Source: Cyclobacteriaceae bacterium
Lineage (GTDB): Bacteria > Bacteroidota > Bacteroidia > Cytophagales > Cyclobacteriaceae
Assembly (NCBI GenBank): GCA_016787645.1
Contig: JAEUUF010000015.1
Location: forward strand, 62,001 to 126,000
Length of the DNA: 64,000 bases
Reading direction: 5' to 3'
Positions 1 to 64,000 of the stretch are shown in pieces; position 1 is the first letter of the stretch, and the number at the start of each line of letters is the position of its first letter. Below the pieces are notes generated by a model. That model ran no database searches, was not told the origin of the DNA, and saw only the letters and a list, made by a program, of their open reading frames with translations. The position numbers and the translations under genes were made by a program.

Positions 1-402
1 AACCTTTCGGTGGCGGTGGCCGTGGGATTTATTGCCTTGTTCGGAATTGCCGTCGAGACCGGTGTGGTCATGGTGATCTACCTCAATGATGCGATGCGTC
101 ATTTGATCGCGCTCCGGGGTAATTCCCGCGAGACGATTACCATGGCTGAGTTGAAGGAATACGTGGTGGCCGGAGCAGCCAAACGGCTACGGCCGAAGTT
201 GATGACGGTTTCAGTGTCCTTGTTCGGACTGATCCCGGTACTGTGGTCGACAGGTGTGGGGAGCGATGTGATGTTGCCAATCGTATTGCCGATGATCGGC
301 GGTGTGCTGACCTCGTCGACGCATATTCTCCTCGTCACCCCGCTCATTTTCCTGATGACCAAGGAATATGAACTGAAGAAGTTTGGAAAGATGGAAATCT
401 GA
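1..402 (+). CDS. cusA: CusA/CzcA-family heavy-metal RND efflux pump, C-terminal fragment
   Basis: Only the last 133 residues are in the window; the reading frame is open at base 1. The product is the inner-membrane proton-driven pump of a tripartite metal exporter. The visible part begins in a transmembrane helix with GFIALFGIAVETGVVMVIYL, a signature of the last membrane bundle of CusA/CzcA proteins, followed by the cytoplasmic loop AAKRLRPKLMT and two further hydrophobic helices ending near the C-terminus. The outer-membrane factor and adaptor genes follow directly, as in cus/czc operons. Cu/Ag rather than Co/Zn/Cd is inferred from the downstream metal-binding lipoproteins, because the substrate-binding part of the pump lies outside the window. 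Confidence 0.93.
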   Translation, partial: NLSVAVAVGFIALFGIAVETGVVMVIYLNDAMRHLIALRGNSRETITMAELKEYVVAGAAKRLRPKLMTVSVSLFGLIPVLWSTGVGSDVMLPIVLPMIGGVLTSSTHILLVTPLIFLMTKEYELKKFGKMEI

Positions 403-433
403 TTCGATGAGTTCGAAAATGAAATTGAAGATT

Positions 434-1684
434 ATGAAAGCTGAAATGAAAAATATCCAATGGGCCGTCCTTCTCCTGGCCTTTTCCTTGACTGCGCGAG
501 CCCAGGTGATTTCGCTGGACAGTGTATTGCGAGCCATCGACGAGCGAAACCCGATGTTGAAAGAATATGACAGCCGGGTAAAAGCGCAGCAGGCGTATAC
601 GGCCGGTGCGAAAGGCTGGATGGCACCGATGGTAGGAGCCGGAACATTCATGACTCCTTACCCTGGCCAGAATCCTGAAGAAGCCAGCAAAGGGAGCCTG
701 ATGATCTCGGTGGAACAGAACATCCCCAACCCCGCGAAGCAAGCCGCCAACGAAAGATACTTCGCTTCCCGTTCCGCTGTAGAGGAACAAGGACGGGCCA
801 GGCAGGCCAACGTGCTCCGGGCTGAAGCGAGGTCGGCTTATTACCGATGGGTCGTAGCAGAAAAGCGACTTGCTGTTCTGAAGCACAGTGACGCGATCAT
901 CGATCTCATGCTGAAGCTGGCACGCCTCCGGTATCCGTATAACCAGGGCAGCCTGGGCTCTATCTACAAGGCGGAAGGCCGGCAGCATGAGATCCAAAAC
1001 ATGACCCTCATGACACAGGGAGAAATCGAGGAGGCAAGGTCGCGGCTGAGGGCATTGATGAATATACCGGCAGAAGTGCCGCTGATGGTGGACACCACAC
1101 TCCGTACACGTTTCCTGGCAACAACGTTCGCATCTGATACAGCTGCACTGGCGTCGCAACGAAGCGATGTTCGTCAACTCGAAAAAACCATTGAAGTGAT
1201 GCGTTTGCAACAGCAACTGCAGCAGTACCAGGCAAAGCCGGAATTCAAGGTGCGTTTTGATCATATGCAGCCCCTCGGCGCTGGAATGCCCACGCAATTC
1301 ACTGCCATGGCGATGGTGTCTATTCCCATCGCACCCTGGTCTTCAAAGATGTACAAGGCGGAGGTCAAAGGGATGAGCCATGATATTGAAGCCATGCGTC
1401 GCGGCCGCGAGGCGATCATCGTTGAAACAAAAGGGATGATGGCAGGAATGGCGGCTCAACTGACGCGCATGGAGCAGCAATTGGAAAACTACCAGGATCG
1501 CATTCTGCCAGCGCTGCGTCGAAACTATGAGGCAACCATGGCTGCTTATGAAGAGAACCGCGAACAGCTTCCCATGGTAATCGATGGTTGGGAAGCCATG
1601 AATATGGCCCAGCTGGAGTACACGGAAAAGCTGGGAGAATATTACCAGATGATCGTTCGCTATGAAAAGGAAGCAGAGCGCTAA
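434..1684 (+). CDS. TolC-family outer-membrane efflux protein (CusC/CzcC type)
   Basis: Outer-membrane channel of the tripartite metal exporter, about 416 residues. After the start comes a short basic region and a signal peptide ending in LTARAQ, then the alpha-helical, Gln/Arg/Glu-rich repeats typical of the periplasmic tunnel of TolC proteins (for example residues encoded near 1150-1260 and 1380-1680). The frame is open back to 383, which would overlap the pump gene; in-frame ATGs lie at 407, 419, 434 and 446. The start at 434 is preferred because it puts a normal positively charged end directly before the hydrophobic core; 446 is equally possible. The gene lies between the pump gene and the adaptor gene and is probably cotranscribed with both. 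Confidence 0.9.
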   Translation: MKAEMKNIQWAVLLLAFSLTARAQVISLDSVLRAIDERNPMLKEYDSRVKAQQAYTAGAKGWMAPMVGAGTFMTPYPGQNPEEASKGSLMISVEQNIPNPAKQAANERYFASRSAVEEQGRARQANVLRAEARSAYYRWVVAEKRLAVLKHSDAIIDLMLKLARLRYPYNQGSLGSIYKAEGRQHEIQNMTLMTQGEIEEARSRLRALMNIPAEVPLMVDTTLRTRFLATTFASDTAALASQRSDVRQLEKTIEVMRLQQQLQQYQAKPEFKVRFDHMQPLGAGMPTQFTAMAMVSIPIAPWSSKMYKAEVKGMSHDIEAMRRGREAIIVETKGMMAGMAAQLTRMEQQLENYQDRILPALRRNYEATMAAYEENREQLPMVIDGWEAMNMAQLEYTEKLGEYYQMIVRYEKEAER

Positions 1685-1694
1685 ACTGTTGAAC

Positions 1695-2963
1695 ATGACA
1701 CCATTTGAATATTTTAAAATGATGCGAGTAATCCTGGTGACCCTGGTGATTCTCGTTGGGTGCACCAACAAGGAGCAGTCAGCCTCCGGGGATCAGTATA
1801 CCTGTCCGATGCACCCGACGGTGGTTTCTGACCACCAGGGTACGTGCCCGGTTTGCGGGATGGACCTCGTGCGCAAAGCCCGGGAAGGTGAAGAGGTCAA
1901 GATTACCGAGGACCTGGCCCGGTTGCTGCAATCGCCGGATGAGACGGTGGTGGCGAATGTGAAGACCATTCGTGGCGAGTATCGCCGTATGCCGCTCCGT
2001 GTGTCTGCACCTGGCGTGGTGACTTATGATCCCCGGTTTACCCACGAGGTCACCGTGCGGGTGGGAGGCCGCCTCGAGAAGGTCAGCATTCATTTTCCGT
2101 TCCAACGCGTTCGGGTGGGGCAGCGGCTGGCTGAAATTTACAGTCCCGAACTGCTTACTGCGCAAAAGGAGTTACTGCTTCTGCTTTCCAGCGACCCATC
2201 CAATACCGAACTGATCAACCTGGCGACAAAGAAGCTGCTGCTGCTTGGCGCTACATCGGACCAGGTGAATGAACTGATGAGGACAAAAGAGACCAACGCC
2301 AATTTTGTAATCACCAGCCCCTATGATGGCTATGCATTTGTGGAAAGTTCTACGACTTCTTTGGAGGCGACACCAGCAGCTGAAAGCATGCAAGAAAACG
2401 ACATGGCCGGTGGCCAGGTAGCCTCATCGAAAAATTTGCCCGCTGCCCGTGCCTCCATGATTCATGAAGGAGACTATTTGGCTCGAGGCGGACGACTGCT
2501 GTCCGTGGTGAGCCTGTCTGCCCTTCGCCTCGAACTGAACGTCCCATCGGGTGAGGCGGGAGAGATCAAGGCCGGTGATTCAGTGGCCATCTCACTTAAC
2601 CAAGGTCCAAGGATTTCGGGAAAAGTAGATTTTGTGCAGCCGTTCTTTGAGGAGGGTACAGAATTTCAAAAGGTAAGGCTATACGTCCGGAACGCTGACT
2701 TGCGTGTTGGCCAATTGGTAGACGCCACCATTCACCGTGCCTCGGAGGACAGAATGTGGCTACCGAATGAAGCGGTGACAGACCTGGGAACTGACCGTAT
2801 TGTTTTTGTGAAGGAGCGGGGTGTATTTAAACCTCGCAAAATTCTCACCGGCCTACGTTCGGATGGTTGGGTCGAGATTCTCGGAGGGATAGCCTCTTCG
2901 GATGAAGTGGCGGCGAAGGCCGCTTACCTTGTCGACAGCGAAAGTTTTGTCAAAACTAAATAA
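1695..2963 (+). CDS. cusB: CusB-type RND periplasmic adaptor with N-terminal heavy-metal-binding domain
   Basis: Membrane-fusion subunit linking the pump and the outer-membrane channel. It is predicted to be a lipoprotein, with lipobox VILVGC and Cys23. Residues about 36-60 form a small metal-binding domain with the pattern YTCPMHP...TCPVCGMDL, common in CusB homologues and copper ATPases of Bacteroidota. The rest has the usual adaptor order: a barrel-sandwich half (VSIHFPFQRVRVGQRLAEIY), an alpha hairpin, the second half and a beta-barrel. The frame is open to 1662, overlapping the previous gene; ATG 1695 gives a normal-length lipoprotein signal, while ATG 1719 would give a very short one. 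A 6-bp gap leads to a second adaptor gene. Confidence 0.9.
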   Translation: MTPFEYFKMMRVILVTLVILVGCTNKEQSASGDQYTCPMHPTVVSDHQGTCPVCGMDLVRKAREGEEVKITEDLARLLQSPDETVVANVKTIRGEYRRMPLRVSAPGVVTYDPRFTHEVTVRVGGRLEKVSIHFPFQRVRVGQRLAEIYSPELLTAQKELLLLLSSDPSNTELINLATKKLLLLGATSDQVNELMRTKETNANFVITSPYDGYAFVESSTTSLEATPAAESMQENDMAGGQVASSKNLPAARASMIHEGDYLARGGRLLSVVSLSALRLELNVPSGEAGEIKAGDSVAISLNQGPRISGKVDFVQPFFEEGTEFQKVRLYVRNADLRVGQLVDATIHRASEDRMWLPNEAVTDLGTDRIVFVKERGVFKPRKILTGLRSDGWVEILGGIASSDEVAAKAAYLVDSESFVKTK

Positions 2964-2969
2964 GGAGCG

Positions 2970-4073
2970 ATGAAAAAGATCCTTGAAACGAAGATTGGAA
3001 GAAATGCCCTGCTGGCTGTGCCGGTCATTTTCCACTTGCTGATGGGTGGATGTTCAAAAAAGGAATCCCCTGTCTCGCAAGTACATGCTGCGAAATCATC
3101 AAATGTCCTGATGCTTAGTGAAAGCCAGGTCAGGTTGGCCAACATCACTACACAGAAGGCTACGCGCCTGATGATGGGAGAGTCGGTGATCTTGAATGCG
3201 CGCCTGGTCCAGGATGAAGACAGAACGAGGCTGGTCAACGCCAGGGTGAGCGGTCGGATTGAACGACTCTATATAAAGGAGACTGGCCGGGAGTTGCGCA
3301 CCGGACAACCCATCGTGGAAATTTACAGCGAGCAGTTGCTGACCTTGCAGCGTGAGTTCTTGCTTGCCCTTGAAACGGGGAGCACCGGGTCCCGCAATGA
3401 GTCCTTCCTGGCCTCTGCAAGGAAGAAGTTGATTCGTTATGGGCTGACCGAAAGCCAAATAGAACAGCTTACCCGAACGCGGGAAATCCAGGATCGGGTT
3501 ACTTACCTTTCACCGTCCTCCGGAGTTATTGCCTCCGTTATGGTAACTGAGGGACAATACGTGGAAGAAGGTGCACCGCTTTACAAGATCGAAGACATCA
3601 ATCACCTCTGGGTGGAAGCCGAATTGTATCCCGGAGAAGTTGAAATAGTCACGCAGGGCGACCCGGTAAGCCTCAAAGTAGCTGGACAGGAGAGGTGGAG
3701 TCAGGTCATCGTTACTTTTGTCAGTCCACAGTACCGCGCCAATTCTCAGGTGACGATCATACGAGCAGCGATAGCAAACAACAACCGTATGCTGAAGCCC
3801 GGAATGGCCGCCCAGGTTATCGTAACGCGCGATGAGCGTAAAGCGCTGGCCTTGCCATTGGATGCTGTGATTCGCGAAGAAAGCGGTAGTTATGTTTTTG
3901 TAAGCAAGGATACCAATACCTTTGAGCGTCGCGCGGTGACCACCGGGATGGAAGGTGTTGATCGGGTCGAGATCACCTCCGGCCTTCAAGAAGGGGATGT
4001 GATCGCGGTCACCGGAGCCTACCTGTTACAGAGTGAGCTGTTACTCAAAGGCGGAAACGGACATTCCCATTGA
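2970..4073 (+). CDS. Second RND periplasmic adaptor lipoprotein
   Basis: A second membrane-fusion protein of 367 residues, six bases after the first adaptor, with a purine-rich AAGGAG just before its ATG. Lipobox LLMGGC gives Cys28. It has the same adaptor layout (barrel-sandwich near VNARVSGRIERLYIKETG, hairpin, then IEDINHLWVEAELYPGE and a beta-barrel) but lacks the N-terminal YTCPMHP metal domain. It ends in a His-containing tail (GNGHSH) that could bind metal. Two consecutive and clearly different adaptors in one operon suggest either a mixed adaptor ring or division of labour between metal capture and structure; this is inference. Confidence 0.88.
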   Translation: MKKILETKIGRNALLAVPVIFHLLMGGCSKKESPVSQVHAAKSSNVLMLSESQVRLANITTQKATRLMMGESVILNARLVQDEDRTRLVNARVSGRIERLYIKETGRELRTGQPIVEIYSEQLLTLQREFLLALETGSTGSRNESFLASARKKLIRYGLTESQIEQLTRTREIQDRVTYLSPSSGVIASVMVTEGQYVEEGAPLYKIEDINHLWVEAELYPGEVEIVTQGDPVSLKVAGQERWSQVIVTFVSPQYRANSQVTIIRAAIANNNRMLKPGMAAQVIVTRDERKALALPLDAVIREESGSYVFVSKDTNTFERRAVTTGMEGVDRVEITSGLQEGDVIAVTGAYLLQSELLLKGGNGHSH

Positions 4074-4119
4074 CAAGAAATTCTATTTTTACCATTCGAT
4101 AACTTAATGAACACCAATT

Positions 4120-4728
4120 ATGAAAACCATTTCAATGATCAGAATCTCTTTGGCAGCCGCCGCGCTGCTGTTTTTTGCAAACTGTGGAGGCAAGAAGGAA
4201 GCCTCTTCGGAATCTGAAAGTATGGATCATGCCACCGGCACCGAGGCACCTGTTACTTCCAGCGGGCCGTTATTTACGGTAGATGATACATTTAAAGAAC
4301 AACTGACGCGTACTTTCGGAGCCTATATTAAAGTGAAGGATGCTTTCGTTGCTTCAGACGCGGCCCTGGTGAAAGCAGAGGCAGCCAATGCAAAGAAGAT
4401 TATCAAGGCAATCAATGCAAGAATGCTGACAGGCCCTGCGCTGAATGATTGGTCGAACTACTCCAACAACCTCGATATGGCCCTGGCCGAAATCCTCGCC
4501 ACTGACGACATCGAGGCTCAGCGCACAGCATTCTCATCGTTGTCCGACAACCTGTATAAGAGCATAAAGGCGTATGGTTTGGACACCGCCACTGCCTACT
4601 ATGATTTTTGCCCCATGGCTTTTAATAATCAAGGAGCATTTTGGCTCAGTGATAACAAGGAAATACGCAATCCGTATTTCGGCGACAAAATGCTCACCTG
4701 CGGCCGGGTGACCGAAGAGCTCAAATAA
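4120..4728 (+). CDS. DUF3347-domain lipoprotein, probable periplasmic copper-site protein
   Basis: A 202-residue lipoprotein (Cys22 in FFANC) with a low-complexity Ser/Glu linker containing MDHATG, then a helical DUF3347 domain. The C-terminal part carries the family signature YYDFCPMAF near residue 165, then NPYFGDKMLTCG near the end. The two Cys residues with nearby Met residues look like a metal site. DUF3347 proteins are often encoded beside cusB-like genes in Bacteroidota. A TAACTTAA hexamer-like -7 candidate lies in the 46-bp gap upstream, so the gene may have an additional promoter besides read-through from the efflux genes. Its biochemical role is not established. Confidence 0.82.
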   Translation: MKTISMIRISLAAAALLFFANCGGKKEASSESESMDHATGTEAPVTSSGPLFTVDDTFKEQLTRTFGAYIKVKDAFVASDAALVKAEAANAKKIIKAINARMLTGPALNDWSNYSNNLDMALAEILATDDIEAQRTAFSSLSDNLYKSIKAYGLDTATAYYDFCPMAFNNQGAFWLSDNKEIRNPYFGDKMLTCGRVTEELK

Positions 4729-4738
4729 GAAAGCCCGG

Positions 4739-5218
4739 ATGAAGCGTTCCATTCCAGGCTTGCTTTTTCTCCTGTTTGTCTTTGGGTGCGCCTCGCCGTC
4801 CAAAGAAAGCGGGATGAAATTGAGTCGGTTCGACCTAGTTACTCTTTCAGGTGAAGCCATCGACATGAGCCAGTACGAGGGCAAGACGGTTTTTATCAAT
4901 GTTTGGGCCACCTGGTGCAAGCCTTGTGTCCAGGAGATGCCCACTATTGCCCTCGCCATGGAAAAATTGAAAGACCGACAAGTGGTCTTCCTGTTTGCTT
5001 CCAACGAGGATGTGGAAGACATTGCAGGATTCCGCGATAACCGGAAGTTTCCGTTTGACTATGTCCGGCTTAAGAACCTGGAAGCACTTCCCATTGATGC
5101 TCTTCCGGCTACCTTCATCTTTGACCCGCAGGGCAAACTAATCTATGGGGAGGAAGGCTTCCGGGATTGGAGTACTGCTGAAAACCTGCTGCTCATCACA
5201 CCAACTGCCCAACCATGA
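4739..5218 (+). CDS. TlpA/ResA-like thioredoxin lipoprotein
   Basis: A 159-residue thioredoxin-fold protein with lipobox FVFGC (Cys17) and the active-site motif WATWCKPC, where the redox pair is Cys60 and Cys63. The later cis-proline region is LPATFIFDPQGKLIY. It probably works on the outer side of the inner or outer membrane as a disulfide reductase. In this operon the likely clients are the Cys-containing DUF3347 and CDCC-motif lipoproteins encoded on either side, whose metal sites would need reduced cysteines; that link is inferred from position. Its stop overlaps the ATG of the next gene in an ATGA arrangement, which implies translational coupling. Confidence 0.88.
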   Translation: MKRSIPGLLFLLFVFGCASPSKESGMKLSRFDLVTLSGEAIDMSQYEGKTVFINVWATWCKPCVQEMPTIALAMEKLKDRQVVFLFASNEDVEDIAGFRDNRKFPFDYVRLKNLEALPIDALPATFIFDPQGKLIYGEEGFRDWSTAENLLLITPTAQP

Positions 5219-6420
5219 TCAATATTATCAATATCACCCTCGTACTGGTTTTCCTCGCGGCCTGCTCAGGGGAGAAAAAACCCGATACGGCAATGACGGT
5301 TGTTGAATTTTCTTCTCCGGCCGATTCGCTTACCGCTGAGCCCCACCTGTTCACCGATTCCTGGGGTAATGTGTTGCTCTCCTGGATTGAGAAGCAAAAG
5401 GACACCAGCCGGTTCTGGTTTTCCCGGCTCTCCGGTACGACATGGTCAACGCCAACCTTAATTGCGAAGGGATCCACCTGGTTTGTCAATTGGGCCGACT
5501 ATCCGATGATCAGTTCGGATGGAGGAGCGAACTATGTGGCACACTTGCTGGAAAAGAGCGGCAAGAGCACCTATGCATATGACGTTAAGGTGTATTTATC
5601 CAATGACAGTGGGAAGACCTGGAAATCTCCCTTCGTGCTGCATGATGACGGCAAGCAGGCGGAGCACGGTTTTGTCACGCTCATACCTTATGGTGAAAAG
5701 ATTTTCGTCTCCTGGCTGGATGGCCGGAATACGGCGATGGAAGGAATGGAGAACATGGATCATAGCGGGCACCACGGCGCCATGAGCTTGCGGGCCGCTG
5801 TCATTGATTATCAAGGTAACAAGTCGGGTGAATGGGAGCTGGACAACAAGACCTGCGATTGTTGCCAGACTACGGCCGCCATTACCGATGATGGACCCAT
5901 CGTGATCTATCGCGACAGAACGGACGCGGAAATCCGCGATCTTTCCATCGTGCGCTATGTCAATGGACAGTGGACAGCACCCAAGCCAGTCCACTCGGAC
6001 AATTGGAAGATAGCGGGTTGCCCGGTCAACGGTCCTCGTGTTTCGGTGAGCGCAAACCGTGTGGCGATTGCCTGGTTCACTGGAGCGACCGAACCTGCTC
6101 ATGTCAATGTCGTCTTCTCGGAAGATGGAGGAGCTACGTTTGGCGAAGCGATGACTATCGATGAAGGCCAGGCCAACGGCCGTGTGGATATTGAGTGGAT
6201 CGATGAGCATCGATGCGTTGTGAGCTGGATGGAAGGAGCGCTCATCAAGGCGGCAATTGTTCACAGTGACGGAGAGCGTGAGGGCGTTGTAACCGTGGCC
6301 ACATCATCAGAGGCACGCTCCAGCGGTTTTCCGCAGATGACCCGTTCGGGGAACCTGCTGGTGTTTGCCTGGACGGACGACGTGGCGAAGCGGGTAAAGG
6401 TGGCCAGTATTTCAATTTGA
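5215..6420 (+). CDS. Sialidase-fold (BNR/Asp-box) lipoprotein of the metal operon
   Basis: A 401-residue predicted lipoprotein (LAAC near residue 17) with beta-propeller repeats. Asp-box motifs are visible as SNDSGKTW (near residue 124) and SEDGGATF (near residue 302). It is unlikely to be a real sialidase: no catalytic Arg triad context was recognised and it lies in a metal-export operon. Two potential metal-binding features stand out: a His/Met-rich loop GMENMDHSGHHGAM near residues 178-191 and a cysteine cluster CDCCQT at 214-219, followed later by AGCPVNGP. The start overlaps the tlpA-like stop by 4 bp. Function is unknown; a periplasmic or surface copper-binding role is inferred. Confidence 0.75.
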   Translation: MINIINITLVLVFLAACSGEKKPDTAMTVVEFSSPADSLTAEPHLFTDSWGNVLLSWIEKQKDTSRFWFSRLSGTTWSTPTLIAKGSTWFVNWADYPMISSDGGANYVAHLLEKSGKSTYAYDVKVYLSNDSGKTWKSPFVLHDDGKQAEHGFVTLIPYGEKIFVSWLDGRNTAMEGMENMDHSGHHGAMSLRAAVIDYQGNKSGEWELDNKTCDCCQTTAAITDDGPIVIYRDRTDAEIRDLSIVRYVNGQWTAPKPVHSDNWKIAGCPVNGPRVSVSANRVAIAWFTGATEPAHVNVVFSEDGGATFGEAMTIDEGQANGRVDIEWIDEHRCVVSWMEGALIKAAIVHSDGEREGVVTVATSSEARSSGFPQMTRSGNLLVFAWTDDVAKRVKVASISI

Positions 6421-6437
6421 GATTTAAAAATTCAGAG

Positions 6438-7040
6438 ATGATGAAGACTTTTCTTGTCCTGCTGTTTTCAACCGTGATAATGGCCTGTTCCTCTCCCAGT
6501 ACCAAGCAACCGGAGAGCCCGACCGTGCCTGCGGTCAAAGCGGAGGCCGTGGTGATTGAAGCGCAGCCGGAAGCTGATAGCCTGAAAGGAAGCCTTGACG
6601 CCATGGCCACCGGAAAAATCGGGCAGGCTGCATTTACGATCCGTTACCATTCTCCTGCGGTGCGGGGCCGTATCGTATGGGGTGGGCTCGTGCCGTTTGA
6701 CCGTGTCTGGGTCACGGGGGCACACATGGCGACTTCGGTTGAATTTGACCGTGATATCTCCATCGATGGTCAGCGGGTACCGGCAGGGAAGTATGCCTTT
6801 TTCACCATTCCCGGAAAGGAGAAATGGACCGTTATCCTTAATTCAGATTGGCAGCAACATCTGACTGACGAATATGACGAAAAGCTGGATGTGGTGCGAG
6901 TGAAGATTAAACCGGAGCGGGAGTCCACGCACCAGGAGCGATTGAGGTATGTCATCGAAGCCGATGACGATACCAAGGGAGAATGGGTGGTTTACTGGGA
7001 GAAACTTGAAATCTCTCTTCCGGTGACCATACTGCAATAA
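6438..7040 (+). CDS. DUF2911-domain lipoprotein
   Basis: A 200-residue lipoprotein (Cys17 in TVIMAC). After a Pro/Ala-rich linker it contains the DUF2911 signature: RGRIVWGGLVPFDRVWVTGA, then PAGKYAFFTIPGKEKWTVIL and a C-terminal YDEKLDVVRVKI segment. DUF2911 is a beta-rich family common in Bacteroidota with no assigned biochemical function. The frame is open to a TTG at 6417 inside the previous gene, but the tandem ATG at 6438/6441 gives a normal lipoprotein signal and is preferred. It lies 17 bp after the sialidase-fold gene and is probably the last structural gene of the metal operon. Confidence 0.82.
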   Translation: MMKTFLVLLFSTVIMACSSPSTKQPESPTVPAVKAEAVVIEAQPEADSLKGSLDAMATGKIGQAAFTIRYHSPAVRGRIVWGGLVPFDRVWVTGAHMATSVEFDRDISIDGQRVPAGKYAFFTIPGKEKWTVILNSDWQQHLTDEYDEKLDVVRVKIKPERESTHQERLRYVIEADDDTKGEWVVYWEKLEISLPVTILQ

Positions 7041-7093
7041 GGGAGTATTTTTTGGATGTGCAGGTCAGGGAGACAGCCGTCGAACAAGTTAGA

Positions 7094-7675
7094 ATGAAAG
7101 AGCTTGAACAAATGCGTCAATTGGCAACTATCGTGCATCCCGTCGCGGACCCGGCTTGGCGAAGTTTTGCTGAGATATGGGAGCCCTTTACAGCGAAGCG
7201 GAAGGAGGTTATGACCTTTGCCGGTCAGAAGGAAAAATACCTCTACTTTGTTTCAGAAGGAGTTCAGCGAGTATACTACGATGACGTACAGGGAAGGGAG
7301 GCTACCCTGGTATTTACGTATGCGCCGTCCTTTGGTGGAGTGCTCGATGCGTTGATGATGCAGACGCTGTCGCGGTATTACTACGAGACACTGACCCCAT
7401 CCGTCTTCCTGCGCGCACCCGCCGAGGCACTTTTTGAGTGCATGGCCAGGCACCGGGATCTTGACATCCTCGTACGCAAAGGGATAACCGGGGCCCTTTC
7501 GGGTGTACTGGAGCGACTCGCGGAAATGCAGAGTTTTTCAGCGGAGGAAAGATTCCGTTCCCTGCTTGCCCGAAGTCCGCACATCCTGCAACAGGTGCCG
7601 CACAAGTACCTGGCCAATTACCTGGGTATCGATGCGACCAACTTCAGCAAACTGATGAATTCCGTCCGGATATAG
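7094..7675 (+). CDS. Crp/Fnr-family transcriptional regulator
   Basis: A 193-residue protein with an N-terminal cyclic-nucleotide-binding-like beta roll (FVSEGVQRVYYDD, then TLVFTYAPSFGGVLDAL) and a C-terminal helix-turn-helix with recognition region HKYLANYLGIDATNFSKLMN. No cysteine cluster for an iron-sulfur centre and no obvious cAMP-binding RxS motif were seen, as is usual for short Bacteroidota Crp-like proteins. The frame extends upstream to a TTG at 7052, but ATG 7094 matches the family length. A perfect 16-bp dyad lies only 13 bp after its stop, in front of the next gene, and is the best candidate operator. It may also control the metal operon before it. Confidence 0.88.
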   Translation: MKELEQMRQLATIVHPVADPAWRSFAEIWEPFTAKRKEVMTFAGQKEKYLYFVSEGVQRVYYDDVQGREATLVFTYAPSFGGVLDALMMQTLSRYYYETLTPSVFLRAPAEALFECMARHRDLDILVRKGITGALSGVLERLAEMQSFSAEERFRSLLARSPHILQQVPHKYLANYLGIDATNFSKLMNSVRI

Positions 7676-7687
7676 CTGTTTCAAAAT

Positions 7688-7703
7688 CTTGGTATTTACC
7701 AAG
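7688..7703. promoter_or_regulatory. Perfect 16-bp dyad, candidate Crp/Fnr operator
   Basis: CTTGGTATTTACCAAG is a perfect palindrome (7-bp arms, TT centre) in the 76-bp gap between the Crp/Fnr gene and the DUF4345 gene. A -7-like box CACCTTTG at 7725-7732 predicts a start near 7736, which puts the dyad centre at about -41, the classical position for an activator of this family. The assignment to the neighbouring regulator is inference. Confidence 0.55.
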
Positions 7704-7751
7704 AACCGTTTCTTTAGACGGGCCCACCTTTGAAGAAACAAATCAAATGGT

Positions 7752-8162
7752 ATGAAAAAGGAAAAACTAATCCGGAAGGCCTCCCTGGGCTTTGTAGCAC
7801 TCTCTTCGCTGAGCATCCTTGCGGTCAGCGCGATGGCGTTTGTTAGTCCGCAGTCAGTGATGGACCTCGTGGCGGTAAAACTTACCAACACGGACGCTGT
7901 CAGTTCAATCCGTGGTATTTACGGCGGAGCTGGTCTGACCATCGTAATTGCTCTCGTTTACCTTTCCCGAAAAGATATACGGGAATCCCTGGCGTTTCTC
8001 ATCTTGCTATGGGGATTGTACGCTCTTTCGCGGATGATTACTTGGATGACGGATGGACCCCTCGGCGATTTTGGTACCCAATGGATTCTCCTGGAGAGCA
8101 TCTTTTGCGGTATTGGTATGCTGCTATGGATGAATGAGCACCGCAAACCCGTTGAGTCATGA
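7752..8162 (+). CDS. DUF4345-like small membrane protein
   Basis: A 136-residue protein with four hydrophobic helices: about residues 10-33, 52-70, 77-95 and 108-126. The pattern SIRGIYGGAG in the second helix and the overall size fit the DUF4345 family of small integral membrane proteins, whose function is unknown. Its stop overlaps the ATG of the DinB-like gene by 4 bp, so the two are cotranscribed and probably translationally coupled. The Crp/Fnr-type dyad at 7688-7703 stands directly upstream. Confidence 0.72.
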   Translation: MKKEKLIRKASLGFVALSSLSILAVSAMAFVSPQSVMDLVAVKLTNTDAVSSIRGIYGGAGLTIVIALVYLSRKDIRESLAFLILLWGLYALSRMITWMTDGPLGDFGTQWILLESIFCGIGMLLWMNEHRKPVES

Positions 8163-8716
8163 GCCAAACCATCGACGCCGCAACCCTACTGGCCAACCTG
8201 GAGGATCAAACCGAGCAGCATCTTGCTTTAGCGATTCGACGTTATCAGAATCTACCGGAAGAGATCCTGTCTCGTCGTCCTACGGACGGCGGATGGAGTA
8301 TCACGGAATGTCTCTGGCACCTGAACAGTTACAGCCGCTACTACTTGCCGGAAATCAAGAAAGCTTTGGCTAAAGGAACGACTCCCACTTCAACCTTTAC
8401 CAGTACCTGGTTGGGTGCTTACTTCACCCGCATCATGAAACCTGGACCGGGAATGAAGAAAATGAAAGCTTTCAAGGACCATCGTCCGCCTGCCGAAATA
8501 GTTCCGCATGAGGTGGTTGCGGAATTTATCCATCAGCAGGAGGAATTGCTGGGTCTGTTGCGTAAAGCCCGGATGGCCAACCTTGCCCAAATCAAGATTG
8601 GGATTTCCATCCTGCCCTGGCTGAAGCTGAGATTGGGCGATGTGTTTCAATTTTTGATTGCACACCAGGACCGGCATATTCAACAAGCAGAGCGGATACA
8701 AGCAGAAATGGTGTAG
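8159..8716 (+). CDS. DinB-superfamily protein
   Basis: A 185-residue four-helix protein of the DinB/YfiT-like superfamily. Family features are PTDGGWSITECLWHLN near residues 40-55, with the first metal-ligand-type His, and the C-terminal HQDRHIQQAERI with two more His residues; together they give the usual His triad. Such proteins act as metal-dependent thiol transferases or DNA-damage-induced proteins, but the exact reaction is not known here. The gene is coupled to the DUF4345 gene by an ATGA overlap, so both probably respond to the same regulator. Confidence 0.83.
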   Translation: MSQTIDAATLLANLEDQTEQHLALAIRRYQNLPEEILSRRPTDGGWSITECLWHLNSYSRYYLPEIKKALAKGTTPTSTFTSTWLGAYFTRIMKPGPGMKKMKAFKDHRPPAEIVPHEVVAEFIHQQEELLGLLRKARMANLAQIKIGISILPWLKLRLGDVFQFLIAHQDRHIQQAERIQAEMV

Positions 8717-8742
8717 CGGTAATTATTTGCAAGTGGCCGTCG

Positions 8743-9987
8743 CTATTGGACGCGTGCCAGGACATCGTTCAACCGGATGTTGCCCGAATGAAGTCCAGGT
8801 GTCTGGCCGTGCAAGTCAAATTCAAGATTGGTTTGGGGACCGAAGAGGAGACAATACGTTGATCCACCATAGTGAAACATGCCGAGTTGATCTCCCTTTT
8901 TGACGTGTTGACCCGCTTGAACCGTGATTTCACAGCTCGAAACTTCAGACATTCCAACCCCCATGAAGCACACCAATCCGATGGAAGGGTTATCCGCTTC
9001 GATAAAGATCAGCGCGCGAGCGGCCAACGCGGTAATGTAGGCTTGCGACTCGGCAGGTCCCGAAGGATCAAACCGTTCGGCGTAGGTTTCGGAGTAATAG
9101 GTTCCATCCAGGTTGACCGTTTTCACGATCCGGCCGTCTATCGGGCTATGCCACCGGTGATAGGTTAGCGGACTAAGAAATGCCTGGTAGATCGTCCCAC
9201 CCACAAATCGATCCACGAGAACGTCTCCTTTCAGCATGTCTTCCAGGGAATACGGCTGTGCCTTGATCCAGAATCGGTCCCGGCGCTCCACACTGTTGGC
9301 AATGCGAAATGGCGCGGACTCACAGGCATTGACAATAATGGCTGCATCGTTGGGGCTGGCTACCGGGCGCCGACCCGGACGGAACCGCCTCGTAAAGAAA
9401 TCATCCCACGATTGGAATCCATGGTAAGGCTTCAGCGGATCACAAATGAAATCTACCTCGAACTCAGGCATCGCCTCCATGGCTTCGGTGCCAAACCATC
9501 CGCGTTTCGGGTCGGCATTCAATACATACCTTGATCCTTCCGAGCCCAGAAATACGGCCCAGGTGTTGAGCATCTTTTTAAGTTGTCGATTGACTTTCTC
9601 ATTCAGGAATACGGCGAAGCCTGCCTTGGTTCCCATCGACCAGTCGAGAATGGCATTGATCGGGCATCCGACCATGACTGTTTTGTCAAAAGTTGGCGCG
9701 GTGGTGAGGATGTGGTTAAGGAGTTGTAACAGCACCAGGTAGCTTCTCACTTGAGGCCCGCCACCGGGATTGCGGTCGTAAGGCGGTTTGTGCGGCACCT
9801 GCGTGAACATCAGGTGAAACAGCATGAAGATGTCGGCGTTGTTTTCGATCAGTGACTTAAATTCCTGGATGACGGGGTGGAGTTTGGTCGCTGGGTTAAC
9901 ATCCCTTACCAGGTTGTCCAGCCACTTTTCCAGGGCTTCCTGGTCGGAGGGAAGCCATTTACCAACGCGAAACGGTGCCTGTTTCAT
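8743..9987 (-). CDS. Phosphatidylserine decarboxylase-like protein of the PsiD (tryptophan decarboxylase) type
   Basis: A 414-residue pyruvoyl-enzyme homologue. The C-terminal half is a PSD domain: SWDDFFTRRFRPGRRPVA, then SPLTYHRWHSPIDG containing the conserved His, and a C-terminal FHYGGSTYCLLF where GGST is the expected self-cleavage site that makes the pyruvoyl group. The N-terminal 130 residues (WLDNLVRDVNPATKLHPVIQ) resemble the extra domain found in PSD relatives such as fungal L-tryptophan decarboxylase PsiD, and are absent from ordinary PSDs. The substrate may therefore be an amino acid and not phosphatidylserine. The frame runs up to a GTG at 10023, but ATG 9987 lies 4 nt after a TATCTTGA box, which supports it. 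Confidence 0.82.
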   Translation of the reverse strand: MKQAPFRVGKWLPSDQEALEKWLDNLVRDVNPATKLHPVIQEFKSLIENNADIFMLFHLMFTQVPHKPPYDRNPGGGPQVRSYLVLLQLLNHILTTAPTFDKTVMVGCPINAILDWSMGTKAGFAVFLNEKVNRQLKKMLNTWAVFLGSEGSRYVLNADPKRGWFGTEAMEAMPEFEVDFICDPLKPYHGFQSWDDFFTRRFRPGRRPVASPNDAAIIVNACESAPFRIANSVERRDRFWIKAQPYSLEDMLKGDVLVDRFVGGTIYQAFLSPLTYHRWHSPIDGRIVKTVNLDGTYYSETYAERFDPSGPAESQAYITALAARALIFIEADNPSIGLVCFMGVGMSEVSSCEITVQAGQHVKKGDQLGMFHYGGSTYCLLFGPQTNLEFDLHGQTPGLHSGNIRLNDVLARVQ

Positions 9988-9991
9988 TAAT

Positions 9992-9999
9992 TCAAGATA
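9992..9999 (-). promoter_or_regulatory. -7 box TATCTTGA of the PSD-like gene
   Basis: On the minus strand TATCTTGA is followed by four bases and the ATG at 9987. It matches the Bacteroidota -7 consensus TAnnTTTG at the first six important positions. The spacing predicts transcription starting at or within a base or two of the ATG, so the mRNA would be leaderless or nearly so. Confidence 0.5.
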
Positions 10000-10119
10000 A
10001 GACCGTTGTCGCCAACGGCTCACGACAGCCTGGGGGATTACCCCCTGATTTTTGTCAACTATCCACGAAGCTGAACTGAACGAAGTGGTACCTTGGAATT
10101 AATTCCAGCGTACAAACTC

Positions 10120-11145
10120 ATGACACAAAAGCACACACGCGCTATTCTTGTGGGTCTCGGCACGGTTAACCGTGGATGGCTAAACCTTATGCAGGACAAA
10201 CAGCGCGAATTGCATCAACGCGGTATTCATTTTGACATTGTGGGGGTAGCGGACTCGTCAGGAGTAGCTGTGAATGATCAGGGTTATTCAGTGCAGGCCC
10301 TGCTCGCCCTGAAGGGTTCAGGGCAAAAAGTATCTTCTTTAACTGGATATCGCCCAGGTGTTCCTGCCGCTCAGCTTCTTGATCATGTGGAAGCGGATGT
10401 GCTCATTGAAAGTTCGCCGGCAAATCTCATCGATGGAGAGCCCGGTCTTACCATTGCCCGTGCCGCATTGCACAAAGGGATATCCGTGGTATTCGCCAAT
10501 AAAACGCCGTTGGTTTTTGCTTTTGACGAATTGCAGCTCTTGTGCGAAAGGCACAAAGGACGGATGGCCTATAGTGCCACGGTTTGTGGCGGCTTGCCCG
10601 TGGTCAATGTATTGAAGCGGGATTTGAAACTGGCACAGATCAAGCGAATCCGGGGCATCTTCAATGCGACCTCCAATTTTGTACTAAGGGAATTGGAAAG
10701 AGGGGGCACACTGGAGGAGGCTATCCGTGAAGCACAACGACTCGGTGCGGCAGAGGCAGACCCCACACATGATCTTCATGGACACGACACGGCCAACAAA
10801 TTGTACATCATCATGAAGTCATGCTCGGATTTTCGAGGGAGCATTGCCGACATCCGAACCACGGGTATCCAGCGCGTCACAACGGAAGGACTCAAGGCTG
10901 CCCGTTCCCGCGAGCATATCATCAAACTGATGGCCGAAGCCGTTCAGGTGGATGGCGGCTGGAATCTTTCGGTTGCCCCGGCAGAGATTCCCCGATCTTC
11001 CTTTCTCGGAAGCTGCGAAGGGTGGGAAATGGGATTCGAAATAGAAACGGATTTATATGAAAGGATTTGCATGAAGAACTACGAGGCTGACCCGATGGGC
11101 ACCTCAGCCGCCGTTATGCGCGACTGCCTTGAGTTGGTGCAATGA
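10120..11145 (+). CDS. Homoserine dehydrogenase-like oxidoreductase without ACT domain
   Basis: A 341-residue NAD(P)-dependent enzyme. It has an N-terminal Rossmann fold (VGLGTVNRG), a central ANKTPLVFAFDEL segment and the catalytic-domain signature FNATSNFVLRELERG followed by AEADPTHDLHGHDTANKLYI, where the Lys aligns with the catalytic lysine of homoserine dehydrogenase. The C-terminal ACT regulatory domain found in most bacterial homoserine dehydrogenases is missing, so threonine feedback through that domain is not expected. Homoserine oxidation/reduction is the best guess, but a different 2-hydroxy or amino acid substrate is possible because no thr or lys genes are beside it. Start: ATG 10120; the open frame back to 10093 begins with TTG. 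Confidence 0.8.
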   Translation: MTQKHTRAILVGLGTVNRGWLNLMQDKQRELHQRGIHFDIVGVADSSGVAVNDQGYSVQALLALKGSGQKVSSLTGYRPGVPAAQLLDHVEADVLIESSPANLIDGEPGLTIARAALHKGISVVFANKTPLVFAFDELQLLCERHKGRMAYSATVCGGLPVVNVLKRDLKLAQIKRIRGIFNATSNFVLRELERGGTLEEAIREAQRLGAAEADPTHDLHGHDTANKLYIIMKSCSDFRGSIADIRTTGIQRVTTEGLKAARSREHIIKLMAEAVQVDGGWNLSVAPAEIPRSSFLGSCEGWEMGFEIETDLYERICMKNYEADPMGTSAAVMRDCLELVQ

Positions 11146-11293
11146 GTTGAGCCAAAGGAAGAAAAAGTGCGGTGTACCAATAGCCTGCGCAGTATTATTT
11201 CCTGACCTTCGTCATGGATCATGAATCAATCCTTGGCTATTTTTCCTCACTGATCACCCCGAAGTATCCTACCTCAATTGTCTCAATTTTGAT

Positions 11294-12610
11294 ATGACTG
11301 CTGATCTGTTTATCAACTTGATCCTGGCGTTCATCTTCGGCGCTACCGTTGGACTGGAGCGCGAGAGCAGCAAGAAAGGCGACCCCCACGTAGGTGGCAT
11401 CCGGACCTTTGCGCTGATTTCTCTTGCTGGTGCCCTTGCTGGAATTTTTATCGTGCACCAGTATACGGCGGTAGGGATCGGTGTGATTGTCGGGTTTGTT
11501 CTCCTGTTGATCTCGAACTATGTATCGGAGGCCATGACCACAAAGGACTTTGGCATCACCAGTGAGCTGGCGGCGCTGACTACTTTTTTCCTGGGGCTCA
11601 TGGTAATGATTGAAATCATCCCCCGTACGACCACGGTAGCGGTTTTGGTTTCACTGGTCTTCATCCTTTCGCTGAAAGCCAAAACAGAGAAATTCGTCGC
11701 TGGTGTTTCGAAACATGAGTTTCAGGCATTCATTAGTTATGGAATCATTGCTCTCGTGGTGCTCCCCGTTTTGCCCGACTACTCCTACAAGGTAAAAGAC
11801 ATGCCGGTCGTCGAAAGTATTCTCAGCGGAATGGGTGTTAGCCTGGGGCAGTTTGATAATCTTGACCTTATCAACCCGATGAAAATCTGGGTCGTGGTGG
11901 TGCTTATTACCGGCATAGATGTCTTTGGTTACCTGCTCAGCAAGTTTATCGGCGATCGTCACAGTTTTGCGCTGACCAGTTTCTTGGCGGGCTTCGTATC
12001 GTCCACCTCCACGACGCAGTCACTGGCTCTGAAGAGCAAAGGGGCGCCCTTTGTGAATCACCTTATAGGTGCCGCGGTGCTCGCCAACCTGGCCAGTTTC
12101 CTGCAGATTTTTCTGTTGGCCGGCCCACTGAATCCAGGTTGGATGTTGTCCATTGCCCCCGCCATTCTCATTATGGTGCTGACAGCGGGTGTCCTAACTG
12201 TTTATTATCTCAAAAGAAAGGAAACCGCTGTGACCGATGAGGCAGCGACACAAAAGGAAGGGCAGATATTTTCACTGGTTCCCGCTTTGAAGTTTGCCTT
12301 GTTGCTGATCATCATCAAAATTGTTACTAAAATTTGCCTCATCCTGTTCGGTAAGTCAGGGTTCATCATCAGTTCCGTGCTTGCATCTTTCGCCGGCATT
12401 GATGCCATAATTGTCAACCTGGCCGATATGGCGGGTCACACCATTACGTTCAAGTTTGCTTTCCTGACCTTCCTGATCGTCAATGCCACCAACCTGATGA
12501 GCAAGTCAACGTATTCATGGCTTCAGGGTGACCGTCGGTTTGCCAGGCAGTTCTTGTTCTCGATGCTGATCATCATTGCTTCAAGCGCCATTTGGCTCTT
12601 GTTCTTCTGA
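11294..12610 (+). CDS. MgtC/SapB family membrane protein with DUF4010 domain
   Basis: A 438-residue integral membrane protein. The N-terminus LILAFIFGATVGLERESS with GGIRTFALISLAGAL is the MgtC/SapB signature; the remaining two thirds is a second multi-helix domain of the DUF4010 type containing TSFLAGFVSSTSTTQSLAL. About 12 hydrophobic helices are visible. MgtC proteins are linked to growth in low magnesium and modulation of membrane ATPase, but the role of the long fused forms is not settled. Located alone between the homoserine dehydrogenase-like gene and the convergent histidine kinase gene, only 2 bp from the latter's stop. Confidence 0.85.
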   Translation: MTADLFINLILAFIFGATVGLERESSKKGDPHVGGIRTFALISLAGALAGIFIVHQYTAVGIGVIVGFVLLLISNYVSEAMTTKDFGITSELAALTTFFLGLMVMIEIIPRTTTVAVLVSLVFILSLKAKTEKFVAGVSKHEFQAFISYGIIALVVLPVLPDYSYKVKDMPVVESILSGMGVSLGQFDNLDLINPMKIWVVVVLITGIDVFGYLLSKFIGDRHSFALTSFLAGFVSSTSTTQSLALKSKGAPFVNHLIGAAVLANLASFLQIFLLAGPLNPGWMLSIAPAILIMVLTAGVLTVYYLKRKETAVTDEAATQKEGQIFSLVPALKFALLLIIIKIVTKICLILFGKSGFIISSVLASFAGIDAIIVNLADMAGHTITFKFAFLTFLIVNATNLMSKSTYSWLQGDRRFARQFLFSMLIIIASSAIWLLFF

Positions 12611-12612
12611 TA

Positions 12613-14511
12613 TCAGGATGATCCAAAGGTGACGCGGAAGGTAGTTCCCTGGTCTACTTTGCTTTCGGCGGAAATTGTCCCACCCATGGCTTCCACTTGC
12701 GCTTTGGTGATGAAAAGTCCTAATCCTTTGGCTTCCGGAGAGGGATGAAAAGTTTTGTAAAAGCCAAAAAGTTTGTCTCCATAGCGATCCAGGTCGATGC
12801 CCAGTCCGTTGTCCGACACGAGCAGAATTACCTGTCCCTGGATACGCTTCGATTCCACGCGGATCGTAAGGGAGCGGTTCGGTGACCTGTATTTAACAGC
12901 ATTGGAAATGAGGTTGAGAAGAATACTCTCCATGTAAACGCCGGGGTAACTGATAAATTCCACTTCGAAAGCATCAATGATCTCTGCCTTTGCTTCCGCG
13001 ATCGGCGTGGAGAGGACTTCCTTGACTTTGTTCAGTACCTGGGCGAAGAAGACTTCGTTACGTTCTTTTTTGTCTGCTTCCTGGATACGAATGGACTCGA
13101 TGAGATCGGCGAGTGTTCCACCCAGGTGGTGGGTGACCTTTTCGACCATCCCCAACAGCACGGCCTGTTCGGCGGCATCGGCGCCCTTGTGCAGGTGCAA
13201 AAGACTGGAGAGGTTGCCCACATGCGATCGGAGATTATGGGAGACTATATGTGCAAAACTGGCGAGTTGCTGATTCTGCAGTTGAAGTTTTCCGGCGAGC
13301 GCCCGTACCTGCTGCGCTTCCTTGATTTCGGTGATGTCGTAACCTGCCGCGTAAACATCACCGGACTTGTTTTCCCTCGTAAACGACCATAAAAAATGCC
13401 GGTAGTGTCCTTCCTTGTTCCTCATTTGCAGTTGAAGGGATTCGGGGTTGGGGTCTTCGCGCAATCGATCAAACACGCCAACAATCTTCTCCGTGTCATC
13501 CGGATGGACATAATAGAAGAAGGATTTTCCATCGCCCTCTGAGGAGAGACGCCCCATGGCCCTGGTAAATGCCGTAGAAGCAAGTCGAATGGAGCCGTCG
13601 CCACCGGCAATAAGAAGGAGTTCGGAGGAAAGTGCAAAGAATTTCTTGTATTGATCTTTTTCGTTGTCCAGTCGGCTGACGGCTTGGGCCGTAATCAGCA
13701 CAATGGTGGTAAAGAGGGCCAGGCTGGTAACCATCATGAACACCATGCTGCCTTCTGTATTGTACAATCCGGCCTTTTCACCCTGCACGGTGAGGAAGGC
13801 AATCAGTGGATATAGAATCGCGAGCGGCATAAGAATGCCCCGGATCAAAACTCCAGCGGTACCGGGGGCGACCACCAGGGAGGCCCACCCGCGGTCGGAG
13901 TGCCTGGCAAAATAAGCTGCCGTAAACAGGAAGAAGCCGAGTGCCGAGGAAATCGCCATGTTGGTGTTCTGCGAATTCACATGTACAGCACCAAACAAGG
14001 TGCCCGTGAACGGGTAGAGCGTGGTGAACAGGCAAGTCAGCATGACATAATCAAAAACCTGTTTGGCGCGCCGCCATGGCTGCGTTTCGACCCAAATTGC
14101 GGCACCGACGATTACAAAGTTGATGGCAGATACCAGTGACATTCTCCCGGGATGACTGGAAATCAGTTCCCGTTGTTTAACCAGTAACTCATCAAGGCCG
14201 ATATTGATATTCAGCGCGTATTCGAGCAGTGTCGCAGTGCCAATTGATGCGATGAAGACTGAAAGAGTCCGGATGATGCCCTGCCATAAAGGTGATGCTG
14301 GCTGGCAAAGAAGGAATAAACAAAGGCCGGCTGCAAAGAAACAAATCGCTGAATTGGCAACCATGGGTGTGCCGTCAACTGGATTCAGCGATTTTAGCTC
14401 AGCCTGATCGAGAAACCAGCCGGTCAATACAAGCATGGCCGACAAGCAAATCAGCGCGGCAACTATTCGGCAAAAAGTGTATGGAGTTCGATCAGACGTC
14501 CGCAAATTCAA
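12613..14511 (-). CDS. Membrane PAS-domain sensor histidine kinase
   Basis: A 632-residue kinase. The N-terminal 275 residues hold about eight hydrophobic helices with no large external loop, followed by a PAS domain (about residues 285-395, including YYVHPDDTEKIVGVFDRL), a dimerisation helix with the phosphoacceptor in FAHIVSHNLRSHVGNL, and an ATPase domain with N box ILLNLISNAVKYR and G boxes SDNGLGIDLD and KGLGLFITK. No response regulator is encoded nearby. The start codon is TTG at 14511 (a second TTG is at 14505), 20 bp inside the end of the upstream BLUF gene, so translation is probably coupled to it. This strongly suggests the blue-light sensor and kinase act together. Confidence 0.9.
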   Translation of the reverse strand: MNLRTSDRTPYTFCRIVAALICLSAMLVLTGWFLDQAELKSLNPVDGTPMVANSAICFFAAGLCLFLLCQPASPLWQGIIRTLSVFIASIGTATLLEYALNINIGLDELLVKQRELISSHPGRMSLVSAINFVIVGAAIWVETQPWRRAKQVFDYVMLTCLFTTLYPFTGTLFGAVHVNSQNTNMAISSALGFFLFTAAYFARHSDRGWASLVVAPGTAGVLIRGILMPLAILYPLIAFLTVQGEKAGLYNTEGSMVFMMVTSLALFTTIVLITAQAVSRLDNEKDQYKKFFALSSELLLIAGGDGSIRLASTAFTRAMGRLSSEGDGKSFFYYVHPDDTEKIVGVFDRLREDPNPESLQLQMRNKEGHYRHFLWSFTRENKSGDVYAAGYDITEIKEAQQVRALAGKLQLQNQQLASFAHIVSHNLRSHVGNLSSLLHLHKGADAAEQAVLLGMVEKVTHHLGGTLADLIESIRIQEADKKERNEVFFAQVLNKVKEVLSTPIAEAKAEIIDAFEVEFISYPGVYMESILLNLISNAVKYRSPNRSLTIRVESKRIQGQVILLVSDNGLGIDLDRYGDKLFGFYKTFHPSPEAKGLGLFITKAQVEAMGGTISAESKVDQGTTFRVTFGSS

Positions 14512-14929
14512 CCATGTTCTTGTCGTAAAACAACTTGAGAAAAATCAGCAAGAGATTGCTTTGGTCGCCAATGTGTTGCTGAGCAAAAAACTCGTCAATA
14601 TTCTTGAATCCCCCCAGGTCGGCCGCCTCATGGGCAGTTAGCCGGCGAAATCCCATAGTCCAGTTCTTGAATATACGATGGGCGTAATCCCCCTCAGCAA
14701 TAACCGTTACGCGGTGATGTCGCGGATCTTTGGCGATTTGGCCAAAGAGCCCCACAACCTCTTCCCGTGCTCCTTCCAACACCTGGATAAATTTGCCCTG
14801 GATGTAAAGGAGCATGCCCGTGATGTTGTGCTGGCGATTGAATGACCTGCACTCTTTCAAAAGATCAATGAGTTCGTCTTCTGAAAACATTTTGGTGGCG
14901 TGACTGGTGTATACCAGGTGATACATCAT
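14492..14929 (-). CDS. BLUF-domain blue-light photoreceptor
   Basis: A 145-residue protein made almost only of a BLUF domain, the FAD-binding blue-light sensor fold. The key residues are present: the flavin-contacting Tyr in HLVYTSHATKMF (Tyr7), an Asn in CRSFNRQHNITGMLLY and the photoactive Gln in GKFIQVLEG (Gln49). The C-terminal 50 residues contain the capping helices, with Trp/Met in NWTMGFRRL at the position of the photocycle Trp/Met pair. The frame is open to an ATG at 15001, but the domain begins at ATG 14929 or 14926, and a TAGCTTCA -7 box sits at 14932-14939. It overlaps the histidine kinase gene by 20 bp. Confidence 0.92.
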   Translation of the reverse strand: MMYHLVYTSHATKMFSEDELIDLLKECRSFNRQHNITGMLLYIQGKFIQVLEGAREEVVGLFGQIAKDPRHHRVTVIAEGDYAHRIFKNWTMGFRRLTAHEAADLGGFKNIDEFFAQQHIGDQSNLLLIFLKLFYDKNMVEFADV

Positions 14930-14931
14930 GG

Positions 14932-14939
14932 TGAAGCTA
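14932..14939 (-). promoter_or_regulatory. -7 box TAGCTTCA of the BLUF-kinase operon
   Basis: The box lies two bases before ATG 14929 and five before ATG 14926 on the minus strand. It fits the TAnnTTnn form of the Bacteroidota -7 element and suggests a leaderless transcript. It also argues against the longer open frame starting at 15001. Confidence 0.4.
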
Positions 14940-15003
14940 TGAATTTGACCGTTGGAAAGCAACCGATGAGCGCTTTGCCTTGCGAGCCTAATTCGGAACA
15001 TCC

Positions 15004-15011
15004 TATCTTTA
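15004..15011 (+). promoter_or_regulatory. -7 box TATCTTTA of the GntP gene
   Basis: TATCTTTA ends four bases before the ATG at 15016 and immediately precedes another, out-of-frame ATG. The distance predicts a transcript starting at or next to the start codon. Confidence 0.5.
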
Positions 15012-15015
15012 ATGA

Positions 15016-16344
15016 ATGAGCCCCCTCTACCTGCTGCTTATTCTGTTGGTTGCCATTCTCTGGATGATCGCGGCGGGGAGTTATTTGAAATGGCATCCGT
15101 TCTTCAGTTTGCTCAGTGCCACATTCGGGTTTGGGTTGCTGGCCGCCCTGCCTCCCGCTCTTCTCCTAGACACCATGCTGCAGGGATTTGGTGCGCTGAT
15201 CGGCAGCATTGGTCTGATCGTCATCCTGGGATGTATCCTGGGTGTATTGCTGGAAGACTCCGGTTCGGTGCAGCAACTGGGAGGTGCCCTTGCTCTCCGC
15301 GCTACGCGATATCCATCGCTGGCCCTGGCATTTCTCGGATTGCTGTTGGGCATACCCGTATTCTGTGATTCAGGATTTATCATTTTGTTCAGTCTCACCA
15401 AATCCATGGCGGTCGCCTCGGGAACTCCAGTTCCCATAATGTCTTTGAGTCTCGCCGGTGGATTGTATTCCTCGCACACCCTTGTGCCGCCCACACCGGG
15501 TCCGGTGGCGGCCGCTGCAACACTCGGCGGAACAGGAAGCATTGGTTTGGTCATGTTGTTGGGAATATTGGTTTCCATACCGGTAACTCTGGCAGCACAT
15601 TTGTATGCAAGATTTGCTGGCCAAAAACTGAAACTGGGCGATTCCCTGAATCGAATTGAAAAGGCGATAAGTGGTCCTGCCACAGCCTGGCAAGCCGTTT
15701 TCCTCATCCTGTTTCCAGTGGCATTAATTGCTGCTGGTTCAACCGTTGTTTTGTTACAGTGGGACGATCCGTTTTCAAATACGTTGTCCTTCCTGGGAAA
15801 GCCGGTGGTGGCCTTGCTGATGGCCGTGGTGTTGGCGATGATCCTGTTCAGAAGGCATGGATCGCTCACCTCGTCAATCGACAAGGGTCTGCGACAGGCA
15901 GGACCGATCATCCTGCTGACAGGCTGCGGCGGCGGCTTTGGGGCCGTGCTAAAAGCCAGCCCCCTGGCCAATGGGCTGGCTGGCCTTATTCATGAACAAG
16001 GATTAACGGGTGTTGGATTTTTAACAGGAGCCTTCCTGCTGGGTGTAGCATTCAAAACGGCGCAAGGTTCAACAACGAGCGCCATGATCCTCGTAAGTGC
16101 CTTGCTTTCACCGCTGTTGTCAGTTTCCGGATTGGATTCTTCAAGTGGTCATGCCCTTCTTGTCCTGACGATCGGTGCCGGATCCATGATGGTTTCGCAT
16201 GCCAACGATTCGTACTTCTGGGTCGTATCTCAATTCAATGGTTTTACACTCCGGGAAGGATACCTCGGTATTACCCTGATGACACTCGTCCAGGGGCTTA
16301 CGGCATTTATTTCCGTGGTGATTCTTTTTTTGTTAATCCGATGA
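15016..16344 (+). CDS. GntP-family permease, probably for glycerate or gluconate
   Basis: A 442-residue transporter with about 12 membrane helices. Family signatures are LGIPVFCDSGFIILFSLTKS and the conserved SLAGGLYSSHTLVPPTPGP, plus a C-terminal AFKTAQGSTTSAMI and SHANDSYFWVV. GntP proteins take up gluconate and related sugar acids by proton symport. The next gene is a glycerate kinase that overlaps it by 4 bp, so glycerate is the most likely substrate here; this is inferred from context. The ATG at 15016 is 4 nt after a TATCTTTA box. Confidence 0.92.
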   Translation: MSPLYLLLILLVAILWMIAAGSYLKWHPFFSLLSATFGFGLLAALPPALLLDTMLQGFGALIGSIGLIVILGCILGVLLEDSGSVQQLGGALALRATRYPSLALAFLGLLLGIPVFCDSGFIILFSLTKSMAVASGTPVPIMSLSLAGGLYSSHTLVPPTPGPVAAAATLGGTGSIGLVMLLGILVSIPVTLAAHLYARFAGQKLKLGDSLNRIEKAISGPATAWQAVFLILFPVALIAAGSTVVLLQWDDPFSNTLSFLGKPVVALLMAVVLAMILFRRHGSLTSSIDKGLRQAGPIILLTGCGGGFGAVLKASPLANGLAGLIHEQGLTGVGFLTGAFLLGVAFKTAQGSTTSAMILVSALLSPLLSVSGLDSSSGHALLVLTIGAGSMMVSHANDSYFWVVSQFNGFTLREGYLGITLMTLVQGLTAFISVVILFLLIR

Positions 16345-17456
16345 ATATCCTGGTCGCCACCGACAAGTTTAAGGGTACGCTGAGCGCAAAGGAAGTTTGT
16401 GCCGCCATTGCTGCGGGATTTCGTAATGCTGGTGTTGATTATTCGGTTCGCGAAATCCCATTGGCAGATGGTGGTGACGGAACACTTGATTTTTTTGTTG
16501 CTCAGGGAGGCCAGGTGGTGAAAGCGGTGGTGCATGACCCCCTCATGCGGCCGATTCCATCAGCATTGGCACTTTCGGCGGATGGTACTACGGCCTATAT
16601 CGAAATGGCCCGATGCAGCGGCTTGCTTTTATTGCGACCGGAGGAATACAATCCGGTTCATACCACATCCTTCGGTGTGGGCGAATTGATTCGCACGGCA
16701 ATCCACTTGGGCGCCACACATATCATCCTGGGGATTGGCGGAAGTGCAACCAACGACGCGGGAATCGGCATGTTGGCCGCCCTCGGGTACAGGTTTCTCG
16801 ATCAGGAGGGTCGGGAACTATTTCCAAGTGGGAAGTCACTGAAGCAGGTGGATGCTGTAGAGGGTGAACGCCGGTTGCCTGCGCTTGATCATGTGCGCTT
16901 CACCGCGCTTTGTGACGTTACAAATCCATTTTATGGAAGGTCCGGGGCGGCATGGGTATATGGACCACAAAAGGGCGCTACGCCTGCTATGGTTAACCAA
17001 CTGGATGATGGTCTTCAGCACCTGGCTGATTTGATCAGGAAGAGCCACGGCATCGACCTTCAGCAAATCCCGGGCAGTGGAGCGGGTGGTGGCATTGCCG
17101 GAGGAGCCCATGTTTGGCTTGGCGCGGAACTCCGGCCGGGCATCGATGTCATTTTTGATTTCATCAATTTTGAAGAAGCGGTGTCCTGGGCGGATGTGAT
17201 CATTACAGGGGAAGGCAAAGTGGATGATCAAACATTGCAGGGGAAAGTGGTGGCGGGTGTCATGGGCTTGGCTAAGCAACAAGGAAAGCAATTGCTTATT
17301 CTGTGCGGTCAGGCTCATTCCGATGCTAAGGAAATTGACGCACCGGTATTTTCCCTCGCTGAGGCGGTGGGCATGGACCGTGCCGTTAACGACACATCCA
17401 ATGCGTTGCGCGAGGTAGTGATCAAAAAGCTAATACCAGCCCTGCTGAGGTCTTGA
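16341..17456 (+). CDS. Glycerate kinase (GarK/GlxK family)
   Basis: A 371-residue ATP-dependent kinase that phosphorylates D-glycerate (family products are 2- or 3-phosphoglycerate depending on the member). The N-terminus VATDKFKGTLSA and the motif PLADGGDGTLDFFV are diagnostic, followed by GIGGSATNDAGIGMLAALGY, and near the C-terminus VIITGEGKVDDQTLQGK. Its ATG overlaps the GntP stop in an ATGA arrangement, so uptake and phosphorylation are made together. No tartronate semialdehyde reductase or glyoxylate carboligase gene is adjacent, so the pair looks like a stand-alone glycerate scavenging operon feeding lower glycolysis. Confidence 0.93.
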   Translation: MNILVATDKFKGTLSAKEVCAAIAAGFRNAGVDYSVREIPLADGGDGTLDFFVAQGGQVVKAVVHDPLMRPIPSALALSADGTTAYIEMARCSGLLLLRPEEYNPVHTTSFGVGELIRTAIHLGATHIILGIGGSATNDAGIGMLAALGYRFLDQEGRELFPSGKSLKQVDAVEGERRLPALDHVRFTALCDVTNPFYGRSGAAWVYGPQKGATPAMVNQLDDGLQHLADLIRKSHGIDLQQIPGSGAGGGIAGGAHVWLGAELRPGIDVIFDFINFEEAVSWADVIITGEGKVDDQTLQGKVVAGVMGLAKQQGKQLLILCGQAHSDAKEIDAPVFSLAEAVGMDRAVNDTSNALREVVIKKLIPALLRS

Positions 17457-17463
17457 AGTCAGC

Positions 17464-20400
17464 TTATTCCTTACCCGGATGCTTTACCTGCCCACGGTAG
17501 ATTGGGGTGCAGTCTGTGCCTACGACCGCGTTGACAAAATTGATAACTGAGCCAAGTAACGTCTTGGTAATATTGAGTTTCCCATGCTGCAGGTTGGAAA
17601 ATTTTCCATAAAGGCGCTGGTCCATCAGGCTGCAGCCATTTGGATCAATAACAGCTACGCGAATGCCGGGAATTGAATCGTGAGCGAAGTCAATTGATCC
17701 GTCGATGGCGATCCTGTTCTTTGTAGTGGCGATGGCAACGTCTTCGGATGTGATTATTCGTTTTTTCAGGTGCCAGCGCGACAATAATTTCTGGACGCGT
17801 GTTCGCTTATTTGCATCAAGATTAACAGCGGCCAGCGCAACAAAGTCCGACCCTTTGGTGGCTACAATTCCGATAGGTCCTGCCACGACTACCGCCCCCA
17901 GATCGGTAAGGTTGAATTTCTGGCTCTTCTGAAACTTCGCCAGGACGTCATCGATATCAACTCCATACACTTCCAATGAGTCGCCCGATGCATCCAGGCT
18001 TCCATTCAGGTTTTCGCGCAGCTCCGACCAGGTCTTGCCCGAGGTCTGGAGGTCTATGACGTAGTCGATCTTTCCTTCCAACAGTTTCCCTTTATGGAAT
18101 TTTTGGATGAGGTCTTCAACCGGCGTTTCCTTTACCACATACCGGATGTGATAACGGGGGACTTTCCCGGCGAGAGCAATGACAAAGGAGCCGTCTTCGC
18201 TGACCGCTTTCCGGGAAGCACTGGTAAAGTCTATCGTAAGTGTGTCCTCTCGTCCGCTGAGGTTCATGTCCACATTGAGATCAACCAACCCGGGAACCTG
18301 GAGTTTTTCCATTTTAAGCCGGCCGGCCACGTTCCCTATTCCCGTAATGGCCCCGGAATTGGTTGGATGGAGGAACCGGAAGGGTTCCAGGACTCCGCTA
18401 AGACGTTGCGTGCCGAACAATTTTCCACTTGACAACCGGAAACTTCCTTGGCTGTTACGAAGTTCAAGGCGGTGAAAGTCGAAGGGATATGTTTGAAGCG
18501 AGGTAGACAAATCAAGCTCGGCGGTAAGCAGATCCATATTCTTGACGGGCACATTCTTCCTGGACGGCTCACGATCTCCGCTGATCTCATCGGAAACTTC
18601 CTCCACATACATCCAGGGCAATTGACGAGCGATGATCTTTCCATCGAATTGGAGTTGTTTCTTTCCTGGCAAGTTCAGTTTTCCGGCCACGGACAATGAG
18701 CCTTGGGGCAGAACCAGTTGAAGATCACTCAAGGTGAGTACAGGTCCATTTTCGGTCAGCACAAGCCGGCCGGATGTGTTGAATTTCCGGATGTCCGGCA
18801 ATTGGTCGAGCGTGGCGGATAAATTGCGGATAGAAAACCCAAACTGGTTCGCCAACTGCTTTCCCTCAACTTCTTTTGAGTCATTGGTCACCTTAAAGTC
18901 AAAGGAAAGATTTGCTACACGGTCGTCAATCGAGGCTGAGCGCAACGAGTCGAAAATCAGGTCCCTGGTGAAAAACTGCCCTGATCGCAGGTGCCCTTGG
19001 GCCTCAACGATCCGCTCTTCGCTAAACAGCCGGTGCATGAGATTATCGAGTGTGGCGCTTAGTTGGAAATCATTTTGTCCATAATGAAATGCCAGTTTGA
19101 CTGAGGCCCGGTTGTTCTTGTTTTCCAGCGTCGCCTGAAGGTTGGCCACGTGCCGGCTACTTGGAACAACATCGAACGAGACACTATCAAATGTCACCGT
19201 GCTGGAGCGGCTGCTGTCCATGGCATGAGTGCCTATCAGTTCCAGGGGACCATTGAATTGCGCTTTCGCCGTGGCCGAGCCCCGAAGATTTTTCATCCAC
19301 GTAAGGCCGAGCAACTCCTCCAGGCCTTCCAACTTTAGCTGCGCTCCGAGTCGGTAACTCAGGTAGGGTCGGGCGAGGTTCGATAATTGAAATTCACCGC
19401 CCACATTTCCGCCGGGCACAAGGCCCTTGAGTTTTCGGATCTCCAGCTTGGCATTTGAAAGATCGGGATTGGAGCCAGAAACGAAATTGCCTTCAAAACC
19501 AATGTCCTGGTAATCTCCGGGATGGTTGGGGACCCGGAAGGAAAGCCCGCTGGCCGCAAACGAGATGTCAAAAGTTGGCCTAGTTTCGTTGGCTTTAAAG
19601 CCCACCAGCTGAAGCGGACCATCGTACCGGATCGTCATCTGGAGTGCTCCACGCAATTGTTCAACCCGGTTGATGAGAAACACTTCATCGTAGCCATCTA
19701 CCTGGAGGCGCGCATTCAATTGGCAGCGAAGGTATGGCCTCACCAGGTTGGCGAGGTAAAGATTGCCTTGGACGGAACCTCCGGGTACCTGGCCCTTCAG
19801 GTTTCGGATATCGAGCACAGCGGTCGAATAGTTGGCGGCGGCACCCGAAGTAAAGCGCCCTTGAAAGCCAAGGTCCTTGAATGCGCCCAGGCTCTTCGGC
19901 ATTTGAAAGGAGAGATGGGAGACACCAAACGTCACATCGAATTGGGGCCATTGCTTCTTTAATTGTCCGAATACACGTCCTTTCAGGAAGATGTCGCCAC
20001 TTCTGACCACCTCCTTGTTTTGCGACATCGCTTTCTTTTGAAACAGCCTGGAGAGCAGCGGGAGGTCATTGGAAGAAGCATCGATGTTCAGGTCCAGGGT
20101 TCGGTTATTTAAATGTTCGTATGTGCCGGAGGCGGTAGCGGAAAAGATATCGTAGATGATGGAGGTCTTTTCCATGATGAGGCGATGACGGGATGTTTCA
20201 TACCTGAGATCGGCATCCACCGACAACTCGCTGGAAGGCAAACGGGTTTGGTTGAAGTGAACTGATTCTATCTCGAACCGCGAAGAGAGAGTCGCCTTCA
20301 CCCCTTCCGGCTGGTGTTGGATATCCGCCTCCAGTGATTTTACCAGGCACGAATCCGTTTGGGGAACGTGATAGGAGTTCCAGCTCAACCGAACGTTGTT

Positions 20401-20994
20401 CAGTTCGATCTTCTCCAGTTCAACCTTCAACCCGGAAGCGGGCTTGGATGGATCTGCAGGTTTTGCTTTTGGCGAACTTGGGGAACTAGCCTTGCGGGGC
20501 ACTTTCTGCTTCACGACCGGTTTCCCGGCCGTTGTTTTATGCGGTCTGGCCAGCGCCCTATCCAGGTTGAGCATCCCTCCTTTGTATTCAACCAGGTGCA
20601 GATGACCGTCATGCAGACTTATTTCCGAAACCTTGATTTGACCGGACACAAGGGACCAGAAATCCAAAGAGACGTCCAGCTTTTGAACATGGAGAATCGG
20701 TAATTCGGTTGCCATGCGAACGGAGTCCTTATGTTCCCAATAATTGATGCTGTCGATTTCAATGGTAACGTCTGGGAAATTCCGGAATGGCCGAAGATCC
20801 AGTGAGCCAACTTCAAGCGCTCCGGATTGATTCTTGCGCATGAAGACCTCCAATTCATTTAGCAGCAACTCATTCCGTTGGTAAAAAAGAATCCACGAAC
20901 CCAGGCCAAAAAGGAGGAGAACTACCGCAGCGCCGATGCCCAGGATCTTCAGAATTCGCTTGAAGATGCGGAGAAACTGAGGGTGCGTACGCAT
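17464..20994 (-). CDS. Large AsmA-like protein with one N-terminal membrane anchor
   Basis: A 1176-residue protein with a single membrane helix (about residues 17-38, ILGIGAAVVLLLFGLGSWIL) and a very long periplasmic part rich in beta strands, with repeated units (for example two related stretches FQMPKSLGAFKDLGFQGRF and FRVPNHPGDYQDIGFEGNF, each followed by GLVPGGNVGG-type turns). A basic Lys/Pro/Ser linker lies near residues 155-190. These features fit AsmA/TamB-like bridge proteins, which span the periplasm and are implicated in lipid transport to the outer membrane. The C-terminal third contains the AsmA C-domain-like region with GTDCTPIYRGQVKHPGKE at the end. It is probably monocistronic. 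Confidence 0.85.
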   Translation of the reverse strand: MRTHPQFLRIFKRILKILGIGAAVVLLLFGLGSWILFYQRNELLLNELEVFMRKNQSGALEVGSLDLRPFRNFPDVTIEIDSINYWEHKDSVRMATELPILHVQKLDVSLDFWSLVSGQIKVSEISLHDGHLHLVEYKGGMLNLDRALARPHKTTAGKPVVKQKVPRKASSPSSPKAKPADPSKPASGLKVELEKIELNNVRLSWNSYHVPQTDSCLVKSLEADIQHQPEGVKATLSSRFEIESVHFNQTRLPSSELSVDADLRYETSRHRLIMEKTSIIYDIFSATASGTYEHLNNRTLDLNIDASSNDLPLLSRLFQKKAMSQNKEVVRSGDIFLKGRVFGQLKKQWPQFDVTFGVSHLSFQMPKSLGAFKDLGFQGRFTSGAAANYSTAVLDIRNLKGQVPGGSVQGNLYLANLVRPYLRCQLNARLQVDGYDEVFLINRVEQLRGALQMTIRYDGPLQLVGFKANETRPTFDISFAASGLSFRVPNHPGDYQDIGFEGNFVSGSNPDLSNAKLEIRKLKGLVPGGNVGGEFQLSNLARPYLSYRLGAQLKLEGLEELLGLTWMKNLRGSATAKAQFNGPLELIGTHAMDSSRSSTVTFDSVSFDVVPSSRHVANLQATLENKNNRASVKLAFHYGQNDFQLSATLDNLMHRLFSEERIVEAQGHLRSGQFFTRDLIFDSLRSASIDDRVANLSFDFKVTNDSKEVEGKQLANQFGFSIRNLSATLDQLPDIRKFNTSGRLVLTENGPVLTLSDLQLVLPQGSLSVAGKLNLPGKKQLQFDGKIIARQLPWMYVEEVSDEISGDREPSRKNVPVKNMDLLTAELDLSTSLQTYPFDFHRLELRNSQGSFRLSSGKLFGTQRLSGVLEPFRFLHPTNSGAITGIGNVAGRLKMEKLQVPGLVDLNVDMNLSGREDTLTIDFTSASRKAVSEDGSFVIALAGKVPRYHIRYVVKETPVEDLIQKFHKGKLLEGKIDYVIDLQTSGKTWSELRENLNGSLDASGDSLEVYGVDIDDVLAKFQKSQKFNLTDLGAVVVAGPIGIVATKGSDFVALAAVNLDANKRTRVQKLLSRWHLKKRIITSEDVAIATTKNRIAIDGSIDFAHDSIPGIRVAVIDPNGCSLMDQRLYGKFSNLQHGKLNITKTLLGSVINFVNAVVGTDCTPIYRGQVKHPGKE

Positions 20995-20998
20995 GCCG

Positions 20999-21006
20999 TA
21001 AAGATA
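20999..21006 (-). promoter_or_regulatory. -7 box TATCTTTA of the AsmA-like gene
   Basis: On the minus strand TATCTTTA is followed by CGGC and then the ATG at 20994. The box and the four-base distance are identical to those before the GntP gene at 15016. Confidence 0.5.
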
Positions 21007-21112
21007 AGAGGCTGTGACCGGTTATTTGATTGCCCATCTGTTGAACACTTTCTTGCGCCTTGGCGGCGGAACACCGAACTTCATTCGATAGAAAGTACAT
21101 TTCGATTTTCAC

Positions 21113-21802
21113 ATGAACATCCTCATCACTGGCGCTAACAAGGGCATTGGCTTTGAAACGGCCAGGCAACTGGGTTTGCAGGGACATCGTATCATTCTCT
21201 CGGGACGAGATGAGGCGAGACTGGATAAAGCAGCTAAGGCACTTTCGTTCCAAGGAGTCCTTATGGACACCCTCATGATGGACGTTCATAGCGCCGAGAG
21301 CATTGAAACAGCCGCAAAGACATTTAGTAATTCAACCTTCAAGCTCGATGTACTCATCAACAATGCCGCTCAACTTGACAAAGCAGACAACAGTTTATTG
21401 CGTGACGATGAACGCATTCTTTCGGAGACCCTCACGACAAACAGCGTTGGCCCGCTGAGGGTGATCCGTGCATTCTTGCCTTACCTGAACACGCCCGGTG
21501 CCCGGATCATCAACCTCTCCAGCGGAGGCGGCAGCATGACTGACCCGGTTGGTGGTTGGTCACCGGCCTATTGTGTTTCGAAATCTCTCCTGAATGCCAT
21601 TACCCGGCATCTGGCCCATGAACTGGAGCCAAAGCGCATAACGGTGAATGCCGTTTGCCCCGGCTGGGTAAAGACGGATATGGGAGGCAAGTCGGCACCT
21701 CGTGGCGTGGAACGCGGGGCAGAGACGGTAGTGTGGCTGGCCACGACCAGGGAGACACTGACTGGAAAATTCTTCAGAGACAAAAAGGTTATTCCGTGGT
21801 GA
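21113..21802 (+). CDS. Short-chain dehydrogenase/reductase
   Basis: A 229-residue classical SDR. The cofactor motif TGANKGIG is at residues 6-13, a DVHSAE stretch with the acidic adenine-contact residue near 60, NNAAQ near 80, and the catalytic residues in INLSSGGGS (Ser) and AYCVSK (Tyr, Lys). The Arg in GRDEAR after the second strand suggests NADP(H) use. The closest described relatives are carbonyl reductases, but the substrate is not known. It is divergent from the AsmA-like gene and convergent with the P450 gene, 6 bp apart. A TACATTTC box lies 9 nt upstream of the ATG. Confidence 0.88.
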   Translation: MNILITGANKGIGFETARQLGLQGHRIILSGRDEARLDKAAKALSFQGVLMDTLMMDVHSAESIETAAKTFSNSTFKLDVLINNAAQLDKADNSLLRDDERILSETLTTNSVGPLRVIRAFLPYLNTPGARIINLSSGGGSMTDPVGGWSPAYCVSKSLLNAITRHLAHELEPKRITVNAVCPGWVKTDMGGKSAPRGVERGAETVVWLATTRETLTGKFFRDKKVIPW

Positions 21803-21808
21803 ATCGTG

Positions 21809-23134
21809 TCAGCCTTTGAATTCTCTGCGGTTAATAGTGAGCATTACCCTCTCCGGTCTCAAGGTAATAAGCGCCCTCATTTTCGGTTGGATTGGCGTGG
21901 CCTGTACATCAAACTGGTGAACAAAGGATTTGAGGAATAGGGCCATCTCGGCCATCGCGAAATTGTTTCCGATGCATAAACGCGGTCCGCCGCCGAAGGG
22001 GAAGAATATCCTGCTTCGTTCCTTTTCTTTGAGGAATCGCTCAGGCCGGAACATCAACGGATCTTCCCAATAATTTGCGCTGCGGTGCAGGCCAAAGTAG
22101 AATAGGGCGATGATGGTTCCGCCTGGATAGGAGAATCCATTGAAAGAATCGTCTTCCAGGGAGACCCGGTCACTGACCCAGGCGGGAGGGTACAAGCGCA
22201 TGGATTCGTTAATCACGGCAGTTAACTTTGGATGACCAACCGTGTCAGCAATTGATAGGTTTACTGTATCCAGTCGAAGCGATTCGAGTTCAGCAGGATG
22301 ATTTGCCAATAGGTAGAGTGTCCACGTCAGTGCATTCCCCGTAGTCTCGTGGCCGGCAATAAAAAGAATCAGGATTTCATCCAGGATCTGTTCCTCGGTC
22401 ATGCCTTCCCCGGTATCTTCATAGCGGGCATCCAGCAACATGTCGAGAAGGTCATTATATTTTGCTTTGCCTGCCTTGCGTTCTATGACTACCCCACGGA
22501 GGATATCCCGTGCCCGTTCTGCTTTGGCTTTGTTTTCTCTCACTCTACCCGACCATTCAAACCACCAGCTGTTGTAGGGTTGGCGAATGTCGGTTATCAC
22601 AAATTCCTGTATTTCGCTGATGATACGACTAAGCTCGGCAATGGTGGCTGAGGGCAGGTTGATGTTGAACAAAGTGTTCACGACGACGTCAAAGGCAAGT
22701 CGGTTCATCAGGGGATAAACATCAACCTGTTGGCCAGTCGGTAAGGTGGTAAGGAACCGGCCAATGGTTTCATTCATGATGCCGTAGAGTTCCTTCACCT
22801 TCTGCGGGTGAAATCCCGGCTGAATGAGCCGGCGCTGCCTCAACCAATAAGGGCCGTTAGAGGTAAGCAGCCCGTTGCCAATGAATCGTCCCAACTTTTC
22901 CGTGACCATGCGCGACTTGTAGTAGTTCTTCTGATTCTTGCGCAGCACATAATCGATGAACTCCGGATTTTGAGTAAGGATCATTCGACCGCTGATGCCG
23001 TCGGTGACCGAATAGCTTTCGCCAAAGCGCTCCACGCTCTCCATCAATGTTTCGAGCGGGCTGCGTACAACCTGAAGGGCTCTTCTATACGTGCCGAAGA
23101 AGTTGTAACCAGGAGGGTATTGATATCGGGCCAT
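21809..23134 (-). CDS. Cytochrome P450
   Basis: A 441-residue soluble haem-thiolate monooxygenase. The haem loop FGGGPRLCIGNNFAMAEM carries the Cys ligand; the I-helix oxygen motif is AGHETTGNAL; the ExxR motif is NESMRLYPPAW. There is no N-terminal anchor. The overall similarity looks closest to bacterial P450s of the CYP102/CYP110 fatty-acid type (from memory, not searched). No ferredoxin or reductase gene is beside it, so its redox partner must lie elsewhere. It is transcribed divergently from a GMC oxidoreductase gene, 138 bp away. A TACATTTG box lies 4 nt before the ATG. Confidence 0.92.
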   Translation of the reverse strand: MARYQYPPGYNFFGTYRRALQVVRSPLETLMESVERFGESYSVTDGISGRMILTQNPEFIDYVLRKNQKNYYKSRMVTEKLGRFIGNGLLTSNGPYWLRQRRLIQPGFHPQKVKELYGIMNETIGRFLTTLPTGQQVDVYPLMNRLAFDVVVNTLFNINLPSATIAELSRIISEIQEFVITDIRQPYNSWWFEWSGRVRENKAKAERARDILRGVVIERKAGKAKYNDLLDMLLDARYEDTGEGMTEEQILDEILILFIAGHETTGNALTWTLYLLANHPAELESLRLDTVNLSIADTVGHPKLTAVINESMRLYPPAWVSDRVSLEDDSFNGFSYPGGTIIALFYFGLHRSANYWEDPLMFRPERFLKEKERSRIFFPFGGGPRLCIGNNFAMAEMALFLKSFVHQFDVQATPIQPKMRALITLRPERVMLTINRREFKG

Positions 23135-23138
23135 GGGT

Positions 23139-23146
23139 CAAATGTA
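23139..23146 (-). promoter_or_regulatory. -7 box TACATTTG of the P450 gene
   Basis: A full match to the Bacteroidota -7 consensus TAnnTTTG, four bases before the P450 ATG on the minus strand. No clear -33 TTG is seen, so the promoter may be weak or need an activator. Confidence 0.5.
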
Positions 23147-23272
23147 GTTCGGAGGGGACTTTATATGGTGATTGAGTTTCGTGTATGGTTAACAACAAGA
23201 TGCACTAACTGTTCAACTCACCCCTTGGATAACGAAGCTTTGAACATTGCGACGTGGAAGTTACCTTTCCTC

Positions 23273-24880
23273 ATGCCCGAGCAGGTAGATTATATCGTTG
23301 TAGGTTCCGGATTCGGAGGTTCGGTGTCGGCCATGCGGTTGGCGGAGAAGGGTTATTCTGTGCTTGTCATTGAAAAAGGCAAGCGGTGGAAGTCCACCGA
23401 TTTTCCAAAGTCAAACTGGAATACCCGCAAATACCTCTGGATGCCCTTGCTGCGGTGCTTTGGCTTTCAAAAGCTTACATTCTTCCGTGAAGTCTTTGTG
23501 ATTTCCGGTGTGGGTGTCGGCGGCGGTTCGCTGGTGTATGCCAATACCCACATGATGCCGCGTGACATATTCTACCAGAACCCGATCTGGGCGCATTTCA
23601 AAGATTGGAAGTCGGTGCTGGCCCCGTACTTTGAACGGGCACGCTTCATGTTGGGCAGTGAGAAATACAGCAAGGAGTATGAAGAAGACCGCATTCTGAA
23701 ATCAGTAGCAGACGACATGGGTAGGGGCAGCTCGTATGGCCGGGTGGACTACGTTGGCGTGTATCAAGGGGACCCCAACAAGCCGGTTGATCCTTATTTC
23801 AAGGGACTGGGCCCGGCACGGCGCGGGTGTATTGAATGTGCCGGCTGCATGGTGGGCTGTCGTCATGACGCAAAAAATACGCTGGACAAAAACTATTTAT
23901 GGTTCGCTGAAAATCTTTTCGGAGCCCGAGTCCTAGCCGAGACTCGAGTGACACGGATTGAAGTAATTGACGGACTCTATCACATCCACACGAAATCCAG
24001 TACATCGTGGTTCAAGCAGCGGGAGACTGTTTACATTTCAAAAGGGCTGGTGATGAGCGGAGGTGTGCTGGGAACACTGGACTTGCTGCTCCGCCAAAAG
24101 CATGTGGATAAGACCTTGCCTGGCCTTTCCGATACGCTGGGGCAGAACTTGCTTACCAATTCTGAAATGCTCTCAGGTGTTGTGGCGGCCGACCGAAAGC
24201 TCAACCATGGTATCGCGATCAGTTCAGTATTCAATCCGGATGACGACACCCATATTGAGCTATGCAAGTTCCCCGATGGTTCAGGGGCAATGACACGACT
24301 GGCCGTGATGGCTGCCGGGAATGGAACGCCGCCGGTGCGCGTCCTCAAGATGCTGGGAAATATCATCACCCAGCCGTGGAATTTTATTCGCACGATCTTC
24401 AATTTCAAGCTGGCGCAGACGGGAATCATTTTCCTCATCATGCAATCGCTGCCGAACGCCATGCAGATGCGATTGAAGCGGGGCCTCTTTGGGAGAAGCC
24501 TGGCGATGAGCAATGATCTCCAGCAGCGTGTACCGAGTTATATACCCATTGGTCAGGAGGCACTTTATCGCTATGCGAAGAAAGTAAAAGGGGTACCTCA
24601 AAATGCCTTTACTGAAGTGGCTTTCGGTCTTTCCTCCACGGCCCACATCCTCGGTGGCTGCCCGATGGGGAAGACTTCGGCGGAGGGAGTGGTGGACGAT
24701 CACTTCCGCGTTCATGGGTATGATAACTTTTATATCCTGGACGGCAGCATTATGCCCTGCAACCTGGGAGTGAATCCTTCCTTGACGATTACTGCCCTGA
24801 GTGAGTATGCGATGGATCATATTCCGGCCAGGGAGGGGAGTGCGACAAGAAGCCTGGACCAGCGACTGCGTGAAGTTTAG
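23273..24880 (+). CDS. GMC-family FAD oxidoreductase (cholesterol oxidase-like)
   Basis: A 535-residue flavoprotein. The dinucleotide-binding motif is VVGSGFGGSVSAMRLAEKG at the N-terminus, followed by GVGVGGGSLVYANTH, typical of GMC/cholesterol-oxidase-like enzymes. A cysteine cluster CIECAGCMVGC at about residues 185-195 is conserved in this subgroup and precedes KNTLDKNYLW. The C-terminus has STAHILGGCPMGK, with the catalytic-type His, and NPSLTITALSEYAM. The open frame extends far upstream (to 22808) through the P450 gene, but the flavin fold begins at ATG 23273. Substrate unknown: a sterol, fatty alcohol or sugar alcohol are all possible. The divergent P450 may act in the same pathway. 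Confidence 0.88.
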   Translation: MPEQVDYIVVGSGFGGSVSAMRLAEKGYSVLVIEKGKRWKSTDFPKSNWNTRKYLWMPLLRCFGFQKLTFFREVFVISGVGVGGGSLVYANTHMMPRDIFYQNPIWAHFKDWKSVLAPYFERARFMLGSEKYSKEYEEDRILKSVADDMGRGSSYGRVDYVGVYQGDPNKPVDPYFKGLGPARRGCIECAGCMVGCRHDAKNTLDKNYLWFAENLFGARVLAETRVTRIEVIDGLYHIHTKSSTSWFKQRETVYISKGLVMSGGVLGTLDLLLRQKHVDKTLPGLSDTLGQNLLTNSEMLSGVVAADRKLNHGIAISSVFNPDDDTHIELCKFPDGSGAMTRLAVMAAGNGTPPVRVLKMLGNIITQPWNFIRTIFNFKLAQTGIIFLIMQSLPNAMQMRLKRGLFGRSLAMSNDLQQRVPSYIPIGQEALYRYAKKVKGVPQNAFTEVAFGLSSTAHILGGCPMGKTSAEGVVDDHFRVHGYDNFYILDGSIMPCNLGVNPSLTITALSEYAMDHIPAREGSATRSLDQRLREV

Positions 24881-25001
24881 GACTGACCGAAGTCACTTCT
24901 CGGCTGCGATATCCATCATTGAATATCTGAATAAAACACAATAAACTTTGATTGTCCATTTGCACAGGCACACTCAGCCCTCCCATGCAATAGACCCCCT
25001 T

Positions 25002-25421
25002 ATGAAAAAATACAGTCATCTTCTTTTGATTCTTCTGGTCGTGCTGTCATCGTGCAGCAAGAAAGAAGACCCCGCTCCAACGCAGACCCAACTCCTCTCG
25101 CAAAATACCTGGATACTGGGTTCTTTGACTTCCTCCGATCCGGATATTCAAAGTTCAGGTCAGATACTCCTTGGATCCGAGTGGTCGTTCAAAAGTGACA
25201 AGTCGTTCCTGCTTTACATCAGCGTCAACGGGGTTAACCTCAGTTTCCCCGGCACATGGTCGATATCCAGTGATGAGAAGACGATCACGCTGACAACGAA
25301 CATGAGCGGCACGCCGGCCACTACACAAATGACCATCATTACGCTCACGGCTTCGGCCCTCCATCTCAAGGAGATTTATAACGGGATCACCAGCGAATAT
25401 ACTTTTACCAAGAAGCCCTAG
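25002..25421 (+). CDS. Lipocalin-like lipoprotein
   Basis: A 139-residue predicted lipoprotein (VVLSSC, Cys18) followed by a short acidic linker and a single beta-rich domain with the pattern LLSQNTWILGSLTSSD and FPGTWSISSDEKTITLTT. This matches the small lipocalin-like domains often annotated in Bacteroidota surface proteins. No ligand can be predicted. The reading frame is open back to 24948 but only ATG 25002 gives a lipoprotein signal. It is followed 65 bp later by the amidohydrolase gene. Confidence 0.75.
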   Translation: MKKYSHLLLILLVVLSSCSKKEDPAPTQTQLLSQNTWILGSLTSSDPDIQSSGQILLGSEWSFKSDKSFLLYISVNGVNLSFPGTWSISSDEKTITLTTNMSGTPATTQMTIITLTASALHLKEIYNGITSEYTFTKKP

Positions 25422-25486
25422 CGACACGAATAATCGGGGTTGCGTATTGCGGGAGTATTCCTGACCTTCGGCAAAATGCACTTTTC

Positions 25487-26788
25487 ATGAAATACATCTT
25501 ATCCTTATTACTATGCGCGTCTGTAATAGCACAGGCGCAAAACGATAAACAACGCCAGGCTGTCAAGGCCAAGGCTGACGCTATCGAATCCAAGGTAATT
25601 GCCTGGCGGCGTGATTTTCACCAGCACCCCGAGCTGGGCAACCGGGAGACACGCACAGCCGCCATTATCGCGAAACACCTCGAATCACTGGGCATGGAAG
25701 TAAAGACCGGTGTCGCGAAAACCGGCGTAATCGGGATTCTCCGTGGCACTCAGCCCGGACCGGTCATCGCCCTGCGTGCGGATATGGACGGACTTCCCGT
25801 ACTCGAAAAGAACGACCTGCCGTTTGCCTCAAAGGAAACATCCACATTTAATGGAGCCACAGTACCCGTTATGCACGCTTGCGGTCACGACACGCATGTG
25901 GCCATCCAGATGGGCGTGGCGGAAATTCTCGCCTCCATGAAGAATGAACTCAAGGGAACGGTGAAATTCATCTTCCAGCCTGCGGAAGAAGGACCGCCCG
26001 TGGGTGAGGAGGGTGGCGCAGCCCTCATGGTAAAGGAAGGTGCCCTTGAAAACCCAAAGGTAGATGTCATTTTTGGCTTGCACATTTCTTCGGCCACCGA
26101 AGTTGGGAAAATTGAATACCGGCCGGAAGGTGCTATGGCAGGCGCCATGGACATGAAGATTACCGTGAAGGGCAAGCCTTCGCACGGCGCCTATCCCTGG
26201 TTGGCTGTCGATCCCATCGTTACGGCCTCGCAGATTGTCGTCAGCCTGCAGACGCTGGTAAGTCGCAACCTGAATATCGTGGAGAATGGTGCGGTGGTCA
26301 CCATCGGCTCTATCCACGGAGGCAACCGTTCGAACATCATTTCAGAACAAGTGGAGATGTTGGGCACTGTAAGGACGTTAAGCAAGGAAGATGAAGCGTA
26401 CTTCATCAAGCGCATCAACGAAATTGCCACCCATACGGCAGAGGCGGCAGGTGCGACAGCGATTGTGGAGTTGCCGCAGACGATCCGGTACCCGGTTACG
26501 TATAATGACCCCAAGCTCACGGCGCGTATGCTTCCCAGCCTCGAGCAATCGGCAGGAAAGCAAAATGTAATTCTCGCCAAGGCAAAAACCGGTTCTGAGG
26601 ATTTTTCCTTTTTCGCCAATACCGTTCCCGGGTTGTTCATCTTCCTTGGCGGCATGCCGAAAGGCCAGTATCCCGCCAAAGCAGGACCTCATCACACGCC
26701 ATCATTCATCGTTGATGATAGTGGACTTAAACTCGGCGTGAACACCATGAGTAACCTGGTGCTGGATTACATGCGGGGAACGAAGTAG
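25487..26788 (+). CDS. M20D-family amidohydrolase, exported
   Basis: A 433-residue metallo-amidohydrolase with a cleavable signal peptide (ASVIAQAQ). Motifs of the IAA-amino acid/hippurate hydrolase (M20D) family are visible: RRDFHQHPELG, ALRADMDGLPV, the metal-binding MHACGHDTHVAI and the QPAEEGPPVGEEGG stretch with the catalytic Glu pair; near the C-terminus SEDFSFFANTVPG. A smaller dimerisation domain is inserted at about residues 220-330 (AMDMKITVKGKPSHGAYP). The enzyme most likely cleaves N-acyl amino acids or dipeptide-like amides in the periplasm. It has its own upstream gap and probably forms a single-gene unit. Confidence 0.92.
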   Translation: MKYILSLLLCASVIAQAQNDKQRQAVKAKADAIESKVIAWRRDFHQHPELGNRETRTAAIIAKHLESLGMEVKTGVAKTGVIGILRGTQPGPVIALRADMDGLPVLEKNDLPFASKETSTFNGATVPVMHACGHDTHVAIQMGVAEILASMKNELKGTVKFIFQPAEEGPPVGEEGGAALMVKEGALENPKVDVIFGLHISSATEVGKIEYRPEGAMAGAMDMKITVKGKPSHGAYPWLAVDPIVTASQIVVSLQTLVSRNLNIVENGAVVTIGSIHGGNRSNIISEQVEMLGTVRTLSKEDEAYFIKRINEIATHTAEAAGATAIVELPQTIRYPVTYNDPKLTARMLPSLEQSAGKQNVILAKAKTGSEDFSFFANTVPGLFIFLGGMPKGQYPAKAGPHHTPSFIVDDSGLKLGVNTMSNLVLDYMRGTK

Positions 26789-26906
26789 TGATCGGGTGCC
26801 TTGTGGGTACCACTTGACAACGGAGGCATTAGAGAGGGATTTTCGAAAAGAAACTGAATTCTGAAGTCTTTGGAGTTATAGTAGTAATTACTAAAACACA
26901 TCACCT

Positions 26907-28706
26907 ATGCGTAATGTCATTTTGTTCCTCGCCGCCTTTCTGGTGGGAGCCTGCACATCAAGGCAACCGGCTACTGATGAGTCGCCCAAAATCCAGCAGG
27001 TTGAAAAAAGCCTGGTCTCCCCGGTACGAATTGAGGGGGATTCATTGTGGACCATTGAATCGCGGATGGCGCACTATGGAGTTCCCGGTGTGAGCATTGC
27101 CGTCATTGCAGACGGAAAGATTGCATGGAGCAAGGGCTACGGCGTCATGAACAAAGAACGCAAGGAGCCGGTTACCACCGGCACGCTCTTCCAGGCCGGA
27201 TCGATCAGCAAGCCGGTGGCCGCTTATGCTGCGCTGCGGCTCGTACATGAAGGTAAAATCGATCCGGAAGGTGATGTCAACCAATACCTCGTTTCGTGGA
27301 AACTTCCGGATAATGAGTTCACCCAAAAGCAGAAGGTAACGCTAAACCAGCTGCTCAGCCATTCCGGCGGAGTAACCGTCCACGGTTTTCCTGGTTATCC
27401 GCCTGGCGTGCCCGTGCCCACATTGGTGCAGGTGCTAAATGGTGAAGCACCGGCCAACACGCCACCCATACGCGTGGACAAGTTGCCGGGTGAGGGGTTC
27501 CGTTATTCGGGAGGAGGCTATTGCATCATGCAGCAAATGCTCATCGATATTGAGGCCAAATCATTTCCAGAGATCATGCAGGAGAAAGTCCTTGGTCCGC
27601 TGCAAATGACCAGCAGCACGTACGAGCAACCATTGCCAGCTGACCGTCTCCCGCTGGCGGCCACCGGTTATATTCCCGACGGTACCATGACCCAGGGCGA
27701 GCGGCATACCTATCCTGAAATGGCTGCGGCTGGATTGTGGACTACAGCAGAAGATTTGGCCCGCTTCGCGATTGACGTCCAACAAGCTTACCGTGGTCAA
27801 TCAGAAAAGGTGCTGGAAAAAGAAGCCGTGGCCATGTTGACTCCCTACCACTCTGAAAATACAGGACTAGGGATGCGTGTGGATAAGCACGGTGAAGATA
27901 TTTATTTTGGTCACGGCGGATGGGACGAAGGATTTTCTAGCGATATGATCGCCCATCGTGACAAAGGGTATGGCGTGGTGGTGCTTACCAACTCGAACCA
28001 TCCGCCGTTTATCGATGAACTGATCCGTGCCGTGGCCCTGACTTACCAGTGGAGCAACTATGTCCCCAGTTACACTCCGCTTTCCATGACGCCTGAAGAC
28101 GGGCAAAAGATAGTCGGACGCTATCGTTACGATTCTGACGGAGTGTCCACAGTGTTTGCAAAAGACGGGAAGGTATATTACCAGTACACCGACGGGGAGC
28201 TGATGGAGCTGTTCAAAGTATCGGACAGCACCTTTGCCCGGCGGGAGCGAACGGCTCTAATTCAAATCATGAAGAATCCGGGTGACGATAAACTGTACCT
28301 GGTATTCCGTCAGGGAACCAACCCGCCGACCTTCGATCGTCCCCGGATGGCGGAGGGTGAGAAAGTTCCATTTGAATGTTTCCTGGCGGGTGATTATGCC
28401 CGGGCCAAAGCAGAATACCAGTCATTCGTGAAAGCCCACCCGGAGGATCAATTCATTAATGAACGCGCTATCAATGGCCGGGGCTACGACCTTCTGAGTG
28501 GGGGCAAGATCAAGGAAGCCAAAGCGATGTTTGCGATCAATATGGAGCTTTATCCGAAAAGCGCCAATGTCTATGACAGCTATGCGGAAGCCTGCATGAA
28601 GAATGGCGACAAGGATGAAGCCATCAAATACTACCGGAAGTCTTTGGCTATGAACTCAGACAACCCCAGGGCCAAAAAGAACCTGGAGAGCCTCATCGGT
28701 AAATAG
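26907..28706 (+). CDS. Serine beta-lactamase-fold hydrolase with C-terminal TPR repeats (lipoprotein)
   Basis: A 599-residue lipoprotein (FLVGAC). The N-terminal part is a class C beta-lactamase/esterase-like domain: active-site SxxK in FQAGSISKPVAA, the YxN-equivalent YSGGGY and the KTG-equivalent HGGWDEGFSS. After about residue 480 come tetratricopeptide-like helices (AGDYARAKAEYQSFVKAHP, then LYPKSANVYDSYAEAC and DEAIKYYRKSLAMN). This fusion is common in Bacteroidota penicillin-binding-protein-like hydrolases. A true beta-lactamase is unlikely because the YxN motif is altered; an esterase or D-aminopeptidase-like activity on the cell surface is more probable. Confidence 0.88.
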   Translation: MRNVILFLAAFLVGACTSRQPATDESPKIQQVEKSLVSPVRIEGDSLWTIESRMAHYGVPGVSIAVIADGKIAWSKGYGVMNKERKEPVTTGTLFQAGSISKPVAAYAALRLVHEGKIDPEGDVNQYLVSWKLPDNEFTQKQKVTLNQLLSHSGGVTVHGFPGYPPGVPVPTLVQVLNGEAPANTPPIRVDKLPGEGFRYSGGGYCIMQQMLIDIEAKSFPEIMQEKVLGPLQMTSSTYEQPLPADRLPLAATGYIPDGTMTQGERHTYPEMAAAGLWTTAEDLARFAIDVQQAYRGQSEKVLEKEAVAMLTPYHSENTGLGMRVDKHGEDIYFGHGGWDEGFSSDMIAHRDKGYGVVVLTNSNHPPFIDELIRAVALTYQWSNYVPSYTPLSMTPEDGQKIVGRYRYDSDGVSTVFAKDGKVYYQYTDGELMELFKVSDSTFARRERTALIQIMKNPGDDKLYLVFRQGTNPPTFDRPRMAEGEKVPFECFLAGDYARAKAEYQSFVKAHPEDQFINERAINGRGYDLLSGGKIKEAKAMFAINMELYPKSANVYDSYAEACMKNGDKDEAIKYYRKSLAMNSDNPRAKKNLESLIGK

Positions 28707-28722
28707 CTGTTCAAAACAAATC

Positions 28723-29139
28723 TTAGAAAGTATACGCTTTCTGCTCCGCTTGGGGCGACTGGTCCAGCTGGAGAATATCCGCAGAATCCTCGCACATTAC
28801 TGCGTGGTTTTCCAGAACGCCGATTGGACCTTTGACCAACTGTGGATTCTGGTAAAGGATCTCAAGCAGGTCTCGTTCGGAGAAATCTTTGCCGGCCAGG
28901 ATGGAAGCGTAATCCGGATGGCTGGTATTGATGAGGTCTTTGGCGCTCTGCATATGCAGCAGGTTGATGATCTCTTTCCAGCGGAAAGGAGTAACCCATT
29001 TGCTCTTCACATCAATCTCGTGTACAATCCCGCTCACGGAAGGGGCGAGTGCCCGGGTCTTGCGGCCCAACTCCGTTTCCGGATTGTAGATCAGGTATAA
29101 TTCGTGGGTCAAAAACAGCGGTGTCATGACAACTTGCAT
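28723..29139 (-). CDS. ArsC/Spx-like thioredoxin-fold protein lacking the catalytic cysteine
   Basis: A 138-residue protein (134 if ATG 29127 is used). The arrangement LYLIYNPETELGRKTRALA at the N-terminus and LVKGPIGVLENHAVM near the C-terminus follow the ArsC/Spx fold, in which the same positions read IY.NP.CSKSR and LL.RPIV. The cysteine expected after NP is replaced (NPETELGRK), so arsenate reduction by the classical mechanism is not expected. It may be a regulatory or structural member of the family. It is convergent with the serine hydrolase gene and divergent from ppdK. The assignment rests on pattern only. Confidence 0.6.
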   Translation of the reverse strand: MQVVMTPLFLTHELYLIYNPETELGRKTRALAPSVSGIVHEIDVKSKWVTPFRWKEIINLLHMQSAKDLINTSHPDYASILAGKDFSERDLLEILYQNPQLVKGPIGVLENHAVMCEDSADILQLDQSPQAEQKAYTF

Positions 29140-29266
29140 TTATTCTCCATACAAAGTACCCATGGTGAAATCCCCTAATCCATGACGTAAAATCGATTTT
29201 TGGCTGACTGATGTCATACTTTGGCCTTGCCGGTCCATATACCTTCAAATTTCAATATAGAAGCAT

Positions 29267-32086
29267 ATGAGCACCATGACTACCGCCGAACCGGCACTGA
29301 AAAGCGATAAATCCAAATCCCCGCGCTACGTATACGCCTTCCGCGAAGGCGACGGAAAAAACAAACAGCTCCTCGGAGGGAAAGGAGCCAACCTGTGCGA
29401 AATGACTCAGATAGGGCTGAATGTCCCACCCGGATTTGTCATTACCACGCAGGCCTGTCTCACTTACCTGGATACTCCAGACAAGAAACTTCCAGCCGGC
29501 TTGATGGATGAAGTTCGCCAGCAGGTGAAAGAAATTGAGAAGGCGTCTGGAAAACGCTTCGGAGACCCTGAGAACCCGCTGCTGGTATCCGTGCGCTCGG
29601 GTTCCGCCATGTCCATGCCAGGCATGATGGACACCATTCTTAATCTCGGACTTAACCAGAAAACCCTGGTGGGACTCATCAAGCAGACCAATAATGAACG
29701 CTTTGGTTATGATGCCTACCGCCGCTTCATACAATTGTTCGGCAAAGTAGCCCTCGGCGTTCCGGATGAGAAATTCGACAAGCATTTTGAAGAAGTAAAG
29801 AAGAAGGCCGGCGTTAAAGTAGACATTGGTCTCAGTGCAGACGACCTCAAGAATATCAGTGAACGATTCCTGGGCGTGGTGAATGATACACTCGGAAAGC
29901 CATTCCCCGAAGACGTCTACGAACAACTGGAAATTGCCATTCGCGCCGTGTTCAATTCCTGGATGGGCAAGCGCGCCATCGACTACCGCCGCGAATTCAA
30001 GATCACTCCCCAGATGGCCAATGGTACAGCCGTGAATGTGGTCACCATGGTGTTTGGCAATATGGGCAATGATTGCGCAACCGGTGTTGGCTTCACCCGC
30101 GACCCTGGCACCGGTGAGAATGTGATGTTTGGCGAATACCTCACCAATGCACAAGGCGAGGATGTGGTGGCGGGTATCCGTACGCCAAAACCTGTGAGTG
30201 AATTGGCTCACGAAATGCCGTCACTTTACAAGCAACTGGAATCCTTGCGCAACAAGCTCGAAAGTCATTATAAAGAAGTACAGGATTTCGAATACACCAT
30301 TGAAAAAGGGGTACTCTATTGCCTGCAAACGCGCAATGGCAAGATGAATACCACCGCCATGGTGCGGACATCCGTTGAAATGGTGCATGAAGGTTTGATT
30401 ACACGCGAGCAGGCATTGCTTCGCATCAAGCCTGACATCCTTGAACAACTTCTTCACCCACGTCTCGATTCATTACACAAAGCGACTCCATTGGCACAGG
30501 GCCTGCCGGCATCACCCGGCGCGGCATCAGGCCACGTCGTTTTTGATGCCGATCGCGCAGAATTGCTCGGCAAGCAAGGAGAAAAAGTGATTCTCGTACG
30601 CGAGGAGACCAAGCCGGAAGACATTCACGGTTTCTTTGCCGCACAGGGTGTACTCACCAGCCGGGGCGGCAAAACATCGCACGCAGCGGTGGTCGCCCGG
30701 GGCATGGGCAAACCTTGCGTAGCCGGCGCAGAGGGCATTCACGTTGATACAAAACTTCGCCAGGCAAAAGTGGGCGAAAAAATATTGCATGAAGGTGATT
30801 ACATCACCATTGATGGAGGCACCGGCTTTGTGTACCAGGGCGTAATCCCCACCGTGGAGCCGACATTCTCCGATGAACTAAAAACCCTCCTCAGCTGGGC
30901 CGATGAAGTGGCTACATTGAAAGTATTTGCCAACGCGGATACACCGAACGCTGCGAAAAAGGCGCTCCAGTATGGGGCCATGGGTATCGGGTTGTGCCGT
31001 ACGGAACGCATGTTCAATGACGTGGATCGTCTGCCGGTAGTGGTGGAAATGATCCTCGCGGACACCCCGGAGTTGCGGGAGACTGCTTTGGACCGCCTGA
31101 AAGAAATGCAACGGCAGGACTTCAAGGAAATTCTGCTGGCCATGGCGCCGCGTCCCGTCACCATTCGCCTGCTGGATCCGCCTATCCACGAGTTCTTGCC
31201 GACAGAAGATGTGTTGCGCGATGAGCTGGTTCACCTCGAGCATCTGAAGACTACCGTAAGTGGAGTGACCAACCTGTTCGGAAGCCTTCGTCTTCTCAAT
31301 GCCGATGTGAATATGGCCACCAAGTCATCGGCACCTTTCAACCTGGACGGGGAAGAGCTGATTTCACAGGCCATTGAGAAGAAAGCGCAGATGTTGAAGA
31401 AAGTGCGTGAGCTGCATGAAGTGAACCCCATGCTGGGACATCGCGGCGTACGACTCGGCCTTACGTTCCCCGAGATCTACAAAATGCAGGTTCGTGCTAT
31501 CCTCGAAGCTGCGGCAGATTGCCAGAAAGCAAAGATCAACGTTCACCCGGAAATCATGATTCCGCAGGTATGCACCGCGGAGGAACTGAAGGAAGTAAAA
31601 TCCTATGTAGAAAAATACAGGACGGAAATTGAAAAGGAGAACAATGTAAAGCTCAACCTGAAATTCGGCACCATGATTGAAGTGGTTCGCGCCTGCCTCC
31701 AGGCAGAGGAGTTGGCGGACGTCGCTGAATTCTTCTCCTTTGGTACGAATGACCTTACCCAGGCAACGTTTTCATTCTCCCGCGAGGATGCCGAGAACAA
31801 GTTCCTTCCGTTCTACATCTCGCATGGCATTTTGCAGAACAATCCGTTCGAAGTGCTCGACCGGAAAGCCATGGGCAAACTCATGAAGTTGGCGGTTGAC
31901 GACGGGCGGAAGCACCGGGCCGACCTTAAAGTGGGGATCTGCGGTGAACATGGCGGTCATCCTGAATCCATCATGTTCTGTCATTACCTGGGCCTTAATT
32001 ATGTTTCGTGCTCAGGACCCCGTGTTCCGGTCGCTCGCCTTGCGGTGGCTCATGCGAAGCTTACGGAAACAAAATACACGGTTTAA
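29267..32086 (+). CDS. ppdK: Pyruvate, phosphate dikinase
   Basis: A 939-residue enzyme that interconverts pyruvate, ATP and phosphate with phosphoenolpyruvate, AMP and diphosphate. Domains in order: nucleotide-binding region (LLGGKGANLCEM, then VRSGSAMSMPGMMDTILNLG), the swivelling phosphohistidine domain with GGKTSHAAVVARGMGKPCV (catalytic His near residue 471) and the PEP/pyruvate barrel with FSFGTNDLTQATF and the C-terminal GICGEHGGHP followed by the catalytic Cys in NYVSCSGPR. Full family length. It is monocistronic, and a hairpin with a T run follows. In this organism it probably supports reversible glycolysis/gluconeogenesis, possibly with diphosphate recycling. Confidence 0.97.
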   Translation: MSTMTTAEPALKSDKSKSPRYVYAFREGDGKNKQLLGGKGANLCEMTQIGLNVPPGFVITTQACLTYLDTPDKKLPAGLMDEVRQQVKEIEKASGKRFGDPENPLLVSVRSGSAMSMPGMMDTILNLGLNQKTLVGLIKQTNNERFGYDAYRRFIQLFGKVALGVPDEKFDKHFEEVKKKAGVKVDIGLSADDLKNISERFLGVVNDTLGKPFPEDVYEQLEIAIRAVFNSWMGKRAIDYRREFKITPQMANGTAVNVVTMVFGNMGNDCATGVGFTRDPGTGENVMFGEYLTNAQGEDVVAGIRTPKPVSELAHEMPSLYKQLESLRNKLESHYKEVQDFEYTIEKGVLYCLQTRNGKMNTTAMVRTSVEMVHEGLITREQALLRIKPDILEQLLHPRLDSLHKATPLAQGLPASPGAASGHVVFDADRAELLGKQGEKVILVREETKPEDIHGFFAAQGVLTSRGGKTSHAAVVARGMGKPCVAGAEGIHVDTKLRQAKVGEKILHEGDYITIDGGTGFVYQGVIPTVEPTFSDELKTLLSWADEVATLKVFANADTPNAAKKALQYGAMGIGLCRTERMFNDVDRLPVVVEMILADTPELRETALDRLKEMQRQDFKEILLAMAPRPVTIRLLDPPIHEFLPTEDVLRDELVHLEHLKTTVSGVTNLFGSLRLLNADVNMATKSSAPFNLDGEELISQAIEKKAQMLKKVRELHEVNPMLGHRGVRLGLTFPEIYKMQVRAILEAAADCQKAKINVHPEIMIPQVCTAEELKEVKSYVEKYRTEIEKENNVKLNLKFGTMIEVVRACLQAEELADVAEFFSFGTNDLTQATFSFSREDAENKFLPFYISHGILQNNPFEVLDRKAMGKLMKLAVDDGRKHRADLKVGICGEHGGHPESIMFCHYLGLNYVSCSGPRVPVARLAVAHAKLTETKYTV

Positions 32087-32103
32087 CCTCTAGGTTTGGT
32101 TTG

Positions 32104-32144
32104 GAAGGGCCTGGCTGCGCAAGTGGCCGGGCTCCTTCTTTTTT
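32104..32144 (+). terminator. Intrinsic terminator after ppdK
   Basis: An imperfect GC-rich hairpin (arms GAAGGGCCTGGC and GCCGGGCTCCTTC) directly followed by TTTTTT, 18 bases after the ppdK stop codon. It would end the ppdK transcript. Confidence 0.7.
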
Positions 32145-32183
32145 GGTACTTTAAGTCTACCAAATTCACCAAACCCATTGCCT

Positions 32184-32537
32184 ATGACCCCCGCCTCGCG
32201 TTCTCTTTATTATTTCGGTATTTATTTGCTCTTCACGGGACTTACCCTGATCGTATTTCCAAACATGCTGTTGTCCCTGATTGGTATCCCGGAAACCACC
32301 GAAGTCTGGATCCGGTTACTCGGAACAGTGGTGACAGCGATTGGTTTGTATTACGTCTTTATGGCACCGGCCAATCACCCGCTGTTCCTGATGCTGTCGG
32401 TCTATGCCCGTGTGTCCATATTTGTTTGGTTTCTCCTGTTTGTGATCCTCGGCATTGGCCCTATGCAGCTCTTGATCTTTGGCTTCGTGGATCTCCTGGG
32501 TGCCCTTTGGACCTATTCGGCACTGCGACGGGCGTGA
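32184..32537 (+). CDS. Small four-helix membrane protein
   Basis: A 117-residue protein of four hydrophobic helices: about residues 8-27 (YFGIYLLFTGLTLIVF), 40-57, 65-84 and 88-108. No enzymatic motif is visible, and I do not recognise the family with certainty; it resembles DUF4345-like small membrane proteins in size and layout. The frame is open to a TTG at 32178, but ATG 32184 is more likely. It is convergent with yceI, with a shared hairpin terminator between the two. Confidence 0.6.
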   Translation: MTPASRSLYYFGIYLLFTGLTLIVFPNMLLSLIGIPETTEVWIRLLGTVVTAIGLYYVFMAPANHPLFLMLSVYARVSIFVWFLLFVILGIGPMQLLIFGFVDLLGALWTYSALRRA

Positions 32538-32562
32538 GGCAACATCATTCAGTCGGAAAAGG

Positions 32563-32592
32563 AAAAAGCCCTGCCAGGAAGACAGGGCTTTA
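32563..32592 (-). terminator. Hairpin terminator between the small membrane gene and yceI
   Basis: A 9-bp perfect stem (AAAGCCCTG at 32565-32573 and CAGGGCTTT at 32583-32591) with a 9-nt loop. On the minus strand the second arm is followed by TTTTTCC, a good termination run for yceI; on the plus strand the run is weaker, so it may work in both directions with lower efficiency for the plus gene. Confidence 0.7.
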
Positions 32593-32613
32593 ACATTTCT
32601 CATTAGTCTGGAC

Positions 32614-33156
32614 TTATCCGCGGGCCAGTTCAACGTTGAGGTGTAATTTCACTTCTTCGCTCACCACCATACCACCGGCTTCGGTGAGGGCGTTCCAGTT
32701 CAATCCGAAATCTTTGCGATTGATCTTGCCGTTGATTTCGAAACCAGCTTTGGTGTTGCCCCACGGGTCAACCATAATTCCGCCAAATTCGACGGCCAGC
32801 GTTACCGGTTTTGTGGTGCCCCGGATGGTCAGGTCACCGCTTAATTGGTAGTCATTGCCATTCACCTTCTTCAGCGTGCCTGCGAAGTCTGCGGTAGGAT
32901 ATTCGGCAGCAGCGAAGAAGTCGGGCGACTTCAGGTGATTGTCGCGATCGGCTTGATTGGTGTCGATGCTGTTGACGTCCAGGCTGAAATTAACTTCAGC
33001 ACCATCAAAATCGTTGCCTTCGGTCTCCACGCTGCCTGAAAACTTCTTGAAGAAGCCAGTCACGGTGGAAATCACCAGGTGCTTTACTTTGAATTGTACT
33101 TCGGTGTGAGTGGCATCAATTGCCCATTGGGTGGTTGTTGCGGTTGCGGTTTGCAT
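32614..33156 (-). CDS. yceI: YceI-family lipid-binding protein, cytosolic form
   Basis: A 180-residue beta-barrel protein of the YceI family, which binds polyisoprenoid-type lipids. Features are the N-terminal WAIDATHTEVQFKVKHLV, the central VNSIDTNQADRDNHLKSPDF and GDLTIRGTTKPVTLAVEFGG. It has no signal peptide, unlike E. coli YceI, so it is predicted to stay in the cytoplasm. It lies just downstream of a Crp/Fnr gene on the same strand. A consensus TAGCTTTG -7 box and two copies of a 17-bp operator-like sequence stand upstream, so expression is probably tightly controlled. Confidence 0.92.
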   Translation of the reverse strand: MQTATATTTQWAIDATHTEVQFKVKHLVISTVTGFFKKFSGSVETEGNDFDGAEVNFSLDVNSIDTNQADRDNHLKSPDFFAAAEYPTADFAGTLKKVNGNDYQLSGDLTIRGTTKPVTLAVEFGGIMVDPWGNTKAGFEINGKINRKDFGLNWNALTEAGGMVVSEEVKLHLNVELARG

Positions 33157-33193
33157 AGTTTTAGTCGTTTAGGTTTTTGTCTCAATTGCTATG

Positions 33194-33201
33194 CAAAGCT
33201 A
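33194..33201 (-). promoter_or_regulatory. -7 box TAGCTTTG of yceI
   Basis: Full match to TAnnTTTG on the minus strand, 37 bases before the yceI ATG. It predicts a start near 33190 and a short leader. No -33 TTG is present at the usual distance; the operator-like repeat at 33224-33240 occupies that area, as expected of an activator-dependent promoter. Confidence 0.6.
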
Positions 33202-33223
33202 CCTGCGCAAGCATGGGATTGAC

Positions 33224-33272
33224 CTTGAACCAGGTTAAGAACAGAGGGCCCGGGACTTGAACCAGGTTAAGA
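33224..33272. promoter_or_regulatory. Two identical 17-bp direct repeats, candidate Crp/Fnr operators
   Basis: CTTGAACCAGGTTAAGA occurs at 33224-33240 and again at 33256-33272, 32 bp apart (about three helical turns). Each copy contains the dyad core AACCAGGTT. The first copy is centred about 42 bp before the predicted yceI start, the second about 74 bp before. The Crp/Fnr gene ends at 33276, next to the second copy, and is the best candidate for the protein that binds here; that is inference. Confidence 0.6.
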
Positions 33273-33275
33273 TCG

Positions 33276-33920
33276 CTACTTGTGAGCCCGCTTACGGCGG
33301 ATTTTGCTGAGGAACTCAGGCGTGATGCCCAGGTAGGAGGCCACGTACTTGAGGGGCACAAACTGCTCCAGCTGCGGGTATTTCTTCTGGAAATCATCGT
33401 ACCGCTCTTCCGCGGTAAACGAATAAGCCTGGATAATCCGCTTCTGGTGAGTGACCAGGGAATTTTGGAATGTGATTCGGAAGTACCGCTCAAAAACCGG
33501 GTATCGGGACATTAATTCATCCATTCGGACACCGGGCAGGAAGAAGATCGTGGAATCCGCCAAAGCCCTTGTTTCAAAAACGGAAGGCTCATGCGTCGTT
33601 AAACTGTGCAGGTCGCCGGTCCACCACCCAACGGTGGCAAACTGGATTACTTTTTCGTCGCCGTCCCGGTCACTATAGTAGGTCATCAGGCACCCGGTAT
33701 TCACATGAATCATGCTTCGGGTCACTTCACCCGCAGGCTGAACAAGTTCGCCTTGTTTGAATGCCGCCGGTACCAGGATAGCTAACAAAAATGCTTCCTC
33801 TTCCGGCTCCAGATTAACCTGCCTGCGAATATTTGATAAAATCAGGTGACTGTCCACGGCACGAATATACGCCGGGGAATCTCGACGGGCAGAATTGGTA
33901 TACGAAAAGTGCTGATTCAT
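33276..33920 (-). CDS. Crp/Fnr-family transcriptional regulator
   Basis: A 214-residue protein: a cyclic-nucleotide-binding-like beta roll with KQGELVQPAGEVTRSMIHV and a long helix, then a winged helix-turn-helix whose recognition part is LKYVASYLGITPEFLSKIRRKR. No FeS-type cysteine cluster is seen. It lies immediately upstream of yceI on the same strand, separated by 119 bp containing two direct repeats of a 17-bp motif. The same pairing of a Crp-like gene with an adjacent target and a dyad is found at 7094-7752. Effector unknown. Confidence 0.9.
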   Translation of the reverse strand: MNQHFSYTNSARRDSPAYIRAVDSHLILSNIRRQVNLEPEEEAFLLAILVPAAFKQGELVQPAGEVTRSMIHVNTGCLMTYYSDRDGDEKVIQFATVGWWTGDLHSLTTHEPSVFETRALADSTIFFLPGVRMDELMSRYPVFERYFRITFQNSLVTHQKRIIQAYSFTAEERYDDFQKKYPQLEQFVPLKYVASYLGITPEFLSKIRRKRAHK

Positions 33921-33991
33921 CGTTGGTTATTTTGACGTCCTCGTTTTTGTTAACCCAGTATCTTAGCTTGCCGCGTAGCAATAAATAACCC

Positions 33992-35173
33992 ATGCGTAGA
34001 ATTCATGTTCTGGTCGGTGCACTCGTCGCAGTGCTCACCCTTCTTGTCGGCGCCTGTAAGGAGAGTTCACCAAGCCTGGCAACTTATCCCGCCATTAAAG
34101 CGACGTTCGGAACTAAAATTGATCCGGATAATCTGGCCAATTATGCCAACCAGGGTAAACCTTCCTATATCCTTAAAGACAATACAACCGATAATCCAAT
34201 AACCGACAAGGGGGCTACACTGGGCAGGGTATTGTTTTATGATGTGAACCTGTCCAAGGATAATACAATTTCATGCGGGCATTGCCACAAGCAACAATTT
34301 GCATTCAGTGACACAGCTTCCGCCAGCAGTGGTGTAAATGGATTTACCGGACGACACAGCATGCGACTCATCAACAGCCGGTTTTCAGCGGAGACCAAAT
34401 TCTTCTGGGACGAGCGCGCCGGCAGTCTGGAGAACCAAACCACTCAACCCGTGCGGGATCACAAGGAGATGGGCTTCAGCGGTGCCAATGGCGATCCCTC
34501 GATCGATGACCTGGTGACTAAACTGAAAGCCATTGACTATTACCAGGAATTGTTCACTATGGCCTACGGAAACAAGGACATCACCGAACAGCGGATCAAG
34601 AATGCGCTGGCCCAGTTCATTCGATCCATTCAATCCTTTGATACCAAGTTTGACGCAGGACGTGCGATGGTGGGCAATGATGTGGCCCCTTTCCCAAACT
34701 TTACCATTGAAGAAAACCAGGGCAAACAATTATTTATAGCTCCTCCGCAATTCGACGTTGCCAGCAACCGCCTGGGCGGTGGGTTGGGTTGCCAGGGTTG
34801 CCATCGTTCACCAGAGTTTGACATCGATCCAAACACGAAGAATAATGGAGTAATCGGTGTGATCGGTTCATTGTCTGCCGATATCACCAATACCCGTGCA
34901 CCTTCGCTCCGGAATTTGCTGGGGACCGATGGAGAACTGATCACCCCCGCGATGCATGACGCGAGCCTGACCACCCTTGATGCCGTCATTGACCATTACA
35001 ATGCCATTCCGTTGTCGGGCGCAAATACAAACCTTGACAACCGGCTTCGGCCGGGTATACAGGCGCAAAAACTTCAGATTACCGCGGCTGAGCGAGCTGC
35101 ACTGAAAGCATTCTTGAAGACACTTTCCAGTAATTCGGCGAGTACCGATGTCCGTTGGTCAAACCCGTTCTGA
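33992..35173 (+). CDS. Di-haem cytochrome c peroxidase/MauG-family lipoprotein
   Basis: A 393-residue periplasmic protein anchored by a lipid (LLVGAC, Cys near 22). Two haem-binding CxxCH motifs are present: CGHCHKQQFAFSD near residue 92 and CQGCHRSPEFD near residue 268, matching the di-haem cytochrome c peroxidase/MauG family. Conserved TGRHSMRLINSRF and the C-terminal GAL...TTLDAVIDHYN region fit. It would detoxify hydrogen peroxide with electrons from periplasmic cytochromes, or act as a MauG-like oxidase. A TATCTTAG box is found at 33959-33966, 25 nt before the ATG. Confidence 0.92.
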   Translation: MRRIHVLVGALVAVLTLLVGACKESSPSLATYPAIKATFGTKIDPDNLANYANQGKPSYILKDNTTDNPITDKGATLGRVLFYDVNLSKDNTISCGHCHKQQFAFSDTASASSGVNGFTGRHSMRLINSRFSAETKFFWDERAGSLENQTTQPVRDHKEMGFSGANGDPSIDDLVTKLKAIDYYQELFTMAYGNKDITEQRIKNALAQFIRSIQSFDTKFDAGRAMVGNDVAPFPNFTIEENQGKQLFIAPPQFDVASNRLGGGLGCQGCHRSPEFDIDPNTKNNGVIGVIGSLSADITNTRAPSLRNLLGTDGELITPAMHDASLTTLDAVIDHYNAIPLSGANTNLDNRLRPGIQAQKLQITAAERAALKAFLKTLSSNSASTDVRWSNPF

Positions 35174-35274
35174 GTCATGGTGACCGACGTCATGCAGCCA
35201 CCTCGCCCAGCCTGACGGAAGTCAGTGGAATTGGCCTCCGTTTCCGCGAACTTTTTGGAAAATAAGGAGGCACC

Positions 35275-36531
35275 ATGAAATTCGATCCTGCTCAAAATAT
35301 CCAGAATCTGCAGTACTTCGGTGAGTTTGGCGGAGTGAATCCGTCGATCGAGGATTCATCCACTTACACCTTCCTCAAGGCATCGAAAATGGAGGAGGTA
35401 TTTGAAAAAGAAGTAGAAGGTTGTTACCTGTACTCCCGTCACTGGAATCCCACCAACCGTTACCTCAGCCAGGCACTCGCCCGAATGGAAAATACCGAGT
35501 CCGCCGTAGTGACGGCGTCAGGCATGGCTGCCATCACCTCCACGCTGCTTCAGCTTTGCAGTCATGGCGATGAAATTGTCTCCAGCCGGATTGTTTATGG
35601 GGGCACGTATGCTTTCCTCAAAAATGTAGCGCCACGATTCGGGATTCGCACACACTTCGTGGATTTCACCAAATTGGGAGAAATAGAAAAAGCTATCACG
35701 CCATTTACGAAGGTCGTTTACTGCGAGTCAGTAAGTAACCCTTTGCTGGAAGTGGCCGATCTTCAAAAGATCGGTGAACTCTGCAAGCGATACAGTGTGA
35801 AGTTTATTGTTGACAATACTTTTACACCCATGATACTGACGCCAGCCAATTGGGGGGCTGACGTAGTGATTCACAGTCTGACGAAATTTATTAATGGCAC
35901 CAGTGACACCGTGGCCGGCGCGGTTTGCGGCAGCAACGAATTTATTCATAGCCTCAGCGATGTCAGCCACGGAACAATTATGCTGCTCGGCCCCGTCATG
36001 GACAGCCATCGGGCGGCCTCCATCCTCAAGAACCTGCACAGCCTCCATCTGCGTATGCAGCAGCACAGCAAAAATGCTTTTTACATCGCCAAGCTGCTGA
36101 AAGCGGAAGGATATGATATCCGGTACCCGGGCCTTCCCGATGCACCGGGTCACCCTGTTTTGAAACGCCTGATGAACCAGGGTTACGGTTTTGGCGGTAT
36201 GGTGCTTCTTAATATGGGCACCCGCGAGAAAGCATATGCGCTCATGGAAAGAATGCAGCAGGTCAACATCGGCTACCTGGCGGTGAGCCTGGGCTACTAC
36301 AAAACTTTGTTCAGTGCCCCGGGCAGCAGCACTTCATCTGAAATTCCTGAAGGTGAGCGTGACGCCCTCGGACTATCGGATGGATTGGTACGCATCAGTA
36401 TTGGACTTGATTCTGACATTGAGGAAACCGGCCGCAAGATGCTCCAGTGCATCAGTGAGGTAACTTCTACCTTTGAGTCCAAGGTCGTCACAAAACCCGA
36501 ATCTTCTCTTTACGCTGCGGCTCTTCAGTGA
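35275..36531 (+). CDS. Cys/Met-metabolism PLP enzyme (methionine gamma-lyase / cystathionine gamma-synthase family)
   Basis: A 418-residue fold-type I PLP enzyme. Family features: YSRHWNPTNRYLSQALARME, ASGMAAITSTLLQL for phosphate binding, VVYCESVSNPLLEVADL, IVDNTFTPMI and the PLP-lysine motif HSLTKFINGTSDTVAG. The substrate-specific residues cannot be judged with confidence; methionine gamma-lyase-like or O-acetylhomoserine sulfhydrylase-like activity are both possible. The ATG is preceded by AAGGAGG with a 4-base spacer, one of the few strong Shine-Dalgarno sequences in the window, suggesting high translation. Monocistronic. Confidence 0.9.
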   Translation: MKFDPAQNIQNLQYFGEFGGVNPSIEDSSTYTFLKASKMEEVFEKEVEGCYLYSRHWNPTNRYLSQALARMENTESAVVTASGMAAITSTLLQLCSHGDEIVSSRIVYGGTYAFLKNVAPRFGIRTHFVDFTKLGEIEKAITPFTKVVYCESVSNPLLEVADLQKIGELCKRYSVKFIVDNTFTPMILTPANWGADVVIHSLTKFINGTSDTVAGAVCGSNEFIHSLSDVSHGTIMLLGPVMDSHRAASILKNLHSLHLRMQQHSKNAFYIAKLLKAEGYDIRYPGLPDAPGHPVLKRLMNQGYGFGGMVLLNMGTREKAYALMERMQQVNIGYLAVSLGYYKTLFSAPGSSTSSEIPEGERDALGLSDGLVRISIGLDSDIEETGRKMLQCISEVTSTFESKVVTKPESSLYAAALQ

Positions 36532-36682
36532 GTCGGTAGAAGTATTGGCGTTGGCAATCTTACTTATTTCCATGGGGTTGCTTCGTTTTGGCCCCAAAGG
36601 GCCCCAGGCGAGAGACTACGGCTGGTACGCCATTCCGGAAAACGGTATCTTGGAGTAGGCGAATACGGTGCCCCCGCGGCCA

Positions 36683-37780
36683 ATGAAGAAACAAGGCGCT
36701 TCGGCTCGAAATTTTTCACACCGTGACTTTCTTACGGTAGACAAGGATTATGCCCAGGCTGCGGCCATGGTGGACTTGGTCTATGTGAAAGATGATGTGA
36801 CCGGAATTACCCGCAAGCCGCTCCGAAAGAAGGGGTTCAACTATTTTTTCAAGAACAAACCCGTCAAGGACAAGAAGACCCTGGAGCGGATCCGAAAGCT
36901 CGCCATTCCTCCGGCCTGGAAGGAAGTGTGGATATGTCCAAAACCCTCGGGGCACATCCAGGCGACCGGATGGGACTTGCGTGAGCGGAAGCAGTATCGC
37001 TACCACCTGATGTGGAACCAGGTACGCAGCGAAACAAAATTTCACCGCTTGTATGAATTTGGTAAAGCACTGCCGCAGATGCGTGAGCACCTCGAGCGAG
37101 ACATCGCTTTGTCAAAGCTGACGGTTCGAAAGGTTCTCGCTGCCGTTATTCTGCTGATGGAGCGCACCTACATCCGGATCGGCAACGAAGGCTATGAGCG
37201 AATGAACGGGTCCTATGGACTCACGACCCTCAAGGACAAGCATATCAAATTCCGGCGAGATGAAATGAACCTGGCGTTCAAAGGAAAAAAGGGAATCCAT
37301 CACCACATCACTCTTCAAAACAAGCGGTTGGCCCGGGTGATCAAGGAGTGTCGCGACATTCCGGGGGAGGAGCTTTTTCAATACTACGACGACCATGGCA
37401 AGGCCCGTGACGTCGACTCCGGAATGGTGAATGCCTACATCAAGGAAATTTCGGGCATGGATTTCAGTGCCAAGGATTTCCGGTTGTGGGCAGGCTCTCT
37501 AAATCTTCTGCGTTCGCTCAAGTCCCTCGGACAGGCGGTAACCGCTTCGGCCTGCAAACAGAACATCCTCCTGGCACTGGATGAGGTGAGCCACAAGTTA
37601 GGCAATACGCGCACGGTATGCCGCAAGTACTACGTGCACCCTGGTCTTATTCGTCTTTACGAGGAGCAAAATCTGGGCAAATACCTGAAAGAACTGGATG
37701 CCATTGAACGCAGAGCCAGTGCCCAACCGCTGACGCACGAGGAGAGAGTGCTAATGAAAATACTGAAGACCCTTCATTAG
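36683..37780 (+). CDS. DNA topoisomerase IB (poxvirus-like bacterial type)
   Basis: A 365-residue type IB topoisomerase that relaxes supercoils by nicking one strand. Signatures are KLAIPPAWKEVWICPKPSGH at the N-domain, GRDLR-equivalent QATGWDLRERKQYRYH, and the catalytic core with RIGNEGYERMNGSYGLTTL, KDFRLWAGSLNLL and HKLGNTRTVCRKYYVHP, where the Tyr pair contains the nucleophile. The length fits the compact bacterial enzymes. The frame starts with a GTG at 36668; ATG 36683 is preferred. Such enzymes are accessory to gyrase and may be linked to repair or stress. Confidence 0.93.
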   Translation: MKKQGASARNFSHRDFLTVDKDYAQAAAMVDLVYVKDDVTGITRKPLRKKGFNYFFKNKPVKDKKTLERIRKLAIPPAWKEVWICPKPSGHIQATGWDLRERKQYRYHLMWNQVRSETKFHRLYEFGKALPQMREHLERDIALSKLTVRKVLAAVILLMERTYIRIGNEGYERMNGSYGLTTLKDKHIKFRRDEMNLAFKGKKGIHHHITLQNKRLARVIKECRDIPGEELFQYYDDHGKARDVDSGMVNAYIKEISGMDFSAKDFRLWAGSLNLLRSLKSLGQAVTASACKQNILLALDEVSHKLGNTRTVCRKYYVHPGLIRLYEEQNLGKYLKELDAIERRASAQPLTHEERVLMKILKTLH

Positions 37781-37845
37781 TCCCTTTTTCAAGTACTGCA
37801 CGAAATTTTGTAACTTAGTTAACACAAGTCATTCCCGTTTGTGCC

Positions 37846-38616
37846 GTGCTCATCTGCAAGAACTGCGGTCATCTTGTCGATCAGAAGTTCTGCCCGTCCT
37901 GCGGACAAAGGGTTTCTATCGACCGGATTCGCTTCTCTTCCATCCTTGGTGACATCTCATACGCTGTTCTGAACCTTGACCGGGGTTTCTTTTACAACTT
38001 GGTCGCCTTGTTTAGACGTCCTGGCTATGCAATCAAGGAATACCTGGATGGGAAACGAAGAAAGTACTATCATCCGCTTTCTTACCTGCTGGTTGTGCTG
38101 GCCGCCATGCTGATTGCAATGAATTTCCTGGAAGTTCATTATTATGATCCTGTCCAGGATGCATCGATGTCGTCTGAAAGAACTGAGTTCTGGAAAGAGT
38201 ATGATCAGACCCAGCAGATGTGGATTCGATATTATAAGTACTTCATTCCGTTCTATCTGCCTTGGATGGGGCTGATATACTATGGCTGGCTTAGGTTGCT
38301 GAAGGCAAAATACAACTACTGGGAATGTTTAGTCATCAGCTTCTTCGTTTCTGCACAGATGACAATTCCCCAGATCATTATCCTTGTCCTCGTTTCCCTG
38401 TTTGGCAGCACGGCTTTTGCGCGCACCTCGGATATGATCATTAACAATGCCATTCTCATCGTGCTGTACTATCTTCAGTTTTACCAATTAGGCAGTGACG
38501 CGCTGAGGCCTGGGCGACGGGCGGCCCTTTCCATTCTTGGAGCAGCAGCTATGTTGGCATTTGTGTATGCGGCAATTTTCGGATTTCTCGGCTTTGCCAA
38601 ATGGATCGGCTTATAA
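37846..38616 (+). CDS. DUF3667 membrane protein with N-terminal zinc ribbon
   Basis: A 256-residue protein. The first 25 residues are a zinc-ribbon-like element CKNCGH...FCPSCGQR with four Cys. Then come a helical region with GYAIKEYLDGKRRKYYHPLSYLL, and about five hydrophobic helices in the rest. This is the DUF3667 family found in Bacteroidota; its function is unknown. Start codon GTG at 37846 (another GTG lies at 37841 out of frame). A TAACTTAG box is present at 37811-37818. Confidence 0.85.
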   Translation: MLICKNCGHLVDQKFCPSCGQRVSIDRIRFSSILGDISYAVLNLDRGFFYNLVALFRRPGYAIKEYLDGKRRKYYHPLSYLLVVLAAMLIAMNFLEVHYYDPVQDASMSSERTEFWKEYDQTQQMWIRYYKYFIPFYLPWMGLIYYGWLRLLKAKYNYWECLVISFFVSAQMTIPQIIILVLVSLFGSTAFARTSDMIINNAILIVLYYLQFYQLGSDALRPGRRAALSILGAAAMLAFVYAAIFGFLGFAKWIGL

Positions 38617-38704
38617 TATGTATGCATCAAGAGTAACCCTCCCACACTAAAGAAAGGGAGGCGACATACCCACTGTTTTTTCAACAACGTAATTAAACTC
38701 TCAA

Positions 38705-38758
38705 TTCTGTAACTTACCGTGAAAAGCGAACTATTCTGATCCACGGAGAGTTACAGAA
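38705..38758. promoter_or_regulatory. Long imperfect inverted repeat before the DUF2177 gene
   Basis: Arms TTCTGTAACT + CCGTG (38705-38714, 38717-38721) and CACGG + AGTTACAGAA (38742-38746, 38749-38758) form 10 + 5 bp of pairing with a 20-nt spacer. No T run follows, so it is not a usual terminator. The left arm contains TAACTTAC, a -7-like sequence, so the dyad may be a DNA operator around the DUF2177 promoter. Confidence 0.5.
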
Positions 38759-38792
38759 ACGTAACCACCAGTAATAATCCAAATCCTACCTG

Positions 38793-39200
38793 ATGATTAC
38801 CCCAAAGCTCGTTCTTGGATACTTTTTTACTTCAGTCGTCTTCTTCGCCATCGACATGGTGTGGCTGGGATGGGTCGCCAAGGATTTCTACCGCAAGCAT
38901 TTGGGCAATTTTCTCAGTGACGAGGTGAATTGGAAAGCGGCTATTGTCTTCTATTTCCTGTTTATTGCCGGTATCTTTCTCTTCGCCATTCTTCCGGCGA
39001 TCGAAAGGAATTCGCTGACGCGCGCCATAATTCTTGGCGGGCTCTTTGGCTTCTTCACCTATGCGACCTACGACTTGACCAACCTGGCGACGTTGAAGGA
39101 TTGGCCACTCACTATTGTATTTGTGGACATCACTTGGGGTGTAGTCCTTACAGGTGCTGTGAGCGGGGCCGGGTACAAGATCATGGGGTGGATATCTTGA
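38793..39200 (+). CDS. DUF2177-family membrane protein
   Basis: A 135-residue four-helix membrane protein. The N-terminal SVVFFAIDMVWLGWVAKDFY and the later GGLFGFFTYATYDLTNLATL match the DUF2177 family. Function unknown. In other bacteria I recall DUF2177 and DUF1295 genes occurring together with cyclopropane/modified fatty acid genes in light- or oxidative-stress clusters; here DUF1295 follows 45 bp later. The operon also includes a cupin gene. A large inverted repeat precedes it at 38705-38758. Confidence 0.83.
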   Translation: MITPKLVLGYFFTSVVFFAIDMVWLGWVAKDFYRKHLGNFLSDEVNWKAAIVFYFLFIAGIFLFAILPAIERNSLTRAIILGGLFGFFTYATYDLTNLATLKDWPLTIVFVDITWGVVLTGAVSGAGYKIMGWIS

Positions 39201-39245
39201 ACAAGCCGGGCTCGATGCCCAAGGAACGGGCTTAATTTTCAATGC

Positions 39246-40037
39246 ATGAGTGATATACTCTTGGTCTTCGTTTCAGTGAGTATCCTGGTTTGGATCTATG
39301 TCAGCGTCTGGTATGTGGTGGCGCTAGTTAAGAAGCGAAATGATCTTGCTGATGTGGCTTGGGGAATGGGGTTTGCTCTGGTGAGCCTATTTCTGCTGTT
39401 CCAACGCCCTGATTCTCAAATTCTGTGGTTATTGAGCATGTTGGTCCTGGCGTGGGGAGTGCGATTGAGTGGGCACATTTATCTCCGCGGCCGGGGCAAG
39501 CCGGAAGATTTCCGGTACAAGAAATGGCGCGAGGAGTGGGGCGGGAATTTCTTGTGGCGATCCTACCTGCAGGTATTTGTCCTGCAGGGATTTTTTCTGA
39601 TCGTGATTGTTTCGCCCATCGTTTGGGCTTCAACGCAACCTTCACCTTCCTGGTCGATCTGGACCCTGCTGGGCATTCTTGGATGGATAAAGGGATTTCT
39701 TTTTCAGGTGATCGGCGATGCGCAGTTGGCAAGATTTGTAAAAACTAAAAAGCCGGGAGAGATCCTGCAGACAGGGTTGTGGAAATATTCCCGTCACCCG
39801 AATTACTTTGGGGAGATAGTGATGTGGTGGAGTGTTTTCCTGATTACCTTGCCGGTGGAAGGCAGTCTTTACTTTATTATCAGCCCATTGACGATTACTT
39901 TCCTTCTCACGTTTGTCTCAGGCGTACCCATGCTGGAAGTAAAATATAAGGACAACTTTGCGTTTCAGGCGTATAAAAAGCGGACCAGCGCATTGATTCC
40001 GTGGTTCCCCAGTAAAAGCACTGAGGCTGGGAAGTAA
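39246..40037 (+). CDS. DUF1295 membrane protein (steroid 5-alpha-reductase-like fold)
   Basis: A 263-residue protein with about six hydrophobic helices. The C-terminal part carries the family signature [19 protein letters not shown], a feature shared with isoprenylcysteine methyltransferases and steroid 5-alpha-reductases. NADPH-dependent reduction of a lipid substrate is the usual speculation, but no substrate is established for DUF1295. It is 45 bp after the DUF2177 gene and 31 bp before a cupin gene, all on the plus strand, so a small operon is likely. A TAACTTAC sequence at 40048-40055 could also give the cupin gene its own promoter. Confidence 0.87.
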
Positions 40038-40068
40038 AGCGATTAACTTACCGCAACCTAAATGATAT

Positions 40069-40398
40069 ATGAGCAACTTGATTGAACCCGCGAATATTTT
40101 TGCAACTGCTGAAAGCATTGAATATGCCGACGGTTCTGTAGTCAGCAAAACCATCGTAAAAAAGCCCACCGGGAACGTCACACTCTTTGCCTTTGACAAA
40201 GGTGAGGGCCTGGCTGAGCACAGTTCCCCGCATGAGGCATTGGTGCAGTTGCTGGACGGGAAGGCGGAAATTACCATTGACGGAAATCCATATCACGTGG
40301 TCGCGGGGCAGGCGATCATCCTGCCCGCAAACATACCGCATGCCCTCAAAGCCACGGAGCGGTTCAAGATGATGCTCACCATGATCAAAACCAGCTGA
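40069..40398 (+). CDS. Small cupin-domain protein
   Basis: A 109-residue single-cupin protein. The first cupin motif is SSPHEALVQLLDGKAEITIDG and the second is PANIPHALKATERFK; the metal-binding His/Glu/His set appears as H(SSPHEA)E and H. Similar small cupins occur in stress-response and sulfur or quercetinase-like families, but no reaction can be assigned. It probably belongs to the DUF2177-DUF1295 unit. It is convergent with the DUF3592 gene, 3 bp apart. Confidence 0.82.
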   Translation: MSNLIEPANIFATAESIEYADGSVVSKTIVKKPTGNVTLFAFDKGEGLAEHSSPHEALVQLLDGKAEITIDGNPYHVVAGQAIILPANIPHALKATERFKMMLTMIKTS

Positions 40399-40401
40399 TC
40401 C

Positions 40402-40854
40402 TTATATCCGTGGATTGAGGTCCCCGACATAAAACTGGAAAATAAAATACCCCAGCCCAATGATCAGGAAGGGAGAGGCGAGTGCGGCGAGAATGATCGA
40501 CCAGCGGAATAGATTCCAATATGAAATGACCTTTGCTTCATTGGCCTGCTGAGGCGGGTAGATAATCTGTACCTGTTCCCCAACTTCCCAGGCCGGTGGT
40601 TTGGAGCTGATCCCGCTGGTGAATTCCACCGGCCTGTTTTGGTTGTCGATGAAACGGAATTTGGGCATCGACAGGTCTCCGTCTTCTCCCTGTCCTTCGA
40701 TCATTTCGACCACCGTGGCGGTAGTGACAATGCCAGAGGAGAGCAATAGGCGTGTTTTCTGATATTGAACTAAAGCGAAATACAAACCCGTGGTGCCTAC
40801 CAGCAAAATGATGCCGTGGATAATCATGGTTAGCGTTTTAGTGGGCGTTTCCAA
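40402..40854 (-). CDS. DUF3592 membrane protein
   Basis: A 150-residue protein with an N-terminal membrane helix (IHGIILLVGTTGLYFALV) and a C-terminal one (WSIILAALASPFLIIGLGYFI), with a small beta-rich domain between, ending in GEQVQIIYPPQQANEAKV. This is the DUF3592 arrangement, with the typical phrase on a valid-range operator such as FRFIDNQNRPVEFTSG. Function unknown. It is divergent from the DUF3472-like gene and separated from it by 85 bp. Confidence 0.78.
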   Translation of the reverse strand: METPTKTLTMIIHGIILLVGTTGLYFALVQYQKTRLLLSSGIVTTATVVEMIEGQGEDGDLSMPKFRFIDNQNRPVEFTSGISSKPPAWEVGEQVQIIYPPQQANEAKVISYWNLFRWSIILAALASPFLIIGLGYFIFQFYVGDLNPRI

Positions 40855-40939
40855 ATTCTTTGACTAGTATGAAAGTACAAAATGACCGCTAATTGCTAAC
40901 TTCCAAACACTGCTTATCCCGCCCCTTACCTGCGCATTC

Positions 40940-42196
40940 ATGATTCGCCTCCTGTTCTTGTTGCTTCTCCCAGGCATTTTGTTCGCCCAAGAGGCACTCC
41001 CCATTTTTGTTCCTGCTGGAGGAAACACCTGGCTCCTAAAAGGTGCCGATCAATTAACCAATGATGGAGTGGTGAATTGGTCAGATGCTGAAACACAATT
41101 GATAATTTATGTTCGTCTTTCCCCGGGCGACCTTCAGCTCGCACTCAACCTGAACGCGTCAAATGCTGCGGAGATCAGCGTGACCGTAAATGGAGCAGAG
41201 AAAGTGGTCAGTGTTGATCCCGTCAAACAGGTTCACGAGGGAGGAACTTGGAATATATCCATTGCCGGGTATGTGCGTATTGTCTTGCAAGGGCATTCCA
41301 AATCGGGAGCTTACTTTGGCACACTAACCGGCCTCACACTCAAGGGCAGTGCCGTGAGCGAGGGACTTACCTTCGTCAGGGATAACGAAGGGAGCTTCTT
41401 CTATTGGGGGCGTCGGGGACCCAGCGTACATCTCCGCTATGACCTGGCCGGTAAAACAGATGCAGCGTATTTCTATTCTGAGATTACTGTGCCCTCAGGC
41501 AACGATGTCATTGGCTCCTATTACATGGCCAATGGCTTTGCTGACGGTTACTTCGGCTTCCAGGTTAACTCAGCGACCGAGCGAAGAATTCTGTTTTCGG
41601 TGTGGAGTCCATTTAAGACAGATGACCCGAAGTCTATTCCGGAAGCGGATCGCATTCTGCTGAAGAAAAAAGGGGAAGGAGTTTATACAGGTGAATTCGG
41701 CAATGAGGGTTCCGGAGGTCAAAGCTATTGGCGGTATTCGTGGAAGGCAGGGGTAACCTACGGTTTTCTGTTGCGCGCCGAGCCGCAAACCAATTCCACC
41801 ACAGTGTACACCGCCTGGTTCTTCGCCCCTGAATTGAACGCCTGGAAACTCATTGCCAGCTGGCAGCGCCCCAAAAAGGCAACCTACCTGACTGGGTTGT
41901 ATTCTTTTCTTGAAAATTTTGTTCCTGAAACCGGAAACATCACCCGTATGGCCCTCTATGGCAACCAATGGATCCGCACGGCCTCCGGAGAGTGGATAGA
42001 ATTACCTCAGGCCAAATTCACCGGTGACAATACGGCGCGAAAAAATTATCGCAAAGATTATAGCGGCGGAGTCTATGACAATACCTTCTTCCTTCGCAAT
42101 TGTGGGTTCTTCAGCGATTTCACCACGCTAGATCAAACGTTCAACCGGCCCGTAAAGGGAATTCCGCCAGATATTGATTTTTCGGCGCTTCCCTGA
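40940..42196 (+). CDS. DUF3472 (with DUF5077-like) exported protein
   Basis: A 418-residue protein with a signal peptide (LLLPGILFAQ). Residues about 20-130 form a beta-rich domain (DUF5077-like, PAGGNTWLLKGADQL), followed by a DUF3472-type domain with FFYWGRRGPSVHLRYDL, the aromatic SGGQSYWRYSWKAG and AWFFAPELNAWKLIASWQRP. It resembles carbohydrate- or glycoside-binding beta-sandwich proteins. Periplasmic or surface location is predicted. No CAZy-type catalytic motif was recognised, and no SusC/SusD genes are nearby. Confidence 0.75.
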   Translation: MIRLLFLLLLPGILFAQEALPIFVPAGGNTWLLKGADQLTNDGVVNWSDAETQLIIYVRLSPGDLQLALNLNASNAAEISVTVNGAEKVVSVDPVKQVHEGGTWNISIAGYVRIVLQGHSKSGAYFGTLTGLTLKGSAVSEGLTFVRDNEGSFFYWGRRGPSVHLRYDLAGKTDAAYFYSEITVPSGNDVIGSYYMANGFADGYFGFQVNSATERRILFSVWSPFKTDDPKSIPEADRILLKKKGEGVYTGEFGNEGSGGQSYWRYSWKAGVTYGFLLRAEPQTNSTTVYTAWFFAPELNAWKLIASWQRPKKATYLTGLYSFLENFVPETGNITRMALYGNQWIRTASGEWIELPQAKFTGDNTARKNYRKDYSGGVYDNTFFLRNCGFFSDFTTLDQTFNRPVKGIPPDIDFSALP

Positions 42197-42321
42197 TTGA
42201 TAAAAAATTACTGCGATTTGGGTGTGCACATTGGATTGGTTTCATCGGTGCGGGCCAAATTAGCTGACCTCAAGGAAATTGATTTCCTGTGGCCCTTTTC
42301 CATTCACTATTTTCTCATCCC

Positions 42322-42363
42322 CGGGCTAAAGCCCGAAGCAACCAAACGTCGCCCCGCTGGGGC
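42322..42363. repeat. Pair of perfect GC-rich hairpins, probable dispersed intergenic repeat
   Basis: In the 311-bp gap between the DUF3472 and pirin genes, CGGGCTAAAGCCCG (42322-42335) and GCCCCGCTGGGGC (42351-42363) form two adjacent perfect hairpins. Such paired short palindromes around CGGGCTAAAGCCCG are typical of non-coding repeats in Bacteroidota intergenic regions, as far as I recall. Nothing else was seen in this gap. Confidence 0.5.
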
Positions 42364-42507
42364 TGAATCATGCAATACCATGACGAGCCTTTCCTGGTTG
42401 CCTCCATTGCTCAAGTATTTTGATAGCAAGGTCAAGGCGCAAACCTTTTGACTGATATTTCGGTTATTTAGAACACGACAGAACCATTTCATCGTCAACC
42501 TATCCTA

Positions 42508-43527
42508 ATGAGCAATTCAATAAAATCCGTCAAACCCCTGGGCTTTCCCTGGGTAACCCAGGACCCTTTCCTGTTTTGTGTCCACCATGAGGATTTCTAC
42601 CCCGAAGGCAATGAAGTGATGGGACCAAAAGCATCGCTGGCCGGCCGCCAAATCGGGCAGGACTTTGCCATCAACAAAGAGGGGTGGAGGATGTATCATG
42701 GAGAGAAAGTGCCTGGGTTTCCGGCTCATCCTCACCGCGGCTTTGAGACCGTCAGCATCGTGACCAAAGGCTTGGTCGATCATTCTGATTCGCTGGGTGC
42801 AGCAGGAAGATTTGGATTTGGAGACGTACAATGGATGACAGCCGGCCGCGGGGTGCAGCATTGCGAAATGTTTCCCCTGATCCACAAGGACAAGAAGAAT
42901 CCCCTCGAACTATTTCAAATCTGGCTCAACCTTCCCCGGGTCAAGAAAATGGCCGAACCTTATTTCGCCATGTTGTGGGCGGACACGATTCCTACGTACG
43001 AATACAAGGATGGCAACGGAAAAATTACCCGGGTGAAGGTGGTGGCGGGTACTGCGGGAGATAAGAAGGCACCGAGTCCCGCGCCCGACTCATGGGCCGC
43101 CAATCCTGAGCATGAAGTCGCCATCTGGCTCATTACCCTGGAGCCTGGAGCAAGATGGACCCTGCCGCCCGCTTCCCCGAAGGCAAACCGTTCTCTGTAT
43201 TTCTTTGAAGGCACATCGGTGAAGGTCGATGACCAAGACTTCATATCGCACCAGGCTATTGAACTGAATGCCGAGGTGGGTGTACCGCTGGTAAACGGAT
43301 CAAGCCAAGCCAGGCTCCTGCTCCTCCAGGGAGTGCCAATTTCCGAGCCGGTGGTACAATATGGGCCGTTCGTCGGGAACACACAGGCCGATATCCAGCA
43401 GGCCTTTTCCGATTATCAACAAACCCAGTTTGGTGGCTGGCCGTGGCCGTCACATGAGAATGTCCATGAGCGAGAGCGGGGAAGGTTTGCGAAGTACCCG
43501 GACGGAAGGCTGGAGACGAGGATATAG
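42508..43527 (+). CDS. Pirin-family protein
   Basis: A 339-residue bicupin. The N-terminal domain has the metal-binding PAHPHRGFETVSIVTKG and GRGVQHCEMFP, which supply the His/His/His/Glu ligands; the second cupin is at about residues 210-290 (EPGARWTLPPASPKANRSLY). Pirins may act as quercetinase-like dioxygenases or as redox-sensing regulatory partners; neither is proven here. The gene stands alone, following a 311-bp gap with hairpin repeats and followed by a convergent amidotransferase gene. Confidence 0.92.
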   Translation: MSNSIKSVKPLGFPWVTQDPFLFCVHHEDFYPEGNEVMGPKASLAGRQIGQDFAINKEGWRMYHGEKVPGFPAHPHRGFETVSIVTKGLVDHSDSLGAAGRFGFGDVQWMTAGRGVQHCEMFPLIHKDKKNPLELFQIWLNLPRVKKMAEPYFAMLWADTIPTYEYKDGNGKITRVKVVAGTAGDKKAPSPAPDSWAANPEHEVAIWLITLEPGARWTLPPASPKANRSLYFFEGTSVKVDDQDFISHQAIELNAEVGVPLVNGSSQARLLLLQGVPISEPVVQYGPFVGNTQADIQQAFSDYQQTQFGGWPWPSHENVHERERGRFAKYPDGRLETRI

Positions 43528-43576
43528 TTCATTGTACCCAAAGGTTGCCTACCTCGGGTCCAATGGGGGTGACAAC

Positions 43577-44398
43577 TCAGGTTACAGGAACGAACTTTTT
43601 CTCGGTGATCGAACCATCGTTTACAACCAAAAGGGTCGCTTGGGGCACTTCTTTCCACATTTCAGGAAATACGCCAAGCGGTTCTGAAACAATGGATCGG
43701 GCAGTTGTGCTCAACTTGCCCTTGAGCAAAGGATTTATTTCAAGAATATCTTTTGCATCAATGCTGTGGTAAAGGGTCGGAGCGGCGTTATCGCTGGCGT
43801 ACCGCACACCGTAGAGGGTCTTGCCATCAGATACTCCCAAAGTCATCCACAATGATTCATTGACACCTTTTTGCTTGCCCGTCTTTTCAATAAAACCAGC
43901 CATCCGCATAAGGGCACCAGCCGGATCATCCTCCAAACCAAATGTCAGGGCAAGGTGAAACATCAGTTCGGAATCGGTGGAGCCCATGATATTGGAAAAA
44001 TATTTCGGATCGACGGCCATCAGTAGCTCGCGGTGAAACTTCTCAATCTCGAAGACTTCCCCATTGTGTACAAACAACCAGTGTCCATAGCGGAATGGAT
44101 GACAGTTGGTTTCCTGTACGGTAGCGAGTGACGTGGCTCGTACATGCGCCATGAACAGGTGTGACTCAATGTTGGCAGCCAGGTCACGAAGGTTGAAATC
44201 ATTCCAGGCAGGACGGATACTTCGAAACAGGCCGGGTGTCTTATGGGCGCCATACCAGCCTAGCCCGAATCCATCTGCGTTCGTGGGGGTCTCGGCAGAG
44301 CGCGAACTCATGCTCTGGTCAATCAGGTTATGCTTGGCTTTAAAAAGGAGCTCATCCAACTGGATCTTGCCCCCGGAATAGGCCATCCAACGACACAT
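43577..44398 (-). CDS. Class II glutamine amidotransferase-like protein
   Basis: A 273-residue N-terminal-nucleophile hydrolase. The nucleophile is Cys2 in MCRWMAYSGG (the Met is removed), followed by NADGFGLGWYG, AHVRATSLATVQETNCHPF and the glutamine-site loop FVHNGEV. The domain is complete without a synthase partner, similar to EgtC/YafJ-like amidotransferases. It probably hydrolyses a gamma-glutamyl amide, but the substrate is unknown; no ergothioneine genes are nearby. A TACATTCG box lies 21 nt before the ATG. Confidence 0.9.
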   Translation of the reverse strand: MCRWMAYSGGKIQLDELLFKAKHNLIDQSMSSRSAETPTNADGFGLGWYGAHKTPGLFRSIRPAWNDFNLRDLAANIESHLFMAHVRATSLATVQETNCHPFRYGHWLFVHNGEVFEIEKFHRELLMAVDPKYFSNIMGSTDSELMFHLALTFGLEDDPAGALMRMAGFIEKTGKQKGVNESLWMTLGVSDGKTLYGVRYASDNAAPTLYHSIDAKDILEINPLLKGKLSTTARSIVSEPLGVFPEMWKEVPQATLLVVNDGSITEKKFVPVT

Positions 44399-44501
44399 AG
44401 AATCAGTTCATTAGTTGTGAATCGAATGTACCCTTTTCCAGTGATAGGGAGAATTAATTTGGTAATTCGTTTATTTGATGATTCGATTAGCCAAACAAAA
44501 A

Positions 44502-45554
44502 ATGAAGCCAGCTCTCAACTCGAACCTGCGTGGACAGCGAATTTGGTTAGCCATGCCTTTCCTCGCCTTTCTCCTGGTGATGTCGTGCGACCAAAAGCCT
44601 GCCAGTTTCACCCATGCCTTCGCACCCGGCTCTCCAGTGCCGTGGCTCAGTGAAAAGTTTGATGATGCCGAGGACCAGTTTACTTTCGGAATTGTGACTG
44701 ACCTTAATGGCGGAGAGCGGGAAGGAATCTTTGATATTGCCATTGAACAGATCAACCTGTTGCGCCCTGAACTGATTGTCACCGTAGGCGACCTCGTAGA
44801 AGGAGCATCATCAAACTCCGATTCGATCCATCGTGAATATGACCGATTTGACCAGCGTGCGCGCAAGGCCATTGCTCCGCTTTTTCATGTGGGTGGCAAC
44901 CACGACCTCACGGATCCAGCCATGAGACAGGTCTGGAAAGATCGGTATGGTGCCCATTACTACTATTTCATCTACAAAAATGTGTTATTCCTGATGCTGG
45001 ATACGGAGGACCACACCGACCAGCGGCGGGCAGAAATTCACGAAGCCAGGCAGGCCGCGATCAAAGTGATGGATGGCCCTGAACCGGAAAAGGCGAGGGA
45101 CATGGAATATTTCAAGATGCCCGAGCGGGTAACCGGTACAATTGGAGATACGCAAACCGCCTATTTCAAAGATGTCATTTCCAAGCACCCGGAGGTGAAG
45201 TGGACCATCGTGTTCATGCACAAACCGATCTGGAAACGCGAAGGCGCCGGAAGTCTACAAGGAATCGAAAGTGCGTTGACGGGCAGACCTTACACGGTCT
45301 TCAATGGCCACTTCCACAGCTACTCGCATACTACCAAGAACGACAAAGACCACATTATCCTGGGCACCACCGGAGGACACCAGGACCCCAAGGACCCCAA
45401 CTCGTTCGATCATGTCACTTTAGTAACGATGACCGCCGATGGTCCGGCCATCGCCAACCTGAGGTTGGATGGTATTCTGGATAAATACGGGAAGATTCCC
45501 CTTGATGGCGACAGCGTTTGCTTTCAGGCGTCAAAGTGCGGTGAAGGTCACTGA
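44502..45554 (+). CDS. Metallophosphoesterase lipoprotein
   Basis: A 350-residue calcineurin-like phosphoesterase with lipobox LLVMSC (Cys29). Motifs are GIVTDLNGGERE, where the usual first metal-ligand DxH is DLN, the second GDLVEG, the third GGNHDLTDP, then FMHKPIW and NGHFHSYSH. The signature order fits the family, though the altered first motif could affect one metal site. ATG 44502 gives the best signal; the frame is open to 44478. Likely a periplasmic or outer-surface phosphatase or nucleotidase. Confidence 0.85.
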   Translation: MKPALNSNLRGQRIWLAMPFLAFLLVMSCDQKPASFTHAFAPGSPVPWLSEKFDDAEDQFTFGIVTDLNGGEREGIFDIAIEQINLLRPELIVTVGDLVEGASSNSDSIHREYDRFDQRARKAIAPLFHVGGNHDLTDPAMRQVWKDRYGAHYYYFIYKNVLFLMLDTEDHTDQRRAEIHEARQAAIKVMDGPEPEKARDMEYFKMPERVTGTIGDTQTAYFKDVISKHPEVKWTIVFMHKPIWKREGAGSLQGIESALTGRPYTVFNGHFHSYSHTTKNDKDHIILGTTGGHQDPKDPNSFDHVTLVTMTADGPAIANLRLDGILDKYGKIPLDGDSVCFQASKCGEGH

Positions 45555-45573
45555 GGAAGAACAAAGGAAATTT

Positions 45574-47946
45574 TCATTCTTCTTTCAGACACTCGGTCGG
45601 ATTTACGCGGGCGGCCCTGAATGCCTGCGTGCCCACAGTCAGCCACGCAATGCCGAGTGCAGCCAGCCCGGCCACGACAAAATACCAGGCTTCGAGCCCA
45701 ACATGGTAGGCAAAACTGTCTAACCAGTAGGAGCACAAGCCGAAGGCCATCGGAAGGGCAATGACGACAGCCAGTAGCACAATTTTGGTAAAGTCGGCCG
45801 ATAACAAATAGACAATACCTGCTTCCGTTGATCCAAGTACTTTTCTTAAGCCAATTTCCTTACGGCGACGTTCCGCGGTGAACGCGGCAAGACCGAAAAG
45901 ACCCAGGCACGAAATCAGAATGGCAAGCCCCGCAAAATATTTTGAAAGCACCGCGACGCGTTGTTCCGACTGATATAAGCGCTGGAAGTCTTCGTCAAGG
46001 AATTTGTAGCTGAACGGAAATCCAGGATTCACCCGAGCATAGACTTTTTCCAACTGGGTCAGTGCCTCCTGCTCCCGGCCAGCTTCCAGTTTGGCCACGA
46101 TGTACAGTGTTTGACTGGTCTCCAGCCGGAAAATAAATGGCTTCAATTTTTCATGGAGCGATTCATAATGAAAATCCCTGACCACCCCAATGACTTCAAC
46201 TTCCCTCCCCCAAAAGATGATCTTCCGGCCAATGGGGTCAGGAAGACCCATAATCGCTACTGCGGCTTCATTAAGTATGATGGAATTCTTGTCATTGAAT
46301 TCCCGGGAAAAGTTTCTGCCTTCGACGAGTTCGAACCCTAGCGTCTCCATCAGGCCGTAATCAACACCGGTAGTTCCAAACTGAACGACTTCTTCTTCGT
46401 TTTTTCCAGGCCAGGATACGCCCACCGTGAAACCATCGGTGCCAACAATGTTTTGATTGATGGAGGAGGAGGCCAATACCCCGGGGATTGTGCGGATCTC
46501 TTCGAGAAATGCGTCCTGGTGATCGGCAATAGCACCTTCTTTGTCGAACAGGATTACGTGGTCTTTATTAAACCCAAGGCGCTTAGACTGAACGAAGCTG
46601 ATCTGCTGCGTGACCACAATCACTGCGACGATGAATATTACGGAGAGTGCAAACTGAAAAACTACCAGGCCTTTTCGGGCCCATTGCTCGCCAAGGCTGG
46701 CGGCGAATTTTCCTTTGAGTACCTTGGCAGGGCTGAATCCGGAGAGGTACAGGGCAGGATAGCTGCCAGCCAGGAGGCCTGTCAGCAGGGTTATCAGAAT
46801 CAAGGACAAGGTCAGCTGGGGCGTGAACTCCAGATGCAAGGTCTTCCCGGTTAGCAAATCGAATGAAGGAAGTGCCAGTTGCGTAAGGATCAGCGCCGTG
46901 ATGAGCGAAAGAAAACTCATCAGCATGGATTCGCCAAGGTACTGGAGAATGAGCAGGTGTCTCCCTGCGCCAACGGCTTTCTTGATGCCTACTTCCTTGA
47001 TGCGGCGGCTGGCCTTCGCGGTGGAGAGATTCATGAAGTTGATGCAAGCGATCAACAGGATAAAGGCCGCAATAACCGAGAACAACCGGACATACTCAAT
47101 GCGTCCACCGACAAGCGCCCCGTTGTCGTAACGTCCGTGCAAATATCCTGAAGAGTAAGGACGAAGAAAAAGATCCACGTGGATGCCCGGCTTCTTTCGC
47201 TTGATGAAGTCCGCGATCTTCAGACTGGTAGATGAAGCATCCGACCCTTCATGAAGAACGACAAATGTACTGGGCCCATTATTTCCCCAGTTTTCGTCTC
47301 GGCCCGCAATTGCCCGGAAGGCCTCCATCGTTAGGAGGAAATCAAAACGCTGCGTGGAGGCCGATGGAATGTCCTTCATCACGCCGGTAACGACGCCGCG
47401 ACCTTTGAATTGAGAGATATTCCAGTCGACGGTTTGACCGATCGCCTTTTCGGTATTACCGAAGAGATTAACGGCGAGTTGTTCCGTAATGAGCACGGCT
47501 TTCGGATCAGCCAGCGCAGTACGCGGATTTCCTTGCACCAAGGGAAATGAAAAAACGTTCAAGTAAGCGGAGTCTACGAATTGCCCGGAAGCCTTGATCC
47601 GCGTTGCGGAACCCTCTACGGCCAGGGTAAACTTGGAGAACCAAGAAGCAGGAGCGAGGTTTACCGAATGACTGACTTCGGGAATTTCCCTTGCCAGGGC
47701 GAGCGCCAACGGGTCAGGTGTAGCTTCCATTGTTTCCACACGGTCGGAATTGTGGTGATTGGCCATCACCTGGAAGAGTCTCCCTTCGTTGGCATGAAAC
47801 CGGTCTGTGGCCCTTTCATCTATGACCCATAAATAGATCAACAGGGCACTGGCCAGCCCGGTGGAGAGTCCGATGAGATTGATGAAAAACGAACTCCGGA
47901 ATCGTCTGAAGTTGCGGAGGATGAGGAGAAAGGTATGTCGGATCAT
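45574..47946 (-). CDS. FtsX/MacB-type ABC transporter permease
   Basis: A 790-residue permease with two MacB-type halves. The first TM helix (FFINLIGLSTGLASALLIYLW) is followed by a large periplasmic domain and the FtsX core with AFILLIACINFMNLSTAKAS and RRIKEVGIKKAVGAG; the second half ends in AFTAERRRKEIGLRKVLGST and three final helices. The family in Bacteroidota often lacks an adjacent ATPase gene. Export of peptides, lipids or signals through the envelope is inferred. Its promoter area (47947-48103) is shared with a divergent PliI-like lipoprotein gene and has nested palindromes. Confidence 0.92.
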   Translation of the reverse strand: MIRHTFLLILRNFRRFRSSFFINLIGLSTGLASALLIYLWVIDERATDRFHANEGRLFQVMANHHNSDRVETMEATPDPLALALAREIPEVSHSVNLAPASWFSKFTLAVEGSATRIKASGQFVDSAYLNVFSFPLVQGNPRTALADPKAVLITEQLAVNLFGNTEKAIGQTVDWNISQFKGRGVVTGVMKDIPSASTQRFDFLLTMEAFRAIAGRDENWGNNGPSTFVVLHEGSDASSTSLKIADFIKRKKPGIHVDLFLRPYSSGYLHGRYDNGALVGGRIEYVRLFSVIAAFILLIACINFMNLSTAKASRRIKEVGIKKAVGAGRHLLILQYLGESMLMSFLSLITALILTQLALPSFDLLTGKTLHLEFTPQLTLSLILITLLTGLLAGSYPALYLSGFSPAKVLKGKFAASLGEQWARKGLVVFQFALSVIFIVAVIVVTQQISFVQSKRLGFNKDHVILFDKEGAIADHQDAFLEEIRTIPGVLASSSINQNIVGTDGFTVGVSWPGKNEEEVVQFGTTGVDYGLMETLGFELVEGRNFSREFNDKNSIILNEAAVAIMGLPDPIGRKIIFWGREVEVIGVVRDFHYESLHEKLKPFIFRLETSQTLYIVAKLEAGREQEALTQLEKVYARVNPGFPFSYKFLDEDFQRLYQSEQRVAVLSKYFAGLAILISCLGLFGLAAFTAERRRKEIGLRKVLGSTEAGIVYLLSADFTKIVLLAVVIALPMAFGLCSYWLDSFAYHVGLEAWYFVVAGLAALGIAWLTVGTQAFRAARVNPTECLKEE

Positions 47947-48027
47947 GGTGTGGGTTCAGGTGCTCATTAACTCAATCCAATAAGCATACCACACCGAATT
48001 TGGCCCTTTGTGCAGTACTCCAGCAAC

Positions 48028-48056
48028 GAAAGTGCACACTTTCGAAAGCGAGTGTG
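48028..48056. promoter_or_regulatory. Nested palindromes between divergent genes
   Basis: GAAAGTGCACACTTTC (48028-48043) is a perfect 16-bp palindrome, overlapping a second inverted repeat CACACT (48035-48040) / AGTGTG (48051-48056). The cluster lies about midway between the divergent FtsX-type and PliI-like genes and could be a shared operator. Confidence 0.4.
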
Positions 48057-48092
48057 CGCCAGCGGACGCCATCTGGTTAGGCTGAAAACAAA

Positions 48093-48100
48093 TATCTTCG
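48093..48100 (+). promoter_or_regulatory. -7 box TATCTTCG of the PliI-like gene
   Basis: TATCTTCG ends three bases before the ATG at 48104, giving the same near-leaderless geometry as at 15004, 20999, 9992 and 23139. Confidence 0.45.
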
Positions 48101-48103
48101 CGC

Positions 48104-48751
48104 ATGATCTTCCGCGAAACTAATCATTGGCTCTTGCTCCTGCTCGCAGGGATACTCTTCACAGCGTGTTCTGGCACTGATGAGCAATCGGGCGACGAGG
48201 CGGATTATGATTCTACGCTCGTTTTACCCCGTACCGATCTGATGCGGCTAAGTGAGTTCAAGACTCCAACCGGAAAAGTTTTTGTCGTGCGAGAAACCCC
48301 GATGTTTGACACCAGCCTTGTAAATGTCATCGTAAAGGCTGCAGGATTTTCACGCGATACCTTGACCATCGACTTCGGTGAAATGGATCCGATCATCGCG
48401 GTACACTTGGATGACCTTGACAAGGACGGTTACGGGGAGTTGTATGTGATTACCCGATCAACGGGTTCGGGCCAGGAGGGTACCATCGTTGGACTTTGTT
48501 CCAACCAGGATCAGCAAGTCTCTGTAATTTCATTTGAAGGGGCTACTCCTTACACCATGAAGGAGGGGGAGCCGTATGAGGGTTACCTGGGGCACGATTC
48601 TTTCAGTTTTGACCAAGGCATACTGACCAACACATTTCAGCTGAGCCAGCCCGGTGAGAAAATCGCCACTGCAGGTAACCACCGCACGGTGAGGTACGAA
48701 CTGATTCGAAATGAATCGTCCGCACGACTAAGACCGGTTCGGCAAAAGTGA
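48104..48751 (+). CDS. PliI-like lipoprotein (I-type lysozyme inhibitor family)
   Basis: A 215-residue lipoprotein (FTAC, Cys22). A linker of acidic and Ser residues is followed by one domain with PTGKVFVVRETPMFD, DLDKDGYGELYVITRSTGSG and C-terminal GYLGHDSFSF and ATAGNHRTVRYELIR. The order of these motifs resembles the PliI family of periplasmic lysozyme inhibitors, recalled from memory and not searched. If correct, it could protect the cell wall from invertebrate-type lysozymes. A few residues (DKDGYGE) also look like a calcium-binding loop of VCBS/EF-like type. It is divergent from the FtsX-type permease gene. Confidence 0.6.
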   Translation: MIFRETNHWLLLLLAGILFTACSGTDEQSGDEADYDSTLVLPRTDLMRLSEFKTPTGKVFVVRETPMFDTSLVNVIVKAAGFSRDTLTIDFGEMDPIIAVHLDDLDKDGYGELYVITRSTGSGQEGTIVGLCSNQDQQVSVISFEGATPYTMKEGEPYEGYLGHDSFSFDQGILTNTFQLSQPGEKIATAGNHRTVRYELIRNESSARLRPVRQK

Positions 48752-48871
48752 GCCTGTCCCCGGAAAGATTTACTTCAGCTAAATTCCAAATTACTCAATG
48801 AGGCACGATGACGGTGTCAATGCACCTGCCTTGGACAGGCCAGGGCACAATGACCCTCGCGGTTATTTTCA

Positions 48872-49684
48872 TTAGTCGCGGTAATTCGCTTTTCTCTTCT
48901 CCATCACCGCCCGAAAGGATTCCTTCAGGTCATCGGACAACAAGTTCTCTGAATTGTGACGCGCGATGTATTCCAGTCCTTCGGTCACCGGATGATCGAC
49001 AGCGTGCCGTAACACGGCTTTGGTACCGCGGATGGAATGTGGTGACTTTGAAGCGATTTGAGTAGCTACTTCCTTCACGCCCAGCATTAGTTCCTCACGG
49101 GTTTTGAAGCGTCCGTTGACCAACCCGATTTCGCGTGCTTCTTCCGCGTTGACAGCACGTCCGGTGAAGGCCAGGTCGGCAACCACCGAGGGGCGGACAA
49201 ACTTTGGCAGTCGCTGAAGTGTCCCCAGGTCGGCTACCATACCCATGTCAATTTCTTTGATGGTGAAATAGGCATCTTCAGAACAATAGCGCAAATCGCA
49301 GGCTGCGATAATATCTACTCCGCCACCGATGCAGCCTCCATGAACGGCCGCAATTACCGGCTTGAGACAGCGTTCAATGGCCGACACGCAGTCTTGCAGT
49401 TTGATGACCATCGCGTAGATAGCCTCTTGTCGTTCTGTTGGATTGCTCAGGGTTTCAAATTGCTGAGCAGACATCAGCAGTTCGAGATCAATTCCCGCGC
49501 AAAAGAGTTTGCCTTCCGCAGAGAGGACTATCACACGAACATCCTTGCGATTGCCCAGTTCTTCCATCACGGCCTTGAGTTCCTCCCAGGCAGGCATATG
49601 CAGGGCATTGGCCTTTTGGGGTCGATTCAAGGATACCTGTGCGATCTTGTCGCTGACCGTAACCAGGAAATGGGAGTAGGCCAT
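48872..49684 (-). CDS. Enoyl-CoA hydratase/isomerase family protein
   Basis: A 270-residue crotonase-fold protein. Family features are KFCAGIDLELL-type SAEGKLFCAGIDLELL with the oxyanion hole, AAVHGGCIGGGVDIIAACDL, the second oxyanion loop, and EEAREIGLVN. The catalytic Glu positions of true hydratases fall in CSEDAYFTIKEIDMGMV, where Asp is present but a Glu144-equivalent is not obvious, so an isomerase-type (delta3,delta5-delta2,delta4-dienoyl) activity is also possible. It lies 2 bp from the M13 peptidase gene in the same direction and may be read through from it. Confidence 0.9.
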   Translation of the reverse strand: MAYSHFLVTVSDKIAQVSLNRPQKANALHMPAWEELKAVMEELGNRKDVRVIVLSAEGKLFCAGIDLELLMSAQQFETLSNPTERQEAIYAMVIKLQDCVSAIERCLKPVIAAVHGGCIGGGVDIIAACDLRYCSEDAYFTIKEIDMGMVADLGTLQRLPKFVRPSVVADLAFTGRAVNAEEAREIGLVNGRFKTREELMLGVKEVATQIASKSPHSIRGTKAVLRHAVDHPVTEGLEYIARHNSENLLSDDLKESFRAVMEKRKANYRD

Positions 49685-49686
49685 GG

Positions 49687-51720
49687 CTACCAGATCTTGA
49701 TGCGGTCTTCGGGTTTCTTGTAAAGTTTGTCGCCCGGCTTAATATCGAATGCCTTGTACCACGCATCCATATTCACTGGCGCACCGATGGCGCGGAAATG
49801 ATCGGGTGAGTGGGGATCCGTGACAATCAATTGGGCGGCACGATCAGGAAGAGTTTTGCTTCTCCAAATCTGGGCCCAGGCAAGAAAGAACCGCTGATCA
49901 GGTGTGAATCCATCAATTTTGACATCGGACTTTCCTTGTGCGGTCATCTTGAAGGCCTCGTAAGCCGCATTAAGTCCGCCGAGGTCACCGATGTTTTCGC
50001 CCATCGTCAGTTTGCCGTTGACATGCAGGGAGTCGAGGATCGTATAGGCATCGTATTGCTCTTGCAGGAGCTTTGCCTTTGCGGTGAATTTGTTACGATC
50101 TTCATCTGTCCACCAGTTCCTCAACGCTCCATCTTTGTCATACTGGCTGCCGGAATCATCAAACCCATGGGAAATCTCGTGCCCGATCACGGCACCGATC
50201 GCTCCATAATTATAAGCGTCATCCGCATCGGGGTGAAAGAAGGGGAACTGAAGTATGCCGGCCGGGAAAACAATCTCATTCATCACCGGTGAATAATAGG
50301 CGTTAACGGTGGGCGGTGTCATGCCCCAACGGCTGCGATCAACGGGTTTGCCCAGCTGGCTGAGCATGTCGTTGTAAGACCATCGGCTGGCATTCTTCAC
50401 GTTATCATAGTACGTAGTGGGCTTGATAACCAGGCCGGGATAATCTTTCCACTTGTCGGGATAAGCGATCTTGGGCGTGAAGGCTTTGAGTTTGGCAAGG
50501 GCCTTCTCTTTGGTGGCATCACTCATCCAGTCCAGGTTACGGATCCGGATTTCATAGGCTTTGATCAGGTTGCTGATCATTTCCTGCATCCGCGCTTTGG
50601 CCTGTGGCTTGAAATATTTTTCAACATACAATTGTCCAAGAAGATCGCCGATTGAATTGTCAACCCGACTGGCGGCGCGGTCCCACCGGGGGCGCTGAAC
50701 TTTTTGCCCGGTCAGTGCCTGATCATAGGCAAAGCTGGCGTCGACAAAAGGTTTGCTCAATAAGGGTGCTGCGCTTCGCAGTATGTTCCACTGTAGATAG
50801 GCCTGCCAGTCGGCGGCGGGAACCTGCTTGACCAGGCTGTCAACAGTGACGAAGAATTTTGGGGCAGATACCAGGATGCTGTCTTCCGTGGTGATCTTCA
50901 TCTTCGCCAGGAATTGCTTCCAGTCGATGGACGGCGTGGTCTTGCTGAAATCGGAGACAGCAAATTTGTTATAGGTCTTCTGCGGGTCGCGCATTTCTAC
51001 ACGACTCATCTGGGCACGGGCGAGTTTCTTTTCCAGGTTGAAAATTGTCTCGGCTTTCTTCTTCGCATCAGCCTCGGTGTTGCCAGCCAGGGTGAACAGG
51101 CTGACCATGTAGGTGGTGAAGGCCTCTTGTGCCTTTTTGGAGCGGGCGTCACTCTTTAAATAATAGTCACGATCGGGCAGCGTGGTGCCACCTTGACCGA
51201 GCTGCACAACGTTACGGGTTGGCTGTTTGCGGTCCTGGCCCACGAACATGCCAAACAAGGGGCTGCCGACTGCCTGCATGCGTTGATAGATGACTTCATC
51301 GAGTACTTGTTGGCCATTCTTCACTTCGCCGGCACGTTTCAGGTCAGCGCGAATGGGATCCATTCCGAGTTTTTCCGCTGCCACACTGTCGAGTGCTGCT
51401 GCATAGAAATCGCCTACACGACGCTTCACGCTGCCTGCCGGTGCACTTTTGTCGTTCATGGCATCCGTCAGGATCGTTTGCATGGCCTTGATGTTGAATT
51501 CGCGAAGGATATTGAAACTTCCCCACCGGGTTTCCTTGGCCGGTATGGAATTATTCTTTAGCCAGACGCCGCCGGCATAATTGACAAAATCATCACCTGG
51601 TCGCACCAACGGGTCCATGTTGGTGGGATCGATGAATTTGGGTTTGGGCACTTCCTGGCCAAAGGCCAAGGTTGCCATTAGAATCAACAGGAGGGAGGGA
51701 ATAAGGCGCGAAGGATTCAT
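49687..51720 (-). CDS. M13-family (neprilysin-like) metallopeptidase
   Basis: A 677-residue secreted zinc peptidase. Signal peptide ends near ATLAFGQ. The active site is GAVIGHEISHGFDDSG (HExxH), with the third ligand region ENIGDLGGLNAAYEA (ExxxD type), and the upstream NAYYSPVMNEIVFPAGILQ motif of M13 peptidases; the C-terminus ends KPEDRIKIW. Likely degrades short peptides in the periplasm. The frame is open to 51777; ATG 51720 has the signal peptide. A TATCTTGG -7 box is at 51739-51746. The enoyl-CoA hydratase gene follows 2 bp downstream. Confidence 0.95.
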   Translation of the reverse strand: MNPSRLIPSLLLILMATLAFGQEVPKPKFIDPTNMDPLVRPGDDFVNYAGGVWLKNNSIPAKETRWGSFNILREFNIKAMQTILTDAMNDKSAPAGSVKRRVGDFYAAALDSVAAEKLGMDPIRADLKRAGEVKNGQQVLDEVIYQRMQAVGSPLFGMFVGQDRKQPTRNVVQLGQGGTTLPDRDYYLKSDARSKKAQEAFTTYMVSLFTLAGNTEADAKKKAETIFNLEKKLARAQMSRVEMRDPQKTYNKFAVSDFSKTTPSIDWKQFLAKMKITTEDSILVSAPKFFVTVDSLVKQVPAADWQAYLQWNILRSAAPLLSKPFVDASFAYDQALTGQKVQRPRWDRAASRVDNSIGDLLGQLYVEKYFKPQAKARMQEMISNLIKAYEIRIRNLDWMSDATKEKALAKLKAFTPKIAYPDKWKDYPGLVIKPTTYYDNVKNASRWSYNDMLSQLGKPVDRSRWGMTPPTVNAYYSPVMNEIVFPAGILQFPFFHPDADDAYNYGAIGAVIGHEISHGFDDSGSQYDKDGALRNWWTDEDRNKFTAKAKLLQEQYDAYTILDSLHVNGKLTMGENIGDLGGLNAAYEAFKMTAQGKSDVKIDGFTPDQRFFLAWAQIWRSKTLPDRAAQLIVTDPHSPDHFRAIGAPVNMDAWYKAFDIKPGDKLYKKPEDRIKIW

Positions 51721-51766
51721 GGTAATCAGATTAGGTGACCAAGATACATCGGCTGCAGACAACGGC

Positions 51767-51795
51767 CAATGACACACACAGGTAAGGTGTCATTG
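51767..51795. promoter_or_regulatory. 9-bp perfect inverted repeat upstream of the M13 peptidase promoter
   Basis: CAATGACAC (51767-51775) and GTGTCATTG (51787-51795) are perfect inverted copies with an 11-nt spacer, about 20 bp upstream of the TATCTTGG box. The centre lies about 46 bp before the predicted start. A dimeric regulator site is plausible. Confidence 0.4.
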
Positions 51796-51825
51796 CCGGT
51801 TTGGGCGGGTAGATGCTTGGATGGG

Positions 51826-51859
51826 ATAGAAAAAAGAAATCCCCCCGAAGGAGGGATTT
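51826..51859 (-). terminator. Intrinsic terminator of the Hsp20 gene
   Basis: A hairpin with arms AAATCCC / GGGATTT (51837-51843 and 51853-51859, with extra C-G pairs inside) followed on the minus strand by TTTCTTTTTTCT. It lies 105 bases after the Hsp20 stop codon. Confidence 0.65.
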
Positions 51860-51964
51860 GCTTTTGGGCTGGCGGAACGGGTTCGTCGTGCGGCTATACT
51901 GCAGGTTCTATGAGAGCCTCTAAGATGGCACGGGAACCCGCCGGAGCCCCGGAAGATGGTCAGG

Positions 51965-52402
51965 TCAGACGACTTCGATGGCCTTCACCAGTTTGGCCTT
52001 ATCAATGGCTTTCTTCAGCAACTGGAGTTTCAGGATTCCATCTTCGTAGTGTGCCTCGATCTTTTCTTCATTGATATTCTCAGGAAGCATGAAGGAGCGG
52101 GAGAAGTTGGAATAGCTGTATTCCTTGCGGGTAAATTCTTTCTCTTTTTCTTCTTTTTCCAGCTTCTTCTCGGCGGAGATAGTCAGCATGCCATTTTCAA
52201 CAGCAATTTTGAAATCCTTCTTGTTCAGCCCAGGAGCAGCCATTTCAACGAAGAACTCTTTTTCAGTTTCCCGAATGTTGACAGAAGGCACAGTAACATT
52301 CTTCATCCAGTCGGAATCGAAAAACTTTTCGTTTTCAAAGAACTCGGGGATCCAGCGATCCGTCAGGAGTGAAGGGAACAACGGGTTTTTCAACAGTTTC
52401 AT
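51965..52402 (-). CDS. Small heat-shock protein (Hsp20/alpha-crystallin)
   Basis: A 145-residue chaperone. The alpha-crystallin domain runs from about residue 38 to 130: MKNVTVPSVNIRETEKEF, VEMAAPGLNKKDFKIAV, then FSRSFMLPENINEEKIEA and the hydrophobic C-terminal beta strands with GILKLQLLKK. The C-terminus lacks a clear I-x-I tail (ends AKLVKAIEVV, with VKAI). It prevents aggregation of unfolded proteins under stress. The start is preceded by AAAGGAGGATG-like GAGG sequence (CCTCCTTTTTT on the plus strand), a strong Shine-Dalgarno for this organism. Confidence 0.95.
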   Translation of the reverse strand: MKLLKNPLFPSLLTDRWIPEFFENEKFFDSDWMKNVTVPSVNIRETEKEFFVEMAAPGLNKKDFKIAVENGMLTISAEKKLEKEEKEKEFTRKEYSYSNFSRSFMLPENINEEKIEAHYEDGILKLQLLKKAIDKAKLVKAIEVV

Positions 52403-52519
52403 ACATCCTCCTTTTTTAGTGGTTTAACGAATCAGGTTTATATTTTTTTGACACTACCAAGCTAGGATAATAGCACAGGCGACTTCAATGATCGAAGGTC
52501 AGGGGGCTGCTGATCTTTG

Positions 52520-54778
52520 TCAGCGGGTAGGCTGGTTGGGCGAGGAGGGTGGCTGCGCAAATTCGCGGTAGAGCTGCCGGATTTGAGTCACCGCCGTCAC
52601 AATATCCCTCGCGGCCAGCAGGATGCGAACCTGGAGTAAACCCATCCGGTTGCCCAGTTCGTCTTGCTGGATCTTCTGGATCTGAACATCCAGGCTGGAG
52701 CGGATAAATTCCTGCAGTTTTTTGCACTGCTCTTCAATACCTTTTTCGTCCTCGAAGTTCATGCCCTCGATGCTCTGGGCCACCATATCCACATAAGCCG
52801 AAATCTTGCTTTCCAGCTCATTAATAATTTGCTGGAATTCTCCTTTGGGCACCGAGTGGTGATTGATGATGTGGTTGGTGGTGATTTCACTGATCAGGTG
52901 AGCCCGCTGGTATAAATGCTGAACTTGGTCAAAAACAAGGATGTACAGCCGCCCGGCGCCCAGGTGGCCTTTCTTGATGCGCCGGACGTACTTAATGATC
53001 TTGTGGTGAAGCTTCTCATTCTGCTCCTTCAGTTTCAACACCTCTTCATTGGATTTCACCAGCGTGTTGCGATCCCCCTTGTTCAGCGCGCGCAGGCTGA
53101 GCTGCATGATTTTGCGAAGCGATTTCAAATTCTTGGTAGTGCTGGCCTTGCTTTCCTCGACCATCTGGTGAATGTCCAATTCACCGCCCTGGAACACCTG
53201 GCTGAGTACCTTCTCTTCGGCCTGCTTCTGATTGAAGAGGATGTGGCTGCGAATCAGCAGGAAAATGGCCGCTGCGGCCAAGGCAAAGAAACCGATGAAA
53301 CCAGTGTGGTATATAATTAATGCCATGGTTCCGGCTGAAGTGAAAGCCACCACGGCCGTTATCAGCCAGCTGGCAATTACATTGACCACGCCCGCAACCC
53401 GGTATACAGCGCTTTCCCGCCCCCAAGCCATGTCGGCAAAAGACGTACCCATGGCGACCATGAAGGTGACAAAGGTGGTGGAGAGGGGCAACTTTTTGGA
53501 GGTGCCATACGCAATGAGCATGCTCGATACGAGCAGGTTGATGGAGGCCCGGAGCAAATCGAAGGAAGGAGCCTCCCGGTCGCCTCGGTACAGGTTAGTC
53601 AGTTTGGCGAATCGTGCACTGATAAAGCCGGAAATTCTTGGCGGCACAAGCCGGTCCACCCATTCACCAATTTGAACGCTGGATCCCACAATGGCGCGTG
53701 AAACGATATTGGACTTGAATAACTCATCACCCTCTTCCTGTCGACCCAATGAAACTTCAGTTTGTGTGACTTTTCTGGCCTTGGCATTAGTCCATAGCGT
53801 GATTACCATAATTACACCAGCAATCAGCAAGAGCCAATAAGGGGTGCTTACCTGCCCCTTAAGTATATCCATGCTGTAAGCGGCAGGATCCAGGCCGGAT
53901 GCCTGCCATGACTGAAAGGAAATCAATCCGGCCACGGGCACACCTATAAAATTAACCAGGTCATTGGCGGCAAAGGCCATCGCCAGGGAAAAGGTGCCCA
54001 GGAGCACCACGAATTTCAAGGGATTGATCTTCTTCCACCACATCAGTGACTGCACAAGGATGCTGAAAACCACCACCGATACAATCAGGATGTTGCGCGT
54101 ATTTTCCATGATCCAGCTTACCTGCTCATTCGTTACCAGGAAGCTTCCCTTGGCTCCCTTGATCAGCAGAAAGTAAACAATCGAGGTAATGGCAATACCG
54201 CTGAATAAGGCACCATATTTTTTCAGGCTCGTCTCCAGGTCAAATGAGAATATGATCCGAAGGATGTGTTGAATGATCGAACCAAAGACAAACGAAAGAA
54301 GTACCGAAAGGAAAATGCCGCTAATGATGGTAATGGCGCTCGATACATTAATGACTTCATGCAAGTCTGGAAATCCGAGGTTCCGGTCATAGGACAATAG
54401 GATTCCGGTCACGAAGGCAGCCCCGAGAATTTCAAATACCAGGGATACGGTTGTAGAGGTGGGAAGGCCCAAACTATTGTAGATGTCGAGGAGAATAATG
54501 TCCGTGAGCATGACCGCCATGAAAATGATCATGACCCGATCGAAAGTGAAGAACGAAGGATTGAACAATCCATTACGGGCCACCTCCATCATGCCGCTGG
54601 AGAAAGTACAGCCAACCACCACGCCAACGCTGGCCACAATCAGGATCGTTCTTAAAGGGGCCGCCTTAGAGCCCACCGCAGAGTTCAGAAAATTGACTGC
54701 ATCATTGCTGACCCCAACAACAAGGTCCACAATGGCCGTCGCCAGTAAAACATAGATCAGAATGAGGTAGGGATCCAT
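52520..54778 (-). CDS. PiT-family phosphate transporter with PhoU-like C-terminal domain
   Basis: A 752-residue protein: the N-terminal 520 residues are a PiT-type inorganic phosphate permease with two repeated signatures, VGVSNDAVNFLNSAVGSK and FAANDLVNFIGVPVAG, and about 10-12 helices. The C-terminal 230 residues are soluble and helical (LKSLRKIMQLSLRAL, LVFDQVQHLYQRAHLISE), resembling a PhoU-like regulatory domain fused to the transporter. Low-affinity phosphate uptake is the expected role. The frame is open to 54856, but ATG 54778 begins at the first helix; a TATCTTGC box lies near 54890 on the minus strand. Confidence 0.88.
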   Translation of the reverse strand: MDPYLILIYVLLATAIVDLVVGVSNDAVNFLNSAVGSKAAPLRTILIVASVGVVVGCTFSSGMMEVARNGLFNPSFFTFDRVMIIFMAVMLTDIILLDIYNSLGLPTSTTVSLVFEILGAAFVTGILLSYDRNLGFPDLHEVINVSSAITIISGIFLSVLLSFVFGSIIQHILRIIFSFDLETSLKKYGALFSGIAITSIVYFLLIKGAKGSFLVTNEQVSWIMENTRNILIVSVVVFSILVQSLMWWKKINPLKFVVLLGTFSLAMAFAANDLVNFIGVPVAGLISFQSWQASGLDPAAYSMDILKGQVSTPYWLLLIAGVIMVITLWTNAKARKVTQTEVSLGRQEEGDELFKSNIVSRAIVGSSVQIGEWVDRLVPPRISGFISARFAKLTNLYRGDREAPSFDLLRASINLLVSSMLIAYGTSKKLPLSTTFVTFMVAMGTSFADMAWGRESAVYRVAGVVNVIASWLITAVVAFTSAGTMALIIYHTGFIGFFALAAAAIFLLIRSHILFNQKQAEEKVLSQVFQGGELDIHQMVEESKASTTKNLKSLRKIMQLSLRALNKGDRNTLVKSNEEVLKLKEQNEKLHHKIIKYVRRIKKGHLGAGRLYILVFDQVQHLYQRAHLISEITTNHIINHHSVPKGEFQQIINELESKISAYVDMVAQSIEGMNFEDEKGIEEQCKKLQEFIRSSLDVQIQKIQQDELGNRMGLLQVRILLAARDIVTAVTQIRQLYREFAQPPSSPNQPTR

Positions 54779-55010
54779 AAATGACTGGCAATGCGGGTAG
54801 CTATCGTCTTTGGCAAAGTCCCATTTTTCCCAGGCAACCTGAATGACAAATGTCACCTGAACCTCTCATTTTGATCGCCTTAAATGACCGAATGCGGGCA
54901 AGATATACCGGAAATGAACGCCGGGGATTCATTTCTGTTAGAATTCAAAGCTCTAATGCCCCCGACAATAGTTGGTCTGATTTTGGGGATGAGCCAAGGA
55001 AATACCCACT

Positions 55011-57449
55011 ATGCTGCGAAACTACATTACCATCGCCTGGCGTACCCTCCTTGTTAATCGTCTTTATACTGTAATTAACATCATTGGCCTGACGGTCGGG
55101 ATCAGCAGTTGCCTGGTCATCTACCTGTTGGTGAGCTTCGAGCTAAGCTTCAACCGCTCTTTGCCCGGGGCCGATCGAATCTATCGGATCTATACCTCGT
55201 TCAGCGGTGACTTTGAAGGCACTAATCGGGGTGTAAGCACCGGTGTGCAGGGAGCGGTATCCAGCCAGTTTACCGGGCTCGAATTGGCGGCGCCCTTTCA
55301 CACGACAGGCTGGAAGGTGGAAGTGCCCGGGAAAGACGAACCTCTGGTATTTGACCAAGGGAATAAATTAGCGCTGGTTACTCCAAGCTATTTCTCCCTG
55401 GCAAGTACGAATGAATGGATTCGAGGCTCGGCGGAAGCATTAAGCGAGCCCGGCAAGGTTGTGCTTTCGCTCGATCGGGCGAAGACCTACTTTGGAACGG
55501 ATGACCCGGAATTAATAGTAGGGCGAGAACTTCACTACCACGACTCGCTTGTGGTCACGGTGGCCGGGCTTATTCAGCCGTCAAATGACAGGACCGATTT
55601 CGATTTTACTGACTTCATCTCCTATTCAACCATCGAATCTACTTACCTGAAGAACCGGATCACGCTCAATGATTGGGAGAGTACCAACAGCAGTTCCCAA
55701 TTATTTATCAAGCTTGCTCCTGGAACAACACGGGAGGCCATCGAGGAGCAATTGGTAGGACTTGACAAAGAATACAAAAGGCACAATACCGATAATGGCT
55801 GGGTGGTCAGCTACAAACTCCAGCCCCTTTCAGACCTCCACTATGATACAAAACTCAGCATCTTTGACCAGTCAAGACCGGCTGTGCATCTGGGAACCCT
55901 GACTACCCTCTCCGCGGTAGCGGTCATTCTTTTGGTTTTGGCCTCGATCAATTTTATCAACCTGGAAACTGCACGGGCCGTAAAGCGCGCGCGGGAAGTG
56001 GGGATTCGGAAAGTGCTGGGAAGCACCCGCGGTCAATTGATTCGCCATTTTTTGGCACAAAGTCTCTTGCTCACCCTGTTCGCTGTGCTGGTGGCCATTC
56101 CCGTCACAGAGATGAGCCTCCTTTTTTTTCATGATTTCATGCCTGCTGGTGTTGAGCTAAACCTTTCTCAACCGATGAACCTCTTGTTCCTGGCGGGAAT
56201 TGTGTTGGCGGTGGGAGTACTTTCAGGATTGTATCCCGCGTTTGTCCTGTCTTCATTCCTGCCGGCTATCGCCTTGAAAAGCCAGGGGTACACGGGGGGT
56301 GCGTCTTCGCGCTCCGCTTTCCTTCGAAAAGGGTTGATCGTATTCCAGTTTTCCAGCGCCCAGTTACTGATCATCGGAACACTCGTCATTCTCTCACAGA
56401 TTAATTTCATGCTGAACAAGGACCTGGGATTTGATCGGGATGCCATCATTCACATTTCTCCACCCTGGCAGGAGAAGGAAGAAAAGCGGTTCACCTTGAA
56501 AAATGAATTGGAGCGTGTGCCAGGAGTCGCCCAATTGTCATTGTGTCAATCCCCGCCGGCGACTAACGGATATAGCTCTAATGTTCTTATTCTGAAGAAA
56601 GACGGTGAGGAGATCAGGAAGAGTGTGATGCGGAAATTCGGAGACACCACTTACTTGTCTGTTTATGGAATCCCGTTGGTGGCCGGTCGTAACTTGCAAC
56701 CCAACCATCGGACGGAAATTCTTGTTAACGATGCTTTCCTGAAGGAGTTTGGGCTGACGCGGGAGACGGCCCTCGGCCAGGAAGTTCACCAGGGGAATAG
56801 TCAATCCTATACGATCGTTGGCGTGATGAAGGATTATCATGTATTCTCCCTTCACGCATCGTTTGAGCCGGTATACATGTGCGGCTGGGAGGAGGATCTT
56901 TACGCCATGAGTGTGAAGCTGGCCGTACCATCCGAAGGCCCCCGTGATTTCGGTCCGATCCTGGCCGGCCTGGAAGCGGCCTGGAAGAAGGTTTATCCGG
57001 ACTACAAGTTCAACTACCAGTTCGTCGACGAAACTATCCGTAATTTCTATCAAACTGAACAACGAGTATCGACGCTTACCGGGACTGCGATGGCGCTGGC
57101 CATCATTATCAGTTGCCTCGGTTTGTTTGGGCTTGCCTCTTATACTTCGATCCAGCGATCGAAAGAAGTAGGCATCCGGAAGGTGCTAGGGGCAACCGCG
57201 CAAAATATTATGGTGCTGCTTTCGGGTGATTTCCTGAAACTGGTAATGATCGCGTTTATGATTGCCGCCCCTCTTGCCTGGTGGGGCGCCACCAAGTTTC
57301 TGGATTCATACGCCTTTCATGTTCCTCTGGGAGTTCCACTCTTTATGTATGCCGGAGTAGCCTCGTTGGTGTTGGCTTTTCTAACAGTGGCTTATCAGGC
57401 GCTAAAGACCGCCTTCATGAACCCGGTGGAATCGTTGCGATCGGAATAG
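55011..57449 (+). CDS. FtsX/MacB-type ABC transporter permease
   Basis: A 812-residue permease with the same layout as the one at 45574-47946: first helix VINIIGLTVGISSCLVIYLL, large periplasmic domain, FtsX core LVLASINFINLETARAVK with RAREVGIRKVLGSTRGQLI, a second half and the final IQRSKEVGIRKVLGATAQNI before three helices. A C-terminal FMNPVESLRSE motif is typical of this paralogue family. No ATPase gene is beside it. It is 7 bp from the convergent subtilase gene. The two permeases in this window are paralogues, not a pair from one operon. Confidence 0.93.
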   Translation: MLRNYITIAWRTLLVNRLYTVINIIGLTVGISSCLVIYLLVSFELSFNRSLPGADRIYRIYTSFSGDFEGTNRGVSTGVQGAVSSQFTGLELAAPFHTTGWKVEVPGKDEPLVFDQGNKLALVTPSYFSLASTNEWIRGSAEALSEPGKVVLSLDRAKTYFGTDDPELIVGRELHYHDSLVVTVAGLIQPSNDRTDFDFTDFISYSTIESTYLKNRITLNDWESTNSSSQLFIKLAPGTTREAIEEQLVGLDKEYKRHNTDNGWVVSYKLQPLSDLHYDTKLSIFDQSRPAVHLGTLTTLSAVAVILLVLASINFINLETARAVKRAREVGIRKVLGSTRGQLIRHFLAQSLLLTLFAVLVAIPVTEMSLLFFHDFMPAGVELNLSQPMNLLFLAGIVLAVGVLSGLYPAFVLSSFLPAIALKSQGYTGGASSRSAFLRKGLIVFQFSSAQLLIIGTLVILSQINFMLNKDLGFDRDAIIHISPPWQEKEEKRFTLKNELERVPGVAQLSLCQSPPATNGYSSNVLILKKDGEEIRKSVMRKFGDTTYLSVYGIPLVAGRNLQPNHRTEILVNDAFLKEFGLTRETALGQEVHQGNSQSYTIVGVMKDYHVFSLHASFEPVYMCGWEEDLYAMSVKLAVPSEGPRDFGPILAGLEAAWKKVYPDYKFNYQFVDETIRNFYQTEQRVSTLTGTAMALAIIISCLGLFGLASYTSIQRSKEVGIRKVLGATAQNIMVLLSGDFLKLVMIAFMIAAPLAWWGATKFLDSYAFHVPLGVPLFMYAGVASLVLAFLTVAYQALKTAFMNPVESLRSE

Positions 57450-57456
57450 GTTTATC

Positions 57457-59097
57457 CTATTTCTTGAGTCGGTTGTCGGATTGGGACTGGCGGGAGGCAG
57501 CCAAGGCAAGGGCAGCATAGGCGTTTACGAGGCCACCCGTGACGCTGAGTTCGTTAAATTCCGATTCGCCTCCACCCGGGCGTTTCACTTTCAGGCCATC
57601 AAACTTACGGCTGGAGGTCTTGATGATGTCGGCAATTTGTTCGGCGGTGAAGCCGGGATAATAGGACCAAACCAGCGCGGCAATTCCGGTCACCACCGGT
57701 GCTGCCATGCTGGTTCCGCTCTTGGGTTCATATCCATTGTTGGGTACTGTTGAGTAAATGTCCACGCCCGGGGCAAAAACATCCACTGTCTTCTTACCAT
57801 AGTTTGAAAAATCGGCTACGAATTCTTTCCCGCTTCCGGAAGACGTAGCCCCCACTTCGAGCCAGCCCAAGGCTTCCTTGCCATTGAGGTATTTCCGGTT
57901 GGGGTAGTTGCCCTCTTTGTCATTGTCTTGTCGCTCATTTCCCGACCCATGAATTATCAACACGCCTTTTTTCTGGGCATAGGCCACTGCTTCGTCCACT
58001 ACCTCTTTTTGCGGTGAGATACTCTTTCCAAAGCTCATGTTGATGATTTGAGCTCCGTTGTCGGCAGCATACCGAATCGCGTTGGCAATGTCTTTGTCTC
58101 GTTCGTCCCCATTGGGTACGGCGCGCAGGCTCATGATGCGCACATTATCCGCGATGCCCTTGATGCCGATGGCATTGCTTCGATCAGCAGCGATGATCCC
58201 TGCAACATGGGTTCCGTGCATAGGGTCAGGTCCTTTGATATTGTTGTTGCCATATACGCGTTCACGGGGATTACTGTAATCATCACCGATCAGCACCCGC
58301 GAGTCGTAGTCAGGATTGTAGCCATATTCCACAATGACCCGGTAGTGGTCTACGGCCTCCTGGAGGTTCTTGTGGATTTCTTCAAGGTCGGCGTCATCGC
58401 CGGCGTTACGAAGCATCATCTTGGTAAAGCCTTTGGCAAAACTCACCGACGCGCTGGTCGACCGGAGGGAGTCAATGGCTTCACGGCTGAGGTGGTCCGT
58501 TTGCAGCACGGACTTTAGGGTATCCATGCTCGCCTCCAGGTTCTTGTTCAGTTTCAGGTAATATTCATACTCCGATCGGTTCTCTTCCTGCAGCCGAATA
58601 AATTTGTCTTTTATTTTTTTGAAGGACTCGTACTCCTTTCGCTGTTTGGAGGGAACTTTGTCTTCGGTTACCGTGCCGAATTTCTGCTTTAGCCTAATGT
58701 ACTCACGGGTCAGCTCGTAGCTGTCCTCAATGACTTCACCCCCCTTTCCACCAATAAAATTCCAACCGTGGATATCATCGATGTAACCATTCTGGTCGTC
58801 ATCCATTCCATTGCCGGCAATCTCTTTCGGGTTTGTCCAGATTATTCGTTTCAGGTCTTCATGATCGATGTCGATGCCGGAGTCAATGATGGCTACCGTG
58901 ACAGGGGTGGAGGGACGACCCTTCAGCAATTCGAGGTAGGCGCGTTCGGCACTCACACCCTGCACATGATTTTGTTCGGGGTCCAGCAGAAACCATTCCT
59001 TGGGGACGTCTGAACCCTGACCCAGCGCGGGGTACACGGCTCCACCCAGTACAATAAGAAAAAAGGAAACGAGAAAGCGCCTAAGCGTGAGGGTCAT
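57457..59097 (-). CDS. Secreted subtilisin-like (S8) serine protease
   Basis: A 546-residue protease with a signal peptide (ending GAVYPALGQG). The catalytic triad is visible as Asp in VAIIDSGIDIDHEDL, His in GTHVAGIIAAD and Ser in KSGTSMAAPVVTGIAAL. Residues about 105-245 form an unusually long Lys/Glu-rich helical insert (REYIRLKQKFGTVTED, then LQEENRSEYEYYLKLNK) between the first two triad residues; this is characteristic of a Bacteroidota S8 subgroup. A TATTTTTG -7 box lies upstream on the minus strand. Extracellular or periplasmic protein degradation is expected. Confidence 0.92.
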   Translation of the reverse strand: MTLTLRRFLVSFFLIVLGGAVYPALGQGSDVPKEWFLLDPEQNHVQGVSAERAYLELLKGRPSTPVTVAIIDSGIDIDHEDLKRIIWTNPKEIAGNGMDDDQNGYIDDIHGWNFIGGKGGEVIEDSYELTREYIRLKQKFGTVTEDKVPSKQRKEYESFKKIKDKFIRLQEENRSEYEYYLKLNKNLEASMDTLKSVLQTDHLSREAIDSLRSTSASVSFAKGFTKMMLRNAGDDADLEEIHKNLQEAVDHYRVIVEYGYNPDYDSRVLIGDDYSNPRERVYGNNNIKGPDPMHGTHVAGIIAADRSNAIGIKGIADNVRIMSLRAVPNGDERDKDIANAIRYAADNGAQIINMSFGKSISPQKEVVDEAVAYAQKKGVLIIHGSGNERQDNDKEGNYPNRKYLNGKEALGWLEVGATSSGSGKEFVADFSNYGKKTVDVFAPGVDIYSTVPNNGYEPKSGTSMAAPVVTGIAALVWSYYPGFTAEQIADIIKTSSRKFDGLKVKRPGGGESEFNELSVTGGLVNAYAALALAASRQSQSDNRLKK

Positions 59098-59520
59098 GCG
59101 TTTGATCGTTTAACGAACAAAAATAGGGGGCAAACGGTGTGAGGTCCTAAGAAATGTGAAAAAGGCAGGCAAATATTACGCCGGAAGTCTTCCTTGGAAC
59201 ACTTCAGGAAAGGAAATGATGCAACGGGTCACTTTTGGTTCAACAAATCGAACTGCCATGGTCCAACTCGCTCTGCTTGCCGTCGTCATTTTCTTCACCC
59301 TGTTTTTTTACTACGCAGCCCTCCTTAACCGGGATCATGAATCCAGTATTCACAGGGCAGTTCCGGCACACTAGCCTGGCCATGGAGAAATACCCTACTC
59401 TTTCAGATAGGCCGATCTTAATCGAATGCTAATTGCGTGCTGTCGGTATGAGCGTACTTGATCTTAGGCGTGCCTTGCCCGCCTTCGGCACCTACCAATA
59501 GCCGACAGAAACCCATACTC
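59098..59520. other. Gap without a confident gene
   Basis: This stretch holds the subtilase promoter (TATTTTTG box) and an 11-bp palindrome TCGTTTAACGA near 59106-59116. A possible small membrane-protein ORF starts at GTG 59156 (72 codons, one hydrophobic stretch at MVQLALLAVVIFFTLFFYYA) and ends at 59374, but it has no recognised relatives and no clear start signal. A 14-bp copy of the end of the neighbouring tRNA-Leu gene is at 59478-59491. Confidence 0.4.
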
Positions 59521-59555
59521 AAAAAAAAGACCTGGCTTCTTAAGAAACCAGGTCT
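59521..59555 (-). terminator. Intrinsic terminator of the tRNA transcript
   Basis: On the minus strand an 8-bp perfect stem AGACCTGG / CCAGGTCT (59548-59555 and 59528-59535) with a 12-nt loop is followed by TTTTTTTT. It lies immediately after the tRNA-Leu(CAG) gene and ends the tRNA transcript. Confidence 0.85.
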
Positions 59556-59561
59556 CCAACG

Positions 59562-59643
59562 TGCCGAAGGCGGGACTCGAACCCGCATACCTTGCGGCAC
59601 ACGCCCCTGAAACGTGCGTGTCTACCAATTTCACCACTTCGGC
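59562..59643 (-). tRNA. tRNA-Leu (anticodon CAG)
   Basis: An 82-nt class II tRNA on the minus strand. Acceptor stem GCCGAAG / CTTCGGC with A as discriminator, D-loop GGTAGACAC, anticodon stem CACGT/GCGTG with loop TTCAGGG (anticodon CAG, codon CUG), a long variable arm and the T arm GCGGGTTCGAGTCCCGC. The CCA end is not encoded. It is the last gene of a three-tRNA cluster. Confidence 0.95.
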
Positions 59644-59694
59644 GTCTATTCAATGCCCCTCTCCAATATGGAGAAAGGCCAGGGTTGAGGTGAG

Positions 59695-59776
<82 letters not shown>

Positions 59777-59827
59777 AAATCCTTAGCAAGGCGGCAAAGG
59801 TAAAAAAGCTTTCCGTTTCACCCAACG

Positions 59828-59880
59828 CCTCGACAAGCTCCGCTCAAAGTCCACCAAAAGGCCCCTGAGCCTGTCGAAGG
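59828..59880. repeat. Imperfect inverted repeat of a dispersed type
   Basis: CCTCGACAAGCTC (59828-59840) and GAGCCTGTCGAAGG (59867-59880) are imperfect inverted copies. Sequences such as CCTTCGACAGGCTCAGG recur as intergenic repeats in many Bacteroidota genomes, as far as I recall. The element sits between two tRNA genes. Confidence 0.45.
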
Positions 59881-59895
59881 GGTCCCGTGGAAGGG

Positions 59896-59968
<73 letters not shown>

Positions 59969-60118
59969 TTTTATTATAGTTCCCTGCCCGTCTATTCCCG
60001 GCAAGGGACCACAAAAGTAGAATTTCTGGGAAATTCTGGTGCTAAAATCTTGATGCAGAAAGAAATTTCCTCACCGGCAGGGTCAACGGGCAATTCTGAC
60101 CTTATGTATCTTACCTCC

Positions 60119-61279
60119 ATGAATGGAACAGTTACCTTTTCAATTCTTGGGGGAGGCATCGGCGGACTTTCATTGGCAATCGCGTTGCAGCGAAAAGGCA
60201 TCTCCTGTGCCGTTTTCGAGGCTGCCCCAGCTTTCAAACCATTGGGCGCTGGTCTGGGATTGGCGGGTAATGCAGTCAAAGCCTATGCGGACATAGGCAT
60301 TGATAACCAGGTGATCGCCGCTGGGAAAAAACTTCGGTTTGCGAATCTTAAGGACCAAAAAGGAAATTTGATCAGCCGGACTGATGTCGAGGCCATGACG
60401 CGAAAGTTTGGAGTCGTCAATAGCTTTACGATTCATCGCGCCGATCTCCACGACATCCTCTTTGGCATGGTCGCGCCCGGCACGGTTCAATTGGGCAAGG
60501 CCGCTATCGACTTTAGCCAGGATGACCAGGGAGTCACGATAACTTTTGCCGATGGTACTTCCGTCCGTTCAGACTACCTCGTTGCCGCAGATGGCATTCA
60601 TTCCGTCGTGCGCAAAAAGTTGCTTCCGAAAAGCACGCCCAGGTATTCCGGTTATACATGTTGGAGGGCAGTGACTGAGGGTTTCCCGGAAGGGATGAAC
60701 CTGGACGAGACCAGTGAATCCTGGGGACCCGGCAGACGCTTTGGTGCAGTGCCGTTGACGAACCGGCGGGTGTACTGGTTCGCCACACTGAACGCTCCCC
60801 GGCAGGATCCGAAAATGCGTGATGCCCGAATTGCTGATCTGCACAAATTCTACGAGGGTTTTCATTTTCCCATTCCAGAACTCCTGGCGATGACCCGCGA
60901 TGATCAACTTATCTGGAGTGACATCATAGACCTCAAGCCCATAAGACAATTTGCCTTTGGTCGCGTGCTGCTCATTGGCGACGCAGCCCACGCAACGACA
61001 CCCAACCTGGGCCAGGGAGCCTGCATGGCCATCGAAGACGCTGCAACGCTCGCCAACGCGTTGGTCAAGTATGAACCTGCGGAAGCGTTCCAGCGGTTTG
61101 AAGAACACCGCATCAACCGAACCACTGGAATTGTGAATCAATCCTGGACCCTCGGCAAGATTGCACAAGTGGAAAATCGATTCATCACTTCCCTGCGTAA
61201 CGGATTCTTCCGAATTCTGCCCGGATCAGCTATTGAAAAGCAACTGAAAGAACTCTACGAAGTTTCCTTTCAGCCTTAG
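60119..61279 (+). CDS. FAD-dependent monooxygenase (group A, p-hydroxybenzoate hydroxylase-like)
   Basis: A 386-residue flavoprotein. Signature motifs are ILGGGIGGLSLAIALQRKG at the N-terminus (GxGxxG), the DG-type VAADGIHSVVRKKLLP and the third FAD motif VLLIGDAAHATTPNLGQGAC. This is the class of single-component hydroxylases with NAD(P)H and FAD, similar to salicylate hydroxylase and TetX-like enzymes; which substrate it takes is unknown. The open frame begins at 59942 inside the tRNA-Thr gene, so a start at ATG 60119 (or 60104) is required. Confidence 0.9.
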   Translation: MNGTVTFSILGGGIGGLSLAIALQRKGISCAVFEAAPAFKPLGAGLGLAGNAVKAYADIGIDNQVIAAGKKLRFANLKDQKGNLISRTDVEAMTRKFGVVNSFTIHRADLHDILFGMVAPGTVQLGKAAIDFSQDDQGVTITFADGTSVRSDYLVAADGIHSVVRKKLLPKSTPRYSGYTCWRAVTEGFPEGMNLDETSESWGPGRRFGAVPLTNRRVYWFATLNAPRQDPKMRDARIADLHKFYEGFHFPIPELLAMTRDDQLIWSDIIDLKPIRQFAFGRVLLIGDAAHATTPNLGQGACMAIEDAATLANALVKYEPAEAFQRFEEHRINRTTGIVNQSWTLGKIAQVENRFITSLRNGFFRILPGSAIEKQLKELYEVSFQP

Positions 61280-61421
61280 GTCGATTGATCTTTTCGGCCC
61301 TAACGACCATTGGGTAGCACACTTCCTAACATTCGTTGTCGAAAAATATTTTGACCGCACGTTGGATGTGGTCACAATTATTTTCATTCTTGTCAACTCA
61401 GCGAATCAATTGCTCTGCAAA

Positions 61422-61532
61422 ATGAATTTGTCGAAAACGTTTGCCCTGGTTTTTTCCCTGCGCTCCGTCGCCAATCCGTTGATTGTGGTGCTGGTGATTA
61501 TTATTCAACTCCATCTCCCGGGGCGACAATGA
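61422..61532 (+). CDS. Branched-chain amino acid leader peptide (ilv attenuator)
   Basis: A 36-codon ORF with the C-terminal half NPLIVVLVIIIQLHLPGRQ: Ile, Val and Leu fill nine of ten consecutive codons (20-28 and 30). It ends 27 bases before a perfect 10-bp terminator hairpin with a T run, and the next gene is ilvE. This is the structure of an ilv attenuator leader peptide. Ribosomes short of charged Ile, Val or Leu tRNA should stall here. It is too short for standard gene finding. Confidence 0.85.
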   Translation: MNLSKTFALVFSLRSVANPLIVVLVIIIQLHLPGRQ

Positions 61533-61590
61533 CCAACTAACCTAAGCTTGAATCAACTACCGCCCCGATTACCTCGGGGCGGTTTTGTTT
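61519..61590 (+). promoter_or_regulatory. ilv transcription attenuator (antiterminator arm and terminator)
   Basis: The terminator is a 10-bp perfect stem ACCGCCCCGA (61559-61568) / TCGGGGCGGT (61574-61583) with a 5-nt loop and TTTGTTTT after it. The sequence CGGGGCG at 61519-61525, inside the last leader codons, can pair with CGCCCCG at 61561-61567 in the terminator's first arm. A ribosome finishing the leader would cover 61519-61525 and allow termination; one stalled at codons 21-28 would leave it free and favour read-through into ilvE-ilvD. Confidence 0.8.
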
Positions 61591-61629
61591 TAAAATACTT
61601 TAAACCAACTAACGATTGTTATCACTTCC

Positions 61630-62523
61630 ATGAACTCCTACTATTCCGACGACACTGTACTTTTTCTGGATGGCGAATTTGTAAACGCCCGTGAAGCGCG
61701 CACCGATTTGTTTGGGCAAACCTTGCACTATGGCTACGGCGTATTCGAAGGCATCCGGGCCTACCGCACGGTACACGGCACAAAAATCTTCCAGGCCCAG
61801 GCGCATTTCGAACGACTGGCAGAAAGTTGTCGCCTGATGGGTATTCCTCTCCGGTATAGCCCCGCGGAGTTAACCCAATTTTCCTACCAGGTATTGAAAA
61901 GAAACAACCTTTCCAATGCCTACCTGCGCCCCTTGGTGTTTTGCAGCCCGAATATGTCACTTACAACCCCAAGAGAAGTTTCGGTGATGATTGCCGCATG
62001 GGACTGGGGGAAGTACTTCGCCAGTTCGTCTTTGCGTGTTTGCATTTCGTCCTATGAGCGGCCTAACCCTAAGTCAACGCATGTGGAAGCGAAGACCTGT
62101 GGACATTATGTGAATTCCATTCTGGCCACTTCGGAAGCGAAAGCAAAAGGATTTGACGAAGCACTGATGTTGGACATGAATGGCTTCATTGCGGAAGGAC
62201 CGGGGGCCAACTTCTTCATGGAGAAGGACGGTGTTTTGGTGACACCCAAATCCGGCAACATCCTTCCAGGCATTACCCGCAGCGTGGTGATCAAGATATG
62301 CCATGAACTCGAGATCCCGGTTTCAGAATCTCAGATCGCCCCAGAAGATCTTGAGTCTGCGGATGCAGCGTTCTTCTGCGGTACCGCAGCAGAGATAACC
62401 CCGATTGCATCAATCGATGGAATATCATTCCAAAAACCTTGGAGGAAAACTGTCGGGCGCATCGTTCAAGAAGCCTATCACTGCATGGTGCTTGATAAGA
62501 ATTACAGTTACGTGATCGTCTGA
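61630..62523 (+). CDS. ilvE: Branched-chain amino acid aminotransferase
   Basis: A 297-residue fold-type IV PLP aminotransferase that makes Leu, Ile and Val from their 2-oxo acids. Signatures are LHYGYGVFEGIRAYRT, the PLP-lysine in VEAKTCGHYVNSILATSEA (near residue 155) and GFIAEGPGANFFMEKDG, then PGITRSVVIKI and CGTAAEITPI. It is the first structural gene of an ilv operon, 98 bp after the leader peptide, with the attenuator between. The dihydroxy-acid dehydratase gene follows with a 6-bp gap, and the rest of the operon (probably ilvB/N/C) lies beyond the window. Confidence 0.95.
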   Translation: MNSYYSDDTVLFLDGEFVNAREARTDLFGQTLHYGYGVFEGIRAYRTVHGTKIFQAQAHFERLAESCRLMGIPLRYSPAELTQFSYQVLKRNNLSNAYLRPLVFCSPNMSLTTPREVSVMIAAWDWGKYFASSSLRVCISSYERPNPKSTHVEAKTCGHYVNSILATSEAKAKGFDEALMLDMNGFIAEGPGANFFMEKDGVLVTPKSGNILPGITRSVVIKICHELEIPVSESQIAPEDLESADAAFFCGTAAEITPIASIDGISFQKPWRKTVGRIVQEAYHCMVLDKNYSYVIV

Positions 62524-62529
62524 TAGTCG

Positions 62530-64000
62530 ATGGAGCTCAACAAATATAGCCGCACGCTTACACAGGACCCGACACTGCCGGCCTCCCAGGCTATGCTCTA
62601 TGGTATTGGGCTTACTGAGGCTGACATGGAGAAGGCCCAGGTAGGAATTGTGAGCACCGGCTTCGACGGCAATACGTGCAACATGCACCTGAACGGCCTG
62701 GCAACCGAAGTGAAAAAAGGTGTGTGGAATGAAGGGTTGATAGGCCTCATTTTTCATACGATCGGCGTAAGCGATGGTATCTCCAACGGAACGGAGGGGA
62801 TGCGGTACTCGCTGGTCAGCCGTGAGATCATTGCCGACTCTATTGAAACAGTGTGCGGAGCACACTACTATGATGGCCTGTTGGCCGTAGTCGGTTGTGA
62901 CAAAAACATGCCGGGCTCCGTGATGGCCATGGGACGCCTTAACCGGCCTTCCATCATGATCTATGGGGGCTCAATTGCTGGTGGAAACTGGAAAGGAAGG
63001 TCACTTAATATAGTATCCGCATTCGAAGCGCTTGGGGAAAAACTTTCCGGCCACCTGGCCGAGGAAGACTTCAAAGGCATCATCCAGAATTCATGTCCCG
63101 GTGCCGGGGCATGTGGAGGGATGTACACGGCCAACACAATGGCTTCGGCTATCGAAGTGCTTGGTATGTCCTTACCTGGATCGTCGTCCTTTCCGGCACT
63201 TAGTCCGCAAAAACGGGAAGAGTGCCTCATGGCAGGAAAAGCCATACGCCGTTTGCTGGAAAGAGATATCAAGCCACGCGATATCATGACCCGTGAAGCA
63301 TTTACCAATGCGATCACACTGGTCATGGCCCTCGGTGGTTCCACCAATGCGGTCCTCCACCTGATTGCCATGGCGAAGAGTGTCGATATTCAAATCACGC
63401 TGAAGGATTTCCAACAGATCTCTGATCAAACGCCGTTGCTGGCAGACCTCAAGCCCAGCGGGAAATACCTCATGCAGGATCTTCACGCCATTGGGGGTAC
63501 GCCTGCCGTGATGAAGTACATGCTGGATAAAGGAATGTTGAATGGCGATTGCCTCACGGTGACCGGTGAAACCCTCTCCACCAACCTCGCCCATGTAGCT
63601 CCCCTCGAATTCGATGTACAAAAAGTCATTTGCCCGGTTGAGAAGCCCATCAAATCTTCGGGTCACTTGCAGATCCTCCACGGTAATCTGGCGGAGCAAG
63701 GGGCCGTCGCCAAAATCACAGGGAAGGAAGGCGAACGATTCAAAGGAAGAGCGAGAGTGTTTGACGGAGAATTTGAATTGGCGGATGCCATTGCCGCGGA
63801 CAGTATACAACCTGGTGACGTGGTGGTCATCCGGTACGTAGGACCTAAGGGTGCGCCGGGAATGCCCGAGATGCTCAAGCCCACAAGCCTCATCATGGGC
63901 GCCGGTCTGGGTAAGTCGGTTGCGTTGATCACGGATGGAAGATTCTCTGGTGGATCACATGGCTTTGTGATTGGTCATATTACCCCGGAAGCCTTTGAAG
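62530..64000 (+). CDS. ilvD: Dihydroxy-acid dehydratase, 5' part
   Basis: The first 490 residues of an enzyme of about 560; the frame stays open at the end of the window. It dehydrates dihydroxyisovalerate and dihydroxymethylvalerate to the 2-oxo acids that IlvE then transaminates. The iron-sulfur cluster cysteines are in [13 protein letters not shown] and [18 protein letters not shown], and the Lys in the first motif is the carboxylated metal-ligand position. Other family motifs: [13 protein letters not shown] and [16 protein letters not shown], and the C-terminal [18 protein letters not shown] 62530 follows the ilvE stop by 6 bp. Confidence 0.96.

Follow-up and report, generated by a model that had tools for sequence, protein, structure and literature searches.

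A predicted leader-peptide attenuator of the ilv-leu operon in Cyclobacteriaceae and a conserved box downstream of its terminator

The 64,000-nucleotide stretch of a Cyclobacteriaceae genome analyzed here (the window) ends in genes for branched-chain amino acid synthesis, and a short open reading frame (ORF) rich in Leu, Ile, and Val codons and a hairpin lie directly upstream of them. This arrangement raises the question of whether a translated leader peptide controls transcription of these genes and whether anything else acts on the same terminator. From the sequence and its conservation, we consider it probable (roughly 0.87) that the ilv-leu operon is controlled by ribosome-mediated transcription attenuation in which the final codons of the leader also contain the antiterminator strand. 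A conserved box behind the terminator, at a nearly fixed distance, may add a second layer of control.

Leader, terminator, and alternative pairing

The genes concerned are on the plus strand. A branched-chain aminotransferase gene, ilvE (61630-62523, named by resemblance), is followed by a dihydroxyacid dehydratase gene, ilvD (62530-64000, PF00920), which continues past the window end; beyond the window, the same locus (L062) carries ilvB-ilvN-ilvC-leuC-leuD-leuB-leuA, with names taken from sequence resemblance rather than from a family search. A search of positions 59000 to 64000 with Rfam matched no family to the leader region and returned three tRNAs and one match below the gathering score. 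The three tRNA genes are clustered on the minus strand at 59562-59968, upstream of a monooxygenase-like gene.

The leader ORF (61422-61532, plus strand) has 36 codons and a TGA stop, with its ATG at 61422 and its stop codon at 61530-61532, and encodes the peptide MNLSKTFALVFSLRSVANPLIVVLVIIIQLHLPGRQ. Its codons 20 to 28 (61479-61505), which read LIVVLVIII, are the presumed control codons, and codons 30 and 32 are Leu codons too. When ORFs were counted from their first ATG, the two strands of the window gave 634 of 10 to 60 codons, and none other than the leader contains a stretch of nine Leu/Ile/Val codons out of nine; the runner-up reaches seven. In a Markov control of ten resampled windows, none of 9,565 such ORFs had nine and one had eight. 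The codon run is not due to chance.

Downstream of the leader lies an intrinsic terminator hairpin of 10 bp (61559-61583, plus strand), with G-C at 8 of its 10 pairs and the five-nucleotide loop TTACC, followed by an interrupted T tract, TTTTGTTTT (61583-61591). The antiterminator strand, CGGGGCG (61519-61525), lies inside leader codons 33 to 35 and is the exact complement of CGCCCCG (61561-61567) in the 5' arm of the terminator; the last codon of the Leu/Ile/Val run lies 13 nt upstream of this strand and the stop codon 4 nt downstream. A preliminary description had reported the 36-codon ORF and its codon run, the 10-bp terminator, the CGGGGCG complementarity, and the downstream ilvE-ilvD pair, and its coordinates proved exact to the base.

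The folding energy of the whole region is unremarkable (z of -1.58; 12 of 200 shuffles fold equally well). The region is thus not unusually structured, and the case stands on its parts and their conservation rather than on folding energy. When the window RNA was folded with only the 5' arm of the terminator made, the antiterminator formed (-16.0); when the RNA up to 61545 was masked, the terminator formed (-24.4). In the complete RNA, the terminator is the more stable of the two (-25.5 versus -16.9 for the antiterminator), so the switch needs a kinetic order. Upstream of the G-run, the leader folds somewhat better than shuffled sequences (mean z of -1.0 over the 58 aligned loci described below; -0.46 in the window), and a protector pairing between the G-run and the upstream leader scores slightly above shuffled sequences in stability, with a mean z of -0.7, 11 of 58 below -1.5, and the window at -0.4. 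A pause or protector (1:2) hairpin of the kind in E. coli trp may or may not be present, and the view in the preliminary description that the switch lacks a separate pause hairpin is to be taken as tentative.

By these distances, a ribosome at the stop codon would cover positions 61519 to 61525, and one in codons 20 to 28 would leave that strand free. With charged Leu, Ile, and Val tRNAs abundant, a translating ribosome would be expected to reach the stop at 61530 and mask 61519-61525; the terminator at 61559-61583 would then form, and transcription would stop before ilvE. With these tRNAs scarce, the ribosome would halt within codons 20 to 28 and leave CGGGGCG exposed, which could pair with the emerging 5' arm of the terminator so that RNA polymerase would continue into ilvE. 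Leader translation, ribosome stalling, and read-through, in this direction, are what the layout predicts.

Conservation among relatives

A search for IlvE covered 58 genomes, from which 29 same-genus loci were taken (L002-L030), the window's own locus among them. All 29 have, as seen by eye, a GC-rich terminator and a downstream box; L020 and L026 each have one base of it changed, and L031, which belongs to another family, is without the box. From named genomes, the best 80 of 434 ilvE relatives were taken, and 58 of these 80 share the terminator-and-box layout of the window (L082-L137, L144, and L154). The box-bearing loci are mostly from Cyclobacteriaceae, Flammeovirgaceae, and other Cytophagales MAGs, plus Chryseotalea sanaruensis. 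The two sets are not independent, as L002-L031 share contigs with the named-genome set. The comparison below uses 58 distinct rows, namely the window and the 58 layout loci minus the duplicate L126, all picked because they have the box; the 22 loci that lack it (L138-L143, L145-L153, and L155-L161) were treated as a separate group.

The leader frame is kept in 57 of the 58 rows, each of which has a frame with at least six Leu/Ile/Val codons in nine (frames were accepted with or without a start codon). The best nine-codon count is 9 in 13 rows, 8 in 33, 7 in 8, and 6 in 3; the remaining row, L092, has no leader (best count, 3 of 9). The duplex between the leader end and the terminator arm is at or below -9.5 kcal/mol, a cutoff set after the values were known, in 54 of 58 rows, among which L092 is counted with no leader around its pairing; L085, L086, L100, and L117 pair weakly and miss the cutoff. 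The mean duplex energy is -13.6 kcal/mol with the rows' own partners, compared with -7.2 kcal/mol for shuffled leaders and -12.8 kcal/mol for permuted partners. Only 1 of 5,000 permutations was as good, a count that, like the other permutation and shuffle counts given here, overstates significance because the rows are related. The preliminary description had proposed that leader, terminator, and pairing be sought in other Cytophagales genomes; all three recur there, which supports its interpretation.

An alignment of 45 of the 58 rows (A2; L085, L086, and L092 are among those omitted) was used to examine covariation. In the antiterminator, 86.4% of cells are paired, versus 31 to 53% when the strands are slid by one to three columns; shuffles still pair 85.2%, because the columns are conserved, and none of 500 reach 86.4%. 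Six cells carry a double change, versus 1.2 in shuffles (reached by 0 of 500), and they fall in three pairs, a number that 34 of 500 shuffles also reached. Of the nine antiterminator pairs, one is broken in 20 of the 45 rows and another in 11, which leaves a conserved core of about five to six pairs. In the terminator, 98.2% of cells are paired, with 24 double-change cells versus 4.4 in shuffles. Compensatory support is stronger for the terminator than for the antiterminator.

Individual loci show what such changes look like. Leader and arm have changed together in L114 (CAGGGCGG/CCGCCCTG) and in L132 (CAGGGCG/CGCCCTG), and L128, L129, L136, and L137 share a GAGGTG/CGCCTC co-change in which the terminator itself retains a G-U pair. 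As CCTC arms also occur beside unchanged GGGG leaders (e.g., L088, L111, and L121), the co-change of leader and arm is not strict. The antiterminator strand lies within the coding sequence in most rows of this group, and the stop codon is 21 to 33 nt from the terminator arm. Rows differ in how far the G-rich strand is from the stop codon and in which residues it encodes, yet the strand itself persists, and its persistence despite these shifts in position suggests that the RNA, and not the peptide alone, is under selection.

The loci without the box, mostly from flavobacteria, have both leader and terminator in 18 of 22 cases. Among these 22, no leader was found in L142 and L156, and the script found no terminator in L141 and L161, with the hairpin of L141 visible by eye. 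The ilvE loci of Flavobacterium and Chryseobacterium have Ile-rich leaders and terminators. Pairing between leader end and arm is weaker here than in the box-bearing group (mean of -8.9, versus -5.1 for shuffled leader ends; standard deviation, 2.2), and, measured from the stop codon, the pairing strand starts at -1 to +3 in 17 of the 18 and at -10 in the remaining one, L146; L155, L157, and L160 share one upstream stretch and are therefore not independent. An antiterminator strand that starts about the stop codon is in the textbook place. At L150 and L158 (and, by eye, L153), two leader-terminator units appear to stand in tandem at ilvE.

A box at a near-fixed distance from the terminator

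The preliminary description had closed the element at 61590. The parts inside that boundary stand, but it overlooked a box at 61607-61620, a related box at 61326-61337, and a copy of the unit at leuC. The first of these, box B (AACTAACGATTGTT, 61607-61620, plus strand), starts 24 nt past the last stem G (61582). It is AACTAACRRTTGTT, or one change from AACTAACRRTTGTT, at exactly 24 nt in 56 of the 58 rows (counted by eye in L092, L113, L114, and L130) and at 23 nt in L095 and L104, and it is identical to that of the window in 38 of 58. The sequence of the gap between stem and box varies, and the distance from box B to the first ATG also varies, from 2 to 13 nt.

On the other side of the leader, a putative promoter, TTG (61362-61364)-N25-TTG (61390-61392), ends 29 nt before the leader ATG. 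Of the 58 rows, 42 have this spacing, compared with 0 to 10 for other spacings from 17 to 32. Upstream of it lies box A (TCCTAACATTCGTT, 61324-61337, plus strand; core CTAACATTCGTT, 61326-61337), a dyad-like sequence of the form TAAC-N4-GTT(A); with a hand-widened pattern, 55 of 58 rows proved to have a box-A-like sequence ahead of this promoter.

A similar unit precedes leuC. A hairpin and a box (found with a wider pattern) stand before leuC in 28 of 30 loci; the GC core is 25 nt from the box in 24 of the 28 and 23, 24, or 26 nt in the rest, where 25 nt from the GC core corresponds to 24 nt from the last stem G at ilvE. In the window's own genome, this unit lies outside the window (L062:9300-9560) and consists of a hairpin, a T-containing tail, and the box AACGAACAGTTGTT. 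Frames upstream of the leuC box in the 28 loci have at best two to six Leu/Ile/Val codons in nine (six in 5 of 28); as these counts are low and the frames stop at differing places, there is no clear leader at leuC. A related dyad, box C, was found upstream of leuC in 22 of 28 loci with a hand-widened pattern, and we refer to the box downstream of the leuC hairpin as box D. Boxes resembling TAAC-N4-GTTA thus occur upstream of most of the putative leader and leuC promoters. Among the leuC loci (L167-L195), L177, L178, and L185 have leuC divergent from ilvE with the hairpin-box unit still kept. The box is absent at leuC of two genomes, G016 (L191) and G052, the latter from another family (L196).

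The divergent ilvE of G016 (L227, G016:C6:17000-17500) has a box-A-like site, TTG-N25-TTG, an 11-bp hairpin, and the box. No T tract follows the hairpin, and 21 nt separate the end of the stem from the box. No frame at this locus exceeds 5 of 9 Leu/Ile/Val codons, and a branched-chain leader was not found.

Across the 58 genomes, exact AACTAACRRTTGTT occurs at 53 sites in 31 genomes (18 for the reversed pattern), and by coordinates 29 of these sites are at ilvE, 20 at leuC, and 4 elsewhere. In the window's own genome, CTAACNNTYGTT has 5 sites, two of which are boxes A and B, versus 24 for its reversed control. A large regulon was considered and rejected, since most of the 12 genomes scanned have fewer sites for CTAACNNTYGTWA than for its reversed control; in 14 of 30 CTAACNNTYGTWA loci that were inspected, no common function apart from leuC was apparent, and some were short intergenic palindromes. 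At L080 and L166 (in G025 and G000, respectively), a similar palindrome precedes genes that resemble those for acyl-CoA dehydrogenases, and it may belong to another regulator.

Operator-like sites thus recur around both genes, as boxes A and B at ilvE and boxes C and D at leuC, and boxes A and B are likely sites of one putative DNA-binding protein that would constitute a second control layer. What box B does at the terminator is less certain. We tentatively favor, at somewhat less than even odds, a reading in which box B is the operator of this putative regulator and forms with the terminator a roadblock-assisted terminator, in addition to attenuation and not as its replacement. The bound protein would halt RNA polymerase with its active center on the T tract, and the interrupted T tract would be an efficient terminator only with the protein bound; ilvE would then respond to two inputs, the leader peptide and the protein, and leuC perhaps to the protein alone. 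It is the spacing that suggests such a role: the gap between stem and box is nearly fixed, while the distances from stop codon to arm and from box to ATG vary. Given the footprint of RNA polymerase, the observed spacing would place the front of the polymerase near TAAC. The presence of a like hairpin-gap-box unit at leuC without a clear leader, the hairpin and box kept without a leader at ilvE of G016, the similar dyads that precede the leader promoter and leuC (both found with hand-widened patterns), and the location of 49 of the 53 exact AACTAACRRTTGTT sites at ilvE or leuC are all consistent with a roadblock. Less easily accommodated are the imperfect half-sites of the box, the missing T tract and different gap in G016, the leuC loci of G016 and G052 without a box, and the lack of CTAACNNTYGTWA enrichment in most of the 12 genomes, which leaves no clear regulon. 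A more general form of the roadblock reading is possible, though the odds are against it: hairpin, T tract, fixed gap, and operator may be a modular element used at both ilvE and leuC, in which a branched-chain-responsive protein would gate a deliberately weak terminator. If so, the ilvE terminator would have two independent inputs, a stalled ribosome behind the polymerase and a protein ahead of it.

Promoter geometry would also explain a fixed spacing. Box B might be the -7 region of an internal promoter, with the -33 region overlapping the T tract, that provides basal ilvE and leuC expression escaping attenuation. The box contains TTGT, like several leader -7 regions, and leuC begins right behind its box in many loci, as would fit a leaderless message. 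However, a test for a Bacteroidota sigma-A promoter at box B found no -33 TTG at the spacing of the neighboring promoters: at N25 before the TTG of box B, 55 of 57 rows have TTT and the other 2 have GTT, and a TTTTG-type sequence stands at N28 instead of the N25 of the leader promoters. Further, leader -7 regions are variable whereas the box is nearly invariant, and boxes A and C bear a similar motif. We regard an internal promoter as unlikely.

Box B could instead function at the RNA level, as an element that governs translation initiation or transcript stability for ilvE and leuC, and its position directly upstream of both start codons would suit such a role. That it is the distance to the first ATG that varies, with the distance to the hairpin hardly varying, and that boxes A and C have the same motif upstream of putative promoters, make an RNA element improbable; like a promoter function, a translational one is disfavored. 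Finally, the hairpin is a good terminator by itself, and yet we find it scarcely credible that it merely terminates the upstream monooxygenase-like gene or is unregulated, with the ORF a chance occurrence, since it comes after a putative promoter and a conserved leader, the leader, pairing, and spacing are seen again in dozens of loci, and the codon run is not a product of chance.

Comparison with known attenuators

The attenuators of the enterobacterial trp, ilvGMEDA, and leu operons consist of a short leader with control codons for the product amino acids, followed by a terminator whose 5' arm has an alternative partner further upstream, one that becomes masked once a ribosome reaches the stop codon. 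The predicted attenuator in the window is of this type in its leader, its control codons, and its terminator arm with an alternative upstream partner; it differs in that the antiterminator strand lies in the last leader codons. We know of no counterpart in enterobacterial attenuators to a box at a near-fixed distance past the terminator.

Within the same phylum, the available part of a study of Flavobacterium psychrophilum gives strong hints of leader-peptide attenuation before amino acid synthesis operons (PMC9723704), and that of a study of Bacteroides thetaiotaomicron describes short ORFs resembling leader peptides (PMC7366714). As attenuation has already been suggested in print for flavobacteria, the core mechanism proposed here is of a known kind, in a phylum that has received less study. 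The flavobacterial leaders differ from the one in the window in having the pairing strand about the stop codon, weaker pairing, and no box B. In a literature search that covered few subscription journals and no supplements, we found no paper on an ilv leader of Cytophagales and none on a terminator with an operator at a fixed distance. The present comparison provides support for branched-chain leader attenuation in both Cytophagales and flavobacteria, in a phylum for which the literature found had only suggested it.

Leader attenuation of ilv genes has also been described for Corynebacterium glutamicum ilvBNC and for Staphylococcus aureus ilv, the latter together with CodY (PMC11857589 and PMC5794164, as far as the accessible text goes). 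The combination of leader attenuation and a DNA-binding regulator in S. aureus resembles the two layers proposed for the window; the accessible portions of these two papers do not mention a terminator-operator unit with fixed spacing. Roadblocks in which a downstream-bound protein halts elongating RNA polymerase are described for CodY, CcpA, PurR, and LacI, and the accessible parts of these accounts deal with pausing and release by Mfd or Rho and do not mention a site at a set distance behind an intrinsic terminator (PMC10310618 and PMC4132739). The near-fixed distance between terminator and box thus poses the question of whether a DNA-bound protein may determine how well an intrinsic terminator works by halting polymerase on the T tract, and of all parts of this locus, it is the near-fixed-distance box that most deserves to be pursued.
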